DNA of 56,858 nt from a virus. Below the pieces are notes generated by a model. It was not told where the DNA came from and made no database searches. It saw only the letters and a list, made by a program, of their open reading frames with translations. This document shows, in pieces, positions 1 through 56,858 of this stretch. The position numbers and the translations under genes are program-made. Within the stretch, counting starts at the first letter, position 1. The number at the start of each line of letters is the position of its first letter. The DNA is taken from positions 1 through 56,858 of IMG/VR virus record IMGVR_UViG_3300049841_000045. The stretch is one strand, 5' to 3'.

Positions 1-154
1 CGGTAAAGGAGGGAAGGGGGGAACTCCTGGTGGAGTTGTGAACGGAGGCGCGGCTTCTGGCGCGGGAGCCGGCGGCGGCGGGGCAGCTAACGGCGGTACG
101 GGCGGGCTTGGTAGCGCGGGGCTTATCCGTTTTAAGTTTCCGGTGTCGGTATGA
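1..154 (+). CDS. Glycine-rich tail fibre protein, C-terminal fragment
   Basis: Open from the window edge and read in the frame whose stop is the TGA at 152-154. The roughly 50 visible residues are mostly Gly and Ala with scattered Thr and Asn, ending in a hydrophobic tail (IRFKFPVSV). Glycine-rich ends of this type occur in phage adhesins and fibre tips. The ATG of the next gene overlaps this stop. The ORF that runs off the right end of the window is also glycine-rich, so the two pieces are probably one gene cut by linearisation. Joining base 56858 directly to base 1 does not keep the frame, so some bases would be missing or redundant. Confidence 0.6.
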   Translation, partial: GKGGKGGTPGGVVNGGAASGAGAGGGGAANGGTGGLGSAGLIRFKFPVSV

Positions 155-1260
155 GTACCCGAAACTACCTAACACATATTCTTTCTGGCGGCGGGGATGT
201 GCAGTTTTCTCGCCCAGGGTTCAAGATTGCTTGCCAGTTTAATACCGGAGGTTCTGGGCAGTCTATGAATTACGCGGGGTATGCGCATTATCGTTCAGTC
301 GGAATGCGTGTCCTTTGGAACTATTACGATACTTCTACGTTCATTAATCCTACAGCGGGGGCTAACGGAATACATTTTCTTTCGACTGATACGTATACTG
401 GCGGGGGGCAATGGGCCTCTGTGCATGAAGTATGGCCCATCATGGATATGCTCTATACGGATCTGGAAACAAGTCTTCCGTTTCATGCGAGTGATGCTAA
501 TGACGTAGTGGTTACTGCGGGTAACGGTGGAGTATCGGGTACAACTCTTACAGTTACTGCGGGGGGCATATCATCTATTACGCGCGGAGCGCGGTTGTTT
601 GGGACGGGGATTGCCGCGAATACGTGGGTTACTGCTTTTACTAATCCTACCATTACGATGAGTCCAGCGAATGCTGTTGCAGATGGGACATCGGTTACGG
701 TCTCTGGTCGGATTAGAGATGTTACGGATCTACGAAATGCTATCGATGCGCAGATGGCGATCGAGATGGCGGCGAATCCCGGTGTAACTAAAATTTTGGG
801 GGCCTACTCAAATACTCCCGCAGGGATCGAGTCCACTGGAAGTTATTTGTTCTGGAACTACGATAAATCTGTCTACGAAGGGATGCAGATTAATAATAAC
901 GTGTGCGGGCAATACGTGGCCGCGAAGAACGACTTCATGGTTCCAGAGTTCTACACAAGTCGGATGGACGACATCTCTGTGAAAGCACAGTGGTTGGTTA
1001 GTGAGAAGAATAGACTGAGTTTGCCGATAAAGATATTTCCTCTGTTCTGGCCTACGGCGGGTACTTCCGAGATGAGTTATGAAACAGCCATGACGAATTT
1101 GGAGTATCTAATTCGCATTCCTGAAATTGACGGTGTGGCCTACTGGGCGGTTAACGGAACGCATGTACCTTCTAAAACATCTCCGTGGTATGACGATGGG
1201 ACCTTTCCGTGGATTACGGCCATCCAGGATTTCATTACAAAATACGGGCTGAGCGTCTAG
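151..1260 (+). CDS. Putative tail fibre or virion glycan-binding/hydrolase-like protein
   Basis: 369 residues. ATG at 151 overlaps the upstream stop (ATGA), so translation is probably coupled. The two outer parts (about residues 1-115 and 190-369) look like one barrel-type domain resembling carbohydrate-active enzymes, with aromatic-rich strands such as 'LFWNYDKSVYEGM' and 'GVAYWAVNGTHVP'. A Thr/Gly/Val-rich beta insertion sits at about 115-187 and resembles small phage decoration modules. I cannot name catalytic residues. It lies in a run of fibre genes, which supports a virion surface role. The enzyme-like reading is inference. Base composition is more AT-rich than the replication genes, as is usual for exchanged receptor-binding genes. 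Confidence 0.5.
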   Translation: MSTRNYLTHILSGGGDVQFSRPGFKIACQFNTGGSGQSMNYAGYAHYRSVGMRVLWNYYDTSTFINPTAGANGIHFLSTDTYTGGGQWASVHEVWPIMDMLYTDLETSLPFHASDANDVVVTAGNGGVSGTTLTVTAGGISSITRGARLFGTGIAANTWVTAFTNPTITMSPANAVADGTSVTVSGRIRDVTDLRNAIDAQMAIEMAANPGVTKILGAYSNTPAGIESTGSYLFWNYDKSVYEGMQINNNVCGQYVAAKNDFMVPEFYTSRMDDISVKAQWLVSEKNRLSLPIKIFPLFWPTAGTSEMSYETAMTNLEYLIRIPEIDGVAYWAVNGTHVPSKTSPWYDDGTFPWITAIQDFITKYGLSV

Positions 1261-1271
1261 GAGATTAAGTA

Positions 1272-3386
1272 GTGGCAACTCGACAGAAGACTGTGCAGTT
1301 TGCGTTTCCCGCTAAAGCAACGCTGACGAATAACACGCTTGAAAATATGACTCAGATTACGGTGTATATACCGGAGTCTGGGGTTACTTTTAGGAGTGTA
1401 ACGGCGCGGGTTAGTTTTGACGATATAGTAACTGCTACCGGGGGCACGTTAACTACCAAGACGCTTGCTTTGCAACTTGGGGCTGCCGGGTATAGCACAG
1501 TAACGAATTCTAACTCACTAAACCATACGAGCACTAATCAAAGTTTTTATTTGGCCCAAGATTATACGGCATACTTTGTTTCGAATTGGTCTGGCACGTC
1601 CATGACCTGCGATTTTCAGTTACAGATTAATCAGTCGACGGGCACTACCCTTGGTATGGTCAATGTTTGTGTTGTCCTCGATGTCACGTATGATTATGCA
1701 GACACTAGCGCCACTCAAATTAAAACCGTAAGGATTCCGCTTAATGGGCCAACGGGAGCTTTGACTGTTAGCGATACGACATACGACACGATGCCCGCTC
1801 TGGATTATTATTTAGCAGAACCCAGTAAAACTTATAGAAGTATTTTCATAACCATGGAAGGTATGACCCATAATAATGGGTCAACGACAGACCACACTAT
1901 TACTTTTCATGCGGGTACTGCAACGGTAACTACAGGGAACTACGAGGCATCGCTCGTCGCGGATCGCCGGTATAGGTATGTATGGGATGTTACGAGTGCG
2001 TGGCCCAGTAAGACTGCAACGCAAGTGTTCCAGTTATCTGACACGGTCGGTAGGTGTAATCATCCGCAAGCTTGGCTGACTGTTACCTACGAGTTTAAGG
2101 CTGATGCGGCGACGACTACGTTATCCGCGGGGTTGCCCGATGGTTCCGGCACTACAGTGTCTGTAGTGTCGGCAGCCGCGTTGGGGACTGCCCCTTTCGT
2201 CATCAGCATAGATAACGAACAAATGCTTGTGACTAGTATTGCCTCTAATGATCTTACTGTAACCCGAGCCTATAACGGAACTACGGGGGTCTCGCATAGT
2301 AACGGAGCCACGGTGTCACCTTGCGCCACTAATTCGGTGGTCTTGTGCGGCTACGGGCTAGCCGGGATGAGTGGGGGCACTACAAGTTCTGATTACCAAA
2401 GATTCGCAAATAGTTTACGCATTGAAGAACCTGGTCCTATAACTGCAGCTAAAATAGCCTTTTTACTTGATTTTAATCTAACCGGCGTCGTCGCCGGGTT
2501 GAACGTACGGGTGGGTACTGGATCTTTTGTCGGGTACACTGTAAATTCGACATTGTATGCTGGTAGTTGCGGGCTAATGGTCCGTAATGATTCCGCGTTT
2601 ACCCTGGCCCGTGGCAATAACAATTTAACTTTTGACATCTATAGGACTGACACGACAGTTAATAATTTCATGTTTGGGCTTACTGGTCGTTGGATCGTAA
2701 ACTATGTCAGTGCTAAATCTGCTGCCGGGTATGGTGCGCATAATCATACTGTCGCATGGACTTTGGCGGTAAGTGGAACGGGGGCGGCGCCAAATACGCT
2801 CACGGTTGCGGCTACATCTCCGAATATTCCGGAAACGGATTATTTTCTATCAAATGTTGGAACTCATTACCGCAGTATGCCAAATTCGGGGGTTCTCCCC
2901 GGTCAGTTGTACGCTGCTGTGGAGCGATTAGCCGCCGAAGGCGGTGTCCGGTGGGACACTATAATGTCCGCGGCGCCCATATCTGACAGCAAAGTTGGGG
3001 ACTGGGTTTTTACGTCAGACGCGTCTAGATTTTTCAAGCGATGGCCAGCAGATACAGGGTACGAGCGGTTTGACTTGGAAACTTCTCGGCGGTGGCGGTT
3101 TGCGCATAGCGCTGGCATGTACCCGCTATTGCAACTCTGGTATACCTACCACACCTGCGGCCCCTTCGTCGTCTCTGATTCCGTCACAGGTAGCGATGGC
3201 GGCACAGTGACGATTGGTCTGTATCGCTCGAGCGATGGTGAGCTACTCAAGTCCACGACTCGAGCAGGTAATGGGGCTTATAGTTTCAATTGGTGGGACA
3301 ACACCGAGAACGTCTTCACGGCTTGCACCGATGCGACGGGGCATACCGCGCGCAGTAAGGATGGCGTCGCTACAGGAAGCCCGTAA
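1272..3386 (+). CDS. Putative large tail fibre / virion structural protein
   Basis: 704 residues, GTG start at 1272 chosen because an AGGAGA ribosome site lies just upstream. The protein is rich in Thr, Ser, Val and Asn with regular beta-strand spacing. A motif recurs inside it: 'LDYYLAEPSKTYRS' near residue 175 and 'TDYFLSNVGTHYRS' near residue 527, which suggests a duplicated beta domain. A Ser/Thr-rich linker near 280-345 resembles phage beta-sandwich decoration modules. The last 70 residues ('VSDSVTGSDGGTVTIGLYR') look like a carboxypeptidase-regulatory or Ig-like fold. No enzyme motif is visible. Its context between fibre genes argues for a virion surface protein. Specific function unknown. 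Confidence 0.5.
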   Translation: MATRQKTVQFAFPAKATLTNNTLENMTQITVYIPESGVTFRSVTARVSFDDIVTATGGTLTTKTLALQLGAAGYSTVTNSNSLNHTSTNQSFYLAQDYTAYFVSNWSGTSMTCDFQLQINQSTGTTLGMVNVCVVLDVTYDYADTSATQIKTVRIPLNGPTGALTVSDTTYDTMPALDYYLAEPSKTYRSIFITMEGMTHNNGSTTDHTITFHAGTATVTTGNYEASLVADRRYRYVWDVTSAWPSKTATQVFQLSDTVGRCNHPQAWLTVTYEFKADAATTTLSAGLPDGSGTTVSVVSAAALGTAPFVISIDNEQMLVTSIASNDLTVTRAYNGTTGVSHSNGATVSPCATNSVVLCGYGLAGMSGGTTSSDYQRFANSLRIEEPGPITAAKIAFLLDFNLTGVVAGLNVRVGTGSFVGYTVNSTLYAGSCGLMVRNDSAFTLARGNNNLTFDIYRTDTTVNNFMFGLTGRWIVNYVSAKSAAGYGAHNHTVAWTLAVSGTGAAPNTLTVAATSPNIPETDYFLSNVGTHYRSMPNSGVLPGQLYAAVERLAAEGGVRWDTIMSAAPISDSKVGDWVFTSDASRFFKRWPADTGYERFDLETSRRWRFAHSAGMYPLLQLWYTYHTCGPFVVSDSVTGSDGGTVTIGLYRSSDGELLKSTTRAGNGAYSFNWWDNTENVFTACTDATGHTARSKDGVATGSP

Positions 3387-3667
3387 TGGCTACGTTCTCG
3401 TTAGACATGCGGGCACCGCCCAGCACGTTTGCGCTGGTGATGTCTGCGTCTATCGCGGCTCCTGCCGTCGACTACATCGTGGACTGGGTGCCCATGTCGT
3501 TAGCGGCCCACTTCCACGAAGTTCGTATTCGGTGGACTGAAGCAGAGTTCAATGCCTTGGTGCTGGCCGAGGCGGCGGGTAGTGCGGTGTGGGCGAAGTA
3601 CCCGCCAGGTAAGGCGCTTCACAAGCCCGAAGTTTGGGTCTGGCTAATGCTCGAGGCGATAGGCTGA
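3386..3667 (+). CDS. Hypothetical protein, tail-fibre region
   Basis: 93 residues. The ATG overlaps the upstream stop (TAATG), so it is probably translated by coupling. Hydrophobic and Trp-rich ('DYIVDWVPMSLAAHFHEVRI', 'PEVWVWLMLEAIG') but without a clear membrane segment. I do not recognise a family. Position in the fibre operon suggests a small accessory of the virion surface such as an assembly factor or chaperone, which is inference only. Confidence 0.5.
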   Translation: MATFSLDMRAPPSTFALVMSASIAAPAVDYIVDWVPMSLAAHFHEVRIRWTEAEFNALVLAEAAGSAVWAKYPPGKALHKPEVWVWLMLEAIG

Positions 3668-3689
3668 ACTAAGGTTTTAAGGAGAATTA

Positions 3690-4289
3690 GTGGTAGCCTT
3701 GCTAGTAGTAGGTTCTGCGCCCTGTGCGCATGAAGACTACGTCAAAGCGAAGGCCCTGTATCCAGACTCGGAAACGATGCTGGTCAACGGGGCCTGCACG
3801 ATGATCGAGGATGCGGAGCACATGCTTTCCGGGCATACGGTGAAGGCGAATGACTTCTACCGCGCCCGGGCAGAAGTGTTTCCCCGTACGCCGATCCGGG
3901 TTCATGCGAACTCGCTCGGGAAGCACCTGCGGGTCTACCAGGCCGCGTTTCCGTGCGTCACGGATTGGTGGGGCCCGGAGATGAGTTCGGGGGCGACCAG
4001 TGCCGGCAAGGCCGCGCTGATCGGCCTGAAGATGGGGTTCGATCCGATCATCCTGTGCGGCTGCCCCATGGACGGGAGCGGGTACAGCATCGATGAGGCA
4101 ACGGTTCCGCAGGACAAGTCCTGCCAGCGCGTCGGCGATCCGAACGTGCAGAACCGGCGAACGATCATGGGGTACCGGGAAAAGTACGTGTCACTGGCGC
4201 GCACGGTATTCAAGGATAAGGTTTTCAGTATGAGCGGATTCACTCGTCTTCACAGCGGCGCGCCTCCCGGGTTTTCGGAAAAGGTTTAA
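3690..4289 (+). CDS. Rossmann-like protein, possibly MptE/DUF115-like sugar-associated
   Basis: 199 residues with GTG start at 3690 behind AAGGAGA. The N-terminus is a Rossmann-type strand ('VALLVVGSAPC'), followed by 'MLVNGACTMI' and a later 'ILCGCPMDGSGY' segment. That order of glycine-containing strand, NGA-like turn and late GC.MDG motif recalls the MptE/DUF115 family, which includes proteins working near sialyl- or flagellin-glycan transfer. The resemblance is by eye and the assignment is tentative. It sits 3 kb upstream of an FkbM-type methyltransferase and a DxD glycosyltransferase, so a shared role in modifying a virion glycan is possible. Alternative: unrelated nucleotide-binding protein. 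Confidence 0.4.
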   Translation: MVALLVVGSAPCAHEDYVKAKALYPDSETMLVNGACTMIEDAEHMLSGHTVKANDFYRARAEVFPRTPIRVHANSLGKHLRVYQAAFPCVTDWWGPEMSSGATSAGKAALIGLKMGFDPIILCGCPMDGSGYSIDEATVPQDKSCQRVGDPNVQNRRTIMGYREKYVSLARTVFKDKVFSMSGFTRLHSGAPPGFSEKV

Positions 4290-4300
4290 GAGGATCAAGC

Positions 4301-4747
4301 ATGGCGACTTTTCAAGTAACGGATGAATGGGCAAATTACCTCGCGACTTCGGGTGGCGCCGGCAGCCCCGACGTGGACGGCGACACTTATAAGGCGGTGC
4401 TGTCCAACGTTGCCCCGACCAAGGCTGGAACTCAGCTCATCGGGTCAATCACGCAGATTACCGGCGCGGGGGGCTATGCCCCGGTGACGTTGACAGGTAT
4501 TACGTGGGCTGAAACGGGCGCCGGTACGGGCATCTGGCAATTTAGTTCCGCGGCTTTTGCTTGGACGGCTTCCGGAGCGAATTTTGACACGGCTCGGTAC
4601 ATCGCGATTTACGACGATACGCCGACTGTACCTGCCGATCCTGTTGTGGGGTATCTCGATTATGGCACCACGTTTGTCGTAACGGACGGGTCCACATTCA
4701 CGGTAACGCCTGGGGCCAACGGGATCTATCGCATCACGGTGAGCTAA
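4301..4747 (+). CDS. Putative virion structural protein
   Basis: 148 residues starting at ATG 4301. It is made of short beta-like stretches rich in Thr, Ala and Gly ('YKAVLSNVAPTKAGTQ', 'YIAIYDDTPTVPADPVVGYL'). Small proteins of this make-up (a strand announcing time or space intervals, then 'YIAIYDD') recur next to fibre genes in many phages and are annotated as structural or hypothetical. No catalytic motif. The gene lies one base before the glycine-rich fibre gene, consistent with one transcript. Confidence 0.45.
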   Translation: MATFQVTDEWANYLATSGGAGSPDVDGDTYKAVLSNVAPTKAGTQLIGSITQITGAGGYAPVTLTGITWAETGAGTGIWQFSSAAFAWTASGANFDTARYIAIYDDTPTVPADPVVGYLDYGTTFVVTDGSTFTVTPGANGIYRITVS

Positions 4748-4748
4748 C

Positions 4749-6449
4749 GTGGCTGATACCAAGGTCAGTGCTTTAACGGCGGTTGCTACGCCCGCGAGTA
4801 CTGACGAGTTCCCGGTTAACCAGAGCAGCACATCTAAGAAGATGACGCTGGCTCAAATCAAGACGTTTGCGCATACTTTGACTGCGCCGACGGTAATTTC
4901 CGTGGGCGCGGAATTTACCAGCACCGGCGTGCCCACGGCCACGCTTCCCGGCACGCACACAACCAACGACATTCTAGTGCTGGTGCTCCAGTCCAGTAAC
5001 GAGATTATCACTGCCCCGTCAGGGTATACACAGCTCGGCCCTCAGAATGGCATCGGTACGGCGGTGGCCGCGGGCGCGAATCGGCTGGGCATTTTCTGGA
5101 AACGAGACGGCGGATCTGAATCCGCTCCGACGATCGCGGACTCGGGCGATCATACCTACGGAATGATGTTCGCTGTACGTGGTTGTCCGACGACGGGCGA
5201 TCCGTTCCATATTGGCGGCAATAACTGGAAGTTCGCGACTTCCACGACGGGCACCAGCCCGGTTTCGGCTACGGTTATCGACAACACCCTAGTGGTCGAC
5301 ATCTGGGCAGGCAGTGCCGATAACGCCGCCGCCGAGGGGTCCTCGCTCGCCAATACGGATCTATCCAGCGTCACCGAACAGTTTGACGATGGTACTACGG
5401 ACGGCACGGGCGGATTCATCTATGTTTCCTCCGGCCTAAAGGCTGTTGCGGGAACAGTTAAGGCCACTACCGTTACGTGGGCGAATACTTCTGTCGATCT
5501 GTGTACCCGCGTTCATTTCCTCCCGGCGGGCACTGTCGATCTGGCCTCCGCCGAGCGCCCGTGCGAGGTGCTTTTGTACTGCGGTTCTCCGCAGGATACG
5601 GATGACACTTGGGTCAAGCCCGCTGGCGCTAAGCGAGTGTTTGCGCAAGTTTGCGATGGCGGTGGGGGAGGGTCCAGCGGAAATACCACGACTACGGCTG
5701 CCGCGGGTGGTGGTGGCGGTGGTGGCGGATACGACGAAGCATGGTACCTGGCGGATGACTTGGGCGCTACGGTCACGGTACACGCGGGAAAAGGTGGTGC
5801 AGCGAACGCGGGGCTAAACCAAGCAGGCAATCCCGGCGTTTTATCTGAGTTTGATAAGGGAAGTCGTGGCCCGTTAACCTCTACTTCGCGTATTGCTGGC
5901 ACTGCTGCGACTGCGGCAGCTTCAGCGGACGGCGGTAATGGTGGTTGCGGATCGGGGCGCGGTAGAGCATCCCCCGCAGTTGCTACAACACGTATCGACT
6001 TAACTGCAGCCACGGCTGGATCTGGGCTAGGCGCGGTAGGAGGCCGCGGCGGTTCTGGTACAACGGCGCCTACCGGCGGGTCCCCCGCTGAGTGGGGCGG
6101 TGGTGGTGGCGAGTCTGGCGCCGATACAGATGCCGCGATTACCAGCGACAATAATGGTTGGTCTGTTCGTGGTGGCGGCGGCGGATCTGGCGGCCGTACG
6201 AACACTACCATTTCGCAGTCCGGCCACGGGGGCGGTGCTGCTGGCGTAAGCTCGGCGCAGGGGGCAACAGGCGCCACATCCACGAAGTTGCCATACGGTG
6301 GATCGGGCGGTGTGGGCGGCGGCTCGAGCGTCGTCACTGGCGGTACGGGCGGGTTCCCCGGCGGCGGGGGCGGCGGTGGAGCTGGCGCAGCGGGTGGGTT
6401 TGGTGGGGCTGGTGGACATGGGTGTGTCGTTGTAACGACATTCTTCTAG
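4749..6449 (+). CDS. Glycine-rich tail fibre protein
   Basis: 566 residues, GTG start at 4749. The first 40 residues ('KVSALTAVATPASTDEFPVN') match a short module common at the N-terminus of phage fibre proteins, thought to be an attachment segment. A central globular beta part at about 50-275 ('GHTTNDILVLVLQSS'-like region, 'GTVDLASAERP') is followed from about 280 to 566 by a long glycine-rich domain with GGGGGG, GGSGG and GGAGG runs. Such domains form the receptor-contacting tips of T-even-like adhesins (polyglycine sandwiches). Two other genes in this genome (55144 and the split gene at the contig ends) carry similar domains. Confidence 0.6.
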   Translation: MADTKVSALTAVATPASTDEFPVNQSSTSKKMTLAQIKTFAHTLTAPTVISVGAEFTSTGVPTATLPGTHTTNDILVLVLQSSNEIITAPSGYTQLGPQNGIGTAVAAGANRLGIFWKRDGGSESAPTIADSGDHTYGMMFAVRGCPTTGDPFHIGGNNWKFATSTTGTSPVSATVIDNTLVVDIWAGSADNAAAEGSSLANTDLSSVTEQFDDGTTDGTGGFIYVSSGLKAVAGTVKATTVTWANTSVDLCTRVHFLPAGTVDLASAERPCEVLLYCGSPQDTDDTWVKPAGAKRVFAQVCDGGGGGSSGNTTTTAAAGGGGGGGGYDEAWYLADDLGATVTVHAGKGGAANAGLNQAGNPGVLSEFDKGSRGPLTSTSRIAGTAATAAASADGGNGGCGSGRGRASPAVATTRIDLTAATAGSGLGAVGGRGGSGTTAPTGGSPAEWGGGGGESGADTDAAITSDNNGWSVRGGGGGSGGRTNTTISQSGHGGGAAGVSSAQGATGATSTKLPYGGSGGVGGGSSVVTGGTGGFPGGGGGGGAGAAGGFGGAGGHGCVVVTTFF

Positions 6450-6462
6450 GAGGGCGGCCGCT

Positions 6463-7104
6463 ATGGCGGATAGATACCTTCTAGAAAGTGGGGCACCGGA
6501 CGGGTATTTGCTGGAGGATGGAACTGGCGTCCTCCTGCTTGATGTTGTAACCAACCTCACTTTAGATATTGATACGCCGGGGGCGATAACGCTCGCCGGG
6601 CAGGCGATGACGGCAGCTTATGGACTGCCACTCACCAACGGCGCGATCACGATCGCTGGGCAGGCGATCACTTCGAAGATCAGCGCGGCGCTAAGCACTG
6701 CCGGCGCGATCACGATCGCCGGGCAGGCGATCACTTCGAAGATCGGCGCGGCTCTGAGCACTGCCGGTGCGATTACGATTGCCGGGCAGACGATGACGAT
6801 GGTGCTTGGCACGGAAGTGGTGATATCCACTCCGGGGTCAATCACCCTTGCCGGGCAAAGTGCTACGTCGAAGATCGGCGTGGCGATCAGCAGCCCCGGA
6901 GCGATTGTACTTGCCGGGCAGAGTGTTACACTTTCGCTTGCTTTCGAGATAACGATTCAGGCGGGGCAGGTTACGATCGCTGGGCAGTTTGTTGAGCCCT
7001 GGTTGGTAACGCCGCCTCCGCAATTAGTGCGGGCTATCGTTCCACGGTGCCGCCGGTTGAAGAAAGTGGCGAAGAAGCCAAGAGTCTATCGGTACGAGGC
7101 TTGA
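6463..7104 (+). CDS. Short tandem-repeat virion protein (AGQ repeats)
   Basis: 213 residues. The N-terminus has the 'YLLEDGTGVLLLD' module seen in phage tail-associated proteins. Residues about 38-185 are seven tandem repeats of 21-23 residues, each centred on 'G(A/S/Q)ITIAGQ' with strand-turn-strand pattern. Two successive units (near 6640-6770) are almost identical in DNA, a sign of recent duplication. The C-terminal 25 residues are strongly basic ('RRLKKVAKKPRVYR'). The repeats suggest a beta-solenoid or fibre shaft. The exact role is unknown. The preceding ribosome site is AGGAGGGC at 6448-6455. Confidence 0.55.
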   Translation: MADRYLLESGAPDGYLLEDGTGVLLLDVVTNLTLDIDTPGAITLAGQAMTAAYGLPLTNGAITIAGQAITSKISAALSTAGAITIAGQAITSKIGAALSTAGAITIAGQTMTMVLGTEVVISTPGSITLAGQSATSKIGVAISSPGAIVLAGQSVTLSLAFEITIQAGQVTIAGQFVEPWLVTPPPQLVRAIVPRCRRLKKVAKKPRVYRYEA

Positions 7105-7113
7105 GGGGAGAAC

Positions 7114-7743
7114 GTGGAGATCATTAGCGCATTGGGTCGGGATTGGGTCTGGCCGGAGGCGGACAGGGAGTGCCGCAGGGTGGTATTCGATTGGGCTTCG
7201 GATCTGAATTCCGTTTACCCCCGGTGTCGCAAGTTCGATCTGGCGGTACAGGCAGGCGGGAACATGGGAGTGTGGCCGTGGCTCCTGGCGAAGAAGTTCG
7301 CCAAGGTGATCACGTTCGAGCCCGATCCGGTGTGCTACGACGCGCTGACGCAGAACCTGGCGCACAGCCCGAAGATTGAGTGCCACAACATGGCGCTCAT
7401 GGATGCTCCCGGCGCGGTCCACATGATGAACGATGAGCCGGATAATCTTGGGGCGCAGTACGTGGCGCCCATGCCTCATGGGATTGAAGCGACGACGATT
7501 GATGCGCTGGCATTGCCGATGTGCGACTTGATCTACCTCGATATCGAGGGTGCGGAGTTGCCGGCATTGCAGGGGGCCAAGGCAACGATCAAGGCTTTCA
7601 AGCCCGTCGTCGTGGTTGAAGATAAGGGTCACTCTTCCCGGTTCGGGTACAAGAAGGGTGACTCGGTACAGTGGCTTTACCAGTTCGGGTACTTCGCGGT
7701 GAACCGCCGGCACAACGATGTGGTGTTGATGTGCAAGTCGTAA
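7114..7743 (+). CDS. FkbM-family SAM-dependent methyltransferase
   Basis: 209 residues with GTG start at 7114 behind GAGGGGAG. SAM-binding motif I is 'FDLAVQAGGNMGVW', followed by the acidic strand end 'VITFEPDP', both typical of FkbM methyltransferases. The later 'DLIYLDIEGAELPALQGA' is the family's second signature (LDIEGAE). FkbM enzymes O-methylate sugars or small molecules, so a phage copy could methylate a glycan of the virion or the host surface. It overlaps the following glycosyltransferase by 13 bp, which supports a joint role. Length is normal for a stand-alone domain. The substrate is not deducible. Confidence 0.75.
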   Translation: MEIISALGRDWVWPEADRECRRVVFDWASDLNSVYPRCRKFDLAVQAGGNMGVWPWLLAKKFAKVITFEPDPVCYDALTQNLAHSPKIECHNMALMDAPGAVHMMNDEPDNLGAQYVAPMPHGIEATTIDALALPMCDLIYLDIEGAELPALQGAKATIKAFKPVVVVEDKGHSSRFGYKKGDSVQWLYQFGYFAVNRRHNDVVLMCKS

Positions 7744-8351
7744 CGGTTCTGAAGTCGGGCGGCGATTACACCCCGAAGCACGCACAGGTTCTGGCAGCCC
7801 AGCTTAGGGTGTATCTCCCGGGGGCGGAGCTTGTGTGCCTCTCCGACATGCGGGTGCCGGGGGTGGATGTCGTTCCACTCGAGCACGGGTGGCCTGGTTG
7901 GTGGTCTAAGATGGAAGTGTTCTCGCCGCAGATCAAAGGTGATCTGCTGTACTTCGATCTGGATACGCTGATCGTGGGTGACTTGAGGAAGTTGGCGGTG
8001 ACCAAGGAACTGACGCTTTTGCGTGACTTCTACCGCGACGGTCTGCGGCGTGAAGAGGGATTGCAGAGTTCGATGATGTATCTCCCCGAGGCGGATCGCG
8101 CGGAAGTGTGGGAAGCCTTCGCGAGAAACCCCGGGCGAGTGATTGTCGACTACGTGATTGGCGGAGACCAGGCGTTCCTTGAGCGGTTCTATATCGAGAA
8201 GGCGGAGCGGTGGCAGGATCGGTTTCCCGGCGCCGTCGTTTCCTACAAGGTGCATTGCCGCAAGGGCGTGCCTGCGGATGCGAGCGTGATCTGTTTCCAT
8301 GGCCGCCCGCGTCCGTGGCAGGTGCCCGACTACAAGAGGCTTTACGAGTAA
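7731..8351 (+). CDS. Glycosyltransferase, GT8-like (DxD motif)
   Basis: 206 residues from the GTG at 7731, chosen because homologous-looking sequence ('VVTVLKSGGDY') starts right there; an upstream ATG at 7671 in the same frame would overlap the methyltransferase much further. Features are an N-terminal nucleotide-binding strand, 'WWSKMEVFSP', and 'LLYFDLDTLIVGDL', where the DLD is the metal and nucleotide-sugar binding DxD motif of GT-A enzymes. A late 'GGDQAFLERF' and 'VICFHGRPRP' also fit phage and GT8-like transferases. It probably transfers a sugar to a virion or host surface acceptor, which is inferred from its place in the tail region. Confidence 0.65.
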   Translation: MQVVTVLKSGGDYTPKHAQVLAAQLRVYLPGAELVCLSDMRVPGVDVVPLEHGWPGWWSKMEVFSPQIKGDLLYFDLDTLIVGDLRKLAVTKELTLLRDFYRDGLRREEGLQSSMMYLPEADRAEVWEAFARNPGRVIVDYVIGGDQAFLERFYIEKAERWQDRFPGAVVSYKVHCRKGVPADASVICFHGRPRPWQVPDYKRLYE

Positions 8352-8354
8352 CCC

Positions 8355-8915
8355 ATGGCTATTGAGACTCCTTCAAAAATCGGCCTAATCAGTAAGGCGT
8401 TGATCCTCATCGGCGAGAAGCCGCTGGACTCACTTTCTGACAACCGTTACGGGGCCACGGTCGGGAGTAACCTCTTCGAGGTTATCTACGAGAGTGAACT
8501 GCAGAGTAACCGCTGGCGCTTCGCGGTAACGAAGGACTCGCTCTCCCGGCTCGTGGACGCTCCGCTGAACGAATGGCAGTACGCCTACCAGCTTCCCTCG
8601 GACATGCTGCTGCCCATTGGCGTGTATCCGAAGGCGCCCTACGAGATTTACGCGGATCATCTCTACACGGATCAGTCCAGTGTCGAACTGGACTACATGT
8701 TTAAGCCCGCGGTAAGCGAGATCCCCGCGCACTTCGCGCTCCTGATGGTCTACGCGCTCGCGCGCGATATGGTCAAACCCATCACTGAGTCCGACGCCGG
8801 GGTCGACGTCTTTAACAGGAAGTATCTCTCCCAGCGTAACCGTTCCATGTTCGCCGACGCCCAGGGGCGCCCGAGCCAGATGTTGTTCGACAGTCCTTTC
8901 ACTGATGCGCGGTAA
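8355..8915 (+). CDS. Tail tubular protein A (T7 gp11-like)
   Basis: 186 residues, close to the 196 of T7 gp11. The N-terminus ('SKIGLISKALILIGEKPLDS'), the 'NRWRFAVTKDSLSRL' segment, the 'WQYAYQLPSDML' motif and the helical end ('KYLSQRNRSMF') match the adaptor protein that forms the dodecameric ring under the portal and joins head to nozzle. It lies immediately upstream of the nozzle gene with an ATG overlapping its last base, the normal order in podoviruses. Confidence 0.85.
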   Translation: MAIETPSKIGLISKALILIGEKPLDSLSDNRYGATVGSNLFEVIYESELQSNRWRFAVTKDSLSRLVDAPLNEWQYAYQLPSDMLLPIGVYPKAPYEIYADHLYTDQSSVELDYMFKPAVSEIPAHFALLMVYALARDMVKPITESDAGVDVFNRKYLSQRNRSMFADAQGRPSQMLFDSPFTDAR

Positions 8916-11398
8916 TGGCTAAGTCAAACGTCGTCATCAATAACTTTCTTTCCGGGGTACTGGACCCCCGGGCATCCGCGCGCATCGATACGGAAGCATT
9001 CAATCGCGGTCTGCTTCGCGGGATCAACATTACCCCGGTTCATCTGGGTGGGGTGCGCCGTCGCCCCGGGTTGAAGTACCTCTACTCGCTCCCCAACCAG
9101 ATCACGCGAATCAGCGGAGGGGTTAGCGTCACGGCACCGAATGGCGGAACGACAGGTAACGCCAACGATGACAGTGAAACGACGTACCTGGCGACGACAG
9201 TCAACGTCAGCACGAATGACCCCTACGTCGTGGTGCACTACGACCTGGGCTCTGCCCAGGCAGTGCTCTTTGCGGATGCGATGGGAATCAGGAGCGACAG
9301 TGGGTCGAGCACGCAGTTCCACATCCAGTACAGCACGAACGACACGGACTGGACGACGCTGGGCGCAGCGTTCTATATCGACACTACGGCTCGGCACTAC
9401 CGGCGCAAGGGGCCCTTCACGGCCCGGTACTGGCGCATCGTCAAGATCGGCGGCACTTCGATGGGGACCGCCAAGATCACGATCAGCGGGTTCAACCTGT
9501 GGTTGGATAGCGGGGCGATGTCTGAGGGCCGGACGATCTCCTTCGAGGTTTCAACTTCGGAGCAGTACACCGTTGTCCTAACGGATCGTTCGGCGACGGT
9601 GTTCAACAACGGCGTGCTGGCCGATCACCAGCCAATGCCCTACGAGAGCGCGGATCTATCTGAGATCGATGCGGCGTCCTTTGCCGAGACGATGGCGTTG
9701 GTACACGAAGACTACTCGCCGCGGTTTCTGGTTCGGGAGTCGGCGACGAACTTCCAGCAGTTCGAGGTTGATTTCAACAACATCCCGCAGATCGACTATG
9801 CGGACACTTCAAGCCCCACTCCGGTGTCGGATCAACAGTCCCTCGCCTTCACCAGCTTCGTTGAAGGCGATACGTTTCAGCTCTCGCTCGAGGGCGCCAC
9901 CACCGGAGCAATCACGTACTCGGGCGCCAATGCCACCACGGCGGCCAACATCGCCCGCGAGGTCCAGAAACTCTGGTCTGTGCAGGCATTCGACGGGGTG
10001 AGTTGTTCGGGGGTTGGCCCCTTCGTCGTCACGTTCGCCAACGCCTCGGCTGCCGCCTACGACAAAATGACAGGCACGACGTTGACGGGTACAGGCACGA
10101 TTGCCGTCACCCACTCGATCACTGGCACGTCGCGTAAGGAGGATGTGTGGAGTGCGACACGGGGCTATCCCCGGTCGGTGGAGTTCTTCGAGGGCCGGAT
10201 GTACTTCGGCGGCACGTTGTCGCGCCAGCAGTCCGTCATCGGAAGCCAGGTCAACAACATTCTCGAGTTCGAGATTGGCGAGGGGCTGGACGATGACGTG
10301 GTGTTTGTCACGCTGAACGGCCGGCAGCTCAACGCGATCCAAGGCATGTTCGCCGGGCGCAGCCTGCAGCTCTTCACCAGTGGCGGGGAGTTCCGCTTCG
10401 TCAAGGAGTCGGGGGTTCCTATCACTCCGGGGGACTACCCGGTGAACCAGACTCAGTACGGCGCGGCCAAGGTCCGCCCGGTCACGATCGACGGGGCGAC
10501 GATCTACATCCAGCGTAACCGCAAGTCGGTTCGCGACTTCCGGTTCGACTACACGGAGAACGCCTACAACTCGCTGGGCGTCTCATCCCTCGCCCCGCAC
10601 CTCATCTATGACGTGCGGGATCTCGCGGCGTGGAATGGCTCGGCGATCGATGAGATCAATCTGGTATTCGTCGTCAATGGGACGAACCCCGATACGAGTT
10701 CGGATGCCTTCGGCCCCGGCACGGTGGCGGTGTACAACTCTCGCAAGGAGTCCAACATCTCGGCGTGGACGATCTGGACGACGGACGGGGAGTTCAAGGG
10801 TGTCAGCACGATCAACCAGGACATCTTCTTCATCGTCAAGCGCACGCTGGGCGGGGTGGACGTACTAACGTTCGAACAGGCGAATGCAGACTACTACACG
10901 GACTGCGCGATACAGGTGACGAATGCTCCGGCGTCAGCTACGGTGACTGGTCTTGGGCATCTAAACGGCGAGGATTGTCGCGTGCGCGCCGACGGGTTCA
11001 TCCTCGAGAACGTAACACCTTCGGCGGGAAGCGCTACGATCGAGCGAGTGAGTTCGCTGGTGGAGGTGGGGTTGGATTGGACGCCGGACGTGACGCCAAT
11101 GCCGCTGCAGACGATGACGCCCAACGGAACGAACCTGATGCGCAAGCGCCGGATCGTCAAGGTGCGCGCCAAGGTGCGCAATACGCTTGGACTGCTGGTG
11201 AACGGCCGGCCGCTCCCGGATCGGTACTTCGATATCGATGACTTCGACGCTCCGGCGACGCCGTTCACTGGCGTACACGTTCTGGAAGAAACAACGAACT
11301 GGGACGAGCAGGAAGACAAACTCGTGTCGTTCACGCAGGTTGACCCGCTGCCGATGGAAATCCTGTCCATCGACGTGCAGCTCGAGGGAGACGTATAA
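8915..11398 (+). CDS. Tail tubular protein B (T7 gp12-like nozzle)
   Basis: 827 residues, similar in length to T7 gp12 (about 794). Diagnostic segments are the N-terminal 'NNFLSGVLDPRASARIDTE', the 'GVRRRPGLKYL' motif, central 'RGYPRSVEFFEGRMYFGGT', 'GGEFRFV' and the C-terminal beta-rich propeller region ending 'MEILSIDVQLEGDV'. An inserted F5/8-type (discoidin-like) segment at about 60-190 contains 'FHIQYSTNDTDWTTLG'. This protein forms the tail nozzle and contacts the fibres. The gene shares its ends with both neighbours (overlaps of 1 bp). Confidence 0.85.
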   Translation: MAKSNVVINNFLSGVLDPRASARIDTEAFNRGLLRGINITPVHLGGVRRRPGLKYLYSLPNQITRISGGVSVTAPNGGTTGNANDDSETTYLATTVNVSTNDPYVVVHYDLGSAQAVLFADAMGIRSDSGSSTQFHIQYSTNDTDWTTLGAAFYIDTTARHYRRKGPFTARYWRIVKIGGTSMGTAKITISGFNLWLDSGAMSEGRTISFEVSTSEQYTVVLTDRSATVFNNGVLADHQPMPYESADLSEIDAASFAETMALVHEDYSPRFLVRESATNFQQFEVDFNNIPQIDYADTSSPTPVSDQQSLAFTSFVEGDTFQLSLEGATTGAITYSGANATTAANIAREVQKLWSVQAFDGVSCSGVGPFVVTFANASAAAYDKMTGTTLTGTGTIAVTHSITGTSRKEDVWSATRGYPRSVEFFEGRMYFGGTLSRQQSVIGSQVNNILEFEIGEGLDDDVVFVTLNGRQLNAIQGMFAGRSLQLFTSGGEFRFVKESGVPITPGDYPVNQTQYGAAKVRPVTIDGATIYIQRNRKSVRDFRFDYTENAYNSLGVSSLAPHLIYDVRDLAAWNGSAIDEINLVFVVNGTNPDTSSDAFGPGTVAVYNSRKESNISAWTIWTTDGEFKGVSTINQDIFFIVKRTLGGVDVLTFEQANADYYTDCAIQVTNAPASATVTGLGHLNGEDCRVRADGFILENVTPSAGSATIERVSSLVEVGLDWTPDVTPMPLQTMTPNGTNLMRKRRIVKVRAKVRNTLGLLVNGRPLPDRYFDIDDFDAPATPFTGVHVLEETTNWDEQEDKLVSFTQVDPLPMEILSIDVQLEGDV

Positions 11399-11817
11399 TG
11401 GCTTTTTTGACTCTGGCGACCGGGCTTCTGGCGGCTAGCGCTACTCGTAATGCCGGCATCGCCCAGCAGCAGCAATACAATTACCAAGCCTATACGGAAG
11501 GATTGGCTGCGAAGCAGCGCGAGATCGATCGTCGCCGGGATTTAATGCGGGCTCTGGCTGCGCAAAATGCCGCGGCGGGCGTGGGCGGTATCGAGACTGG
11601 CGGTTCGTTTGGCGCGATCGTGCGCAGGAACATCAACGAAAACCAGAATGATCTGCTGGTTAGCCAGGCGAATCTTTCGGCTAGGCAGATGGGGCTTCGT
11701 ACCGCGGGGCTCAACGCGCGCAGTTCCGCGAACGCGGGGGCCACCGTGTCGTTACTGGATACGGCCGGGAAAGTCTACAACGAGATCGGTAGCGCGTTTA
11801 CCGGCGGGCTGGGATAG
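11398..11817 (+). CDS. Putative internal virion protein (gp14-like position)
   Basis: 139 residues starting at the ATG overlapping the nozzle stop (TAATG). The N-terminus is hydrophobic ('MAFLTLATGLLAASATR'), followed by a long Gln/Arg/Ala-rich helix ('EGLAAKQREIDRRRDLMRAL') and a Gly/Ala/Ser-rich end. This resembles the small internal ejection protein family of T7-like phages (gp14-type), which leaves the virion at infection and sits in the outer membrane. Assignment rests on composition and on its place right after the nozzle gene and before the two large internal proteins. Confidence 0.6.
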   Translation: MAFLTLATGLLAASATRNAGIAQQQQYNYQAYTEGLAAKQREIDRRRDLMRALAAQNAAAGVGGIETGGSFGAIVRRNINENQNDLLVSQANLSARQMGLRTAGLNARSSANAGATVSLLDTAGKVYNEIGSAFTGGLG

Positions 11818-11819
11818 CC

Positions 11820-13409
11820 ATGGCTCTGCAGTACCGTCAGCTTCAGTCCCCCGAGCAAGTCGACACCCAAACCGTGGATGTTGGCGGATCGACTGCGGCG
11901 AATAGTCTCGCTCACGCGCTCAAAAGTTTCGAGGGAGTTGTTTCGGATATAGGCGCAGGGATTCAGAAGCGGAGCGGGGAGGATGCGGGCGCTGCCGCGG
12001 GGGCTTCAGGGAATCCGAAGTTCAAGTCCGGGTTCTGGTCGCAGACGGCGTATGCGCAGGCGTACAACAATGCCGCACTTCGCTCCTACGCCATTCGGGC
12101 CGAGGCAGATGCGGAGGATCAGGCTTCGCGGCTGACCGTCGAGGCAGGTACTGACCCCCAGAAGTTCGCCGCCACGTTCGGAGCGGTGCGCGATCAGACG
12201 CTCAAGAACGCGCCGCCCGAGGCACGTGCAATACTATCTGACTTGTACAACCGTCATCTCGCGGAGGGGGTGGCTAAACTGAGTCAGGCGCAGGCGACGG
12301 AGATTCGCGGGCAGCAGCGCAATGATGTGTCGGACGGCATTTTGCGTTCGACCGATCGTATCGCGCATCTTCGTTCGCAGGACGATCTGGCGTCATCGGC
12401 GCAGGCGGATCAGGAAGAGATGCGGTTGCAGATGCTGATCGATAGCGCCGAGAAGGACGGCACGATCAGCCCGATCGAGGCCGCTGCTACGCGAAAGAGC
12501 GTATCGTACGACATTACCAAGCAGACGGTTGTCGCCAAGTTCGAAAAGGTGCTGGAGAGCCCATACGGTGATCCGGTAGGGTTCATCAAGAAGCTCAAGG
12601 ACTTCAACCAGACGAGCGATGTCCTGCCGCCGGACGAGGAGCATAAGCTCGAGACCACGTTGATGGCGACGCTGCGGGAACACAACTCGCTGGAGGCGAT
12701 GCAGCATTCGCAAGCCAACGCCCTTCAGGAATCGATGATGGCCGCGGGGGATCGGGAGGCGACGGCGGATCTTCTGGCAGGGCGCCTCACTCAACGCAAA
12801 CTCTATGACATGGTCTCTCAGGAGCGGATCTCTCCCGCCGTGGCGCGGACGCTCAACAACGAGTTGAGTTCTGGGAATACGGTCGCGGATGATCAGAAGT
12901 TGAAGGCCCACGTACGACTGAATGTCCTGGACTACAGCGAGCAGGATATCTTGGAGATGCGCGGGCTCTCGTGGCAGACGAAGTCGGATCTAATCGAGCA
13001 GCGGCGCAAGGACTCTGAAGGTTGGAAGGGTACGCAGCAGGCCAGGGAAGCGCAGGCGCGCATTGATCGGTCGCTGGGCATCCCGGAAGGCGGACTCATC
13101 GGTATGCTGAGCGGGGATAAGGCGGATCAGCGTGATCAGGCTATGACGCAGTGGTACAACGCCGTGGATGCACTGGACCCCGCGGAGCGCCAGAGCCAGG
13201 TCATCACCATGGCGGAGGATGTCATCGGGCGGTACATCCGCAAGAACAAGGCGAGTGAAGCGCAGCGGTTGCGCGGTCTGAAAGATGCCTACATACGGGC
13301 TCACCCGCTGGATAGCCTGAACGATGAAGCGCGTAAGACGTATGACACGCGCATTTCGAAGTTCGACACCGATATCGCGGCAGCGGAAGCCGAGGCAGCG
13401 CGTAAATGA
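11820..13409 (+). CDS. Putative internal virion protein (gp15-like)
   Basis: 529 residues, largely helical and charged, with many Gln/Ala/Glu runs and no membrane segment. Segments such as 'PKFKSGFWSQTAYAQAYNN' and 'LYNRHLAEGVAKLSQAQATE' match the style of T7 gp15-type ejection proteins, which are usually 650-750 residues, so this one is shorter. It lies between the gp14-like gene and the larger ejection genes. After ejection such proteins form the periplasmic part of the DNA channel. The final four bases overlap the next ATG. Confidence 0.6.
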   Translation: MALQYRQLQSPEQVDTQTVDVGGSTAANSLAHALKSFEGVVSDIGAGIQKRSGEDAGAAAGASGNPKFKSGFWSQTAYAQAYNNAALRSYAIRAEADAEDQASRLTVEAGTDPQKFAATFGAVRDQTLKNAPPEARAILSDLYNRHLAEGVAKLSQAQATEIRGQQRNDVSDGILRSTDRIAHLRSQDDLASSAQADQEEMRLQMLIDSAEKDGTISPIEAAATRKSVSYDITKQTVVAKFEKVLESPYGDPVGFIKKLKDFNQTSDVLPPDEEHKLETTLMATLREHNSLEAMQHSQANALQESMMAAGDREATADLLAGRLTQRKLYDMVSQERISPAVARTLNNELSSGNTVADDQKLKAHVRLNVLDYSEQDILEMRGLSWQTKSDLIEQRRKDSEGWKGTQQAREAQARIDRSLGIPEGGLIGMLSGDKADQRDQAMTQWYNAVDALDPAERQSQVITMAEDVIGRYIRKNKASEAQRLRGLKDAYIRAHPLDSLNDEARKTYDTRISKFDTDIAAAEAEAARK

Positions 13410-14548
13410 ACCCGGCAGAGATTTCCCCGAACGATCCTGATCTCCTGGCGGCGAATACCGAACTGCAGGCGGCTCAGGAACGCGGCCAGCAGAAGGAAAC
13501 GCTCGCGCATTTTGGCGGTGTAACGGACACGATGCCCGGCGAGCACGATCCGATCTCGCCGTGGCTGCGGAGCCTGCCGAAGAACGTCAGTGTGGGGCTC
13601 ATCGATGCGGCGGTCAATACCGCGGATGCGATTGGTTCAGCGACGAACGCGATCGCCGACAAGGCCGGTATTCCCGAGACGCCGAAGGGCAATACGGTCG
13701 ACAAGGCGTATCTCTTGGCTCGGGATCACGTCCTGAATTTCCGTGACGCTCTCGCAACCGACTCCAGTTCCAGCGACGAGATGACCCAGGCGATTGCGCA
13801 GTACGCGATCCCGTTTCTCGGCTGGATGAAGTTGATGGGGGGCCTGAAGGGGACTGGCGTTCTTGGCGCTGTCGGTAAGACTGCCGCCGCGGAGACCCTG
13901 ACCGCAGGCACCGTCCTGAAACCACATGATGCGCGCATGGCGGATGTCGTCGCGCTGGGCAAACACGTCGAGAGTCGGTTCGGCAAGGCGATGAACACGC
14001 TCTCCCCTGACGGCAGTCTGATGAACTCCTACATCAACTGGATGACGGATCGCTCGAACGAAGGGGAGTGGGAAGGCCGGTTCAAGAACGTGGTGGACAA
14101 CCTGGCGGTGTCGGCCGCGGGGGCTGCGCTGGTTCAGGCAAGCGCCGCGGCGTTAAAGGGCACGTGGGCGGTGGGTAAGTATGGGATCGAGAACGTTGGC
14201 AAGGCCCCGGTAGGGCTGAGCGCGCAGAAGGGAGTTCTTGGCGTGGCTAACAACGCATCTGTCGAATCCCCGGCTAGCCTTGAGGCAATCAACCGCGTCG
14301 CGGAAGAGAAGGTGTTGGGGCGAGTACGGATGGTCATTGATCGTGATGGCACCGTACGCCCTCTTCTCGGGGTTGATGCTGTCGATGCCGCGGCCAAGGA
14401 GGGGCAGATCATTGTGCAACGCAATATCGGCGAGCACGAATGGACGCCGTTGTCAAAAGGCAAGGGCGTAGCCGACACCCAAGTGAAAGGTATTCTCAAC
14501 GCTTCGAAGAGCAAGCTGGACGAAGCTATGAAAGCGGGAGCTAAGTAA
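13406..14548 (+). CDS. Putative internal virion / ejection protein
   Basis: 380 residues, starting at the ATG overlapping the preceding TGA. The first 60 residues are polar; residues about 125-165 ('YAIPFLGWMKLMGGLKG', 'GVLGAVG') and about 235-260 are hydrophobic and glycine-rich and could insert in membranes. The rest is Ala-rich helix. It could be one half of a T7 gp16-like function split over two genes, together with the next ORF. No peptidoglycan lytic motif is visible. The role is inferred from its position and composition only. Confidence 0.5.
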   Translation: MNPAEISPNDPDLLAANTELQAAQERGQQKETLAHFGGVTDTMPGEHDPISPWLRSLPKNVSVGLIDAAVNTADAIGSATNAIADKAGIPETPKGNTVDKAYLLARDHVLNFRDALATDSSSSDEMTQAIAQYAIPFLGWMKLMGGLKGTGVLGAVGKTAAAETLTAGTVLKPHDARMADVVALGKHVESRFGKAMNTLSPDGSLMNSYINWMTDRSNEGEWEGRFKNVVDNLAVSAAGAALVQASAAALKGTWAVGKYGIENVGKAPVGLSAQKGVLGVANNASVESPASLEAINRVAEEKVLGRVRMVIDRDGTVRPLLGVDAVDAAAKEGQIIVQRNIGEHEWTPLSKGKGVADTQVKGILNASKSKLDEAMKAGAK

Positions 14549-17383
14549 GTGCCTGACTATGGCCTAAAAGAAGCGCTGGAACAGGCCCTGAAAGGCGGCA
14601 AGGGCGCGCGCGTGGCCCGCCCGGCAGAGAAGGAGCTGGCGCAGCAGGAGGCCGACGCCGTGGCCCGCAAGGCCGCCAAAGAGGCCGCTTCCATGGGCCC
14701 CCGGACGGTCCCCCCGTCCCCAGGTCCTACGACCCGGGTCAACCCTGCGGAGCCCTTGGCGGAACCGTTTCCAGCGGAGACTTCCGGGCTCCCCGCTCCG
14801 GAGCGGCACGTCAAGGGCCAGCCTAAACCTCCAGAGCCGGCCCCGGTCAAGCCGGTGCCGCAGGAGCCGGTACGCCCGGTTGCGGCTGAGGTGCCTCCGG
14901 AATCGGTCCAGCCGCCGGATATCCCGGTCGCGGCCACTCGGATATCTCAGGCGAACTTGGGCGACTACGCGCTGGACGAAGCGCATATGCCCAATTTCGA
15001 CACCATCACGACGACTGATGACATTAAGGCAACGATCGCCGAAGTGGCCCAGCAGAATGCGTCGCGGATCAACATCGCCCGCCGGGGCATCATCACCAAT
15101 GAGCAACTGGCGGGATTGGCCGCGGACTTGGATCTGAACACCGATGTCGTGCAGCAGGTCCTGCAGCGCGAGTCGGGCGGAGTCCTGAACCCTGAAACGA
15201 TCCTCGCCGCCAGGCAGGTATTGAACTCAAGCGCTGATCGACTGAAGACACTGGCGGATAAGGTGGCCGTCGGGCAGGCGACGGATATCGAGAAGTTACA
15301 GTTCACCCGTCAGCTCCAGTTCCATAGCGAGTACCAGACTCAGTTCATGGGCGCTCGAGCCGAGACGGGCCGAGCGCTCAACGCCTTCCGTCTCCCAGTT
15401 GGATCGGATGCGACGCAGATTGCGCGCATCAACGAACTCATCGCCGGGGGTGGCGCGGATATCGAGCGTATGGCGCGCGCGATCAAGATGGCCGATAGCG
15501 TGTCGGGCATAACCCAGATCGCCAAGCAGGCATTGGGTGTTCGGGCGGCGGGCGCCTCCATGAATCTCATCAATCGCATCTTCGTGAACGGGATTCTATC
15601 CGGGCCCACGACGCATCTTGTCAACATGACGGGCAACGTGCTGTTCCAGTCCATGAATACGTTCGAACTGGGATTCGCCGCCCGCCTCGGGCGGTTCCTG
15701 CCCGGGGAGGAACACGTCATGGTAGGAGAAGCGCTGTCGAACTTCTACGGACAGGTTCAGGCAACACAGGATGCGTTCCGCCTGGCTAGTCGTGCCATGC
15801 GCACGGGTCAGACGATCGATGGCATTTTGAAGTTCGGAGTTGCCGGCCCTTCCGAAACATTGACCCGTCTCCCTGAACTGGATCGCCCTTATCTGGGCGC
15901 TACGGTGCATGGTATCGACGTGGGGATAGGTCTTCCTACGCGTGCGCTTGCGGCCGAGGATGAGCTGTTCAAGACGCTGTCCTACCGAGGATACGTTCAG
16001 CGTCAGGCGCTGCTTCATGTGCAAGAGCAATTGCAGTCCGGGGCGTTGAAGATCGAGGATGCGGCGGCCTCGGCGCGCCAGTTCATGGAAAATCCCCCGG
16101 CGGAGGTGGAACAGGCTGCCGAAGATTGGGCGCGGGAAATGACGTTCCAGTCCCCCTTGGGCAACGTCGGGCAGAAGTTGCAGTCCTTCCTTCGTAGCTC
16201 CCCGCCGCTGACGCTCATCGCTCCTTTCGTCCAGACGCCGGTCAACATCTTCAAGCAGGGCGTATACCGTTCGCCGATGGCACTCTTCACGGCCCGGTTC
16301 TGGCGCGATGTGAAGGCGGGTGGCGCGGCGCGGGATCTGGCGTTGACCAAGTTCGGAGTAGGCTCGGCGACTTCAGCCATGATCGCTTACTGGACGATGA
16401 ACGGCGATCTCACGGGCGGCGGCCCGCAGAATCCTTCAGCCCGGATGCTGTGGATGGCGGACGGTAAGCGTCCGTATTCGATCAAGGTGACTAATCCGGT
16501 CACGGGCCAGACGACTTGGAACTCCTACGCCCGACTCGAGCCTTTCGCTTCAGTCGTAGGCGCTACGGCCGATACCGTTGAGATCATGTCGTATCTGAAC
16601 AGCGATGTGGATGGGATGCCTGATCAGGAAGCGGCGTATCACGCGGCAGGCGCGATTGTAGCCGGGGTGATGAACAACACGGGTAACAAGACGTTCCTGA
16701 AGGGCATCGCCGACTTTACGGATCTGATGAACGACCCGACGCGGAATATCAAGCCGTACCTCAATCAGATGACGGTTTCTATGGAGCCGTACTCGGCATT
16801 GCAGCGCACGATCCGCAACACGGAAGACCCGTACTTGCGCGAGGCATGGACGGTGCTGGACAAACTCGCCGACAACACTCCGGGGTATTCGCGCAGTCTC
16901 CCCTTGCGTCTGGATCTCTTCGGTGAGCCGCGCGAGAAGAACTCCGGTTCGATTCTCGGTACGATGTCGCCCATCCCTGAGTCCCCCGCTAGTCGTGACG
17001 AGGTGGTAGCGGAACTGCAGGACGTGATGAAGTCGACCAATATCGTGCCCGTGACGATGCCGGGGAAAAGCGTCGCGGCGGGGCTAGGGCTCCCCGCCAT
17101 GCGCCTGACGGCCGCAGAGTACGCGGAGTTGGTGACGCTTTCGCGCGCAACGCCCATCTTCGATGGCGGCACGAAGACGTTCCACGATAAGCTATTCGAT
17201 GTCATGTCTTCGGGCGTGTACCAGGGCGCCGGCCCGGTCGCGCGCGCAGAGCTGTTGAAAATGGTGCAGCGGCAGGCGGACGAGGCCGGGCGAGCACTCC
17301 TCGAGCAGCAGAATCCAGATTACGCCCTTCGGATCTCGGAGTGGCGGTTGCGTAAGCGTCAGCTTCTGACAGGTGAGCAATAA
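14549..17383 (+). CDS. Large internal virion (ejection) protein
   Basis: 944 residues, GTG start at 14549. An N-terminal Pro/Ala-rich linker (about 20-130) precedes a long helical region. Hydrophobic stretches occur near 330-360 ('NRIFVNGILSGPTTHLVNM') and 610-630 ('GSATSAMIAYWTMNGDL'), and the end is charged helix ('ISEWRLRKRQL'). Large proteins of this make-up in front of tailspikes are the ejection motor component (T7 gp16 position, 1318 residues) or polyvalent proteins delivered with DNA. The soluble transglycosylase domain of T7 gp16 is not apparent. Its stop overlaps the next ATG. Confidence 0.55.
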   Translation: MPDYGLKEALEQALKGGKGARVARPAEKELAQQEADAVARKAAKEAASMGPRTVPPSPGPTTRVNPAEPLAEPFPAETSGLPAPERHVKGQPKPPEPAPVKPVPQEPVRPVAAEVPPESVQPPDIPVAATRISQANLGDYALDEAHMPNFDTITTTDDIKATIAEVAQQNASRINIARRGIITNEQLAGLAADLDLNTDVVQQVLQRESGGVLNPETILAARQVLNSSADRLKTLADKVAVGQATDIEKLQFTRQLQFHSEYQTQFMGARAETGRALNAFRLPVGSDATQIARINELIAGGGADIERMARAIKMADSVSGITQIAKQALGVRAAGASMNLINRIFVNGILSGPTTHLVNMTGNVLFQSMNTFELGFAARLGRFLPGEEHVMVGEALSNFYGQVQATQDAFRLASRAMRTGQTIDGILKFGVAGPSETLTRLPELDRPYLGATVHGIDVGIGLPTRALAAEDELFKTLSYRGYVQRQALLHVQEQLQSGALKIEDAAASARQFMENPPAEVEQAAEDWAREMTFQSPLGNVGQKLQSFLRSSPPLTLIAPFVQTPVNIFKQGVYRSPMALFTARFWRDVKAGGAARDLALTKFGVGSATSAMIAYWTMNGDLTGGGPQNPSARMLWMADGKRPYSIKVTNPVTGQTTWNSYARLEPFASVVGATADTVEIMSYLNSDVDGMPDQEAAYHAAGAIVAGVMNNTGNKTFLKGIADFTDLMNDPTRNIKPYLNQMTVSMEPYSALQRTIRNTEDPYLREAWTVLDKLADNTPGYSRSLPLRLDLFGEPREKNSGSILGTMSPIPESPASRDEVVAELQDVMKSTNIVPVTMPGKSVAAGLGLPAMRLTAAEYAELVTLSRATPIFDGGTKTFHDKLFDVMSSGVYQGAGPVARAELLKMVQRQADEAGRALLEQQNPDYALRISEWRLRKRQLLTGEQ

Positions 17384-19191
17384 TGGGTATCGACAACGTC
17401 GCTGACGTAACTCCGCGCCTGCAGTATGTCGCCGGAGTGGCGCAGACGAACTTCGACTATGACTTTTCGATCTTCACTTCTGCAGATCTGATCGTCGTGG
17501 TCGACGGCGTAACCAAGGCGCTCAACACCGACTACACCGTTACTCGGGCCGAGGAAGAGGATACGGACCCGGAGACCCACGGCGGTACGGTCACGTTCCT
17601 GGTAGCAATGACTGGCGGCGAGATCATTACGATCTACCGGGATATCGCGATCGAGCGTTCGACGGACATCGCCCAGAACGGTCCCTGGTCGTCCGTGGCG
17701 TACAACGATGAGCAGGACAAGACCTACCTCCTCATGCAGCAGATCCAGGCTAACGTGGACCGGAGTCTGCGCATTCCTACCATAGCAGAAGTGGATAGCG
17801 CTGATATCATTGTCGAGCCCGCGAACTACGCCAATAAATACTTGGCGTTCGACGCCGATGGCAAGCCGACGCCGGCGGTACTGAGTTCGACGACGATGAC
17901 GCAGGCGATTGTTGGGAACTTGCTGTACCCGAGAACTGCCGCGGAGATTAGCGCGGGGGTTACACCTACGGATTATTCGTATCCCCCGGGGGATGTTCGT
18001 AGGTACGGCGCGGATCCCTCCGGCATTAGCGATGCGACTACGGCTATCAATAACGCGCTAACGGTGGCTGCACAAGGGGCCGCGCTCGGTTACGGCGGGA
18101 TTGTTTTTTTCCCGGCAGGGTATTTCCACGTTTCCGGGCTATTGACGATCCCCCAGTATTGCCGTTTTATTGGGAGCGGGCGGAGGGCTACCGTAATTCG
18201 TAGAACAGTAGATACCCCCATGGTGAACTGGGGGTCTTTCTCCACCATTGAACATATGCGACTGGAGAGCGCTTCCGGGACGTTTAATACCGATTTGATG
18301 CAAATCACGAGTGGCAGTTATCAATCTTGCTATTCCATTGAGACGGCTAACAATGATTTGCGCGCATTGACTTTCGCAGCCAACACTGGAAGTGGATTTA
18401 CCGCTTTCGATTCTTCGTTCGTGACTACCGGGGGAGCTGGAAGCGTAGCCGCAGTCGCTCTTGCTAGTGGCAGCGATAGTTCGGCCTACCCCCGATCCTT
18501 TACCAATTGCGACGGGGAAGGCTCCACGATGATTGATGTCGCGGGCATGAACAACGTCTTCATCACCGGATGTCGCACAGAAGGGATTTTGTGTACGAAT
18601 ACGGCAAACGAAGTATTTATTCGGGGTTGCCGGATAGGTTACAACGGCACAGTCACTTGGACGGGTATGCAGTCGGGACAAGTGATCGCGAACACCTTTG
18701 CTAACACGACGCTAACTCTGCAGAACTGCAACTCCATTTGGTTCATGAATGAGACGCCGGGGCTCAATATTGTTGAAAGCGGCACCAGTAGCGGAAACCG
18801 AATTTGGCTGGATGGAACTTACGTCCCCACGTTCACTACTCTAGGGGGCGGGCAAAGTTTAGGGAACGGCACCATAACGGGGTACTATTCCCGAGATGGG
18901 AGGCGCGTCAGCGCCACCATAGTTGTGCAGTTCGGGTCTACGACGAATTTTGGTAGTGGTAGATTTCGGTTCTCACTTCCTGTTACTGCAGACGCCGGCA
19001 CGTACACATGCTCGGCGTTTATAACCGACAACAACACTAGCAATCGTTATCAAGTCTTGGGTTTGGTAGAAGGGGCCAATAAGGTCGGGTTGTTTGTCCC
19101 CGGGGGAGCGGATAGCGTTGATTCCACGCACCCCATTACCTTCGCGACGAGCGATACGATATGGCTAACTATTAATTACTCGGTCGTCTAA
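17383..19191 (+). CDS. Tailspike 1: T7 gp17-type anchor plus beta-helix domain
   Basis: 602 residues. Residues 1-160 match the T7 tail-fibre N-terminal anchor ('LQYVAGVAQTNFDYDFSIF', 'GGEIITIYRDIAIERSTD', 'WSSVAYNDEQDKTYLLMQQ'), which plugs into the tail. After a linker at about 165-200 comes a right-handed beta-helix start typical of pectate-lyase-like spikes ('VRRYGADPSGISDATTAIN' and 'GGIVFFPAGYFHVSG'). Such domains bind or cleave capsule or O-antigen. The C-terminal 100 residues are a trimerisation-type beta domain. The beta-helix part is more AT-rich than the anchor. Catalytic residues cannot be assigned by eye. Confidence 0.75.
   Translation: MGIDNVADVTPRLQYVAGVAQTNFDYDFSIFTSADLIVVVDGVTKALNTDYTVTRAEEEDTDPETHGGTVTFLVAMTGGEIITIYRDIAIERSTDIAQNGPWSSVAYNDEQDKTYLLMQQIQANVDRSLRIPTIAEVDSADIIVEPANYANKYLAFDADGKPTPAVLSSTTMTQAIVGNLLYPRTAAEISAGVTPTDYSYPPGDVRRYGADPSGISDATTAINNALTVAAQGAALGYGGIVFFPAGYFHVSGLLTIPQYCRFIGSGRRATVIRRTVDTPMVNWGSFSTIEHMRLESASGTFNTDLMQITSGSYQSCYSIETANNDLRALTFAANTGSGFTAFDSSFVTTGGAGSVAAVALASGSDSSAYPRSFTNCDGEGSTMIDVAGMNNVFITGCRTEGILCTNTANEVFIRGCRIGYNGTVTWTGMQSGQVIANTFANTTLTLQNCNSIWFMNETPGLNIVESGTSSGNRIWLDGTYVPTFTTLGGGQSLGNGTITGYYSRDGRRVSATIVVQFGSTTNFGSGRFRFSLPVTADAGTYTCSAFITDNNTSNRYQVLGLVEGANKVGLFVPGGADSVDSTHPITFATSDTIWLTINYSVV
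17881..17976 (+). repeat. 96-bp repeat, copy 1, at tailspike 1 anchor/receptor junction
   Basis: This block is repeated at 19686-19781 with a single mismatch over 96 bp, even at third codon positions. It encodes the linker between the anchor and the beta-helix ('AIVGNLLYPRTAAEISAG'). The flanking anchor sequence is similar but clearly diverged and the downstream sequence is unrelated. Confidence 0.95.
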
Positions 19192-19205
19192 ATACGGAAT
19201 ACCAC

Positions 19206-21086
19206 GTGAGCATAGATACAGTCAACGACCTTCCCTCCCGCGTTCAGTACGTTGCGTCAGCGGCGCAGACGGACTTCGACTATCCGTTCCCCGTCTTCCA
19301 GGATGCGGATCTCGTCGTGGATGTCGACGGCACCACCAAGACGCTGACGACGCACTACACCGTCGCCGGGGAAGGCAACGACTTGGGCGGTACGGTTACG
19401 TTCGGTGCCCCGATGGCCGGCGGGGAGATCGTAACAATTTACCGCCAAATTGCTGTCGAGCGTAGCACCGACGTTCAGCAGAACGGGCCCTGGAGTTCAG
19501 TCGCGTACAACGATGAACAGGACAAGACCTACCTGATCCTACAGCAGTTGGATGACCGGTGCGATCGATCCCTGCGTATCCCGGTTACGGCGGAAGTGGA
19601 CGACGCGGATATCGAGTTGACGGTGGCGAACTACGCCAACAAGTACCTGACGTTCGACGCGGATGGCAAGCCGACTCCTGCGGTGCTGAGTTCAACGACG
19701 ATGACGCAGGCGATTGTTGGGAACTTGCTGTACCCGAGAACTGCCGCGGAGATTAGCGCGGGGGTTACACCTACGGATTATGCCTACCAAATTTTTGATT
19801 TAAGACGGTACGGAGCAGATCCAACAGGAAATGCGTTCAGTGATTCTGCTATGTCGTCAGCCATATCTGTATGTGGAAGTACCGGCGGTACGATTTTGGC
19901 TCCTGCTGGCGTCTACAAATTCTCTAGCGCGATATCACTAAGCCAAAAAACAGCTATTACCATACAGGGCGATGGCGCACCTACTAGTGGAGCGCAACCC
20001 GCGACGAGATTCATTTATAGCGGCACTGGGTCTGGTGTATGGATTTCTATGCAATCTTCTGTCGGGTGCAGACTCCGTAAATTACAGTTGATGCATAGTG
20101 GCGCCAGTTTCACAGGAACCTATATAAAGTGCGGGAATGACGGATCGCACGGAGATTCTACTTTTTGCGGGATTGAAGAATGCGTAATTGGGGCCAGTGC
20201 CAGTGGCACAACTCATTTGGATCTCGATAAATGTATCAATTGGTCCGCTGATAGATGCTTGTTTCATACTGGCAATCCAAGCGTAAAAGGGCAGGCCAAT
20301 ACAGGGTCTAGTTATTCAAATGTGGTCAGGTTTAGAGATTGCGAGTGGTATAACTCTACTGTTGCGCCAGTTTACGATTGTGGTCAGTCATGGATATTTG
20401 AAGGATGCACATTTGAAAAACTAAGCGGCGGCGGTGCTGGGGCTATCCTATCTAGCAATGGGACTACCAGCCAAGTTAAGGGTTTAACCATTAGTGGATG
20501 CTGGTTTGGCGACGCTACCAGCGGGGGTACATGGATAGATATTTCCGGTCAAGCGATATTCCTTAGTGGGAATTACATCAGCAGTAGCGCCACTAGTACC
20601 GGAATCAATTGTCGGTCAGTAAGCGGGATAAATGTCTTTGGTAACACGTTTGATACGCTATCCATTGGAATGGCGTTTACATCTTCTGCCGAGGTGGTAG
20701 TTAAGGGGAATATCTTCAACTCCGTTAGTACCGTATTCAGCAATGGGAATAATGTTTCTCAAGGATATGCGGATGTCGGAGCTAACTATGGGGCAGGGAT
20801 ACTAGGATCAAATCATGGTAGTCTGGGTAACAATGGATTTTTCATTGACCCGAACAGAGTTGTTAGACAATGGGGCAGTGTATCCGTTACCACAGGAACG
20901 CCTAACGCTATGTCGTTCCCGATAACTTTTCCCAGTAACATCTTCAATATCGTCGTATCACTATACAATCCTTCTGGTACTAATAACTCCGCCTACGTTT
21001 CTGCCGTTAGCACTTCAGGGGCAACTATAAACGTTGGTGGAACTGCCGGTAGCAATACAGTTTACTGGCAAGCTGTAGGATTGTGA
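19206..21086 (+). CDS. Tailspike 2: same anchor, different beta-helix domain
   Basis: 626 residues, GTG start at 19206. The anchor half is a paralogue of the upstream spike ('VQYVASAAQTDFDYPFPVF', 'GGEIVTIYRQIAVERSTD'), followed by the same linker and then an unrelated beta-helix beginning 'LRRYGADPTGNAFSDSAMS' with 'GGTILAPAGVYKFSS'. The C-terminal part is strikingly AT-rich compared with its own N-terminus, consistent with recent transfer of the receptor-binding module. Two spikes on one anchor type imply branched or alternative attachment and two glycan specificities. The termination-proximal 'TNNSAYVSAVSTSGATINVG' is a typical spike end domain. Confidence 0.75.
   Translation: MSIDTVNDLPSRVQYVASAAQTDFDYPFPVFQDADLVVDVDGTTKTLTTHYTVAGEGNDLGGTVTFGAPMAGGEIVTIYRQIAVERSTDVQQNGPWSSVAYNDEQDKTYLILQQLDDRCDRSLRIPVTAEVDDADIELTVANYANKYLTFDADGKPTPAVLSSTTMTQAIVGNLLYPRTAAEISAGVTPTDYAYQIFDLRRYGADPTGNAFSDSAMSSAISVCGSTGGTILAPAGVYKFSSAISLSQKTAITIQGDGAPTSGAQPATRFIYSGTGSGVWISMQSSVGCRLRKLQLMHSGASFTGTYIKCGNDGSHGDSTFCGIEECVIGASASGTTHLDLDKCINWSADRCLFHTGNPSVKGQANTGSSYSNVVRFRDCEWYNSTVAPVYDCGQSWIFEGCTFEKLSGGGAGAILSSNGTTSQVKGLTISGCWFGDATSGGTWIDISGQAIFLSGNYISSSATSTGINCRSVSGINVFGNTFDTLSIGMAFTSSAEVVVKGNIFNSVSTVFSNGNNVSQGYADVGANYGAGILGSNHGSLGNNGFFIDPNRVVRQWGSVSVTTGTPNAMSFPITFPSNIFNIVVSLYNPSGTNNSAYVSAVSTSGATINVGGTAGSNTVYWQAVGL
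19686..19781 (+). repeat. 96-bp repeat, copy 2, at tailspike 2 anchor/receptor junction
   Basis: Second copy of the block at 17881-17976 (one mismatch in 96 bp). It is long enough to serve as a crossover site for homologous exchange of receptor domains, and recombination between the two copies would delete one spike body. Confidence 0.95.
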
Positions 21087-21096
21087 GGAATAACTA

Positions 21097-21600
21097 ATGG
21101 CTTACTCAGACGACGACAAAATATCCGCGGCTGAAACCGTAGTAGAGTCTATCCCCTGGTGGGGGAAATTCCTGTCTTCCCTGGTCCCGACGCATGATAG
21201 TTCGGAACATAAGCAATACCGTTGGAGAGTGAGGATTGCCGTGGTAGCCTGTACAGCATTTTTCATCAGCGGCTATATGCTCGCCGCGTACATCCACTTC
21301 CCGCCCTTCGTGAGTAGCATCGTGCGCACCGAGGAATTCAACGCGCATGTGCAGTTCGAAGAAGCGCGGAACATCAGGCAGGATGAGGAACGCCTGCAGC
21401 TCATCAAGTCCATGGACGATCAGTGGGCCACGCAGCTCGACGCCCAGATCCTGCAATTGCGCAAGGATCAATGCCGGCTGCTGGCCGCCAAGAACCGGGA
21501 AGCCGCTTCTGTCGTCTTCGAGAAGATTCGTGAACGGATGAGCCGGTACTTCAAGCTCACCGGGCAGCAGTACGAACTTCCGGGATGCGAAGATATCTAA
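21097..21600 (+). CDS. Single-span membrane protein with coiled coil; lysis-cassette, possible i-spanin
   Basis: 167 residues, start ATG 21097 after AGGAAT. One membrane segment at about 46-68 ('IAVVACTAFFISGYMLAAYI') is followed by a long charged helix ('FNAHVQFEEARNIRQDEERL') likely to form a coiled coil. N-in membrane span plus periplasmic coiled coil is the layout of inner-membrane spanins (Rz-like), and the gene directly precedes the endolysin. No sequence signature proves it. It could also be a holin regulator or a membrane protein of unknown role. Confidence 0.45.
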   Translation: MAYSDDDKISAAETVVESIPWWGKFLSSLVPTHDSSEHKQYRWRVRIAVVACTAFFISGYMLAAYIHFPPFVSSIVRTEEFNAHVQFEEARNIRQDEERLQLIKSMDDQWATQLDAQILQLRKDQCRLLAAKNREAASVVFEKIRERMSRYFKLTGQQYELPGCEDI

Positions 21601-22215
21601 ATGACGCCCTTCCAACTCAAGGCCATCTTCCCGAAGTGCATGGACATTACGTCCTGGGCCGGCGTACTCGACAAGATCGCGGTCGAGTTCGAGATCAACA
21701 CCCCGGAACGCATGGCTGCCTTCGTGGCCCAGTGCGGGCACGAGTCCGCTGAGTTTAACCGCCTACGGGAGAACCTGAGCTACTCGGCCCGGGGGCTCAT
21801 GGCCACTTGGCCAACCCGGTTCCCCACGGACGCGATCGCCGTGGCCTTCGCCCGCAACCCCCAGCGGATCGCCAACTACGTCTATGCGAACCGGATGGGG
21901 AATGGGCCCCCGGAGTCGAACGACGGGTGGAACTACCGAGGCGGGGGGCTCATCCAGCTTACCGGTAGGGCGAACTACCGGGCGGCAGGGAAGGCGATCG
22001 GAGTACCCCTGGAGACTGCCCCCTCCAAGATCGAACAGCCCCTTGTAGCGGCTCGAGCGGCTGGCCAGTTCTGGCAGTCGCACGGGCTGAACGAACTCGC
22101 CGACAGCGGGGAGTTTGAAAAGATTACCGAAACCATTAACGGCCCGGCCAAGCTGGGTCTTGCGGAGCGGAAGGCCTTCTGGGAGAAGGCCAAGTACGTT
22201 CTCGGAGGTGCCTGA
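21601..22215 (+). CDS. Endolysin, GH19 chitinase/lysozyme family
   Basis: 204 residues. ATG follows the upstream stop without a gap. The catalytic pair of GH19 enzymes is visible: Glu48 in 'FVAQCGHESAEF' and Glu57 in 'RENLSYSA'. Further family motifs are 'GWNYRGGGLIQLTGRANY' and 'ITETINGP'. There is no signal peptide, so release needs a holin, and the candidate is the next gene. The enzyme would cleave the glycan strands of peptidoglycan at the end of infection. The length is typical for a single-domain phage endolysin. Confidence 0.85.
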   Translation: MTPFQLKAIFPKCMDITSWAGVLDKIAVEFEINTPERMAAFVAQCGHESAEFNRLRENLSYSARGLMATWPTRFPTDAIAVAFARNPQRIANYVYANRMGNGPPESNDGWNYRGGGLIQLTGRANYRAAGKAIGVPLETAPSKIEQPLVAARAAGQFWQSHGLNELADSGEFEKITETINGPAKLGLAERKAFWEKAKYVLGGA

Positions 22216-22604
22216 TGAATCCCCTGGCTGGACTGAAGACCATTCTCCTGATGCCGCTTCTGGGCGTGTTCGCCGCGAAGTTCCAGCGCATCACGGGCGT
22301 CCCCATGACGCCCGAGGAGCAACTGATCGTGGCTGCAAGTATCCCGACGGGAGCGGCGATCGGTCTTCGGTTCGTGACGACGAGCCCGATCTTCTCGGGG
22401 CTGCGGAACTGGGTATCCCAGCCCGCCAAGCCCAAGCTGGTTGATTTGCCGGTCGAGACTACGGCGCTACTCGCTCATGCGATCGCGCTCAAGATGTCGC
22501 CGACTGTGGTTCTAGGTGTCGAGAAAGTTCTGGCACGGCGTCTTGCCGAAGCACAGGCTAAAATGAATCCGCCTCCGGCGGAAGGAGTGAAGACCAGTGA
22601 ATAA
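22215..22604 (+). CDS. Putative holin-like membrane protein
   Basis: 129 residues, ATG overlapping the endolysin stop. Two weak hydrophobic segments at about 6-22 ('LKTILLMPLLGVFAAKF') and 36-52 ('LIVAASIPTGAAIGLRF') are followed by an amphipathic charged C-terminus. Small two-span proteins directly behind an endolysin are usually holins, which open the inner membrane on schedule. Sequence alone does not prove it. The C-terminal half 'LVDLPVETTALLAHAIALKM' is longer than in minimal holins. Confidence 0.45.
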   Translation: MNPLAGLKTILLMPLLGVFAAKFQRITGVPMTPEEQLIVAASIPTGAAIGLRFVTTSPIFSGLRNWVSQPAKPKLVDLPVETTALLAHAIALKMSPTVVLGVEKVLARRLAEAQAKMNPPPAEGVKTSE

Positions 22605-23025
22605 GCGTTTTGTTATCGGGCTCGCGGCAGGGTTGATGCTGCTGTTGCCCGCCTGTTCGATGTTCCAGAATGTCGATCAGTCCAAGTTGATCGTGCAGAT
22701 CGCTACGATGAAAGTGATAGAGGCGCAGGGCCCCGCGCACTATCAGGAGCGAGCCGTCAACATCATCAAGATCGGCAATGAGGCCAAGACGTGGCTCGAT
22801 ACGAATGGCGTCTCGCTCGCGTTCCTGCGGGCGGCCATTGAGGCTCGTATCGCCAAGCTGAATCTGGCCCCCTCGGATCAGTTGCTGGCGGGGGTGCTGG
22901 TGGATGCGGCGATTGCGGAACTGCAGAAGAAGGTGGGCGATGGCGTGATCGACCCGCAGAAACTGTACTACGTGAACCAGGTTCTCGACTGGGCGATTGG
23001 CGCCGCGAAATTCTACACGGGCTGA
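22597..23025 (+). CDS. Lipoprotein, lysis-region; possible outer-membrane partner
   Basis: 142 residues, GTG start at 22597 within the end of the holin-like gene. A clear signal peptide with lipobox ends at Cys20 ('LMLLLPACS'), and the +2 residue Ser favours sorting to the outer membrane. The mature part is helical and Ala-rich with no other motif. Its place after endolysin and holin candidate makes an o-spanin possible, yet it is longer and less Pro-rich than usual o-spanins. It could instead be a superinfection-exclusion lipoprotein. Confidence 0.55.
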   Translation: MNKRFVIGLAAGLMLLLPACSMFQNVDQSKLIVQIATMKVIEAQGPAHYQERAVNIIKIGNEAKTWLDTNGVSLAFLRAAIEARIAKLNLAPSDQLLAGVLVDAAIAELQKKVGDGVIDPQKLYYVNQVLDWAIGAAKFYTG

Positions 23026-23028
23026 CCC

Positions 23029-23487
23029 GTGTTCGTCGGTGAGCTAAAGTTCGAGCCAATCAAGGAGGCCCCGGGGGAATTCGTTCTCCTGGGGCCTTGG
23101 ATCTGGGTTCACCCGACGCATGGCGAGGTATGCATCCCCCCGGGATTCATCACGGACTTCGCCTCGACCCCACAGCTCCTGCGGGCGCTGCGGATCTTCG
23201 ACCCAGTGCGTTCGGGCAGCATCTTCGCGGCGCTCCCGCATGACTGGCTCTACTGCACGCAACTTCGCCCGCGGGAAGAGTGCGATGAGATCCTCCGGGT
23301 GGCATTGATCGAGAGCGGCATGTCCTCGGTGGCGGCCAGGACGTACTGGATGGGCGTTCGAATGGGCGGCTGGCTGCCGTGGAAGAGACGACTTGAACGC
23401 GGCGGCGGGGTACAGCCAGACGATTTTGCGAACGGCAGGACGTATGCGGAGTACAAGCGTGCCAGTATCCCGCAGCCCGAAGCATGA
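23029..23487 (+). CDS. DUF1353 family protein
   Basis: 152 residues, GTG start at 23029, three bases after the lipoprotein stop. Family signatures are 'VCIPPGFITDFASTP' and 'ALPHDWLYCTQLRPREECD', the HDxxY-type core of DUF1353, followed by 'VAARTYWMGVRMGGW'. DUF1353 genes are frequent in phage tail or lysis regions. The function is unknown, with the conserved His/Asp hinting at a metal or catalytic site. Confidence 0.75.
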   Translation: MFVGELKFEPIKEAPGEFVLLGPWIWVHPTHGEVCIPPGFITDFASTPQLLRALRIFDPVRSGSIFAALPHDWLYCTQLRPREECDEILRVALIESGMSSVAARTYWMGVRMGGWLPWKRRLERGGGVQPDDFANGRTYAEYKRASIPQPEA

Positions 23488-23992
23488 CCCGCAGCGACAA
23501 CGCGTCTATCGCTGGGAAGAAGACCTGACAAACTGGGCGGGCGCTCGAGCCAGCCAGAAAGAACTACGCCAGGTCATTCGTCGCTGTTGCGCGACGTATC
23601 GAGTCCCAGTTCCCCGGATGTACTTCGTTACCAAGAACCGTCGTAACGGCAAGCGGTTTCACAGCGAATACAACCCCAATCTCCACACGATCACCTTGCG
23701 CCCGCGCCACATGGACATGGGCTCCGCGATCCACGAATCCGCGCACGCGATCACCGACTGGATACTGGGGTACTGGCTCCAGCCCCACGGGAAGGAATTC
23801 CTCGGGGTGTATATCTCGCTGCTGACGAAACTGAAGATGCTCCCCAAGTCAGCACTCACCGCGCACGCCAAGTCCATGCGCTTAAAGTTCTGCGCTCACG
23901 CCCTGATCGGGCCAAAGCACATTCGCAGGCGGTTCAAGACCCGGGTGCGCAACGCACACCGGGAACGAAGAATGCTCAGGCTGTGGACGTAA
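23459..23992 (+). CDS. SprT-like zinc metalloprotease-type protein
   Basis: 177 residues from the GTG at 23459, preferred because a GGAG lies seven bases upstream; in-frame ATGs at 23444 and 23393 would extend it backwards over DUF1353. The zinc motif is HESAH (residues 92-96), with a third ligand candidate at His110 in 'LQPHGKEFLGVY', the arrangement of SprT/WSS1-like minigluzincins. An N-terminal helical region and a basic tail ('KHIRRRFKTRVR') flank it. Such enzymes can cut DNA-bound proteins, and a virion or DNA-processing target is possible. The gene converges with the helicase gene and overlaps it by 17 bp. Confidence 0.6.
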   Translation: MPVSRSPKHDPQRQRVYRWEEDLTNWAGARASQKELRQVIRRCCATYRVPVPRMYFVTKNRRNGKRFHSEYNPNLHTITLRPRHMDMGSAIHESAHAITDWILGYWLQPHGKEFLGVYISLLTKLKMLPKSALTAHAKSMRLKFCAHALIGPKHIRRRFKTRVRNAHRERRMLRLWT

Positions 23993-25355
23993 GCCCCTGC
24001 TGCAACCCGTCCTGGGTCGCAGCCTTGCTCTGTAAGAGCCCCACGTAATGATCATCGCGCGTGCCATCCGCTACGATGTGGTGGATACGGATATTCTTGC
24101 CGGCCCGCCTATGCCCACCCGTGAGCCGGGCGTTCACTTGCTGGTAGAGTTCCAGCGAGGGGTTAAGCCCGAAGTGGATCACGTCTTCGGCCCCCGCCTT
24201 GTACACATCGTTGAGCCCATGCCCGGCCGACGCGGGGTGTAGCACGCCGATCTCATAGTTCCCCGACGCCCACTCCACGAAGGACTTGTCTGACCGCAAG
24301 ATAGACCAGGGTCGGACTCCCTTACGCAGCACGGTCTGGATACGCTCCAGATCGTGCCGGTAGTGATAGGCGACCAACATCTTCCCCGAGATCCCCTCGA
24401 TCAACTCCTCGAGGGCATCCAGCTTCTCGGTATGGAACTCCACCCACTCCTCGCCGTCGATGTACACCGCACCGTTGGCGAGCTGCAGGAGTTTACCGTC
24501 CAGCACCCCGGCGTTAACGGCAGTCAGCGGCGTGCCCGCGACTTCCGCGGTGTACTTCTTGGCCATCTCCCGGTACGTACGCATCGCGGACTCCGGGAGG
24601 GTGACGCGGACGAACGTCTCGATGACCTCGGGCAGATCCAGATAGTCCTCCTCCCGCAATGACAACACGATGTCCGCCACGGCCCGCTGAATCTCCGGCT
24701 CCGCTCCGCGCTTGAGCACGGGGGTCTTGAACTGCCCATATCCTTCCAGATCGAACCACCGCTCCGTGAACGCCTTCTCGGTGATCCCCAGCCGTTCGCC
24801 GCGGTCCAGGAGATAGAGTTGACTCCATAGATCGCCGTACCCGTTGGGGGAGGGCGTTCCGGTAAGCTGCACCATACGGGGGAATAGCCTGCGCAGTCGA
24901 CGCATGGACTTCCAGCGTTTGGAAGACTGCGACTTGAAGGATTGCGACTCGTCCAGAACAACCAGATCCCACGGCCAGCGCATGATCTGCTTGCCGTTCG
25001 TGAGGAACTGGGCCTCGAGCCATTGGGTGTTCTCGCGGTTGATCGTGTGGATGTCCGAGGGCGTACGCATTGCGGCTACGCGCTGCTTTTCCGTGCCTCC
25101 GATGACGGATAGTGAGAGATGTTTAAGGTGCGCCCAAGTGTGGATCTCATCCAGCCAGACTTTTCTCGCCACCCGAAGAGGGGCGATGACGAGCATCCGG
25201 CGAACATCGAAGGCGGCTAGAAGATCGGAGAACGCGGTTAGCGTGGTGACACTCTTGCCAAGCCCCATCCCCACCCAGAGCGCGCAGTTGTCATGCGACT
25301 TGATGAACTCGACAGCGCGATGCTGGTAATGGTGAAGATCATCACGGTCTAACAT
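23976..25355 (-). CDS. SNF2-type DEAD/DEAH helicase
   Basis: 459 residues. Helicase motif I is 'GMGLGKS' (residues 29-35), motif II 'VVLDESQSF', motif III 'VQLTGTPSPNG', and the second RecA lobe carries 'LHPASAGHGLND' and an arginine-rich motif VI ('QVNARLTGGHRRAG'). This is the compact phage form of SNF2 helicases usually found next to a VRR-NUC nuclease and polymerase. It likely remodels or unwinds DNA in replication or recombination. It starts 14 bp inside the VRR-NUC gene and ends against the converging late genes. Confidence 0.85.
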   Translation of the reverse strand: MLDRDDLHHYQHRAVEFIKSHDNCALWVGMGLGKSVTTLTAFSDLLAAFDVRRMLVIAPLRVARKVWLDEIHTWAHLKHLSLSVIGGTEKQRVAAMRTPSDIHTINRENTQWLEAQFLTNGKQIMRWPWDLVVLDESQSFKSQSSKRWKSMRRLRRLFPRMVQLTGTPSPNGYGDLWSQLYLLDRGERLGITEKAFTERWFDLEGYGQFKTPVLKRGAEPEIQRAVADIVLSLREEDYLDLPEVIETFVRVTLPESAMRTYREMAKKYTAEVAGTPLTAVNAGVLDGKLLQLANGAVYIDGEEWVEFHTEKLDALEELIEGISGKMLVAYHYRHDLERIQTVLRKGVRPWSILRSDKSFVEWASGNYEIGVLHPASAGHGLNDVYKAGAEDVIHFGLNPSLELYQQVNARLTGGHRRAGKNIRIHHIVADGTRDDHYVGLLQSKAATQDGLQQGLTSTA

Positions 25356-25698
25356 CGCGCTCCCGTTTCGCTACGAGTTCCTTGAACTTCTCAAACCCGT
25401 CGCACTCGTATACATCCCAGCCCGCTTCGCGCATCTTACGCTGTTCGTCTTTCTGCGCATCCGTCGAAGTCTTACCGGGGGCCTTGAACTCCACGGCGAA
25501 CTTGTCCCGGTACTCCTGGTGCGCGAATAGGTAATCGGGCACTGAGCGCTGGGCGGGGGACGAGAATTTCCGCGCCCAGTACCCCCGCAGCCGTGCCCAG
25601 TCCACGGACTTCTTCTGAACGTCCTTCTCGAGAATGTCTTTGTGAATGGATTGTGAATCGAAAGCGTCGATAGTGAATGGGTCCCTGAGGTCTTTCAT
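25342..25698 (-). CDS. VRR-NUC domain nuclease
   Basis: 118 residues. The stand-alone VRR-NUC fold is shown by 'RSVPDYLFAHQ' (catalytic Asp), 'KFAVEFKAPG' (E.K catalytic pair) and 'DAQKDEQRKMREAGW'. These enzymes cut branched or flapped DNA structures. The ATG overlaps the polymerase stop codon (ATGA), so it is translated with it. Polymerase, nuclease and helicase form a common phage replication module. Confidence 0.85.
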   Translation of the reverse strand: MKDLRDPFTIDAFDSQSIHKDILEKDVQKKSVDWARLRGYWARKFSSPAQRSVPDYLFAHQEYRDKFAVEFKAPGKTSTDAQKDEQRKMREAGWDVYECDGFEKFKELVAKRERDVRP

Positions 25699-28649
25699 TT
25701 CCGGTATCTCCTTCCCCTATGCCCGTCCACGGCCACCGGAAGCCCGGCAGCCCACCTCGGCAATTCACACATCAATCGCCCCGCTTCCTCGAAGGACCCG
25801 AAGTCTTGCGAGACTTCCGTTATGACTTCATCATGTACACTTCCGACCACCGAATACCCACGTTCTTCCAACCTGTACATGCCGTGTACAAGTAGGTCGC
25901 GGGCGGTTGCCTGAACAGCATTTTCGCAGTTATGGACTAAAAAAATTTCGCCGGTTTCCCCGCGCACGGTAAAACGTTTTAAAGGCCCTGCGTTAATCAA
26001 GTCGTAGGTTCGAGCAACCTTCCCTCTGGCCACCGTCGTCGGATGCGCTCGTACAGCGTAGTTTTTTTGATTCCGAAAGTTTCCGCCGCCTGACTCACAA
26101 CCATAACCCCCTTCGGCGTGCGTATTGCCACATTCATTCGGGTATTGCGGCCTTGTTCTTTCCGCGTCGCCCATCGGCAATTCTGTTTGGAATACCCTTT
26201 CTCGTTGTTTATGCGATCGAGAGTCAATCCTAACTGGTATTCGGCTAGCATATCCTCTACAAAATTCTCGAAACGTAGCCAGCGATTGCAAACCCGTATC
26301 CCACGCCCCCCGTAATTGCGCCATGCCTTGTGCGACGGAAGTGTACAGCGAGCACGCATACTTCGCCAAACGTGAAAGATAGGGTGCCGGGACATCCCGT
26401 GAGTTATTAATTTTTCGCCTATCAATTTGCCAGTTTTGCATCCACAGGATTTCGGACTTGGCCCTCGTGCTCGAGTTAACCCCGCTCCCCCCAAGGTAAC
26501 CGTTTTTCCACATTGGCACCGCGCCCGCCAGTAAGTCTTTCCCTTTGCGCTGTGCGAATACCCCAAGATTGTTAGGTAAACGAATTTGCGCCCGGTTAAG
26601 TCCTTCGCTCTGTGCCACAACGGCTTCTTTCCATCCCTCATCGGTTAGTACCTCGTGGTCCGGGGTCATAAAAACGCCCGCATAGGATATCACATCCCTG
26701 ACGCCTTGATCAACTAACCCACCGCTGTACACCCAAGATTCTCCATCCCATACCGCGTCTTGCGTTGTGCACAGCTCGATCGCGCGCCACCCCGATAAAG
26801 TAAGAACCTCGGTACCCTCCGCTAAACACAATTTTCCCCCGTAGGTCTCAAGCTCCATCCACTGCCGGGTATAGGTGTCAATGCCCGAGTAACGTAGCCC
26901 CGCGTCCATCTCGGTCTCGACCCACTTCGGGTCGAAGTAGGCAATCCGGCGTCCCGAAGGCAGACGCATGTACAGCCACTTATCCACGACCTTGAACATG
27001 ATCTTCTTGTTCGGGATCACGTAGGTCTTGCCGGAGTATTTCACCGCCAGATCCGCCGCCTCCTTCAGATCCTTCCAGCCTTGTACGATCTTGGGGTGGA
27101 TCGCACGCCACATCCGTTTGAGTGAGTCACAGGCGATGAACTGATCATGCGGCAACCCGGCGCGGTACTGGGGCAGCGTCTGCCACATCCATTCGGCGGA
27201 CTCACGGATCTCCTCATCGATGAATGGTAAAACCGCGTCGGCCATCTCGGCGAGATCCACGCCGTGGTTCGCCGCCATGGTAACGAATGCGGAGGCCCCG
27301 CCCTCATACCCCATAGCGAGTTCCAGGACTTTTCCCACCGCCCGATCCTTTTTATTAACTCTCGCCGGGTTAACGTGGAACGCTCGGGCATACGCTAGCT
27401 TGTACAGGTCCGGGCCTTTGCCCTCATCGAACAGCCGGAACGCCTCCAGCTTCCACTTCTCGCCGAACAGCCAGGCATTCACCCGAGCCTCGATCCCTGC
27501 GTAGTCCGGGAAGATAAAGTCCTTCCCCTTGCCGGAAACCAGCACGGAGCGTACGCACGAAGAGGCTACCTTCATCGGGTCGACACCCGGATACAGATCG
27601 CGTATCCAGCTCAACGATCGAGCGCGGAACGCCTCCATAGCGCTCTCCGGGTCTTCGATCACGGGCCGGAAGAGATTCTGGAGTTGGACGATCTGCGAAG
27701 ACCACCGGCCTGTGCCAGCTCCATGGTACAGGAACATGCCACGAAGGCGTTCATCCTTGCACATCGCGGCAAGGATCGCATCGTACTTCGTCACGGCTTT
27801 CATGTTGTACGTGCTGTAGATTTTCAAAGCACGTTCAACAGGCTCGGGGGCTTCGCCCGCCGAGACGATCTCCTTCACCGTCTCGGCCTGCATATCTGTC
27901 AGTTCCGCGTAACCGTTCGTCCGCACCCACTCCGCGATCTTCTCGCGCTGCGTCGGATTGGCGCCCGTCAACTTCACGCATTCTTCGGCGAGATAGGCCT
28001 TGTACTCATCCACCACCGCCAGGATATTCTCGATCGACTCCAAGTCAACCTTGATGCCCCGGTCGTTGATACGCTGGTCTAGCTCATAAACGAGCTGTTC
28101 GGCGGGGGAGAGATCAGGTACGAGCCGATCGATGCTACGTTCCGACTCCACATCCTGTTTGTTGTAGTCGTACAGGATCTTGAACTTCTCCGGGGAGTTG
28201 GCGGGCGTGTATCGCCCCTCGGGGTGTTTCTTCCGGGGCTTAGAGAGCTGCAACATCGTGATGCGGCCTTCCCCTGACTTCTCGACAGCCCCGAGTGCCT
28301 TCGCCGCCCCGGCCAGATCACGCGGCAGGCCATGCGCCGCCATCTTTGCCGCGGTGCAGACGCACTGTTCGATCTTGATCGGTGGGAATCCTAACTTCCT
28401 ACCGGCGACGCCGTTCAATACGACTCGCTCAAACTGCGCGCTGTGGGCCCGCAGTTCCTTGCCTGCTGCGATATGCGCGATCACCTCGGTGGGCAATTCC
28501 CGCCCCGGCGTCCATAGCTCCACCGGCCCGTCATCGAACGCATAGGCGAAGCACAACAGTTCCGTGGACTCGTGTTCGGCGTAGCGATAGACGCCTGCAG
28601 CCTTGAGGTCTACCTCACTGTAGGTCTCGATATCGAGGTGAAGTCTCAA
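25695..28649 (-). CDS. polA-like: DNA polymerase I (family A), intein-containing
   Basis: 984 residues, of which 300 are an intein (608-907), leaving a 684-residue extein. The start is TTG at 28649: the conserved exonuclease strand 'LHLDIETYS' begins at residue 3, and the codon overlaps the preceding TGA. Proofreading motifs are D6/E8, 'HSAQFERV' and 'YNKQDVE'. Polymerase motif A is 'DYAGIEARV' with Asp382, motif B 'RAVGKVLELAMGYEGG' (R436, K440), motif C 'VGSVHDEV' with Asp940. Catalytic and template contacts are intact, so an active replicase is expected once the intein is removed. The intein splits 'GGKL' from 'CENAVQATARD', the conserved stretch before motif C, so the unspliced protein should be inactive. 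Confidence 0.9.
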   Translation of the reverse strand: MRLHLDIETYSEVDLKAAGVYRYAEHESTELLCFAYAFDDGPVELWTPGRELPTEVIAHIAAGKELRAHSAQFERVVLNGVAGRKLGFPPIKIEQCVCTAAKMAAHGLPRDLAGAAKALGAVEKSGEGRITMLQLSKPRKKHPEGRYTPANSPEKFKILYDYNKQDVESERSIDRLVPDLSPAEQLVYELDQRINDRGIKVDLESIENILAVVDEYKAYLAEECVKLTGANPTQREKIAEWVRTNGYAELTDMQAETVKEIVSAGEAPEPVERALKIYSTYNMKAVTKYDAILAAMCKDERLRGMFLYHGAGTGRWSSQIVQLQNLFRPVIEDPESAMEAFRARSLSWIRDLYPGVDPMKVASSCVRSVLVSGKGKDFIFPDYAGIEARVNAWLFGEKWKLEAFRLFDEGKGPDLYKLAYARAFHVNPARVNKKDRAVGKVLELAMGYEGGASAFVTMAANHGVDLAEMADAVLPFIDEEIRESAEWMWQTLPQYRAGLPHDQFIACDSLKRMWRAIHPKIVQGWKDLKEAADLAVKYSGKTYVIPNKKIMFKVVDKWLYMRLPSGRRIAYFDPKWVETEMDAGLRYSGIDTYTRQWMELETYGGKLCLAEGTEVLTLSGWRAIELCTTQDAVWDGESWVYSGGLVDQGVRDVISYAGVFMTPDHEVLTDEGWKEAVVAQSEGLNRAQIRLPNNLGVFAQRKGKDLLAGAVPMWKNGYLGGSGVNSSTRAKSEILWMQNWQIDRRKINNSRDVPAPYLSRLAKYACSLYTSVAQGMAQLRGAWDTGLQSLATFREFCRGYASRIPVRIDSRSHKQRERVFQTELPMGDAERTRPQYPNECGNTHAEGGYGCESGGGNFRNQKNYAVRAHPTTVARGKVARTYDLINAGPLKRFTVRGETGEIFLVHNCENAVQATARDLLVHGMYRLEERGYSVVGSVHDEVITEVSQDFGSFEEAGRLMCELPRWAAGLPVAVDGHRGRRYRK
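25929..26828 (-). other. Intein in DNA polymerase (class 1, Cys1...His-Asn/Cys+1)
   Basis: Codons 608-907 of the polymerase frame, exactly 900 bp. Block A is 'CLAEGTEVLTLSGW' with the nucleophile Cys608. Block B is 'GVFMTPDHEVLT' with the TxxH residues Thr662 and His665. Block F is 'RTYDLINAGPLKRFTV' and block G 'GEIFLVHN' with penultimate His906 and terminal Asn907. The +1 residue is Cys908. All residues needed for splicing are present. Between blocks B and F the polymerase frame encodes about 210 residues with no recognisable LAGLIDADG or in-frame HNH domain. That stretch is the out-of-frame shadow of the nested endonuclease gene. Confidence 0.9.
25997..26641 (-). CDS. HNH homing endonuclease nested out of frame inside the intein
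   Basis: 214 residues in the +1 frame relative to the polymerase and entirely inside the intein DNA. The N-terminal part has 'DLTGRKFVYLTILG' and Cys pairs ('RCQCGK', 'SCGC') for zinc. The HNH core is 'YGGRGIRVCNRW', 'LTLDRINNEKGY' and 'NCRWATRKEQGRNT', a common phage HNH family. The C-terminal 'VSQAAETFGIKKTTLYERI' is a helix-turn-helix of the NUMOD/IENR type for site recognition. A GAGG nine bases before the ATG, formed by intein block B codons, could drive translation. It probably cuts intein-less polymerase alleles to mobilise the intein. Confidence 0.85.
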   Translation of the reverse strand: MRDGKKPLWHRAKDLTGRKFVYLTILGYSHSAKGKTYWRARCQCGKTVTLGGAGLTRARGPSPKSCGCKTGKLIGEKLITHGMSRHPIFHVWRSMRARCTLPSHKAWRNYGGRGIRVCNRWLRFENFVEDMLAEYQLGLTLDRINNEKGYSKQNCRWATRKEQGRNTRMNVAIRTPKGVMVVSQAAETFGIKKTTLYERIRRRWPEGRLLEPTT

Positions 28650-28840
28650 GGCGTTCCCTTACCCCCGCACAGCGGGCATTTTTCCCCGCCGCGGATACGC
28701 CCTACCCCGTTACATACCGGGCAAGCCCGAACCATCTTCACGTCGTCCGTGCCCCGCTCGAGCTGGTAGACCCGCAGAATATCCCGCCAGTCGAAGTCGC
28801 CTGCGCGTATCTTCTCCCGCAGCCGCTCTGCTTCAGTCAC
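28646..28840 (-). CDS. Small DnaJ-type zinc-ribbon protein
   Basis: 64 residues. The C-terminal half holds two CxxCxGxG-type knuckles ('CPVCNGVG' and 'CPLCGGKG'), the zinc-binding motif of DnaJ. The N-terminus is a charged helix. There is no J domain. Zinc ribbons like this in replication operons are adaptors of unknown partner. The stop overlaps the TTG start of the polymerase, so it may couple polymerase translation. Confidence 0.6.
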   Translation of the reverse strand: MTEAERLREKIRAGDFDWRDILRVYQLERGTDDVKMVRACPVCNGVGRIRGGEKCPLCGGKGTP

Positions 28841-29004
28841 GTCTTTTCTTCCTTCTTCTCAACGATTGGATCGATCCGCAGCATGACGATCTGGTTTTCC
28901 TGGTACATCTTCTTGAACCGATCCATGCGCGCAGCCATCTCCTCAAGGGAGTGCGCCTCGAGTTCGTAGGTATAGCGGCGCAGATAGGATACCTGGAACT
29001 TCAT
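28837..29004 (-). CDS. Small hypothetical protein
   Basis: 55 residues from the ATG at 29004 ('MKFQVSYLRRYTYELE'). An upstream in-frame start would run through a transcription terminator, so this ATG is preferred. The protein is charged and helical, ending in Lys/Glu. No family is recognised. Its start codon sits only two bases after the U-tract of the terminator, which is unusual. The next gene overlaps by four bases. Confidence 0.55.
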   Translation of the reverse strand: MKFQVSYLRRYTYELEAHSLEEMAARMDRFKKMYQENQIVMLRIDPIVEKKEEKT

Positions 29005-29006
29005 GC

Positions 29007-29033
29007 AAAAAAGCCCCGGCTCACAACCGGGGC
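29007..29033 (-). terminator. Rho-independent terminator before the polymerase group
   Basis: On the - strand the 7-bp stem GCCCCGG/CCGGGGC (29027-29033 with 29013-29019) with a 7-base loop is followed by six U residues (29012-29007). It lies between the DUF2815 gene and the downstream replication genes and would limit expression of polymerase, nuclease and helicase unless read through. Confidence 0.85.
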
Positions 29034-29043
29034 AACCACACAC

Positions 29044-29631
29044 TCACTCATCAAACGGATCGGGCCCGGTATCCTCGAGCGCCTCGAACTCCTCCTCCGG
29101 CACGGCCTGGCGTCCAGCCCCAAACGCATCCCCGTCCTTGACGAACTGAATCGCGATCAGATTGCCGTTGATCGCCTTGCGGCCGTGGCTGTTCTGCGCC
29201 CACACCGTAATCGATGCGTTCACATAGCACCCGGCGTAGGGCCATTTGTCGTCCCCCGGCACGAGCTGGGTGAACTTCCCTTCTGCGTTCTTGGTCCGGC
29301 CGACGACGGGCACGCGGGTCGCGCTCTTCGCCTTGACCCAGAACATGCCCTCGTAGCCGTCATAGACCTTGTCCAAATCATCGCCCAGGCCCCAGCACTT
29401 CTCCATGCTCTTGGGGATCTCCCCGTCGAACTGGATCTTGGCCACCCGCGCGGACTCGCTCTTGATCTTAGCGATCGTGGCGGCGTGCGTCTTGTCGCTC
29501 GGGTCCAGCAGGAACGAAGCCTCGAACTTCGGTTCGACCCCTTCCTTGAACGACCGCGGCTTGTCGAGCGCCGGGAAACTCAGCCGCACGTTCGTCAACT
29601 GGATCTTCTCACTCGTTACGTTCTTCGCCAT
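29044..29631 (-). CDS. DUF2815 ssDNA-binding-like protein
   Basis: 195 residues. The protein has the DUF2815 pattern: 'IQLTNVRLSFPALDKP', 'EPKFEASFLLDPSDKTH', 'WPYAGCYVNASITVWAQN' and 'GNLIAIQFVKDGDAFG', ending in an acidic tail ('EDTGPDPFDE') like that of single-stranded DNA-binding proteins. In phages this family accompanies DUF2800 nucleases and family A polymerases. The likely role is coating single strands during replication or recombination. Confidence 0.8.
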   Translation of the reverse strand: MAKNVTSEKIQLTNVRLSFPALDKPRSFKEGVEPKFEASFLLDPSDKTHAATIAKIKSESARVAKIQFDGEIPKSMEKCWGLGDDLDKVYDGYEGMFWVKAKSATRVPVVGRTKNAEGKFTQLVPGDDKWPYAGCYVNASITVWAQNSHGRKAINGNLIAIQFVKDGDAFGAGRQAVPEEEFEALEDTGPDPFDE

Positions 29632-29643
29632 TCATCTTCTCCT

Positions 29644-29811
29644 TCAGAGCGAGACGCTCTTCCACGCCTTGCCCGTTTTGATGTGACTGATCATCACCTG
29701 GGACACGTTGCAAGTGTTCGCGATCTTCGCCTGCGGTTTACCTTCCGCCAGCAACTGCTTGATGCGCCTTACACGTGCAACATTCAACTTACCCTTTTTA
29801 CTACTCGCCAT
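29644..29811 (-). CDS. Short helix-turn-helix protein
   Basis: 55 residues beginning 'MASSKKGKLNVARVRR'. A single helix-turn-helix is visible: 'RIKQLLAEGKPQAKIANTC' followed by 'VSQVMISHIKTGKAW', similar to the DNA-binding part of resolvases or small Xre-like regulators. It sits between the DUF2815 and DUF2800 genes with a four-base gap to the latter. It could regulate this operon or serve as a replication accessory. Small but with a good start context (AGGAGTAAATC before ATG). Confidence 0.65.
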   Translation of the reverse strand: MASSKKGKLNVARVRRIKQLLAEGKPQAKIANTCNVSQVMISHIKTGKAWKSVSL

Positions 29812-29814
29812 GAT

Positions 29815-31023
29815 TTACTCCTCTGTTAGTTCCTCGAATCCATCTAATGCATCCGCTCCTATTGCTGGCCGGGGGTCATCCCCCGAAACGAGCGCGGGCT
29901 TACCCTTGGGCTTCTTCACCAGTGCAGTCAGTTCCGCGAACGCTTTCTTGCCGATCAGCTTCTCCGCCTTGCTTGGCGTTACCAACTCGGGCTTGGTGAA
30001 GATGCTCTCACGGTTAGCCCCGGCGTGCAATAAGGCTTCCTCTACTTCCCGCTCGGGAGCGCCCCACGCACGATTACTGCGCCCTTCTACAAGTTTGAAG
30101 TCCCCGACGGTTCGCCCTTCGAGAACCTCGCGCATTGCGTAGTCCTTCAGCGCCGCACCCCACTTCTCGATCCACGGCCAAGCGTGCAGTGCCTTGGCGA
30201 TTTCCTCGTTCGTCATCAACGGAACCGTGATCGACACTGCCTCGGCGCTGGCCGCAACCGTATCCAGATCATGGAAGTCGCCCAAGACCTCATCGAACAC
30301 GGCCTTGGCTCGTGTTTTGCAAGTTGCCTTGATCTTACAGAACTGACACCACTCCCCGGTCTTGAACGGTGCGCCGGGGGTTAATGCTAACAGCGCCGCG
30401 GGGGCCGCGATATCCTCAGCCCACTTATGAAGCGTCTCGCTCGAGACTTCCCATTCATCGTAGTGATCCAAGCGAGGCTGGGCGATAGCAAGGACGAACC
30501 TAGGGATCTCGTACAGCCACCAGTAATCCTGCAATACGCCGAGGGCGTATAGCATGAGCTGGGGGTTGTCCTTGGCGTACTTCTTGACGCCTTGACCATG
30601 CTTGAAGTCCGTGATCCACCCGACCTCGTCGGTGAGATGCCCACTGTCCAACGTACCGAAGCCGCCTTGGACGTATCGCTCGTACCGGACCCGAGTCTCA
30701 ACGAGTTCCACGCCAGGGTGCTCGGCGACGCGATCGCAGAACTCTTGCACGGAGTCCGCCATCTCCTCGTCCACCTTCACATCCCAGTGATCCTCGCCAC
30801 GGGTCACGCGTATCGTAGTGTCGATAAAGAAGTGCGCCGGAATGCCCTTCACGCGTATCCATTCGGAGAGTGTATGGGCGGCCGTCCCCTCGAGCGCATA
30901 CCTGGACGGCACGTCCGGCAATCCCTCGGTCGCCAGTACGGAACCCGGACAGTTGATCCAACGCTCGGCCGATGACGGGCCGAGGATGGAGTGCGCGCCT
31001 TCGGGGACCTCGATAATGCTCAT
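29815..31023 (-). CDS. DUF2800 PD-(D/E)XK nuclease (RecB/Cas4-like)
   Basis: 402 residues. The family start 'HSILGPSSAERWINCPGS' is followed by 'GTAAHTLSEWI', the catalytic 'GTLDSGHLTD' and 'WITDFKHGQG' (D and DxK), and a Cys set ('CQFCKIKATC') near residue 225 that may bind an iron-sulphur cluster as in Cas4. It probably acts as an exonuclease in phage recombination together with DUF2815. Start ATG overlaps the stop of the preceding gene. Confidence 0.8.
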   Translation of the reverse strand: MSIIEVPEGAHSILGPSSAERWINCPGSVLATEGLPDVPSRYALEGTAAHTLSEWIRVKGIPAHFFIDTTIRVTRGEDHWDVKVDEEMADSVQEFCDRVAEHPGVELVETRVRYERYVQGGFGTLDSGHLTDEVGWITDFKHGQGVKKYAKDNPQLMLYALGVLQDYWWLYEIPRFVLAIAQPRLDHYDEWEVSSETLHKWAEDIAAPAALLALTPGAPFKTGEWCQFCKIKATCKTRAKAVFDEVLGDFHDLDTVAASAEAVSITVPLMTNEEIAKALHAWPWIEKWGAALKDYAMREVLEGRTVGDFKLVEGRSNRAWGAPEREVEEALLHAGANRESIFTKPELVTPSKAEKLIGKKAFAELTALVKKPKGKPALVSGDDPRPAIGADALDGFEELTEE

Positions 31024-31400
31024 TTGGAAGTCTTCGACGCCTCGATTACCGCTGCGAACTTCTCCTCCTTGAGCGCGCCCAGAGTGTCCGCACCGCCGAC
31101 TTGCTTGAGTAAGGCTCGCGCCTTCTCCTGACTCGCCCGCCCCTGATACGCCACCAGCGCCGCGCGTACATCTTCCTTGGTGTACGCCTCGGACTTCTCC
31201 TCTTCCTCGAGGAACCCGTCATCCGGCTCTGCCGTAGTCTCGGGCTGCGGCGGCGCTTCAACCTTTGGCGGCCGCCCGGGGCCGCGCTTCACAGGCTCCG
31301 GCGCGGGCAGCGTAGCTGCAACCGTCGCATCAACCATTGCCCCGGCGGCGATACGCTCCAGCGCCGTAGCGATCCGGGCCAGTTCTGATTCCACAGTCAT
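31020..31400 (-). CDS. Hypothetical protein with AT-hook-like motif
   Basis: 126 residues from ATG 31400, chosen for the AAGGAGAAAAGTG ribosome site immediately before it. A helical N-terminus ('ESELARIATALERIAAG') leads to 'KRGPGRPPKV', a canonical AT-hook GRP core, then an acidic linker ('PDDGFLEEEEKSE') and a C-terminal helical domain ('ALLKQVGGADTLGALKEE'). The layout suggests a small DNA-binding accessory of replication or recombination. Related phage proteins with the last domain are common and uncharacterised. Confidence 0.6.
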   Translation of the reverse strand: MTVESELARIATALERIAAGAMVDATVAATLPAPEPVKRGPGRPPKVEAPPQPETTAEPDDGFLEEEEKSEAYTKEDVRAALVAYQGRASQEKARALLKQVGGADTLGALKEEKFAAVIEASKTSK

Positions 31401-31747
31401 CACTTTTCTCCTTCGGTAGAAAGTCGTTCCAACCACAATTCGGCGTAGTGCTTGATCTTCTCGACATCCAGCACTGCGCCAGCCTTACCGCCCTTTCGGC
31501 CCGCGCGCGTCGCATACTTCACGATGTTCCCCGCGAACCAGTTCAGATTGTTAGCCCAGATATACTCGTTGGGCTGGATCCTCATGTCCTTGTAGTGATC
31601 ACCGCCCACCTGGCGATCAGAGGCTTTAGCCGGCGTCCCTAAAAACTGGGGAGGGACGTACGGATGTGCCGTAACAGGTTCGGGTTTAAGACAACGGCAC
31701 TTGTCAAGCGGTAGCACGCATGCTCCACAGTAGCCATAGGTAGTCAC
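31400..31747 (-). CDS. DUF3310 protein
   Basis: 115 residues. After a Cys-rich leader ('GYCGACVLPLDKCRC', possibly zinc-binding) comes the DUF3310 core 'VGGDHYKDMRIQPNEYIWAN' and 'IVKYATRAGRKGG', ending 'IKHYAELWLERL'. DUF3310 occurs in many phages in nucleotide or replication clusters, and its biochemical role is not established. It overlaps the next gene's stop by four bases. Confidence 0.75.
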   Translation of the reverse strand: MTTYGYCGACVLPLDKCRCLKPEPVTAHPYVPPQFLGTPAKASDRQVGGDHYKDMRIQPNEYIWANNLNWFAGNIVKYATRAGRKGGKAGAVLDVEKIKHYAELWLERLSTEGEK

Positions 31748-32010
31748 TGTTTGGTCTCCGTATTTCCAACGTGTAACATCTTAATCTCCGGCATCTTCTC
31801 CCCCGGTTCGAGATCATTCATCATGGTGTTGATCGCCCCGGCGAGACACTCGGCCATGTACTCCTCGCTCATGATGCCCGTCAGGCGCATGACGCGGAAC
31901 AGGTGCGCGACCTGCGCCAGCATCACCCCGGCGAGCAATCGCGAGTCATAGGACTGGGTGAGTAAGCGCATGTGCGACACGATCTCATCGACTTGCGGGG
32001 ATTCGCTCAT
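31744..32010 (-). CDS. Hypothetical helical protein
   Basis: 88 residues from ATG 32010, which overlaps the upstream TGA (ATGA) and has GGGGAG eight bases before it. The sequence is helical with many Met and Leu ('LLTQSYDSRLLAGVMLAQVA') and ends polar. No family recognised and no membrane span strong enough to call. Part of the coupled replication-recombination operon. Confidence 0.5.
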   Translation of the reverse strand: MSESPQVDEIVSHMRLLTQSYDSRLLAGVMLAQVAHLFRVMRLTGIMSEEYMAECLAGAINTMMNDLEPGEKMPEIKMLHVGNTETKQ

Positions 32011-33587
32011 AGCCTCCACTCCCCGTCAATGATGTTGATGATCGTCCGTTTACCGTTCGAGTACAGTAATACGTGCGAGTTGAGCCATGAGCTGGGACCG
32101 CGGTTGTACTCGAGCCGAAGGTGGGTAGAGGTTCCCGCCTGGTAGCATCCCTCCTCGATGCAGGGGGAATGGCTGTGCCCGATGACGCTTCGCACGCCAA
32201 TCCGGCGCAGATTCCTCGCCGAACCCCGCGAGCCGTTCGGCCCCAAGTCCCCGTGCATTCCCAGTTCCACGCCTGCAAGTGTGAACGATTCGTCACGCTC
32301 CAAGAACTGTATGCCCGCATCGAAAGCACTCGAGAACCGCTTACGTCCCCAGTACACCAGAGGCGAGGGGTAGCTGGTCCCTTCATCCCCGAACTGCGTG
32401 CCGCGGACCATGGCCAGCGCAGTCTCCAAGTAGAACTCCGCGTTCACCGGATCGCGCTTCCAGTCCTCATTAATGATCCAGCGACTCATGAAGTCATCGT
32501 GATTCGAGGGCACGACGACTGAGTGTATGTAGTCTGGCGTGCGCGCTTCGATGAAGTCTAGCGCCCGCTTGATTTCCGCCCGGGCATCGGTTCGGTCATT
32601 CTTATGCTTAGCGATTGCGGTAAAGGGATTGCCGCGGTGATGGGGGTTGACGCTGTAGCTGTCGAGTACGTCATGCCATATAAGGTGGGTGGGTGGTAGC
32701 AGATCGACCAGTCCCCCTTCCCCGAATGTTGCACTGACCACTGCAGGATCGATGAAGTCGACATGCGTGTCTCCCATGATTAACGCTTCCGGTCGCACTG
32801 CGGGGCCGCTGCCGTTCTCCCCGTAGCGGAAATCCAGATCGATGAACTCCCCTGAACTCTCGGCATTGATCTGCCGCAGATGGAATATCTTCCCGCGCAC
32901 CTCGACAACTGCAGCGCCCAGCGTGTGGTGGAACTCGCCCAGCTTCCCGGCCCGGCTGTCCGTATAGTTCGGAACCGTAACCGCGCCGGTAGTCGTCAGG
33001 ATCTTCGGGAACCGGCTCTGCGGCGTGGCCACGGTCTTTAGCGCGAGTTTCGTATGCGCCAGAATGCTTGACTCCCCGTGCGTCAACGCCTCATACCCAG
33101 TCAGAGGGTTCACCGCAGTGGGCTGGGTCTTCACATCCCCCAGCACCACGAGATTCTTGTTCAACCGCTTGCGCTCGTTGCACAGGTACGGAGTCAGCGC
33201 GTCATCCCATACTTCCTCGTTCGCCTGGCTTGCCGTCCAACGCGACGTGGGGTTCTTGTAGCGCAACGGGACGGCAATCAACTCCGCGTTACGGGAATTG
33301 CAATACGTCTCGAGCGCCTTCAAAAACCCCTTGTGCACGGGCGTTGCGTTCTGCGCAGCGGTGACGACGAACACGTTGGCCTTGCCCAATGCCCGCTTGA
33401 AGACCGGAATCTTACCGCGTCTTACTGTCGTGCCATCCTGCTTGCGCTCCGAGCCATTCGGCTCTGTCGTGGAATAGCAGATACGCCGGTCTCCTCCCCC
33501 GGAGCGGCATTGCCAGCGCTGCGCACCCCCCGGCGTACGGCCACCTTTGTGCATCTGGCTACCACAGCGCGGGCAGGTTAGATTCAC
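32007..33587 (-). CDS. Calcineurin-like metallophosphoesterase with N-terminal zinc ribbon
   Basis: 526 residues. Residues 1-40 hold a zinc ribbon ('CPRCGSQMHKGG', 'WQCRSGG') of the kind seen in IS1-type InsA proteins. The phosphoesterase motifs are 'IMGDTHVD', 'IWHDVLDSY', 'VVVPSNHDDF' (in place of GNHD), 'GMHGDLGPNG' and 'GHSHSP', a full metal-binding set. The architecture resembles phage early proteins of the T5 A1 type, so a role in host DNA breakdown or DNA processing is possible. The ATG overlaps the stop of the preceding gene. Confidence 0.7.
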   Translation of the reverse strand: MNLTCPRCGSQMHKGGRTPGGAQRWQCRSGGGDRRICYSTTEPNGSERKQDGTTVRRGKIPVFKRALGKANVFVVTAAQNATPVHKGFLKALETYCNSRNAELIAVPLRYKNPTSRWTASQANEEVWDDALTPYLCNERKRLNKNLVVLGDVKTQPTAVNPLTGYEALTHGESSILAHTKLALKTVATPQSRFPKILTTTGAVTVPNYTDSRAGKLGEFHHTLGAAVVEVRGKIFHLRQINAESSGEFIDLDFRYGENGSGPAVRPEALIMGDTHVDFIDPAVVSATFGEGGLVDLLPPTHLIWHDVLDSYSVNPHHRGNPFTAIAKHKNDRTDARAEIKRALDFIEARTPDYIHSVVVPSNHDDFMSRWIINEDWKRDPVNAEFYLETALAMVRGTQFGDEGTSYPSPLVYWGRKRFSSAFDAGIQFLERDESFTLAGVELGMHGDLGPNGSRGSARNLRRIGVRSVIGHSHSPCIEEGCYQAGTSTHLRLEYNRGPSSWLNSHVLLYSNGKRTIINIIDGEWRL

Positions 33588-34012
33588 TTCTTTGCTGCCT
33601 TCTTTTTACTCACTGGCTTCGTATTTTTGCGCACCGGCTTCACGACGCGCTTCTTGACGAAGGCGCGGATAAAGTCAGCGGCCTGCTTGGCCGTGTTCGC
33701 CTTCCCGCATTCCTCCCAGCCGAACAGGGACAGATGCTCGTATTCATCCAGCGAGAACTCGTGCCGGGCTGAAGCCGCCGGGTCGAAAAATCCTTCCAAC
33801 ACCGGCCAACCGTTGTCCTGCCCGAACCAGCGATCTTCCTGGTCAGGGTTCAATACCCAATGCCCCAACGCAGACGCCGGAGAACCGTCATCGTTCTGGT
33901 ATATCCTTCGATCATACCCCGCCGTGCCCGCGGCCAGATGATCCGCATCGGCCCGCTCGAGAATCTTGGCGAGCTGCAATAGCCGTCGGTTACCCTGTGC
34001 GATCGTCGTCAT
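33584..34012 (-). CDS. Hypothetical protein with basic tail
   Basis: 142 residues from ATG 34012, which has AAGGAGG at good spacing. The body is mixed ('RIYQNDDGSPASALGHW', 'EYEHLSLFGWEECG') and the last 25 residues are Lys/Arg-rich ('RKNTKPVSKKKAAKK'), suggesting nucleic-acid contact. The body pattern recurs in uncharacterised phage proteins. No function is assigned. A TATAAT box lies in the short gap before it. Confidence 0.55.
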   Translation of the reverse strand: MTTIAQGNRRLLQLAKILERADADHLAAGTAGYDRRIYQNDDGSPASALGHWVLNPDQEDRWFGQDNGWPVLEGFFDPAASARHEFSLDEYEHLSLFGWEECGKANTAKQAADFIRAFVKKRVVKPVRKNTKPVSKKKAAKK

Positions 34013-34045
34013 GGTTTCCTCCTTATTCCTTTTAGACCGTAGCAC

Positions 34046-34051
34046 ATTATA
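34046..34051 (-). promoter_or_regulatory. Possible -10 element (TATAAT) before the 33584-34012 gene
   Basis: A perfect TATAAT lies in the 52-bp gap between two genes, about 35 bp upstream of the ATG at 34012. No convincing -35 box is seen at 16-19 bp, so this is a weak candidate for an internal promoter. Confidence 0.3.
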
Positions 34052-34064
34052 AAAAGGATTGCAA

Positions 34065-34361
34065 CTACCATCCCAGCCGCTTTCCGGGTACCCACCGATA
34101 GCCGTTCCCGTCGTGAATTCTCCACACCTTGCGCCGCATCGCCGCAGAGCGCAGGCATTCATCCCACCAGACGATAAGTTGGATCTTCTCGGGCCTCAGC
34201 CCGTCACACCGCCGCCACGCGATCTCGAGCGCCTCGCTCAATAGGTATTCCCGATCGCGTGCCACCAGTCGAGTAACGTAGTGCCCCGCCCACTCGCACA
34301 GCCGGGCCGCGTGCGTCACCATCATCTCTTCGAAGGCCTCACGCTCCGTCATTCGAGCCAT
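34065..34361 (-). CDS. Hypothetical protein, sigma-region-2-like helices
   Basis: 98 residues from ATG 34361 (GAGGAGG five bases upstream). The helical run 'DREYLLSEALEIAWRRCDGL' and Trp-rich 'LIVWWDECLRSAAMRRKVW' resembles the helices of sigma region 2, which bind RNA polymerase and melt -10 DNA, but region 4 is absent. It could be a relic or a small regulator. The resemblance is by eye and weak. It overlaps the helicase/primase gene end by 13 bp. Confidence 0.4.
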   Translation of the reverse strand: MARMTEREAFEEMMVTHAARLCEWAGHYVTRLVARDREYLLSEALEIAWRRCDGLRPEKIQLIVWWDECLRSAAMRRKVWRIHDGNGYRWVPGKRLGW

Positions 34362-36412
34362 GACTCCTCCTCGGCGATGATCAGATTTAGAGAGACGCGC
34401 GTACCGTGTATGTACGCCAGTTTCCGCGCACTCAATCCCTCGAGTGCGCGCATGCAATCGCGCCGCCGCATGTCGCGCTCTCCTCGCCCCGGCGCAGGCA
34501 ACCGCTCCACAGCCTCGGTTAGCAGATCGTCTTGTTCTATACTGCCGCCCGCGGCCAAGCCCTTCAGCACATCATAGAGAATAATCTGCTTAGCCCCGGT
34601 GGGTTTGGGCTTGCGCTCCGGGAGTGGCTTCCGTGGAGTATCGTCAATGTGCTGGACGACGCAGCTCGACTCCTCCTCATCCTCCTCGTCGTACCCCAGC
34701 GATACAACCTGTAACTTGAACCCGAGCCGGGCGCCGTCCTGTCCGTCCTTCATCTTGGTGACAACGGCCAGCCGTGCTTCCTCGTTGCGGCTCACCTCGA
34801 TCTCCGCATCCGCCGCGGCCTTCAGGCCGCTCCAGCCTCGCGCCCCCTTGGAGGCATCCTTGCCGGCGTGGTGGATCAGGATAACCAGCGCGTTTGTCGC
34901 CTTATGAACTGCCTTGCAATGCGCCAGCACCTGTCCCATGTCTTCGCCAGAGTTTTCGTTGGCCCCGGGGGTCGTTGCCGACAAGGTATCGATGACCACC
35001 ACGTCAAACTGGCCTCGGGAAAGGATGCCCAGTGCCAGTGCACTCGCGTCCTTGGCTTTGAGGAGGTTGGGACTATCTGGAATGACCGCTGGCATATCGC
35101 GCATCTCACACTCGTGCGCTTGCGCGTAAGCTCTAAGACGAGACCTAAACCCGCCCGTGCCCTCGGCGCATACGTATACCACCCGACCGGGCTGAACCTT
35201 GCGCCCACGCCACTGGAGACCACGGGTGATGGAGGCGCAGATGTCAAGTGCCAGGAATGACTTACCACTGCCTGATTCTCCGTATATGACGCATAACTCC
35301 GCGCGCGGGAGTACCCCACGCACGATCCATTCCATCGGCTTACCCGATGTGAATTCCTCGGCCGGTACGGGAACGAACCGGCCCGCTGGCGCATCGTCCT
35401 TCAGCTCGCCTAAGTCCGCGAACTCCTTCTCCGCGACCATCTGGTTGATCTCGGGTAGAGTGTGCACGTACTCGAGCATCGCCTTGTATGACGGACGCTC
35501 CGTGATAGGTTGATCGTCATCTTCCTGAATGTCGCGATCGCCGAAGCGATGCAGTCTGACCAGGTCGAACGCATTGTGCTGCCCTCGAGCTACGTCCGTA
35601 TCATGGTGGGAATGGAGCTTCAACCCCTCGTCATAGACGATTGCCCCCTCCGGGCGTGAACCGCCGATGTAGGTCCAGCGTTCCGGGTTGCTCGTCGGGG
35701 TGTATGGTAGATTGAAACGAGCAATCGCTTCAGGAATGCTAAACGTTCGGCAAAAATCGCCAACGATTCCGGGCTTCTCATTGGGGGGTTGCTGAGGCTC
35801 GCGCACAAGATGCAGACCGTCGTGTGACTTGCGACGCGGCCACTCACTGACATCGGTCCAGTCCTTGTATTGAGTGAGGATGGTGTCCACATCGATCCAT
35901 ACTCCTTCGTTGACATGCGCGACGTGCTCCCCGTCCGCCCGAATCGCGGGATTGAACATGCACTGCGCGGGAACGAAGCTCTCGCGCGCGATGAGTTCGA
36001 TCCCCACTTCGGCGGCGACCTTGCGCGCCACCGCCTGGAACTCATCGTACCCCGCCGGGCGGGATAGCGGCAGCACGACGCGAAACCGCCACTTCTCGCG
36101 CGTATGCGAGAACGTCGTGTAGAGGGCGTACGCGTACTTGGCCCATTTCAGCGCCACCTCGCCTGCGGTCTCATCGCCAACGTGATCAAAATCGAAGGTG
36201 ATGGCGTGCCGGGAAACGAAGTTGTCGCTATGCCGATGCTCGTTCTCGAACTCGGCGGGGCAGTACCAGCCTACGGAGTCCTTGCTGGCGGCGACGGGGG
36301 GCTTGCGGGTGAGCCACGCTGAGAACTGGGCCCAGGAGGTATGCCGAACCTTGGTGATCCCGGCTAAGTTCGATGACTCGCCGAAACTAACGACCAGCTT
36401 GCGCTCGGGCAT
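34349..36412 (-). CDS. Primase/helicase fusion (RepA-like AAA ATPase with primase-like N-terminus)
   Basis: 687 residues. The N-terminal 200 residues carry 'ITFDFDHVGDE' and 'KWRFRVVLPLSRP', matching the DxD and basic motifs of primase-polymerase folds in mobile elements. The C-terminal half is a RepA-type (AAA_25) ATPase: Walker A 'IYGESGSGKSFLALD' near residue 377, Walker B 'FDVVVIDTLSATT' and 'VILIHHAGKD'. A C-terminal winged-helix-like part follows ('DLLTEAVERLPA'). It probably opens and primes replication. Its transcript would begin at the promoter inside the end of the sigma gene. Confidence 0.7.
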   Translation of the reverse strand: MPERKLVVSFGESSNLAGITKVRHTSWAQFSAWLTRKPPVAASKDSVGWYCPAEFENEHRHSDNFVSRHAITFDFDHVGDETAGEVALKWAKYAYALYTTFSHTREKWRFRVVLPLSRPAGYDEFQAVARKVAAEVGIELIARESFVPAQCMFNPAIRADGEHVAHVNEGVWIDVDTILTQYKDWTDVSEWPRRKSHDGLHLVREPQQPPNEKPGIVGDFCRTFSIPEAIARFNLPYTPTSNPERWTYIGGSRPEGAIVYDEGLKLHSHHDTDVARGQHNAFDLVRLHRFGDRDIQEDDDQPITERPSYKAMLEYVHTLPEINQMVAEKEFADLGELKDDAPAGRFVPVPAEEFTSGKPMEWIVRGVLPRAELCVIYGESGSGKSFLALDICASITRGLQWRGRKVQPGRVVYVCAEGTGGFRSRLRAYAQAHECEMRDMPAVIPDSPNLLKAKDASALALGILSRGQFDVVVIDTLSATTPGANENSGEDMGQVLAHCKAVHKATNALVILIHHAGKDASKGARGWSGLKAAADAEIEVSRNEEARLAVVTKMKDGQDGARLGFKLQVVSLGYDEEDEEESSCVVQHIDDTPRKPLPERKPKPTGAKQIILYDVLKGLAAGGSIEQDDLLTEAVERLPAPGRGERDMRRRDCMRALEGLSARKLAYIHGTRVSLNLIIAEEESWLE

Positions 36413-36444
36413 TTGGGGTTTGCTTTTCTGGCCGCGGGTTGTTT

Positions 36445-36475
36445 ATTATAACGGGTTTCGACCAGAACGGGCCAA
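36445..36475 (-). promoter_or_regulatory. Promoter candidate, TTGGCC-N19-TATAAT, before primase/helicase
   Basis: TTGGCC (36470-36475) and a perfect TATAAT (36445-36450) are 19 bp apart, and the spacer ends AACCCGT. The promoter at 45221 has the same TTGGCCC start, the same spacing and the same AACCCGTTATA block. Transcription would start about 36438, 25 bp upstream of the primase/helicase ATG. The sites overlap the last codons of the sigma gene, so the sigma factor may activate it. Spacing of 19 bp is longer than usual for sigma-70. Confidence 0.65.
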
Positions 36476-37111
36476 GTATTTCAGCAGCTTCGCGGTACGC
36501 CGTTTAACAGTACGGTAGGGGACGAACGAGAAAAGAGCGTACTCCTCCTGAGTCATCGGCTCGCACCCTAGGCCATAAAGATGCCGCAGCATATCTTGGT
36601 CTTGGGGGTTGCGCAATTGACGCAGTAACTGAACGACGTACGCTTCCCGTTCGGCCTGGCAAACCTCTTCCAGCGGGTTATCCAGCGTCTCGGGCGCATC
36701 GGCGTAGGCGAGCCGGGATTCGTACCCCCTGTCAACGTACTCGTCAGGGCTCAAGTCCGCCCACCGGGCTTCACAGTACGGCTCGCCGTGGATCGTCTGC
36801 ATGCCCACCCGGGCATCCCTGCCGCCCACCATGCCGCCGATCTCCTGCCGCAAGTGATTGAGAATCACCCCCCGGGCGTTGGAGATGATCCACGTGGCGA
36901 ACGTGCCCTCGAGGGGTTGCCAGGAATGGACCGCCTCGAGCCCCGCCAGCATGGCCTCCTGAGCTAGATCATCCCCAATCTCCGGGCTCAACTGTCCCCG
37001 CTGCTTCATGCGCCCGACGAGAAAGCCGATCAACGGCGGGACTTGGGCGCCCAATACGCCCCAGTCCTCCCGGTCCCGCGCCGCGGCTAGCTGTTCGTGA
37101 TTGAGATCCAT
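36446..37111 (-). CDS. Phage-encoded sigma-70-family RNA polymerase sigma factor
   Basis: 221 residues. Region 2 is '[18 protein letters not shown]' then '[20 protein letters not shown]', the helix pattern for -10 recognition and core binding. Region 4 is at the C-terminus: '[20 protein letters not shown]' followed by the helix-turn-helix '[20 protein letters not shown]' that contacts -35 DNA. Region 1 is absent as in short sigma factors. It starts 143 bp before the recombinase stop in another frame. It would redirect host RNA polymerase to phage promoters, probably the TTGGCC-N19-TATA sites in this genome. Confidence 0.75.
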
Positions 37112-37790
37112 TCTTGTTTCGCCTTGTCCAATCCAACCCTAGGTGCCTGATGATCTGGCGTACGGTCTCCGGCGCCCACGTCGACCCGGATACTGTTCGC
37201 AGCCCGCTCTGATTCAGGGCCTCGGCCATGCCGCGTAGGCTCACCTCGGCGGCGATCGCTTGGAGGATAGCCTGCCGGTAGGGCTCGACTCGGATCGCCA
37301 CAGCGGCTCTCTGGAGAGCTCTGGCATCGGCTAGCCGCGGATTACCCAGTCGCTTACCCCGGGCCTTGGCAGCCTTCAATGCCGCCTTTGTGCGCTGCGA
37401 TATGACCGCCCGTTCTTTTTCGGCGAGGGCCGCGAACAGGTGGAGCATGAAGGGGTCGGCCTGCCGGCCCAGATCGCAGGCGATGAACTCGACGCACTGC
37501 ACCATGAGCCCGGAGATGAAGTATACGTCGCGGGACAGCCGGTCCAGCTTCGAGACGATGACCGGGCCGGGGAGAGTCCTGGCCGCGGCCAGCGCCTTGC
37601 CGAGTTCGGGCCGCCTGGCGAGAGTATCGGATACCCGCTTGCCCGACTCGACCTCGGTGAACGTGTGCACGAGATCGAACCCTTCTCGTTCCGCAAACGA
37701 TCGGATGGCCTCGGCCTGGGCCTCGAGCCCCAGGCCAGACCGCCCCTGCTCGCGGGTTGAGACTCTGAGATAGGCAACGGCTTGGGTCAT
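36969..37790 (-). CDS. Serine recombinase (resolvase/invertase type)
   Basis: 273 residues from ATG 37790. The N-terminal catalytic domain has '[16 protein letters not shown]' with the nucleophilic Ser, '[19 protein letters not shown]' (arginines), '[19 protein letters not shown]' and '[11 protein letters not shown]', then a helix-turn-helix ('[20 protein letters not shown]'). Size fits small serine recombinases. The last 48 residues are encoded over the first 47 codons of the sigma gene in another frame and have no family match. It may resolve multimers, invert a segment or integrate DNA. No target site is evident. Confidence 0.8.
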
Positions 37791-38146
37791 TTTTTGTTGT
37801 GCCTCAGCCGCTCCAGCTCCGCGAGGATGACGGAGGCGTATTCCTCTTGTTTGAACTTCGTAGTGACGGGACAATCTGATTGGTCCCAGACGTCCGCGAA
37901 CCACCTCAACCACCTCTCCGCCTCCTCCAGCGTAGGCCGCGAGACCGACGCGCCTGCAACACCAGCACACTCGGGGGAAGGCGCAGCAGCACGCTGTGAT
38001 GCAAGCGCATCGGCCTCGCGGTTGACTCGGGATACGCAGTAAACGATCTGCCCCACCGCATGCCTAACGACAGGATCACGCAGAATCTCAAACTGTGAGT
38101 TCAGTTCTCGCTCCAGCACCTTAAACATCTCGCGTGCGTCCATCAT
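37787..38146 (-). CDS. Hypothetical protein, phage early region
   Basis: 119 residues from ATG 38146 (followed by a second ATG), with AAGGGGAAGTG before it. Helical N-terminus ('[20 protein letters not shown]') and C-terminus ('[15 protein letters not shown]'), joined by a Pro/Ala-rich linker. Similar small helical proteins with this linker occur in many phage early regions; I do not recognise a function. It overlaps the recombinase start by four bases. Confidence 0.5.
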
Positions 38147-38346
38147 CACTTCCCCTTGGGCTCTTTTCGATAGCAACAGAACTTCAGCTTTTTCCCGCTA
38201 CCGCACGCGCACGGAGAATAAAGGCGTATCTGTTGCTCGTAACGTTCCCTCGCAGTTAGGTCACGCCGGACAGGTATCAGACCGCGCTTCCGCGCATTAT
38301 CCTCGCTTTCGACGTAGTACAGTTTCCCGGTGCTAGGTTGCATCAT
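38146..38346 (-). CDS. Small SEC-C zinc-binding protein
   Basis: 66 residues from ATG 38346, preceded by CCAAGGGGAACCG. The C-terminus is a SEC-C type zinc motif ('CACGSGKKLKFCC'), the fold also found at the end of SecA and in many small adaptors. The N-terminal part is charged. A short 12-codon reading frame ends on the ATGA at its start. Function unknown. Confidence 0.55.
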   Translation of the reverse strand: MMQPSTGKLYYVESEDNARKRGLIPVRRDLTARERYEQQIRLYSPCACGSGKKLKFCCYRKEPKGK

Positions 38347-38377
38347 CGGTTCCCCTTGGGCTTGTTGAAGGCGTCCA

Positions 38378-38461
38378 TCATCTATCTCCAGAAGAAAACT
38401 CCACCACCAGGACAAAGCCTACCAGCAGGATCACACCCCATAAGAAGTCACTTAGCTGCAT
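38378..38461 (-). CDS. Tiny membrane protein (27 residues)
   Basis: Begins ATG 38461 with 'MQLSDFLWGVILLVGFVLVV' and ends polar, one membrane span in all. It overlaps the end of the 38448 gene and its stop overlaps the next ATG (TGATG), the coupling seen throughout this operon. No family is recognised. Reported as a likely real small gene because of the span and the overlap pattern. Confidence 0.4.
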   Translation of the reverse strand: MQLSDFLWGVILLVGFVLVVEFSSGDR

Positions 38462-38837
38462 GTTCGCTCCCCTGCTCGCGCGCGATGGCGGCTTGAACCT
38501 TAACTAATCCGTACAGATATCTGTCCGCGGCGTAATAGGCTGCCTCGGCGTGCGCGTTCTTGGCGGCAGTTTTGAAGTCTGCCGGGCACAGTTGCCAGAG
38601 CCGCTCGCGCACTGTCTCGATGACCTTCCTCGCGCTGGCGAGTTCGGCGTTCTGCTCCGCGATGGTCTGCGCGTGTCGCAGGCACTCCATGCGCAGCGTG
38701 GCGAGTTCGGCGCTCAGGGATTCGATGGCGGCTGCTGCGTCCTTGCAGTCGCGCTCTACGCTATGTAGGCCGGCAGAGAACGTAACCGCCTCACAGTCGC
38801 GCAGCCTCTCGCACAGCGCGGCGTGTTCGGGGGTCAC
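38448..38837 (-). CDS. Hypothetical coiled-coil protein (Ea22-like style)
   Basis: 129 residues, GTG start at 38837 overlapping the preceding TGA (GTGA). Long heptad-like helix: 'LCERLRDCEAVTFSAGLHS' then 'SLSAELATLRMECLRHAQTI' and 'NAELASARKVIETVRERLW'. This resembles the Ea22/Ead-like small phage early proteins. It carries no catalytic motif. Unknown role, early region. Confidence 0.5.
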   Translation of the reverse strand: MTPEHAALCERLRDCEAVTFSAGLHSVERDCKDAAAAIESLSAELATLRMECLRHAQTIAEQNAELASARKVIETVRERLWQLCPADFKTAAKNAHAEAAYYAADRYLYGLVKVQAAIAREQGSEHAAK

Positions 38838-39097
38838 GGCACGTCCTTCGCTGAAGTTAGCTTTTGATTCTTCCAGTTCACGTCAAAGTTGATGGCGGCC
38901 TGCTCGGGAGTATCACCGAATCCGGCAACGCCGGCCTGCAAGTCTGGGCCATGCAGCGCGCACCACCGACTCCCATCTGGGAACACGGCCGGCTTCAACA
39001 TATAGAAGGGTCGTAACATTTCGCGATAAAGATCTTCTCTCAAATTCTCGGCGTTCATGCGCGTACCGTGAAACTCGACTTCGTACTGGTGTTCCAT
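38834..39097 (-). CDS. Hypothetical small protein
   Basis: 87 residues, ATG overlapping the preceding stop (TAATG). The sequence 'LKPAVFPDGSRWCALHGPDL' followed by 'GVAGFGDTPEQAAINFDVNW' matches a family of short uncharacterised phage proteins. It lies within the coupled early operon. No catalytic residues apparent. Function unknown. Confidence 0.6.
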   Translation of the reverse strand: MEHQYEVEFHGTRMNAENLREDLYREMLRPFYMLKPAVFPDGSRWCALHGPDLQAGVAGFGDTPEQAAINFDVNWKNQKLTSAKDVP

Positions 39098-39309
39098 TAC
39101 GGCACATCCTTCGTGGCGGCGAGCCAGCGGTCGATTTCGTCCCCGCCTTCTTCTGCTGCGATGTAATATTCCCTAGCGTCGTCTAGCATCACCCGCGCTT
39201 CCTTCACTCGCGATTCGAGCCATTCGACGTAATCCCACCGAGGCGCTGCCATGTTGCATCCGTCAATTAAAGCAACACGCTCGCGCTCCGGCATCTTCGG
39301 CGTTGTCAT
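39097..39309 (-). CDS. Hypothetical small protein
   Basis: 70 residues from ATG 39309, which overlaps the TGA of the gene before it (ATGA). Sequence is helical and acidic ('DYVEWLESRVKEARVMLDDA'). No family recognised. The overlap pattern with both neighbours supports the start and the reality of the gene. Confidence 0.45.
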   Translation of the reverse strand: MTTPKMPERERVALIDGCNMAAPRWDYVEWLESRVKEARVMLDDAREYYIAAEEGGDEIDRWLAATKDVP

Positions 39310-39512
39310 TTGATCACCGGTCCGGGATAGGGAACGCACGGGCACGTCGGCGTAGAAGGCGCGTTCCCGCGTCCACAGACTGGGCAGCGCCAGCCAGAAG
39401 AAAAAGGCAGGGGTATTGTGCTGAGCCCGCCAAGTCGAGGGCAGCCAGCATAGTGCATGACTGCCGTTCCTGTGTTTGGGCAGCCGCATTCAGGGCAGGT
39501 GGTGCCGTTCAC
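39306..39512 (-). CDS. Small zinc-finger protein
   Basis: 68 residues with GTG start at 39512 overlapping the preceding TGA (GTGA). Two Cys clusters are visible, 'CPECGCPNTG' with a later 'HYAGC', and 'CPVCGRGNAPSTPTCPC', fitting a double zinc knuckle. The C-terminus is Pro-rich. A nucleic-acid or adaptor role is possible but not shown. Confidence 0.45.
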   Translation of the reverse strand: MNGTTCPECGCPNTGTAVMHYAGCPRLGGLSTIPLPFSSGWRCPVCGRGNAPSTPTCPCVPYPGPVIK

Positions 39513-39802
39513 TTGATGCCCTCCTGTTCCAGCTTGGCGAGGTAGGCGGTGAGGACACAATCGCACTCCCCTAGTGCCGAATATAGACAATCGTCCTCGT
39601 GCGTTACGTACTGCATGCCCTCCCCCAGCAGCGCCCGCAGCCGGTCGCGCTCGGCGGTTAACATGTCACGCATGCACCTAAGCGACTCAACATCGCAGTT
39701 TGAGCATTGCACTTTGCCGGGACGTACAACGTGCAAATCACAATCTTCGTAGTTACACTTACACCATTCGTTTCCGAAGCCGTCCTCGATAATGTCGCTC
39801 AC
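39509..39802 (-). CDS. Cys-rich helical protein
   Basis: 97 residues from GTG 39802. Cys-rich N-terminal half ('CKCNYEDCDLHV', 'QCSNCDVESLRC') suggests metal binding, followed by a helical region ('MLTAERDRLRALLGEG') and another Cys cluster ('CLYSALGECDC'). It belongs to the run of small overlapping early genes. The start codon lies on the G-run side of the preceding gene and would overlap its expected TGA. Confidence 0.45.
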   Translation of the reverse strand: MSDIIEDGFGNEWCKCNYEDCDLHVVRPGKVQCSNCDVESLRCMRDMLTAERDRLRALLGEGMQYVTHEDDCLYSALGECDCVLTAYLAKLEQEGIK

Positions 39803-39989
39803 TTCTTCCCCCCCCCCTCCGCTTCGCGTCGCGCTTGGCGAGCTGCCAGCCAAAGAACAGATCGTTCTCAAGTTGTCCTGAGTACCACCCATCTACCGTT
39901 CTATTGAAGTCCACAGCCCAGTCCTGAAACTGCTGCGTCGCCTTCATCGCCTCCTCGAACCTCTCCCGCTCACTCTTTCGCTTTGCCAT
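39759..39989 (-). CDS. Small helical protein, 3' end probably frameshifted in a G10 run
   Basis: 76 residues as read. The first 55 ('ERFEEAMKATQQFQDWAVDF', 'FFGWQLAKRDAK') look like a small phage protein ending in a charged tail. After the run of ten Gs (39808-39817 on the - strand) the frame passes through the next gene without stop to 39759. One additional G would put the reading on the TGA at 39799-39801, which overlaps the GTG start of the next gene just as its neighbours do. The true end is therefore uncertain. Confidence 0.5.
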   Translation of the reverse strand: MAKRKSERERFEEAMKATQQFQDWAVDFNRTVDGWYSGQLENDLFFGWQLAKRDAKRRGGGRSERHYRGRLRKRMV

Positions 39990-40416
39990 GTTCGGCCTCC
40001 AGTTCCGCCACGCGGGCCCGCAGACCTCTGATTACCTGCCGCATCGGCGCGACGCAGGTGCAATGCTTCTCATCGGGCGCGCACTGTTCATTGGCGACAG
40101 CGTTGTAGTCGTCCTCGTAATCAGCCACGCGGGCGCGCAGGGCTTCAATGTGTTCCGGTATCGACTTGCCGGTGTACTCCGTGATGCCAAGCGCCTTCCA
40201 TGATCTAGCGCAGCAGCAGTCCTTGCAGTGCTCTTCGTCCTGAATAACTAGATCTTGGTAGCGCGATGCTATGTAGTCGTAGTTTGCCGTCAGCCTCGCA
40301 ATCTCCTCCCGCTGCTCGGCGAGGGCGGAGGCGGCCTCTGGCAGTGCATGCGCTGCTACCAGATGTACACTTTCGTCGCCATTAAGCCAGTGAATCAGCG
40401 CGTCGATGTCGGTCAT
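39970..40416 (-). CDS. Hypothetical coiled-coil protein
   Basis: 148 residues from ATG 40416, overlapping the stop of the tiny gene before it (ATGA). N-terminal 'DIDALIHWLNGDESVHLVAA' and repeating helices ('RARVADYEDDYNAVANEQ') with a Cys cluster in the middle ('EEHCKDCCCARSW') and another later ('CTCV'). Resembles Ea22-like early phage proteins in style. No function is known. Confidence 0.5.
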   Translation of the reverse strand: MTDIDALIHWLNGDESVHLVAAHALPEAASALAEQREEIARLTANYDYIASRYQDLVIQDEEHCKDCCCARSWKALGITEYTGKSIPEHIEALRARVADYEDDYNAVANEQCAPDEKHCTCVAPMRQVIRGLRARVAELEAEHGKAKE

Positions 40417-40499
40417 TTCCGCGTCCCCAGCCACAGGGCAAATGACAGGAAGGCCAATAACGCCACAGCGCAGATCGCGAATGCTTCGTTGTCGGTCAT
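40413..40499 (-). CDS. Tiny membrane protein (28 residues)
   Basis: Begins 'MTDNEAFAICAVALLAFLSF' and ends 'ALWLGTRK', one predicted membrane span with basic cytoplasmic end. ATG 40499 overlaps the stop of the gene before (ATGA), and its own stop overlaps the next ATG. Such one-span proteins in tandem suggest membrane-directed early functions. No family assigned. Confidence 0.4.
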   Translation of the reverse strand: MTDNEAFAICAVALLAFLSFALWLGTRK

Positions 40500-40597
40500 A
40501 GCAGTATCCCCCACATCGCCACGACGATGATCGCCGTGAGGATCATGGCCACCCAGAAACCAGGGGTGCGGTCGAATAGTATCTTCAGCCAGTTCAT
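40496..40597 (-). CDS. Tiny membrane protein (33 residues)
   Basis: Begins 'MNWLKILFDRTPGFWVAMIL' and continues 'TAIIVVAMWGILL', one strongly hydrophobic span. ATG 40597 is preceded by CGGAGAGAAA and by one copy of the 13-bp element GACATCCCCAACC. The stop overlaps the next gene. Function unknown. Confidence 0.4.
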   Translation of the reverse strand: MNWLKILFDRTPGFWVAMILTAIIVVAMWGILL

Positions 40598-40827
40598 TTT
40601 CTCTCCGCGGTTGGGGATGTCTCATTCAACGCGCGCCACTGTGCTACCGTCAACTCGCACTTGTCAAGTCCTTTTAACACTTCCGCCCAGGTTGGGGATG
40701 TCCATGCAACGATCGTGCCGGCCGCGAGGTCGAACAGTTGGTCGACATGCGGGCCGGATTCGAGCACGACACGTCGCACTTTCCTATGCGCGTGATCGAC
40801 CAGTGGATCAGGTTTACGATTGTTCAT
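40594..40827 (-). CDS. Hypothetical small protein
   Basis: 77 residues from ATG 40827 (overlaps the TGA of the upstream gene). It looks globular with mixed strands and helices ('KVRRVVLESGPHVDQLF', 'AVLKGLDKCELTVAQW'-like region). Two copies of the 13-bp element GACATCCCCAACC lie upstream and one inside the gene. No family recognised. Confidence 0.45.
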   Translation of the reverse strand: MNNRKPDPLVDHAHRKVRRVVLESGPHVDQLFDLAAGTIVAWTSPTWAEVLKGLDKCELTVAQWRALNETSPTAERK

Positions 40828-40866
40828 GGGTTGGGGATGTCTCCTCTCCCCAAGGTTGGGGATGTC
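40609..40866 (-). repeat. Four copies of a 13-bp element (GACATCCCCAACC)
   Basis: Identical 13-mers at 40609-40621, 40690-40702, 40829-40841 and 40854-40866 (given as the - strand sequence). The last two are 25 bp apart. Two of the sites lie just ahead of start codons of the small genes at 40597 and 40827. They could be operator sites or traces of duplicated gene starts. No regulator is evident. Confidence 0.85.
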
Positions 40867-41075
40867 AGTGCACGTGTCTCGCGATCGCGCCGCGTCTCGA
40901 CCCATTGCAGCCGGGCCCGCAACGCGCGGTTCTTACCCTGTAGCTCGCGGACGACAGTACGCATGGCCGCGAGCCTGCGGCGGTACTCCTCGCACGCAAG
41001 CAACAGCGCGCGTTCGCTCGCGCGGCCAGCCAGGGGGCGCTTGCCTGGCTGACCGTTGAGGTTACGGGCTGGCAT
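40824..41075 (-). CDS. Hypothetical coiled-coil protein
   Basis: 83 residues, ATG 41075. Basic N-terminus ('NLNGQPGKRPLAGRASERAL') followed by a helix 'CEEYRRRLAAMRTVVRELQG' with heptad spacing. Its C-terminal codons (DIPNP) are part of the repeated 13-bp elements. No family recognised, and its place among small early genes is its only context. Confidence 0.4.
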   Translation of the reverse strand: MPARNLNGQPGKRPLAGRASERALLLACEEYRRRLAAMRTVVRELQGKNRALRARLQWVETRRDRETRALTSPTLGRGDIPNP

Positions 41076-41080
41076 CGGTG

Positions 41081-41455
41081 CTAGGCTTGCGCAATCCTGC
41101 CGGCATCGGTCACGTACAGATCCCGCTCGCCGGAATTGTGCGCGGCCAGCGTCAATGCGTCGCCGATAGCGCCTAGGCCACGATCCCAGAATCCGGCGCC
41201 GTGCCCATTGCGCGTTAGCCAGAAGTCATGCCCGGCTTGCGCCGCGTCCAAGTCTGCCAATAGCACGCAATTAGCGTCGCAGAAGTCTCTGCACTCAGAC
41301 AACATCGCTTCGAGCGTGTCTGATTCGATGTCATCAATGCCATAGGTCGCGTCCAAAGGCTCGTCCGTATCGTCCATCGACGACCACAACGCACACTCCA
41401 GATACGCATTGAAAAACGTATCCGGGCCGCCCGTGTATTCAAATTTGGTTTTCAT
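41081..41455 (-). CDS. Conserved hypothetical phage early protein
   Basis: 124 residues from ATG 41455. Diagnostic segments are 'FFNAYLECALWSSMDD' and 'HDFWLTRNGHGAGFWDRG', which recur in an uncharacterised family found in many phages of Gram-negative hosts. No active site is recognised. It overlaps the preceding gene start by four bases. Confidence 0.7.
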   Translation of the reverse strand: MKTKFEYTGGPDTFFNAYLECALWSSMDDTDEPLDATYGIDDIESDTLEAMLSECRDFCDANCVLLADLDAAQAGHDFWLTRNGHGAGFWDRGLGAIGDALTLAAHNSGERDLYVTDAGRIAQA

Positions 41456-41931
41456 GGCGCCGCCTTGCGCATCGCGCGCCACACGAGCACGGAATGCGTG
41501 CGCGCATCCAGCGCGGACTTCTTCAAATCGTCATCGTAGCCGTTGCCTTCCAGATCATCGCCAAGGAACCCGAAGCACGAATCTGCATGCTTCCATTCCC
41601 TGTCTACCTCATCGAAGTATTCGGCGACCAATCCCCACACCCCCTCACGGTTGCAGCGTGCCAGGAACTCGGCGCGCTCGCGTTCGATTCGCTCCCGCGG
41701 AATGTCGCGGTTTACTTCAGGGTTGAAGCAGTCACCGCATAGATCATCGAAGTCTGAGGCATCGTGAGGCACGGCGCGCAGTCTCACGCAATGCGTAGTG
41801 TCCGGCTTGTCATGTTCGCCGGCCTCACGGCGCCAGAACGCGTAGTACAAGCGCGCATGGCGCATCGCTTCAGCGGCGCGCCAGCCTTTCGCGCGGTACT
41901 TTTCGTATTCACGTTTGATTGTGGGTCGCAT
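41452..41931 (-). CDS. Conserved hypothetical phage protein
   Basis: 159 residues. Basic helical N-terminus ('IKREYEKYRAKGWRAAEAMR') then a mixed region with 'LVAEYFDEVDREWKHADSCF' and an acidic patch ('GDDLEGNGYDDDLKK'). Similar proteins next to the preceding family occur in other phages. Function unknown. The gene lies in the early operon between two uncharacterised phage families. Confidence 0.5.
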   Translation of the reverse strand: MRPTIKREYEKYRAKGWRAAEAMRHARLYYAFWRREAGEHDKPDTTHCVRLRAVPHDASDFDDLCGDCFNPEVNRDIPRERIERERAEFLARCNREGVWGLVAEYFDEVDREWKHADSCFGFLGDDLEGNGYDDDLKKSALDARTHSVLVWRAMRKAAP

Positions 41932-41946
41932 GGTGTGATTCTCCTC

Positions 41947-42462
41947 TCAATCGAAATACCGGCCAGCCAGGCGCGCGCCGAATTCCTTGCGGAAGTGACG
42001 GCGCAGCCAGTCGCCGGGAGAAACTAACTGAATTTGCCCGTTGATTGCATATTGCGCGCCCCCGACCCCATCACGGTGGCGCGGCTGTGGCATCGCATGC
42101 TGACGCGTCCATTCCCACAGCGCAGACGACAACACAGCGCACGCGGCGCGGCGGTACTCGGTGGGGAAGTACTGGCCGGTGCAGTAGTCGAGCCGCACGC
42201 GACCATCGGGCATGCGCTCGCACGTTAACCGGCCGCTGAACGCATTCGGGAACGCGCGCAGTAAATCCTCGCCGGTGAGACTGTCGCGCCACATGACGGC
42301 GCGCAGCAACGTTCCCGCATCGTGCAAGTCGCGCGTAACCTGCCGCGACTCGCTTCGGTAATCTTTCCAGCTACCGTAATTGCCCGGCTCAATGCCGGGG
42401 CGCTGGTGGATGAAAGCCGTAAGGCCTTCGATGATCTGGGTTTTGAGTGTGTGTGTGCTCAT
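41947..42462 (-). CDS. Conserved hypothetical phage protein
   Basis: 171 residues. The segment 'RPGIEPGNYGSWKDYRSESR' followed by 'TRDLHDAGTLLRAVMW' and the end 'VSPGDWLRRHFRKEFGAR' belong to a family of uncharacterised phage proteins. It lies in the early operon and has no visible enzymatic motif. The ATG has no close strong ribosome site, so the start is moderately certain. Confidence 0.55.
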   Translation of the reverse strand: MSTHTLKTQIIEGLTAFIHQRPGIEPGNYGSWKDYRSESRQVTRDLHDAGTLLRAVMWRDSLTGEDLLRAFPNAFSGRLTCERMPDGRVRLDYCTGQYFPTEYRRAACAVLSSALWEWTRQHAMPQPRHRDGVGGAQYAINGQIQLVSPGDWLRRHFRKEFGARLAGRYFD

Positions 42463-42479
42463 GTCTGCAATTCTCCGGA

Positions 42480-42617
42480 TTACTCAATGAGTGATGAAAG
42501 GAACAGCAGGGCAAGGACAATCAGCAGGATGACTATCCCCTGCCGGTTCTCGGCTTGCCGCATGCGCTGCTCCAGCGTGTAGAACGCCACCGGGCCGCGC
42601 CAGCGCCGGGGCTTCAT
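42480..42617 (-). CDS. Small membrane protein (45 residues)
   Basis: Begins 'MKPRRWRGPVAFYTLEQRMR', a basic part, and has a C-terminal span 'IVILLIVLALLFLSS' ending at Glu. ATG 42617 overlaps the stop of the previous tiny gene (ATGA). Positive-inside rule predicts the N-terminus in the cytoplasm. No family. Confidence 0.4.
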   Translation of the reverse strand: MKPRRWRGPVAFYTLEQRMRQAENRQGIVILLIVLALLFLSSLIE

Positions 42618-42688
42618 CGCAGCACCAGTAAGGCATAGATCGGCGCCAGCAGACCGGCCAGGAGCCCCAGACGGGTTAATGCGTTCAT
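42614..42688 (-). CDS. Tiny membrane protein (24 residues)
   Basis: 'MNALTRLGLLAGLLAPIYAL' followed by LVLR, a single hydrophobic span. ATG 42688 is just upstream of, and its stop overlaps, the next ATG (ATGA). Part of the tandem of tiny membrane proteins. Not tied to a family. Confidence 0.35.
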   Translation of the reverse strand: MNALTRLGLLAGLLAPIYALLVLR

Positions 42689-42691
42689 GGG

Positions 42692-43339
42692 TTAATACTC
42701 CTCGGCTTCTTCACGCGTGATGAAAAAGTGAATGCCGTTGGAACACTCCACCCGCGGGTCGGGATCGTAAGAGTCCGGGCGGATAAGCCTGCCAAGCACG
42801 TACGGGGTGCCGTCATACTGCGCTTTCCCTTCACCGGCGATCACATACGCAAACTCGGCCCGGCATTTGCGCGAGCTGTACGCGTTAACGCGTTTGGCGT
42901 CAGCGGGAATACGCAATGTGGCGATTACTCCACCCTGCAATTTCTTGTACCCAACGATGTCCCCCGCCGGGAGGATGCAAAAGGCATGCAAGCCTTTCGC
43001 GCCCGCCAGATCGGCGCTGCACAGATTGGCGCAGAACAGATTGGCGCAGAACAGATTGGCGCAGAACAGATTGGCACCGGACAGATCGGCGCTGCGCAGA
43101 TAGGCGCCGGACAGATTGGCGCTGCGCAGATCGGCGCTGCGCAGATTGGCGCAGAACAGATTGGCGCTGCGCAGATCGGCGCCGGACAGATTGGCGCTGC
43201 GCAGATCGGCGCCGGACAGATTGGCGTTGCGCAGATCGGCGTTGCGCAGATCGGCGCCGCGCAGATTGGCGCTGCGCAGATCGGCGCCGAGCTCTAACGC
43301 CACCTCGCGCACCGAGCCGTCGAGAAATGAGACTTTCAT
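42692..43339 (-). CDS. Pentapeptide-repeat protein with C-terminal DUF5758-like domain
   Basis: 215 residues. Residues about 18-115 are about 19 tandem A(D/N)LXX pentapeptides ('[15 protein letters not shown]'), which fold as a right-handed quadrilateral beta-helix. DNA repeats of 15 bp track them over about 43000-43290. The C-terminal 100 residues ('[18 protein letters not shown]', '[16 protein letters not shown]') are a separate domain common at the end of phage pentapeptide proteins. Some pentapeptide proteins mimic DNA and block gyrase, so a host-topoisomerase or nuclease role is possible but not shown. ATG 43339 follows GGTGAGAT. Confidence 0.8.
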
Positions 43340-43569
43340 ATCTCACCTCCCGCCCGTATCCAGTCTTCGAGAAAGGCTTGCTGTTCGGCCGTGGTGACGT
43401 GTTCCTTTACCGCGAGCTGGCGCGAGTCGCGCAGCTCCCGGATGTACTGGCGGCGCAGCCAGTGTACGTGATCCGCCAGGCGGCGCGTGTCGGTGCCCAT
43501 GGCGGTCAGTTCCTTCAGCGCATTGCGCGCTTGAAGGTAGGAATGCTCAAGCCGGATGAGACGGTTCAT
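43336..43569 (-). CDS. Hypothetical helical protein
   Basis: 77 residues. Highly charged and helical ('[19 protein letters not shown]', '[18 protein letters not shown]') with no family recognised. ATG 43569 has AGGAGAAG seven bases before it. The stop overlaps the pentapeptide gene start. A strong hairpin lies directly upstream. Confidence 0.45.
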
Positions 43570-43590
43570 GATGGACTTCTCCTAATGATG

Positions 43591-43648
43591 CTAGCGTGCA
43601 CCCCGCAAGGCCGGGCGGCGGGCCCCGACCTTGCAGGCTGGGCGCTAG
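43591..43648. other. Long imperfect hairpin in a gene gap
   Basis: The outer arms CTAGCG (43591-43596) and CGCTAG (43643-43648), and the inner GCAAGGCCGGG/CCCCGACCTTGC pair, fold to a roughly 58-base structure with a 7-base top loop. It fills the 75-bp gap between the 43645 gene stop and the 43569 start. No U-tract follows on either strand, so it may stabilise or attenuate the early transcript instead of terminating it. Confidence 0.55.
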
Positions 43649-43884
43649 TCGCAGCGGCCCTCCTCGTACAGCGCCAGCGAGTCGAGCGCATGGGTGAGCG
43701 CATCAGACATGCGGGAAAAGGTACGCGGGCCGACTCTCACGTCGCCGGTCAATACCCAAGCCGGGCCGGTGGGAGAGTCGGTGTCGCGCGTGATGTGCAC
43801 ACGCGCCCAGGTGTTCTCAAGCGTGAGGTAATCGCCGGAGCGGTTACCCGTGGCCAACTGCGCTAGTTTCTGGATTGTGTACAT
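43645..43884 (-). CDS. Hypothetical phage early protein
   Basis: 79 residues from ATG 43884 (GGAGG at six bases). Segments 'TLENTWARVHITRDTDSPTG' and 'VRVGPRTFSRMSDALTHALD' suggest a small alpha/beta fold. No family assigned. Its stop lies inside the start of the long hairpin. Confidence 0.45.
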   Translation of the reverse strand: MYTIQKLAQLATGNRSGDYLTLENTWARVHITRDTDSPTGPAWVLTGDVRVGPRTFSRMSDALTHALDSLALYEEGRCD

Positions 43885-43888
43885 GGAA

Positions 43889-44209
43889 CTAACCTCCGGC
43901 CTTCGCCAGCGCGGCGCGGGCGGTATCGGCTTGCCACTTCCACTGCTGCGATTCGCCATTAGGGGCGCTGACATAGCTCTCCCCGGCGTGCTCTAGCAGC
44001 GTGCGCAGCGCCGCTACCAGTTCGGGGGCGGCGGCGATCAGGCGGGCATTCGCTTCCGCCATCCGGACGGCCGCGCTGGAATCGTCCTCCGGCTCAATGC
44101 GGCACACTTGGCAGCCAGTGTGAGTTTCGGTGCCGTCGAATTCGATTGTGATGGCCGGGAATCGGCCGGGTGCGACGTGCCACGGGCCGGGAGTGTGATT
44201 AGCAGCCAT
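43889..44209 (-). CDS. Hypothetical phage early protein (HTPGPW family)
   Basis: 106 residues. The N-terminus 'HTPGPWHVAPG' and 'EANARLIAAAPELVAALRTL' is a signature of a large group of short uncharacterised phage early proteins. ATG 44209 overlaps the upstream gene by 11 bp. Function unknown. C-terminal residues are helical. Confidence 0.7.
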   Translation of the reverse strand: MAANHTPGPWHVAPGRFPAITIEFDGTETHTGCQVCRIEPEDDSSAAVRMAEANARLIAAAPELVAALRTLLEHAGESYVSAPNGESQQWKWQADTARAALAKAGG

Positions 44210-44480
44210 GCGGCACCTCCGAGAGAGCCTTGGCCTCGGCCGCGCTGATGTACTGGCGCGGTGCCACGTCGCGGGCTGCGGCCAGCGCGGCGCGTGCTCG
44301 GTCTAGCGTCTCAACAAACGGGCGGCCGTCGTCGCTGCGGTCGATGTCCGCCACCAGCGCGCGCAGCGCCGCTACCAGCGCGTCGCGTTCTTCTCGCAGC
44401 ACCGTAGCGGCGGCTGTGCTGCTTACCGTGCCGTCTGCAGCGGCAGCGACCAGTGATTCGAGTTGTGACGTTGTGGACAT
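44199..44480 (-). CDS. Hypothetical protein, first gene of the early operon
   Basis: 93 residues, ATG 44480. Helical and Ala-rich ('SLVAAAADGTVSSTAAATVL', 'RALVADIDRSDDGRPFVE'). No family recognised. It is the first gene after the candidate leftward promoter at 44518-44545. Being first makes it a candidate for the most strongly and earliest expressed protein of the block. Confidence 0.55.
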   Translation of the reverse strand: MSTTSQLESLVAAAADGTVSSTAAATVLREERDALVAALRALVADIDRSDDGRPFVETLDRARAALAAARDVAPRQYISAAEAKALSEVPHGC

Positions 44481-44517
44481 GGCGATGTGTATCCTGTGGT
44501 TGTGGGGTGCAGTGGCT

Positions 44518-44545
44518 ATGATAAGGATATCGGGCCAAAGTTCAA
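44518..44545 (-). promoter_or_regulatory. Leftward early promoter candidate (TTGAAC-N16-TATCAT)
   Basis: -35 TTGAAC (44540-44545) and -10 TATCAT (44518-44523) are 16 bp apart. The start would be about 44510, 30 bp ahead of the first early ATG. Two copies of TGGCCCGAT lie across it, which fits repressor or activator control. Confidence 0.55.
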
Positions 44546-44561
44546 TAACTAAATCGGGCCA
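44529..44561. promoter_or_regulatory. Operator-like direct repeat over the early promoter
   Basis: ATCGGGCCA occurs at 44529-44537 and 44553-44561, 24 bp apart, placing one copy in the -10/-35 spacer and one upstream of the -35 box. The spacing of roughly two helical turns suggests binding by a dimeric or cooperative regulator. Confidence 0.5.
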
Positions 44562-44602
44562 GGCCTTATCAATCCGGGAGGCGCATCCTTTTGCGATCCT
44601 TC

Positions 44603-44631
44603 TATATAGATAGATGAGAAAAGCGTGCCAG
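44603..44631 (-). promoter_or_regulatory. Second leftward promoter candidate (CTGGCA-N17-TATATA)
   Basis: -35 CTGGCA (44626-44631) and -10 TATATA (44603-44608), spacer 17 bp. Four of six bases match consensus in each box. It would transcribe the early block from about 44596. Confidence 0.4.
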
Positions 44632-44639
44632 GATGGCAG

Positions 44640-44648
44640 TTATCCACA
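44640..44648 (+). promoter_or_regulatory. DnaA box TTATCCACA
   Basis: A perfect match to the strongest DnaA box consensus, in the intergenic control region beside an AT-rich stretch (44780-44805) and the GCACCA repeats. Host DnaA could help open the origin here. One 9-mer match can occur by chance, but its place in the only long intergenic region makes it plausible. Confidence 0.6.
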
Positions 44649-44726
44649 GGATTGGGGCAATCTTCACAAAACTTAACACTTGGTCGATTGGGCGGGTTGA
44701 TTGTCGACTCGTTGGGAGGAGATAGG

Positions 44727-44756
44727 TTGACAATTGAGCGGTTTGGAGAGGATAGA
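44727..44756 (+). promoter_or_regulatory. Possible rightward promoter with perfect TTGACA
   Basis: TTGACA (44727-44732) lies 18 bp before GATAGA (44751-44756), a poor -10. No gene follows directly for 500 bp or more, so it could give an origin or leader transcript. Confidence 0.25.
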
Positions 44757-44807
44757 TGAGAATGGATTGCAATTGGAAGGGATTATTTATAAGCATTTAT
44801 AACTATT

Positions 44808-44958
44808 GCACCATGCACCAAGTGTGCACCAAGTTGCACCAAATGGTGTGGGAATAAGGATGCACCATGCGCACCATGCGCACCATCCCCCGGAGGGGAT
44901 GGTGCAGGGCGCTTGGTGCGTTGGCGCCGATTTTCGAAGAAACCCCCGGTTTGCACCA
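44808..44958. repeat. Iteron-like cluster of GCACCA boxes
   Basis: GCACCA in direct orientation begins at 44808, 44815, 44826, 44836, 44862, 44871, 44880 and 44953, with inverted TGGTGC at 44900-44905 and 44914-44919. Spacing is about 7-11 bp in the first four copies and 9 bp in the next three. The cluster follows an AT-rich segment and a DnaA box and resembles an iteron-type origin or operator array for a phage initiator. Confidence 0.65.
44880..44905. other. Perfect 11-bp inverted repeat with CGGA loop
   Basis: GCACCATCCCC (44880-44890) pairs with GGGGATGGTGC (44895-44905) around a four-base loop. It can form a stable cruciform or a hairpin transcript and lies inside the iteron-like cluster. 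Confidence 0.8.
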
Positions 44959-45008
44959 CGTATAAGGACATAAGGACGATAAGAACGCCAGCCCGGCCAG
45001 GCACGCGC

Positions 45009-45042
45009 CGTCAAGACCTAAACGGGCATTTAGGTCTTGACG
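45009..45042. other. Perfect 14-bp inverted repeat
   Basis: CGTCAAGACCTAAA (45009-45022) and its exact complement (45029-45042) flank the six-base loop CGGGCA. No T-run follows, so terminator use is unlikely. Length and symmetry suit an operator for a dimeric regulator, an origin structure or a resolvase site. The genome encodes a serine recombinase. Confidence 0.85.
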
Positions 45043-45076
45043 CCAGAGTACGTAACCCCTTGATACCCCTCGAATT

Positions 45077-45099
45077 TCGCCTAATAGGCGACTTTTCCC
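45077..45099 (+). terminator. Weak terminator-like hairpin
   Basis: TCGCCT (45077-45082) and AGGCGA (45086-45091) form a 6-bp stem with loop AAT followed by CTTTTCCCC. It would stop transcripts entering from the left before the late promoters. Confidence 0.4.
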
Positions 45100-45151
45100 C
45101 CGGCGCGGGACCGGCCTCCCCGAACGACGCCCCGCCCATTTGCGGTCCTGC

Positions 45152-45182
45152 TTGGCCCTGAGATTTTTTCAGAAAATTTATA
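45152..45182 (+). promoter_or_regulatory. Rightward promoter candidate 1 (TTGGCC-N19-TTTATA)
   Basis: TTGGCC (45152-45157), spacer 19, then TTTATA (45177-45182). It has the same first box (TTGGCCC including the next base) and spacing as the promoters at 45221 and 36445. The -10 is less well matched. It lies just upstream of the terminase region, so it may be a tandem late promoter. Confidence 0.5.
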
Positions 45183-45220
45183 GACTTAGCTTTTTATCGA
45201 TTATATCCTTATTATTATTT

Positions 45221-45251
45221 TTGGCCCTTTTTTCCTCGAACCCGTTATACT
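45221..45251 (+). promoter_or_regulatory. Rightward promoter candidate 2 (TTGGCC-N19-TATACT), late genes
   Basis: TTGGCC (45221-45226) and TATACT (45246-45251) separated by 19 bp, the spacer ending AACCCGT directly before the -10. The promoter before the primase/helicase (36445-36475) shares TTGGCCC and AACCCGTTATA at identical spacing. Transcription would start about 45258, ahead of the terminase genes. Recognition by the phage sigma factor is proposed. Confidence 0.6.
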
Positions 45252-45260
45252 ATACACGGA

Positions 45261-45518
45261 ATGGGTATGGCATTTTCACCGTTTTCCAGATCGGCAGCCC
45301 CGCTTGCGCATCGATCGCCGCGATCCGTACCTTCTCCGCGGCACGCGTTTGACGATCACCGCAGGCGGGTGTCTGCCACTGAACCCACAAACGACCCCAT
45401 CCAGGCTCAACGTCAGCCCCTACAAGCGGCGATCGATCTTGGGGAGCCCGTCACCACAGGGGTACCCCCGTCGCCGCTAGAATCGGCTCCTGGCGCCTTC
45501 TACGCGTATACCCCCTAA
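45261..45518 (+). CDS. Possible small ORF between late promoter and terminase region
   Basis: 85 residues, rich in Pro, Arg and Ser, with no recognised family. The ATG is only about three bases after the presumed transcription start and lacks a strong ribosome site, so it would have to be leaderless. Codon use does not look strongly biased. It is reported because it fills the stretch before the terminase genes, but may be leader sequence instead. Confidence 0.25.
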   Translation: MGMAFSPFSRSAAPLAHRSPRSVPSPRHAFDDHRRRVSATEPTNDPIQAQRQPLQAAIDLGEPVTTGVPPSPLESAPGAFYAYTP

Positions 45519-45549
45519 CCGTCGCAATTCAGCCTGAAACCGGAGAATC

Positions 45550-46167
45550 ATGTCCTCGACCGACGAAAACTGGCTCGACATCGGTGAGTCACCGAAGATC
45601 GCCGCCGCGGTCAAGTTGCCCGGCGAGACCCAGCGTGGCACGAATGTTGCAAAGCGGCCTGGCAGTCGGGCTCGAGCTTGGGTCTGTGACGGCGAGTTCG
45701 TCTGGTTCCGACGCAAGCGCGCCAATCCGGCGACGTTGCAGCGATTGACCGATCAGCTCGCCCGCGGCGAGTTGAAGCACATGACGACGAGTGATGACGT
45801 GGAGATCTACCAGGTTCTCAAGTCCTCGCCGTTCCATCGTCCGGCACGCAACTTCACCACGATCGATTTTCCCACGTTGACGCGCGAGACGGTTCTCGCG
45901 GCGTGCAAGCGCGATTTCGCGACTTTTCTCGATGGGCTCGAGGAAATCGCCTCGCGCATCAAAAATGCGCAGTACAGCGACGGACGCTCGGCGGAGCCGG
46001 CGTTTGCGAAAATGCTGTATCAGGAGAAGCTCGAGCACATCTTCAACATGATTGCGTTGCGGCGCGGGCCGTCGCAGGGCGAGATCGACCGCGGGATCAA
46101 GGATCTTCGCGAGAAGCGCAGGGATGGGGGCGGGCGCATGATTCTGTTGCCGCCTGGAAAAGCATGA
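45550..46167 (+). CDS. Hypothetical protein upstream of terminase
   Basis: 205 residues, ATG 45550 behind CCGGAGAATC. N-terminal half is basic and Trp-containing ('GSRARAWVCDGEFVWFRRKR'), the C-terminal half helical ('LVAACKRDFATFLDGLEEI'-type) with a Gly/Arg end. It overlaps the terminase small subunit start by four bases. It could take part in packaging or DNA binding, but I do not recognise a family. Confidence 0.5.
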   Translation: MSSTDENWLDIGESPKIAAAVKLPGETQRGTNVAKRPGSRARAWVCDGEFVWFRRKRANPATLQRLTDQLARGELKHMTTSDDVEIYQVLKSSPFHRPARNFTTIDFPTLTRETVLAACKRDFATFLDGLEEIASRIKNAQYSDGRSAEPAFAKMLYQEKLEHIFNMIALRRGPSQGEIDRGIKDLREKRRDGGGRMILLPPGKA

Positions 46168-46823
46168 ATGCGGACTGGCTTGCGCTTGAAGCGCCAGCAG
46201 AAGATAGAAGTTGGCTGGATACTGGAGAAGACGACGAAAGTTTTTCGCCCGCGCTTCCTACGTCCAGAGAACTGGCGAAGCTAACGCCACAGTTTATTGG
46301 GCCTGTTGATCTGCCCACGGATCCAGCCCGCCGTAACGAGATGATTCATTCGGCATGGTTGAGGCTGAATGATAAGCAGCGCATGTTTTTGAACGCGTTG
46401 CCGGCGCATCGGTTCAGCGTACGCGCTACGGAACGTGCGCTGCGCAAGATGACTCTTGGGGTTTCGCGATCTTCAGTCAATGGCTGGATTCGTTCAAACG
46501 CGGATTTCAAGTTCGTGCTGGATGTGCTGAGAGCTGTGGCTACGGAAGCGGCGATCAATCCGCATAAGTTGCATCTTATGGTGGATGAGATCGCGGAACT
46601 GGCTCTCGAGGGAGAGGACGTTCTGTACCAGGGCCAGCCGACGGGGTTTATTACGCGGAATTTGTCTGGGGCGCTCAAGGCGATTGAGCTGCAGATGAAA
46701 GCGACAAACATGCTGCGCGAACAGGGAGAGGGGGCTCGCGTCAAGGTCAGCATTGTCAGGATGACCGGGGACTGGGAGACGGCTGATGCAATCAGTGTTT
46801 CGGCTGAGGGCGCCGCGGCGTGA
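46164..46823 (+). CDS. terS: Terminase small subunit (putative)
   Basis: 219 residues from ATG 46164, overlapping the preceding TGA (ATGA). The central region 'LNDKQRMFLNALPAHRFSVR' with 'GVSRSSVNGWIRSNADFKF' is a helix-turn-helix typical of small terminases, followed by a helical oligomerisation part and 'LSGALKAIELQMKATNML', a motif seen in such proteins. It lies directly upstream of the large subunit (GTGA overlap). It would bind packaging sites and feed DNA to the motor. Confidence 0.7.
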   Translation: MNADWLALEAPAEDRSWLDTGEDDESFSPALPTSRELAKLTPQFIGPVDLPTDPARRNEMIHSAWLRLNDKQRMFLNALPAHRFSVRATERALRKMTLGVSRSSVNGWIRSNADFKFVLDVLRAVATEAAINPHKLHLMVDEIAELALEGEDVLYQGQPTGFITRNLSGALKAIELQMKATNMLREQGEGARVKVSIVRMTGDWETADAISVSAEGAAA

Positions 46824-48307
46824 AGCAGGTCCGGTTCGAGTATAAGCCCCAGGGTAAGGTTCTCGAGGAGTGGGGGCGCGATCGGTCTCAGGTTTCTATT
46901 ATTCGCGGACCGATAGGCTCTGGAAAGTCTTGGCGCGCGATTTTTCGCATGATTGAACTGTGCGCGCAACAGCAACCGAACCGGGAGGGGCTTCGTCGGA
47001 CTTTTGCGGCGGTAGTACGAAAGACTTACCCTGAGATCACGAGTTCTATTCTGAAGGATGTACGTGAACTGATTCCCGAGGAAATGGGGCGATTGACGAT
47101 GGGGCACCCGCCTCAGTTGGAATTGAAGTTTGATCTGGATGATGATACGCGGGTTGAAGCGACGATTCAGTTTCTCGCGCTTGATAAGGCGGAGGATGCG
47201 AATAAGGTTCGCGGCATGAATATTTCATGGGCGTGGATCAACGAGGTGAACCTCATCTCGGAGAACGTATTTCGCATGGTGCTGGCGCGTACTAATCGCT
47301 TTCGCCCTGGGTATAATACTTGGGCGGGGGTTTTTGCTGATGCAAACCCGTGGGACCAGGACCACTGGTTACAGATTTTGTATGAGCAACAGCAGAAGGA
47401 CCCGACGTTTTTTGCGGATTATAAGTTCTTTGTCCAGCCCGGGGCGTTGATCAAGCAAAACGGGAAATGGGTGATAAATCCTCTGGCGGAGAACCAGGCG
47501 CTGTTGAAGACAGGGTATGTGCAACGATTGATCCCTGGCGCGCGAGAGGACTGGATCCGCATAAACCTGGGGAATGAGCTTGGGTACGCGTATGACGGAA
47601 AACCTGTCCATCCGGATTATTCGGACAAGGGGAATGTAGCGGAGGAGCCGTTGGTCCCCCGGGCGGGAGTAGTGTACGTTGGGTTGGACTTTGGGCTGGA
47701 CCCCTCGGCGGTATTCTGGCAGCGACAGGCTAACGGGCAATGGTGGGGGTTTGATGAGATTGCGGCGCACGATCAGCACAACGAGGCTTTTGCGCGTGAG
47801 TTGAAAGCCCGGTGCGCGCAATGGCGCTCTATGGTGTCTGGGCTGACGTTTTTGTTTGTGGGGGACCCGAGCGGCGATAATCGTTCGATGACGGACGGTC
47901 GGACAACCTTTCAGATATACCGTGGGCATGGGATTAACATAAAAGCGGCGTCGTCCAATGATCCTCAGATTCGACGTGCCGCGTTGGATCGCCCGTTGAC
48001 GCGCACGGTAGACGGGGGCAAACCCGGGTTGTTATTGTCGCCGGGGTTGAACAATCTTCGCAAAGCGCTCGCGGGAGCGTGGTGTTATCGGCGCGTTCAG
48101 GTGGGTAGCACCGAACGATACAAAGATGAGGCGGATAAGGACAAGTATTCGCATATCGGTGAAGCGGCGGAGTATGGTTTGATGGACGCCGGGGAGCATC
48201 AGATAATCAATAACGGTGGTGATAACTCTGAGGCGTGGGCTAAGTATTCCGGAGATATCCGGCGCGGCGCGGTAGGGAGACGGGACTGGAACCCTTTTGA
48301 ATTATGA
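46820..48307 (+). CDS. terL: Terminase large subunit
   Basis: 495 residues, GTG start at 46820. The ATPase P-loop is 'GPIGSGKS' (residues 30-37), the Walker B/catalytic region 'ISWAWINEVN', and the nuclease part shows 'VVYVGLDFGLDPSAVFWQRQ' and 'FLFVGDPSGDNRS' (acidic residues). It forms the packaging motor that pumps DNA into the prohead at the portal. Somewhat shorter than T7 gp19 (586) but all key motifs are visible. Confidence 0.85.
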   Translation: MKQVRFEYKPQGKVLEEWGRDRSQVSIIRGPIGSGKSWRAIFRMIELCAQQQPNREGLRRTFAAVVRKTYPEITSSILKDVRELIPEEMGRLTMGHPPQLELKFDLDDDTRVEATIQFLALDKAEDANKVRGMNISWAWINEVNLISENVFRMVLARTNRFRPGYNTWAGVFADANPWDQDHWLQILYEQQQKDPTFFADYKFFVQPGALIKQNGKWVINPLAENQALLKTGYVQRLIPGAREDWIRINLGNELGYAYDGKPVHPDYSDKGNVAEEPLVPRAGVVYVGLDFGLDPSAVFWQRQANGQWWGFDEIAAHDQHNEAFARELKARCAQWRSMVSGLTFLFVGDPSGDNRSMTDGRTTFQIYRGHGINIKAASSNDPQIRRAALDRPLTRTVDGGKPGLLLSPGLNNLRKALAGAWCYRRVQVGSTERYKDEADKDKYSHIGEAAEYGLMDAGEHQIINNGGDNSEAWAKYSGDIRRGAVGRRDWNPFEL

Positions 48308-48492
48308 TCAAAACATTCTTGCTGGTCGTGGTTTTCGACATGCAGACCGGCGAGGTATTGAAGATCATAGAGCCGATTCCGGGATTCGAAACGTTCGTTG
48401 ACTGCGAGGCGGCGCGACTGCTGTTGCCGGTGTCGAAGACGAATATTGGCTACCGGGCCTGGTGTCTGACTCCCCGTGACATCCGGATCTAG
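48304..48492 (+). CDS. Hypothetical small protein
   Basis: 62 residues, ATG overlapping the terminase stop (ATGA). Starts hydrophobic ('MIKTFLLVVVFDMQTGEVL') and contains 'FVDCEAARLLLP'. Short virion-region proteins with this start occur in podoviruses. Possibly a small exported or membrane-attached protein. Family not recognised. Confidence 0.5.
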   Translation: MIKTFLLVVVFDMQTGEVLKIIEPIPGFETFVDCEAARLLLPVSKTNIGYRAWCLTPRDIRI

Positions 48493-48500
48493 AGTTCAGC

Positions 48501-48941
48501 GTGGAGAAGCTCAGTCTCCTCGAGTTGGCGGGGAAGTCCACGACGCAGTGGTATGCGGTCTATATGGATCGCGAGAACCCCCGGTGGTGGAACCAGTACT
48601 TGAAGAAGGGGTTCCAGCACGTGCAGCTCTGGCGGCCCGTGAAGTACGGTCCGGAGATGCGTGATACGTTCTGGCTGGTGGTCGAGCCCTGTCTTGAGTT
48701 CCTGGACGCAGGAGTGGTGTTCAACCACATGCCGCCCTGGCACAACGACAAGGGGTTCACGGTCCAGCGGGTGGTGTCGGTGTGCCGGGCGAAGAAGGTC
48801 CGGGATTGGTTTCATGTCGGTCCGGTGACGTGTGTTGAACTGGCGAAAGCGTGCCTGGGTACCAAGTCATTCTGGACGCGTACGCCGTGGCAGTTGTACA
48901 AGTACATCGCTCGCTCCGGCGGCGTGTTGATACAGGGGTAG
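48501..48941 (+). CDS. Putative NlpC/P60-like or papain-fold protein
   Basis: 146 residues, GTG start at 48501. The segment 'VGPVTCVELAKACLGTKSF' places a Cys in the position used by papain-fold amidases, with His residues upstream ('VVFNHMPPWHN') that could be partners. The catalytic assignment is tentative. Proteins of this type near the portal might process the peptidoglycan or a virion protein. Alternative: conserved structural protein. Confidence 0.4.
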   Translation: MEKLSLLELAGKSTTQWYAVYMDRENPRWWNQYLKKGFQHVQLWRPVKYGPEMRDTFWLVVEPCLEFLDAGVVFNHMPPWHNDKGFTVQRVVSVCRAKKVRDWFHVGPVTCVELAKACLGTKSFWTRTPWQLYKYIARSGGVLIQG

Positions 48942-48947
48942 ACAGGT

Positions 48948-49238
48948 ATGAGTTTTGGATCTCCGAAGGCGCCACAGCCTACGCCTGCGCAGAAGCAACT
49001 CGAGAAGTCCCAGGTGATCAATCTCGCGAAGCTGGATGCGCAGGAGAATGAACGACGCAAGCGGTTGCTGACGGCGCAGACGGGAGTGCGAGCCTATCGC
49101 GGTTCTCCTCTGTTCCGGGCGAACATGGGGGATACGGCGGGTACCGGGGCGTCCGCGAGCAGCGGCGCGGGGTATAGCGGGGCGGTGCCCAACGTTAGAG
49201 GTCTTCTGGGTTCGATTCGCATGGGGCCAGTATTTTGA
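48948..49238 (+). CDS. Small virion-region protein
   Basis: 96 residues. N-terminal 'SPKAPQPTPAQKQLEKSQVI' and a Gly/Ser-rich C-terminus ('GTGASASSGAGYSG'). Related short proteins are found beside portal genes and are of unknown function. The sequence is probably disordered. The gene overlaps the next by four bases. Confidence 0.5.
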   Translation: MSFGSPKAPQPTPAQKQLEKSQVINLAKLDAQENERRKRLLTAQTGVRAYRGSPLFRANMGDTAGTGASASSGAGYSGAVPNVRGLLGSIRMGPVF

Positions 49239-49423
49239 AAGCTAAACTAGGATCAGGCGCGCGATTTAAGGCGCTGGTGAAGAAGATCAAAGCACATGGC
49301 GGCGCGAGTGATCCGGCAGCGGTTGCCGCATCGATCGGGCGCAAGAAGTACGGGAAGGGCCGGTTTGCCAAATTTTCTGCCAAAGGGCGCAAGCACGAGG
49401 CGCGAGAAGGCGGGAAGAGCTGA
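49235..49423 (+). CDS. Small basic protein upstream of portal
   Basis: 62 residues, TTG start at 49235. Very basic ('RFKALVKKIKAHGGA', 'SIGRKKYGKGRFAKFSAKG'), a composition common in phage proteins just before the portal gene. Nucleic-acid or scaffold contact is likely but unproven. TTG is chosen because the conserved-looking sequence starts there and it overlaps the preceding gene. Confidence 0.5.
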   Translation: MKAKLGSGARFKALVKKIKAHGGASDPAAVAASIGRKKYGKGRFAKFSAKGRKHEAREGGKS

Positions 49424-50994
49424 TGTTTCTGAGTACGTTACCCACGGATCTCGAGAACGCGGAAGCGTTGCTGGAGCGTCGCAAGAAAGCGGCAACCAAG
49501 AAAGAGATGTGGCGTTCGACGTACCAGGATGCCTATCGGTTCGCAATGCCGACGCGCGAGACGTTCTCATGGGCGATCGAGGGGCAGAACAAGCAGCGGC
49601 AGTTGTACGATTCGACGCTTCAGGAGTCGACGTATACCGCGGCCAATACGCTCTGCGCCCTGCTGTTCCCTTCGTGGACGCGCTGGGCAGAGTTGGCACC
49701 TGGCGGGGCGATCGGGCAGGATGCCGTCACGCCGGAGATCATTGATGGGCTGCAGAAGGCGACGCAGACATTCTTCACGTTCTTGAACAACAGTAATTTC
49801 GGGACGGTGATCAGCGAAGCGGCGCTGGACTTGATGATCGGCACCGCGGCGCTGAGTTTCGATGAAGGCGATCAGGACAGGCCGTTCTCGTTCTCTTCGA
49901 TCCCGCTTTCGGCGATCGAGATCGAGGAAGGGCCCGACGGTTCGGTTGAGACGACGTGGATGTGCCGCAAGCCTCTGGCGCGGCATCTGATGCGATTGTA
50001 CCCCGGGTTGACGCTATTCGATCTCTCCCCGGCGACGCAGGATGCGATCGTAATGAAGCCGGATGCCGAGATTGAAATTATACAAGGACTTGTATATCAT
50101 CCGGAGACCAAGGCATACTACGGCGTCGTTGTTGAAGTCGCCGCCAAGCAGATCATCTGGCGGTACAACTATGCCTCGAGTTGCCCGACGATCGTTGCGC
50201 GGGCGACCAAGGTAGCGGGGGAGACATATGGCCGCGGTCGTGTACTACTGGCTCTTGCTGACGCGAAGACTCTAGACAAGATGCAGGAGTTCGTCCTGCG
50301 TCATTCGGCGATCAGCGTGGCTCCCCCGATGACGGGGGTGAGCGACGGGGTGTTGAATCCGTATACGGCGACGCTCTCGCCCAATACGATCATCCCGGTG
50401 GCGAGCAACGATACGGGCAACCCGTCGTTGGCGCCGATCCCGATTGGCGGGAACTTCCGCATCACTGAGAATCTGATGACGGATCTTCGCGAGAAGGTGC
50501 GTCGGATCATGCTGGGCCCAGAGCCGAGTGAAGGGGCAGTGAAAAGCGCGACCGAGATCAGTGTCTCGGATCGCAATCGGCTCTGGGCCATGAACGGTGA
50601 GTACAGCCGCATCCAGTCCGAACTTCTGGCGAAGATTATCGCCCGCGGCATCTTCATCCTGCAGAAGAAGGGGCTGATGGCCCGCTTCAAGGTGGATGGC
50701 CGGGAAGTGGCGGTGAAGTACACGTCCCCGTTCGCCAAGTCGCAGAACGCCGAGGACGTGATGGCGCTGCAGGAGACGTTGATGATCGCTGGGGCGATGG
50801 GTCCTGAACTCATTCACTCGGCGTTGAGAACGGAGAAGATGCCGGGGTGGATCGCCCGCATGAAGGGTGTCCCCGAGTCCCTGATCTGTTCGGATGAAGA
50901 ACAGCAGAGCCGGGTAGCCCAGGCGGCGCAGGCGATGGCTGTGATGCAGCAGATGCAGGCTCCCGCGCAACCGGGAGCGCCAGCAGGAGCGTAA
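49423..50994 (+). CDS. Portal protein (T7 gp8-like head-tail connector)
   Basis: 523 residues, near the 536 of T7 gp8. Matches the connector profile: 'YQDAYRFAMPTRETFSW', 'STYTAANTLCALLFPSWTRW', 'GTAALSFDEGDQDRPFSF' and 'RIMLGPEPSEGAVKSATEIS', then the C-terminal Gln/Met/Ala-rich tail ('VMQQMQAPAQPGAPAGA'). Twelve copies form the DNA gate for packaging and ejection. It lies between terminase and scaffold genes, the expected order. Confidence 0.85.
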   Translation: MFLSTLPTDLENAEALLERRKKAATKKEMWRSTYQDAYRFAMPTRETFSWAIEGQNKQRQLYDSTLQESTYTAANTLCALLFPSWTRWAELAPGGAIGQDAVTPEIIDGLQKATQTFFTFLNNSNFGTVISEAALDLMIGTAALSFDEGDQDRPFSFSSIPLSAIEIEEGPDGSVETTWMCRKPLARHLMRLYPGLTLFDLSPATQDAIVMKPDAEIEIIQGLVYHPETKAYYGVVVEVAAKQIIWRYNYASSCPTIVARATKVAGETYGRGRVLLALADAKTLDKMQEFVLRHSAISVAPPMTGVSDGVLNPYTATLSPNTIIPVASNDTGNPSLAPIPIGGNFRITENLMTDLREKVRRIMLGPEPSEGAVKSATEISVSDRNRLWAMNGEYSRIQSELLAKIIARGIFILQKKGLMARFKVDGREVAVKYTSPFAKSQNAEDVMALQETLMIAGAMGPELIHSALRTEKMPGWIARMKGVPESLICSDEEQQSRVAQAAQAMAVMQQMQAPAQPGAPAGA

Positions 50995-51000
50995 GCGAGT

Positions 51001-51279
51001 ATGGGAGAAGGGTGGTTGGATGAGGATGTGCGTGACCAGGAGATGATCCCGGTCACGCCGGAGCAGCGCAAGGCCGCGATCGAGTTCGCTCAAGCCTACA
51101 AGGTTTTTGCGGACGACGAACGGGGCCGGGCGCTTCTCGAGCACTGGGTTAAGACGATCGAAGCACATGACGTACCGCCTTCCGCGTCAGTGCAGGAGTA
51201 TGCGTTCTGGGAAGGGCGTCGACAGTTTGTCCGTGGCATTCAACGCCAGCTCGCGCTGGCAAAGACAGAGGATATCTAA
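51001..51279 (+). CDS. Small structural-region protein (Bbp19-like)
   Basis: 92 residues. Helical and acidic with 'FADDERGRALLEHWVKTIE' and 'YAFWEGRRQFVRGIQRQL', resembling the Bbp19-type family often encoded between portal and scaffold genes in podoviruses. Role unknown. It is six bases after the portal stop and abuts the scaffold gene. Confidence 0.6.
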   Translation: MGEGWLDEDVRDQEMIPVTPEQRKAAIEFAQAYKVFADDERGRALLEHWVKTIEAHDVPPSASVQEYAFWEGRRQFVRGIQRQLALAKTEDI

Positions 51280-52146
51280 GTGACGACCGAAGCAACGACA
51301 CCTGCGGCCGCTGAAGCGGCACCCGCAGCCGAAGCAACCAGTGAGTCTCTGATCCCGGCGGCCGCGCCGGCAGCGGCCCCGGCTGCTGCGGCTCCCACCA
51401 AGGAAGCAGCGCCTGCGGCTGCAGTTCCCGCGGCAACTCCCGCGCCGGCCCCCGCGCAACCTGAGTGGTTTTACGCGGATGGCACTCCCGGCAAGGGTCA
51501 GATGCCTTTATGGTACAAGGCCGATAAGTACAGTACCGTCGAGAAGCAGGCGGAAGCCTATGCGCATTTGGAGAAGCGGTTTGGCGCATTCACGGGCGCG
51601 CCGGAATCTGGTAAGTATGACGTGAAACTCCCCGAGGGCGTGGGGGTCGAATTGGTGACCGATCATCCACTGATGAATGATTTTCAGAAGTGGGCGCTCG
51701 AGCATCAGTTGAACCAGGACGGGTTTAATCAGCTTGTCGGAATGCTGGCGCAGTACGAGGCTGCGCAGATTCCGGACATGGGCGAGATCAAGACGCAGCT
51801 CGGGGCGAACGCTGATGCACGCATCGCTGCGGTGGCACAGTGGACGCAGGCGAATCTGAAGCCTGCGGAATATCAGAAGCTGATGCAGGCGACGACGGGC
51901 TCGAATGCCGCGGCTGTGGTCGAGGTGATCGAAAGCATGATCGCCAAGACCAAGCAGGTCGCGTTGCCGAAACCTGGGCAGGATGTGACCGCGGCGCAGC
52001 CGATGGGCGAGGCCGCCCTTCAGGCAGCGATGCAGAAGAAGGGTCCGGATGGGAAACCGTTATACTTCACGAATGAGCAGTATCGGGCTACGATCGATAA
52101 GCAGATTCGTGAACACTATCAGGCACAGCAGGGGCAGGCCGCTTAA
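51280..52146 (+). CDS. Scaffolding / capsid assembly protein
   Basis: 288 residues, GTG start at 51280. The first 60 residues are Ala/Pro-rich ('AAAPAAAPAAAAPTKEAAPA'), followed by 'LWYKADKYSTVEKQAEAYAH' and helical body ('ALQAAMQKKGPDGKPLY') with a charged C-terminus. This is the layout of T7-like capsid assembly (scaffold) proteins that guide procapsid formation and then leave. The gene sits directly before the capsid gene region, interrupted by an HNH insertion. Confidence 0.7.
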   Translation: MTTEATTPAAAEAAPAAEATSESLIPAAAPAAAPAAAAPTKEAAPAAAVPAATPAPAPAQPEWFYADGTPGKGQMPLWYKADKYSTVEKQAEAYAHLEKRFGAFTGAPESGKYDVKLPEGVGVELVTDHPLMNDFQKWALEHQLNQDGFNQLVGMLAQYEAAQIPDMGEIKTQLGANADARIAAVAQWTQANLKPAEYQKLMQATTGSNAAAVVEVIESMIAKTKQVALPKPGQDVTAAQPMGEAALQAAMQKKGPDGKPLYFTNEQYRATIDKQIREHYQAQQGQAA

Positions 52147-52182
52147 ATGCCTTTGATCAAAAGTGATTCGGGGGATAATTAG
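52147..52182 (+). pseudogene. Truncated copy of the small gene start (MPLIKSDSGDN)
   Basis: ATG at 52147 opens an 11-codon frame (MPLIKSDSGDN, TAG) one base after the scaffold stop. Its MPLIKS opening and eighth residue (Ser) match the typical start of the small family whose intact copy begins at 52732 (there 'MPLIMSSS'). Sequences diverge at the end of the tiny frame, where the antisense HNH gene begins its 3' end. Probably the displaced 5' end of the small gene. Confidence 0.45.
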
Positions 52183-52730
52183 TGAGCTATGTGTTTGAGG
52201 TGCTCTATAGAATGACAGTTAGGGCAAAGTACTTCTAGGTTTTCCTTGGCGTTGTTTTCGGGATTTCGATCTTTGTGGTGGATGCCGAGTATTTGTGGGA
52301 TTTTATCGAATTTGCATCGTTGGCATTTTAGTATCATACCTCGGCGCTGCATTTGTTTTCGCAAAGTAGTTTTTTTAGGGCTCCAAGTCATTAGATCGCT
52401 TTTATTCACGCAAGCCCTACTGCAATAGATTCGTTTTACACTGGGGCTATCTCGAAATGTTTTCCCGCAATGGCGGCAAGTGAAGAGCACGGAGCCCCTA
52501 TCTTTCATAGCGGCGTAATAACAGTTAGGTGAACAGTACTTTGCAATTTTTTCTCGCACTCTAATAACTGTGAAAGACTTTTTGCAGGTTTTGCATATTT
52601 TTGGTACGCGATCGTGTTTTGAGTGCCAATGAAAACCACAGGATCTGGAGCAAAACCTAAAAGTGTCTTTTCGGTAGTTCGGTATGAGAATTTTCTTACC
52701 GCATTCTTCACACTTCATGGGGGTTGACAT
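52179..52730 (-). CDS. HNH endonuclease inserted antisense between scaffold and capsid genes
   Basis: 183 residues from ATG 52730 (an earlier in-frame start at 52787 lacks a ribosome site, GAGAGG precedes 52730). Three Cys pairs ('CEECGKKILIPNY', 'CKTCKKSFTVI', 'CRHCGKTFRD') form zinc fingers, followed by the HNH core 'ILGIHHKDRNPENNAKENLE' and 'LCPNCHSIEHL'. It is opposite to all surrounding genes and much more AT-rich, a sign of recent arrival. It probably cuts and spreads into uninserted alleles. Confidence 0.8.
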   Translation of the reverse strand: MSTPMKCEECGKKILIPNYRKDTFRFCSRSCGFHWHSKHDRVPKICKTCKKSFTVIRVREKIAKYCSPNCYYAAMKDRGSVLFTCRHCGKTFRDSPSVKRIYCSRACVNKSDLMTWSPKKTTLRKQMQRRGMILKCQRCKFDKIPQILGIHHKDRNPENNAKENLEVLCPNCHSIEHLKHIAH

Positions 52731-52731
52731 T

Positions 52732-52884
52732 GTGCCTCTCATAATGAGTAGTTCAAAGAAAGCCTTCAGAAAAAACGTGGCTACCATGGTACATGAAAAG
52801 CGCCCAGTAAAGCAAGCGGTGGCGATCGCTTATTCGGTTAAGCGGCGCGCTGGAAAACGGAAGGGTAAGCAGGGGTTGATGTGA
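52732..52884 (+). CDS. Small basic phage protein (MPLI...SSKKAF family)
   Basis: 50 residues from the GTG at 52732 (MPLIMSSSKKAFRKN...). An ATG at 52744 gives a shorter alternative. Contains 'KRPVKQAVAIAYSVKRRAGK', which with the MPLI start is typical of a short family found in podovirus structural clusters. Its GTG lies one base from the HNH start on the other strand, and the displaced copy at 52147 suggests that the gene was rebuilt at insertion. Confidence 0.65.
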   Translation: MPLIMSSSKKAFRKNVATMVHEKRPVKQAVAIAYSVKRRAGKRKGKQGLM

Positions 52885-52889
52885 TTCAC

Positions 52890-52915
52890 CTTCGGCGTTC
52901 GCGGGAGCGCCGAAG
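52890..52915 (+). terminator. Terminator-like hairpin before the capsid gene
   Basis: CTTCGGCG and CGCCGAAG (8 bp) flank a 10-base loop. A T-run appears 10 bases further on (CAGCTTTTTAG), so efficiency is doubtful. It lies in the 220-bp gap (52885-53104) before the capsid gene. No promoter is obvious in that gap. Confidence 0.4.
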
Positions 52916-53104
52916 CTAAATCACAGCTTTTTAGTTGTTCGGCCGGGACCTTCGCAAGAAGCCGGCATGGCACTGACGGGCGCAGCACGAAACGCTGCAA
53001 GGCGAGATAGAGCCAGCGTACCCACGTTGGGACCTCGATTCGAGCGCACGTCGTGGAATTCGGCGAGGATCTCTTTCTCTTCTCTAACTTGAGGTTTTAT
53101 CCTT

Positions 53105-53983
53105 ATGAGTATTTCCCTCGGGGGTACCCCGTCAGCCACCACGAATGCCGCGGTCTATGCGTACGACCAGGCCGTGAAAATGGCGTACCAGGGCTCTTCG
53201 CGTCTCCGCAGTGCCGTCACCGTCAAGACGGGCGTCACGGGGCAGACGCATTATTTCCGGCGGTTCGGTTCGCAGGTCGCTGTGCAGCACACGACTAACG
53301 AGCTGATCACTCCGGCGGACTACCAGCACACCAAGATCGCGGCTGCGCTGAGCAACTGGCGTATTGGTGACTACACGGATCTGTTCGACCAGGCTGAGAC
53401 CACGGTCGATGAGCGTGCGGCGCTTGCGGAGAGCAATGCCAAGGCGCTTGGCCGTGCTGAGGATCAGCTTCTCATCGATGCTATCGATGCCGCAACCGGC
53501 ATCGCGGGCACGGTGGATGAGGATCTCGGCGCGACGAACAGCCCGATCAACAAGGAAAAGCTCCTGCGCGCGAAGCGGTACTTGACCGCGAAGCAGGCGG
53601 ACTCCACGCAGCATACGCTGATCGTGAACGCGGTCGGCATGGAAGGTGCGCTCTCTGAGGTGGAAGTCACCTCGGCGGACTACCAGACCATGCGGGCACT
53701 CGCGGAGAACGGCGGCACGTTGCAGGGCAAGTCGGCGTTTGGGTTCAACTGGATTGTTCTCGAGGATCGCGCGGAAGGCGGTCTGCCGACGGGTTCGTCC
53801 AGCATTCGTTTGTGCTTCGCCTTCGACAAGGCCGCGGTTGGTCTTGCCGTGGGTATGGAGCCGTCGACGCGTGTCGACTTCATCCCGGAGCGTTACTCGT
53901 ATCTGTCTCAGGGTGTCCTGAAGGCCGGTGCGGCGGTGATCGATCCGAACGGTGTTGTCGAAGTCCAGAGTTATGAAGCCTGA
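53105..53983 (+). CDS. Major capsid protein
   Basis: 292 residues, ATG 53105 after GAGGTTTTATCCTT. N-terminus 'SISLGGTPSATTNAAVYAYD' and the pattern 'YFRRFGSQVAVQHTTNELIT', 'DLFDQAETTVDERAALAES', 'LTAKQADSTQHTLIVNA', 'RSIRLCFAFDKAAVGLAVG'-type region and 'STRVDFIPERYSYLSQGVL' belong to the HK97-fold capsid family of podoviruses. It lies after the scaffold gene, with the HNH and one small gene between. Highly expressed. Confidence 0.8.
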   Translation: MSISLGGTPSATTNAAVYAYDQAVKMAYQGSSRLRSAVTVKTGVTGQTHYFRRFGSQVAVQHTTNELITPADYQHTKIAAALSNWRIGDYTDLFDQAETTVDERAALAESNAKALGRAEDQLLIDAIDAATGIAGTVDEDLGATNSPINKEKLLRAKRYLTAKQADSTQHTLIVNAVGMEGALSEVEVTSADYQTMRALAENGGTLQGKSAFGFNWIVLEDRAEGGLPTGSSSIRLCFAFDKAAVGLAVGMEPSTRVDFIPERYSYLSQGVLKAGAAVIDPNGVVEVQSYEA

Positions 53984-54000
53984 TTTTCTGATGTAAATCA

Positions 54001-54525
54001 ATGACTTACGAGACATGGCGCAATGTGGCTGGATTTTCTGGCTACGAAGTTTCAGACCAAGGAAGAATTAGAAGTCTTCCGCGGAAGAACTTGCAGGGCG
54101 CCATGCGTCGAGGGCGCATCCTTAAACAGGATGTGAACTGGGCGGGGTATCACCTCGTCAAGCCTGCCCGAGACGGCGCAAAGCATGCGCGGTTGGTGCA
54201 TCGCCTGGTTCTGGAGGCTTTCAAGGGTGAATGCCCTGAAGGTCTCCAGGCCCGGCATCTGAACGGAATTCGTTCTGATAATCAACTCGGCAATCTTGAG
54301 TGGGGGACTATTCAGGAAAATCGAGCAGATCAGAAAAGACACGGCACCGGGATTCAGGGTGCGCGTAACCCGAAGGCGGTACTGACAGAGATTGATGTGG
54401 AGCGGATTTTTGATCTGCGCCGTTTCGGTCTTAGTCAGCAAGCCATCGGCCGGCAGGTGGGAGTGCATCAGACGCATGTGAGTACGATTCTTCGCGGTAA
54501 GCATTGGTTGCAGAACGCGGCTTAG
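54001..54525 (+). CDS. HNH homing endonuclease (NUMOD4-HNH-HTH)
   Basis: 174 residues, ATG 54001. N-terminal NUMOD4 ('TWRNVAGFSGYEVSDQGRIR'), then the HNH core 'LVHRLVLEAFKGECPEGLQ' and 'ARHLNGIRSDNQLGNLEWG', and a C-terminal helix-turn-helix ('GLSQQAIGRQVGVHQTHVST') for target recognition. It follows the capsid gene on the same strand, a frequent location for free-standing phage HNH genes, and probably targets the region in related phages. Confidence 0.85.
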   Translation: MTYETWRNVAGFSGYEVSDQGRIRSLPRKNLQGAMRRGRILKQDVNWAGYHLVKPARDGAKHARLVHRLVLEAFKGECPEGLQARHLNGIRSDNQLGNLEWGTIQENRADQKRHGTGIQGARNPKAVLTEIDVERIFDLRRFGLSQQAIGRQVGVHQTHVSTILRGKHWLQNAA

Positions 54526-54555
54526 TTTTTCCTTCTTTTCAAGAGGTAATGTTCA

Positions 54556-54846
54556 ATGGCTTATTCAAGTGCTGGTCTCCAGCGTATTGGTCCGCAGAAC
54601 TCCAATGCGCCGACCATCTGGACCTACGCCACGGCGGACGCTTTGACGACTGTCGACGGCGCGGGCTATTTCAACGCAGCGGCTGCGCTGCTTCAGGTTG
54701 GCGATTGGATTCTGTGCTCGAGTTCTTCGACGTACGGCATCTTCATCGTCAACGCCAACTCTCGTGATCTCGCGGCTAGCCCGCCGGTTGCCGGAGTGGT
54801 GGATTGCTCGAACGCTGTGTCGTTCGGCACAATTGATTCAGATTGA
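54556..54846 (+). CDS. Small virion-region protein (decoration or minor)
   Basis: 96 residues, ATG 54556 behind AAGAGGTAATG. Segments 'YSSAGLQRIGPQNSNAP', 'VDGAGYFNAAAALLQVGDWI' and 'YGIFIVNANSRD' match a family found directly after capsid genes of many podoviruses. Suggested roles include decoration or minor structural protein. No experimentally based function can be given here. Confidence 0.6.
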   Translation: MAYSSAGLQRIGPQNSNAPTIWTYATADALTTVDGAGYFNAAAALLQVGDWILCSSSSTYGIFIVNANSRDLAASPPVAGVVDCSNAVSFGTIDSD

Positions 54847-54861
54847 TCTGAAGTCAACTTC

Positions 54862-54890
54862 GACCGGGGCGCCTTCGGCCCCGGTCCCTT
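54862..54890 (+). terminator. Rho-independent-type terminator after the capsid group
   Basis: ACCGGGGC (54863-54870) pairs with GCCCCGGT (54878-54885) around a GCCTTCG loop, followed by CCCTTCTTCG. The strong GC stem and pyrimidine run fit partial termination that would lower transcription of the fibre genes relative to capsid. Confidence 0.65.
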
Positions 54891-54906
54891 CTTCGAGGTA
54901 TGAAAC

Positions 54907-55128
54907 ATGGCATTTGAAAGTTGGTCGAGTGCGACGGGTAACAAGATTTTCCAGAAGGGCGCCAAGTTGGGCGGTCTTCGGCACGAAACGTCCTGGCGTC
55001 GTCGGGCTGTGCGTGAGGCGCAGACGAATCACACGTGGGCGAAGTATGCCCCTGGCGTGGCTCGAGTCACGGGCGAGCTGAAGATCGACGTGAAGGCCGC
55101 GAGAGCGGCAAAACTGGCTTTGAGTTAA
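54907..55128 (+). CDS. Hypothetical small basic protein
   Basis: 73 residues, ATG 54907. Basic and Trp-containing ('LGGLRHETSWRRRAVREAQT', 'WAKYAPGVARVTGELKIDV'). No family recognised. The RBS is GAGGTATGAAAC. It is the first gene after the terminator, in front of the fibre genes, and may belong to the virion. Confidence 0.45.
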   Translation: MAFESWSSATGNKIFQKGAKLGGLRHETSWRRRAVREAQTNHTWAKYAPGVARVTGELKIDVKAARAAKLALS

Positions 55129-55143
55129 GGCTAGGTAAGTACC

Positions 55144-56232
55144 ATGACTAGACGCGTCCGCATTCCCTACCACGTTCCTGGTAGCAGTTCTAACAAATAT
55201 TTGTACATGGATGTGGACATCGCGGGGGGCGTGGCTTCGCCTTCTGGCGCGTCCGGCACGTCTTGGTTTACCGGCACGGGGGCGCCCCCCGATGGGACCG
55301 GGGCTAACGGCGATTTTTACATTGATACTTATGCCGGGGCGTACTATGGGCCTAAAGCGGCGGGTACGTGGTCCGGAACAGGACCCAACTCTTTTGGCGG
55401 TAGTTCGGGGTGGACTCCTACCCCCCATCTCTACACTACGCCGGGCACCTATCAGCTAACTATTTCAGGGTCCCAGGCGTTCTACGCTTTTGTGACTGCG
55501 ACGGCGGCTGGCGGAGCTGGTGGCGGCGGGTATTCAGCGTCTGGCGGCCCCGGCGGCGGAGGTGGCGGCCCCGGGCTGTCGGTAGAGATGATGCCGCTGT
55601 TGCTTGACCCCACAATCAGTACTACGCTCACTATTGTCGTGGGTACCGGCGGGGCGGGGGTTGCTAAAAACACTGACGGGAACAACGGAACGGAAACGTA
55701 TTTTTCGGGCACTTGCATTGTTTCTCCGTTCAAGGATACCAATAACAAAGTGTCTTTGGGGTACGGACTCGGGGGCAAGAAACCTGCGTCCAGCAGCGTA
55801 GGCGGGGATGGCGGCGGCGTTGTGTGGTCCGCGGATACGGCCACGTTGCCGATTGATACGCTCAATACTGGAAACGCGCATGCCGCAAAATCTTTATGCG
55901 TAGCTAACGGCAACATGAACTATCAGTGGATGCACACTATTTTTCAGCCGCCCGGGGGCGGAGGATTTTCTGGTAGTGGCCAAAATTGCGGAACTGTTTT
56001 ACGAACAATCAACGGTATGGGTTGCGGGGCGATTGCCGGGACACAAGCGGACGGTACGGGTGGAGCGGGGTCCCCGGGGGGAGGCACTTCGGCCAGTATG
56101 GGCGGAACCCAGGGGTCTCCTTCCAGTCCCACGGGCGGTAATGCGGTGACGGCTGGCGGCGGCGGAGGGGGAGGATTTTCAAACGCCGGAAGTGGTTCTG
56201 GTGGTAATGGCCGTGTGTTGATTTTAGTCTAG
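55144..56232 (+). CDS. Glycine-rich tail fibre protein
   Basis: 362 residues. N-terminus 'RIPYHVPGSSSNKYLYMDVD', then 'FTGTGAPPDGTGANGDFYID', a collagen/fibre-like module that recurs in phage fibres ('GTGAPPDGTGANGDFYIDT'). From about 120 onwards long glycine runs with beta spacing (GGAGGGG, GGPGGGGGGPG, GGGGGGGF) end in 'GGNGRVLILV'. The domain type is the same as in the genes at 4749 and at the contig ends. Probable receptor-binding tip. Confidence 0.6.
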   Translation: MTRRVRIPYHVPGSSSNKYLYMDVDIAGGVASPSGASGTSWFTGTGAPPDGTGANGDFYIDTYAGAYYGPKAAGTWSGTGPNSFGGSSGWTPTPHLYTTPGTYQLTISGSQAFYAFVTATAAGGAGGGGYSASGGPGGGGGGPGLSVEMMPLLLDPTISTTLTIVVGTGGAGVAKNTDGNNGTETYFSGTCIVSPFKDTNNKVSLGYGLGGKKPASSSVGGDGGGVVWSADTATLPIDTLNTGNAHAAKSLCVANGNMNYQWMHTIFQPPGGGGFSGSGQNCGTVLRTINGMGCGAIAGTQADGTGGAGSPGGGTSASMGGTQGSPSSPTGGNAVTAGGGGGGGFSNAGSGSGGNGRVLILV

Positions 56233-56233
56233 C

Positions 56234-56858
56234 ATGGCTATTATTTGGAAAGTTGAAGAGTGGACTACGCCTAATCAAAGCGCTACGTTTGTTGCGCCGT
56301 CCGCTCTATTGCTCATGGATATGTGTGGACCCGGCGGTTACGGCGGCGCCAGTACAGGCACAACGGGCGGTTCGGGCGGGTCGGCATCACCGTGCGTAGA
56401 AAATTTTCCGCTTATCGTTACCCCCGGTTCGGCAATTGCTCTTCGCGTTGCGGATATCATGCAGCTCGGGCAGGACATGAACTCCAACGGATATAAGGCA
56501 TACTCGAGCATTGCAGGTCCCGGGTTATTGTCACCTTTTTGCGATTTTGGATACTTTCGTTGGTTCACTGTCGGTTGGGGGTCAAACGGAGGAGCGAATT
56601 CTAATTTTGGGGGGCAACCCCAGTCTATTAAGTTAGGGGATTATTTTCATAATTCTATTTGGGGAAGTTTCAACGCAGCCACTTGGCCGGAGATGCTTAC
56701 CGCGAATTCGCGCATAATGCCTCGGTGGATGAATCCTTTGTTTTGTAGCGGGGATGGTTCACGCGCTGGGCCTTCGAATCCGTATTCCTATCAAGTCGCG
56801 GGAAAATTATTCATGGCTAATGTTGGCATGGGGGATGAGTCTGTTAGCGGGGCTTCTG
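56234..56858 (+). CDS. Glycine-rich tail fibre protein, N-terminal part (cut by window edge)
   Basis: Opens at ATG 56234 and runs off the window without a stop (208 codons visible). N-terminus 'MAIIWKVEEWTTPNQSATFV' with 'MCGPGGYGGASTGTTGGSGG' and later a non-repetitive domain ('SIKLGDYFHNSIWGSFNAAT'). The left window edge starts inside a glycine-rich frame ending at 154, probably the rest of this gene. The two ends are not in frame when abutted, so a few bases may be missing or redundant at the ends. Confidence 0.5.
   Translation, partial: MAIIWKVEEWTTPNQSATFVAPSALLLMDMCGPGGYGGASTGTTGGSGGSASPCVENFPLIVTPGSAIALRVADIMQLGQDMNSNGYKAYSSIAGPGLLSPFCDFGYFRWFTVGWGSNGGANSNFGGQPQSIKLGDYFHNSIWGSFNAATWPEMLTANSRIMPRWMNPLFCSGDGSRAGPSNPYSYQVAGKLFMANVGMGDESVSGAS

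What the first reader, a model, noticed from the sequence alone, without database searches (positions are those of the whole stretch)
25929..26828. HNH homing endonuclease gene encoded out of frame inside an intein of the DNA polymerase
Seen: codons 608-907 of the polymerase form a complete splicing domain (Cys608, TxxH 662/665, His906-Asn907, Cys908). In the same 900 bp and the same strand, but in the +1 frame, lies an uninterrupted 214-residue HNH enzyme with zinc Cys pairs, 'YGGRGIRVCNRW', 'LTLDRINNEKGY' and a C-terminal helix-turn-helix. It begins one codon or so after block B and ends near the start of block F, the place where in-frame endonuclease domains normally sit. Established: most endonuclease-bearing inteins are fused to the enzyme in frame; nested out-of-frame genes are known from group I introns. 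Inference: both frames must stay open, the linker residues are a shadow of the HNH, and enzyme and intein are made separately. I know no standard family with this layout.
Basis: partly seen in the sequence, partly recalled or inferred. Interest (0 to 1): 0.92.

Follow-up and report, generated by a model that had tools for sequence, protein, structure and literature searches.

The report
Hidden HNH gene inside polymerase intein
A phage DNA polymerase contains a self-removing protein segment (an intein) whose middle stretch is also read in a second reading frame as a separate DNA-cutting enzyme gene, and the same double-coded arrangement recurs in dozens of phages and in three kinds of host gene, so it is a widespread but apparently undescribed form of mobile intein.

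Summary
Codons 608-907 of the PolA-like ORF (25695-28649, -) are an intein. Its middle is overprinted in the +1 frame by an intact 214-codon HNH gene (25997-26641, -). A 55%-identical polymerase lacks the insert exactly (GGKL|DENAVQ). The layout is neither chance nor sequencing error. It recurs in nearly all of 49 viral contigs with an intein at this site, 34 of 37 helicase-intein contigs, APSE, Caulobacter, Shewanella, Streptococcus and Gardnerella phages, a terminase, and, in the +2 frame, Jerseyviruses. In 36 non-redundant cases the host frame has no stop across the HNH, where synonymous shuffles expect about 2-12 each (product P ~1e-94). The HNH frame is under purifying selection (omega 0.09-0.23). 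The host frame between the splicing blocks is an unconserved shadow (omega at or above 1; AlphaFold pLDDT <50) kept only free of stops, flanked by a confident splicing fold (pLDDT ~95). The HNH start and ribosome-binding signal lie in intein block B and, usually, its stop codon in block F. Best reading: a mobile intein whose homing endonuclease is a separately translated, overprinted gene. Splicing, translation and cleavage are inferred. Closest published precedent: the out-of-frame ShiLan HNH, which lacks an intein.

The parts
25695..28649 (-). Family A (PolA-like) phage DNA polymerase precursor, 984 aa, interrupted by the intein
   Evidence: ORF; PF00476 4e-12; phrog_17 DNA polymerase 1.4e-90 and C-terminal phrog_10285 6e-46
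25929..26828 (-). Intein (300 residues), inserted in YGGKL|CENAVQ
   Evidence: Intein-free homologue L002 reads YGGKL|DENAVQ; C1, T55, H58, D276, G281, F286, H299, N300 invariant in 28 members; PDB intein PI-MtuI 9e-7
26556..26828 (-). N-terminal part of the splicing (Hint) domain, intein residues 1-91
   Evidence: AlphaFold2 pLDDT about 95 for most of 1-91, <50 after; Foldseek to RecA, DnaE and DnaB inteins
25929..26030 (-). C-terminal part of the splicing domain, intein residues 267-300
   Evidence: AlphaFold2 pLDDT >90
26655..26666 (-). Block B T-x-x-H (intein T55 to H58)
   Evidence: Sequence; invariant in 28 members
25965..26006 (-). Block F (YDLINAGPLKRFTV), which also holds the HNH stop codon
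   Evidence: Sequence; stop codon inside block F in 24 of 34 family members with the motif
25926..25934 (-). His299-Asn300 and Cys+1 splice junction
   Evidence: Sequence
25997..26641 (-). Nested HNH endonuclease gene, 214 aa, +1 frame relative to the polymerase
   Evidence: ORF; phrog_374 HNH endonuclease 3.2e-60; family alignment A1 with invariant Cys and core residues; AlphaFold2 mean pLDDT 85.8
26650..26654 (-). GAGGT, Shine-Dalgarno-like, 8 nt before the HNH ATG, written in the His-Glu-Val codons of block B
   Evidence: Sequence; anti-SD pairing -7.2 kcal/mol
26639..26641 (-). HNH start codon ATG
   Evidence: a TTG further down is a second candidate
25997..25999 (-). HNH stop codon TGA, formed by the Asp-Leu-Ile codons of block F

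Best explanation
This is a mobile phage intein whose homing endonuclease is not a domain of the intein but an independently translated gene overprinted on the intein linker in the +1 frame. The polymerase frame makes a precursor; the two Hint halves fold, excise the intein and restore the polymerase. The roughly 175 linker residues are a passively coded loop whose only requirement is to contain no stop. Ribosomes start again inside block B, at an ATG or GTG preceded by a Shine-Dalgarno made by conserved block B codons, read the HNH gene and stop in or just after block F. The HNH protein (zinc Cys pairs, HNH core, C-terminal helix-turn-helix) would cut intein-free alleles so that repair copies in intein and HNH together; protein splicing protects the host gene. 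Host-frame stops can arise only at NNT followed by AA, AG or GA, and always have a synonymous NNC escape, so a +1 nest can be kept open without changing the HNH protein. Shown computationally: anatomy, conservation and selection in both frames, precise insertion, recurrence. Inferred: splicing, internal initiation, cleavage and homing.
For: Anatomy and precise insertion. Recurrence: of 49 IMG/VR contigs matching the junction VHN|CENxxQA, nearly all have an HNH in the +1 frame, one in +2 (L072), and L048 and L056 have a shortened intein with the HNH lost; 34 of 37 SNF2-helicase inteins have it; APSE, Caulobacter RLK group and Shewanella SFCi1; Jerseyvirus/SO-1 in +2, Javan255/AB1 in +1; further polymerase and helicase sites. 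Statistics: 0 host-frame stops in 36 of 36 non-redundant members, product P ~1e-94; 19 of 20 SNF2 members, ~1e-59; NNT in stop-risk context 0 of 657 against 38% elsewhere and 53% in free-standing HNHs. Selection: omega HNH 0.09-0.23, shadow 1.0-2.3, Hint mostly 0.03-0.27; shadow identity near the synonymous-shuffle null except in close pairs. Structure: Hint parts pLDDT ~95, linker <50, Foldseek to known inteins, HNH 85.8. Start/SD; stop. Mobility: median identity extein 0.31, Hint 0.50, HNH 0.50.
Against: No experiment: splicing, internal initiation and cleavage are untested. Much of the SD strength is imposed by the conserved host codons (mean null -5.9 against observed -7.5 kcal/mol, Fisher p 0.011), so independent selection for the SD is only weakly supported. 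No Pfam HNH model matches and Foldseek finds no PDB match at E <=0.001; the only solved relative by sequence, I-HmuI, is at E 0.0099, so catalysis rests on PHROG homology and conservation. The junction pattern selected members with intact HN|C, so those residues are not independent evidence. Zero NNT in risk context follows from the open host frame; it shows the mechanism, not an extra test. Higher intein than extein identity may partly reflect different constraint rather than transfer.
Confidence: 0.9

Rival explanations
1. Chance overlap: one frame is a spurious open frame in GC-rich DNA.
For: GC-rich third positions make alternative frames open more often; in a few members P0 alone is 0.01-0.1.
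Against: Product P ~1e-94 over 36 non-redundant members and ~1e-59 over 20 helicase members; AT-richer APSE and other low-GC3 members are equally open; both proteins have strong family homology.
Confidence: 0.01
2. Sequencing or assembly frameshift hides an ordinary in-frame HNH intein.
For: The window is a metagenome-derived contig.
Against: Two compensating indels would be needed in every one of dozens of independent contigs and in cultured phages such as Caulobacter RLK and Salmonella Ent2, and in APSE-1; no in-frame version was seen at this site.
Confidence: 0.01
3. Group I intron carrying an HNH ORF (as Sodalis phage SO-1 gp39 is annotated).
For: Out-of-frame HNH ORFs are typical of phage group I introns; SO-1 annotators chose this label.
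Against: No Rfam match anywhere in the window; the host frame is open throughout and encodes conserved splicing residues with a confident Hint fold.
Confidence: 0.02
4. The HNH is reached by programmed ribosomal frameshifting from the intein frame, giving a polymerase/intein-N/HNH fusion, rather than by internal initiation.
For: The HNH starts just after block B in the same strand; a frameshift could give a truncated fusion that also holds the enzyme.
Against: Nearly every member has an ATG or GTG at the HNH N-terminus with an upstream SD (mean -7.5 kcal/mol; 95% at or below -5, against 21% of control windows). No search for a conserved slip site was made.
Confidence: 0.08
5. ShiLan-like parasite: an HNH gene in an intein that no longer splices, the insert being tolerated as a loop in the polymerase.
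For: ShiLan HNH insertions persist without any splicing domain (PMC11855218).
Against: Splicing residues invariant in 28 members and Hint omega mostly 0.03-0.27; several members have lost the HNH and kept a short intein with splicing motifs (L048, L056, L085); the insertion is in a conserved polymerase motif.
Confidence: 0.03

Closest known systems
Bifunctional (large) inteins with an in-frame homing endonuclease domain
   Same: Splicing domain with endonuclease sequence between blocks B and F; sits in a conserved site of a replication gene; intein-free alleles exist; presumed homing
   Different: The endonuclease is in another frame, a separate protein; the intein linker is a non-conserved shadow
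[quoted passage not shown] also phage Applejack, PMC12613952)
   Same: In-frame insertion without stops that hides an intact HNH gene in another frame, proposed to home; translation of the hidden ORF unresolved
   Different: ShiLan has no detectable splicing domain and stays in the host protein; here a conserved intein flanks the HNH, with start signals and (usually) stop signal inside intein blocks B and F
APSE-1 P45/P46 and Sodalis phage SO-1 gp38/gp39 (GenBank annotations)
   Same: The same arrangement: polymerase with an intein and a nested HNH ORF (P46 is a 423-nt piece of the ORF; gp39 is complete)
   Different: P46 was deposited without comment and gp39 was labelled a type I intron; the gp39 HNH is in +2
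Split inteins with a free-standing endonuclease gene between the halves ('fractured genes', Dassa et al. 2009, from own knowledge; cited in PMC3229294)
   Same: The endonuclease is a separate gene located where the intein linker would be
   Different: There the host gene and intein are broken into two ORFs; here one continuous ORF remains and the genes overlap
I-HmuI (1U3E) and phage HNH homing endonucleases (phrog_374)
   Same: HNH core and helix-turn-helix; family homology
   Different: I-HmuI is encoded in a group I intron and is only weakly similar by sequence (E 0.0099)

Membership tests
Intein (Cys1/Asn class 1 type) | Catalytic residues Cys1, TxxH, His-Asn, Cys+1 | tested here: met
   Sequence; invariant in 28 members, with HN|C fixed by the search pattern
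Intein (Cys1/Asn class 1 type) | Hint fold and homology to solved inteins | tested here: met
   pLDDT ~95; Foldseek to RecA, DnaE and DnaB inteins; PI-MtuI E 9e-7
Intein (Cys1/Asn class 1 type) | Precise insertion in a conserved extein site, with intein-free homologues | tested here: met
   L002 and L003 intein-free
Intein (Cys1/Asn class 1 type) | Protein splicing activity | not testable with these tools
   Needs expression
Bifunctional intein with in-frame endonuclease domain | Endonuclease in frame with and fused to the intein | tested here: not met
   HNH is +1; the host-frame linker has no conserved fold
HNH homing endonuclease | Sequence homology to HNH families | tested here: met
   phrog_374 3.2e-60, phrog_3377 1.7e-49
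HNH homing endonuclease | Match to Pfam HNH models or a solved HNH fold | tested here: inconclusive
   No Pfam HNH match; I-HmuI E 0.0099; no Foldseek match at 0.001
HNH homing endonuclease | Site-specific cleavage and homing | not testable with these tools
   Sporadic distribution and greater similarity of intein than extein are indirect
ShiLan-type out-of-frame HNH insertion | Out-of-frame HNH in an in-frame stop-free insertion | tested here: met
ShiLan-type out-of-frame HNH insertion | No splicing element | tested here: not met
   Conserved Hint domain
Group I intron with ORF | Intron RNA core | tested here: not met
   No Rfam match in the window
Split intein with intervening endonuclease gene | Host ORF split in two | tested here: not met
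   One continuous 984-aa ORF

The most novel reading that the evidence does not exclude
Overprinted inteins are a distinct, widespread form of mobile intein: the endonuclease gene is written out of frame on the splicing protein's linker, with gene boundaries embedded in splicing blocks B and F. HNH genes entered inteins more than once, in both alternative frames, at several sites each of polymerase A and SNF2-like helicase genes and in a terminase, so inteins annotated as lacking endonucleases (such as those of Jerseyvirus polymerases) are in fact equipped for homing.
Probability: 0.8. Interest if true: 0.9.

Novelty: new variant of a known kind. Interest (0 to 1): 0.86.

Why it matters
It shows that intein mobility does not require a fused endonuclease, and that a host gene, a splicing domain and a second selfish gene can share DNA at the cost of little more than third-position choices. 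It gives a concrete route by which inteins can acquire endonucleases from free-standing HNH genes. It suggests that inteins annotated as lacking an endonuclease or with unexplained linkers should be rescanned in all frames, and it offers a large natural set of conserved overlapping genes with clear reading-frame asymmetry. It also supplies a splicing-competent counterpart to the ShiLan elements, making the question of how hidden HNHs are translated directly testable.

Tried and rejected
Pfam and NCBIfam gave no usable HNH or Hint match for the window proteins; PHROGs and PDB profiles did. Foldseek on the HNH model gave nothing. The genome contigs junction scan gave only one degenerate copy, in an Arsenophonus endosymbiont. 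Literature searches found no paper on an out-of-frame endonuclease inside an intein, but subscription journals and preprints are not held. A single origin of polymerase and helicase nested HNHs was not rejected (p-AU 0.26), so the exact number of captures is open. Selection on the Shine-Dalgarno beyond host coding is only marginal. Considered and rejected: chance, sequencing error, group I intron, split intein.

Full report
Observation. The PolA-like ORF at 25695-28649 (-) and the 214-aa HNH ORF at 25997-26641 (-) are both present, same strand, the latter in the +1 frame. The intein is codons 608-907 (25929-26828) with Cys1, T55xxH58, H299-N300 and Cys+1. Polymerase L002, 55% identical over its best segment, reads GGKL|DENAVQ where the window reads GGKL|C...HN|CENAVQ, so exactly 300 codons are inserted. 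The HNH ATG lies at intein residue 63, in the tail of block B, and its TGA inside block F, so the gene touches both blocks.

It is a recurring arrangement. tblastn of the window HNH against phage records gave, as its best 17 hits, matches lying inside annotated DNA polymerases: APSE phages, Caulobacter GB2A/RW/RLK/KcrB and Shewanella SFCi1. The representatives read out (APSE-1, APSE-2, SFCi1, RLK) all have an intein and an HNH in +1. A junction pattern (VHN|CENxxQA) found 49 viral contigs; all but a few (short inteins, cut contigs, degenerate copies, and one HNH in +2, L072) carry an intact +1 HNH. A second pattern for SNF2-like helicase inteins found 37 contigs, 34 with an HNH match in +1, nearly all without internal stops. 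A terminase (L016), Streptococcus Javan255 and Gardnerella AB1 polymerases (+1), Jerseyvirus and Sodalis SO-1 polymerases (+2), and further polymerase and helicase sites follow the same rule. Sequencing error is excluded.

It is not chance. For 36 non-redundant nested HNHs the host frame has no stop, while permuting synonymous codons gives means of about 2-12 stops (product of P0 about 1e-94); the remaining frame has 3-23 stops. For 20 helicase members the product is about 1e-59, with one stop in L115, whose contig looks frameshifted. In the +1 relation stops arise only where an NNT codon precedes AA, AG or GA; nested genes use NNT 0 of 657 times there, 38% elsewhere, and free-standing relatives 53%. 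Since every NNT has an NNC synonym, no amino acid need change. In the +2 relation Met followed by T, I, K, N or M is unavoidable; the three +2 proteins checked have none, +1 ones average 1.55.

Selection. Between related members HNH omega is 0.09-0.23, Hint parts mostly 0.03-0.27, and the shadow frame 1.0-2.3. Shadow identity is close to what HNH conservation alone predicts, except between close pairs, which share codons by descent. AlphaFold gives ~95 for most of intein residues 1-91 and 267-300 and below 50 for 92-266; Foldseek ranks the RecA, DnaX, DnaE and DnaB inteins first. The HNH model reaches 85.8 and the protein matches phrog_374 HNH endonuclease at 3e-60, though not a Pfam HNH model and no PDB fold at 0.001.

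Translation. Nearly all members have an ATG or GTG at the HNH N-terminus after an SD-like run (mean -7.5 kcal/mol; control windows -3.0), but conserved block B codons alone would give -5.9. The stop codon lies within block F in 24 of 34 members and never upstream of it. That block B supplies the start signal and block F the stop is what the sequence shows; that ribosomes use them is inference.

History. The HNHs of the PolA site form one clade (97/94) that includes SFCi1, whose intein sits three codons further on; helicase, terminase and Jersey/Streptococcus nests fall elsewhere in the tree, outside that clade, though one origin of polymerase and helicase nests is not rejected (p-AU 0.26). Inteins and HNHs are more alike (median 0.50) than the polymerases holding them (0.31), as expected of a mobile element, though constraint may contribute. 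Shortened inteins (L048, L056, L085) and degenerate copies (L042 with one HNH stop, L065, Arsenophonus L079) fit the usual life cycle of homing elements.

What is known. The nearest published case is the ShiLan domain, an out-of-frame HNH in a phage methylase with no splicing domain (PMC11855218); Applejack has another (PMC12613952). APSE-1 P46 and SO-1 gp39 are nested ORFs in GenBank, the latter called a type I intron; Rfam finds no intron in this window. In Salmonella phage Ent2 the polymerase intein is annotated as 'encoding splicing domains' with no endonuclease, yet holds a 248-codon HNH ORF in +2. I found no description of an intein with an out-of-frame endonuclease in the open library; closed journals were not searchable.

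Noticed in passing
window 23976-25355 (-): The window's own SNF2-like helicase is intein-free at HPA|SAGHGLN, exactly the site where L018 and many other contigs carry an intein with a nested HNH.
   Followed up: partly
L080 2590-3336, L081 2575-3336, L203-L209: Jerseyvirus and Sodalis SO-1 polymerase inteins, annotated as splicing-only or as a type I intron, carry a ~250-codon HNH ORF in the +2 frame.
   Followed up: partly
L042 host ORF 3017-6850 (of the reoriented or given strand as): One polymerase appears to hold two out-of-frame HNHs: a +2 one at 4612-5109 and the +1 one at 5898-6542, which has one stop codon.
   Followed up: no
L016 2112-5663: Terminase large subunit with two inteins in one ORF; the first carries a +1 HNH.
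   Followed up: no
L065 and L079 (Arsenophonus endosymbiont NZ_OUND01000001.1): Degenerate APSE-like polymerase fragment with broken HNH and truncated host ORF, apparently a decaying prophage.
   Followed up: no
L048, L056, L085, L099, L105: Shortened inteins (or short host ORFs) without the nested HNH at the same sites as overprinted ones, apparently after deletion of the HNH gene.
   Followed up: partly
L002 3327-3998: The intein-free relative has a free-standing gene resembling a NUMOD4-HNH endonuclease immediately upstream of its polymerase.
   Followed up: no
window 42692-43339 (-): ORF of ADLRxAN repeats resembling a pentapeptide-repeat protein.
   Followed up: no
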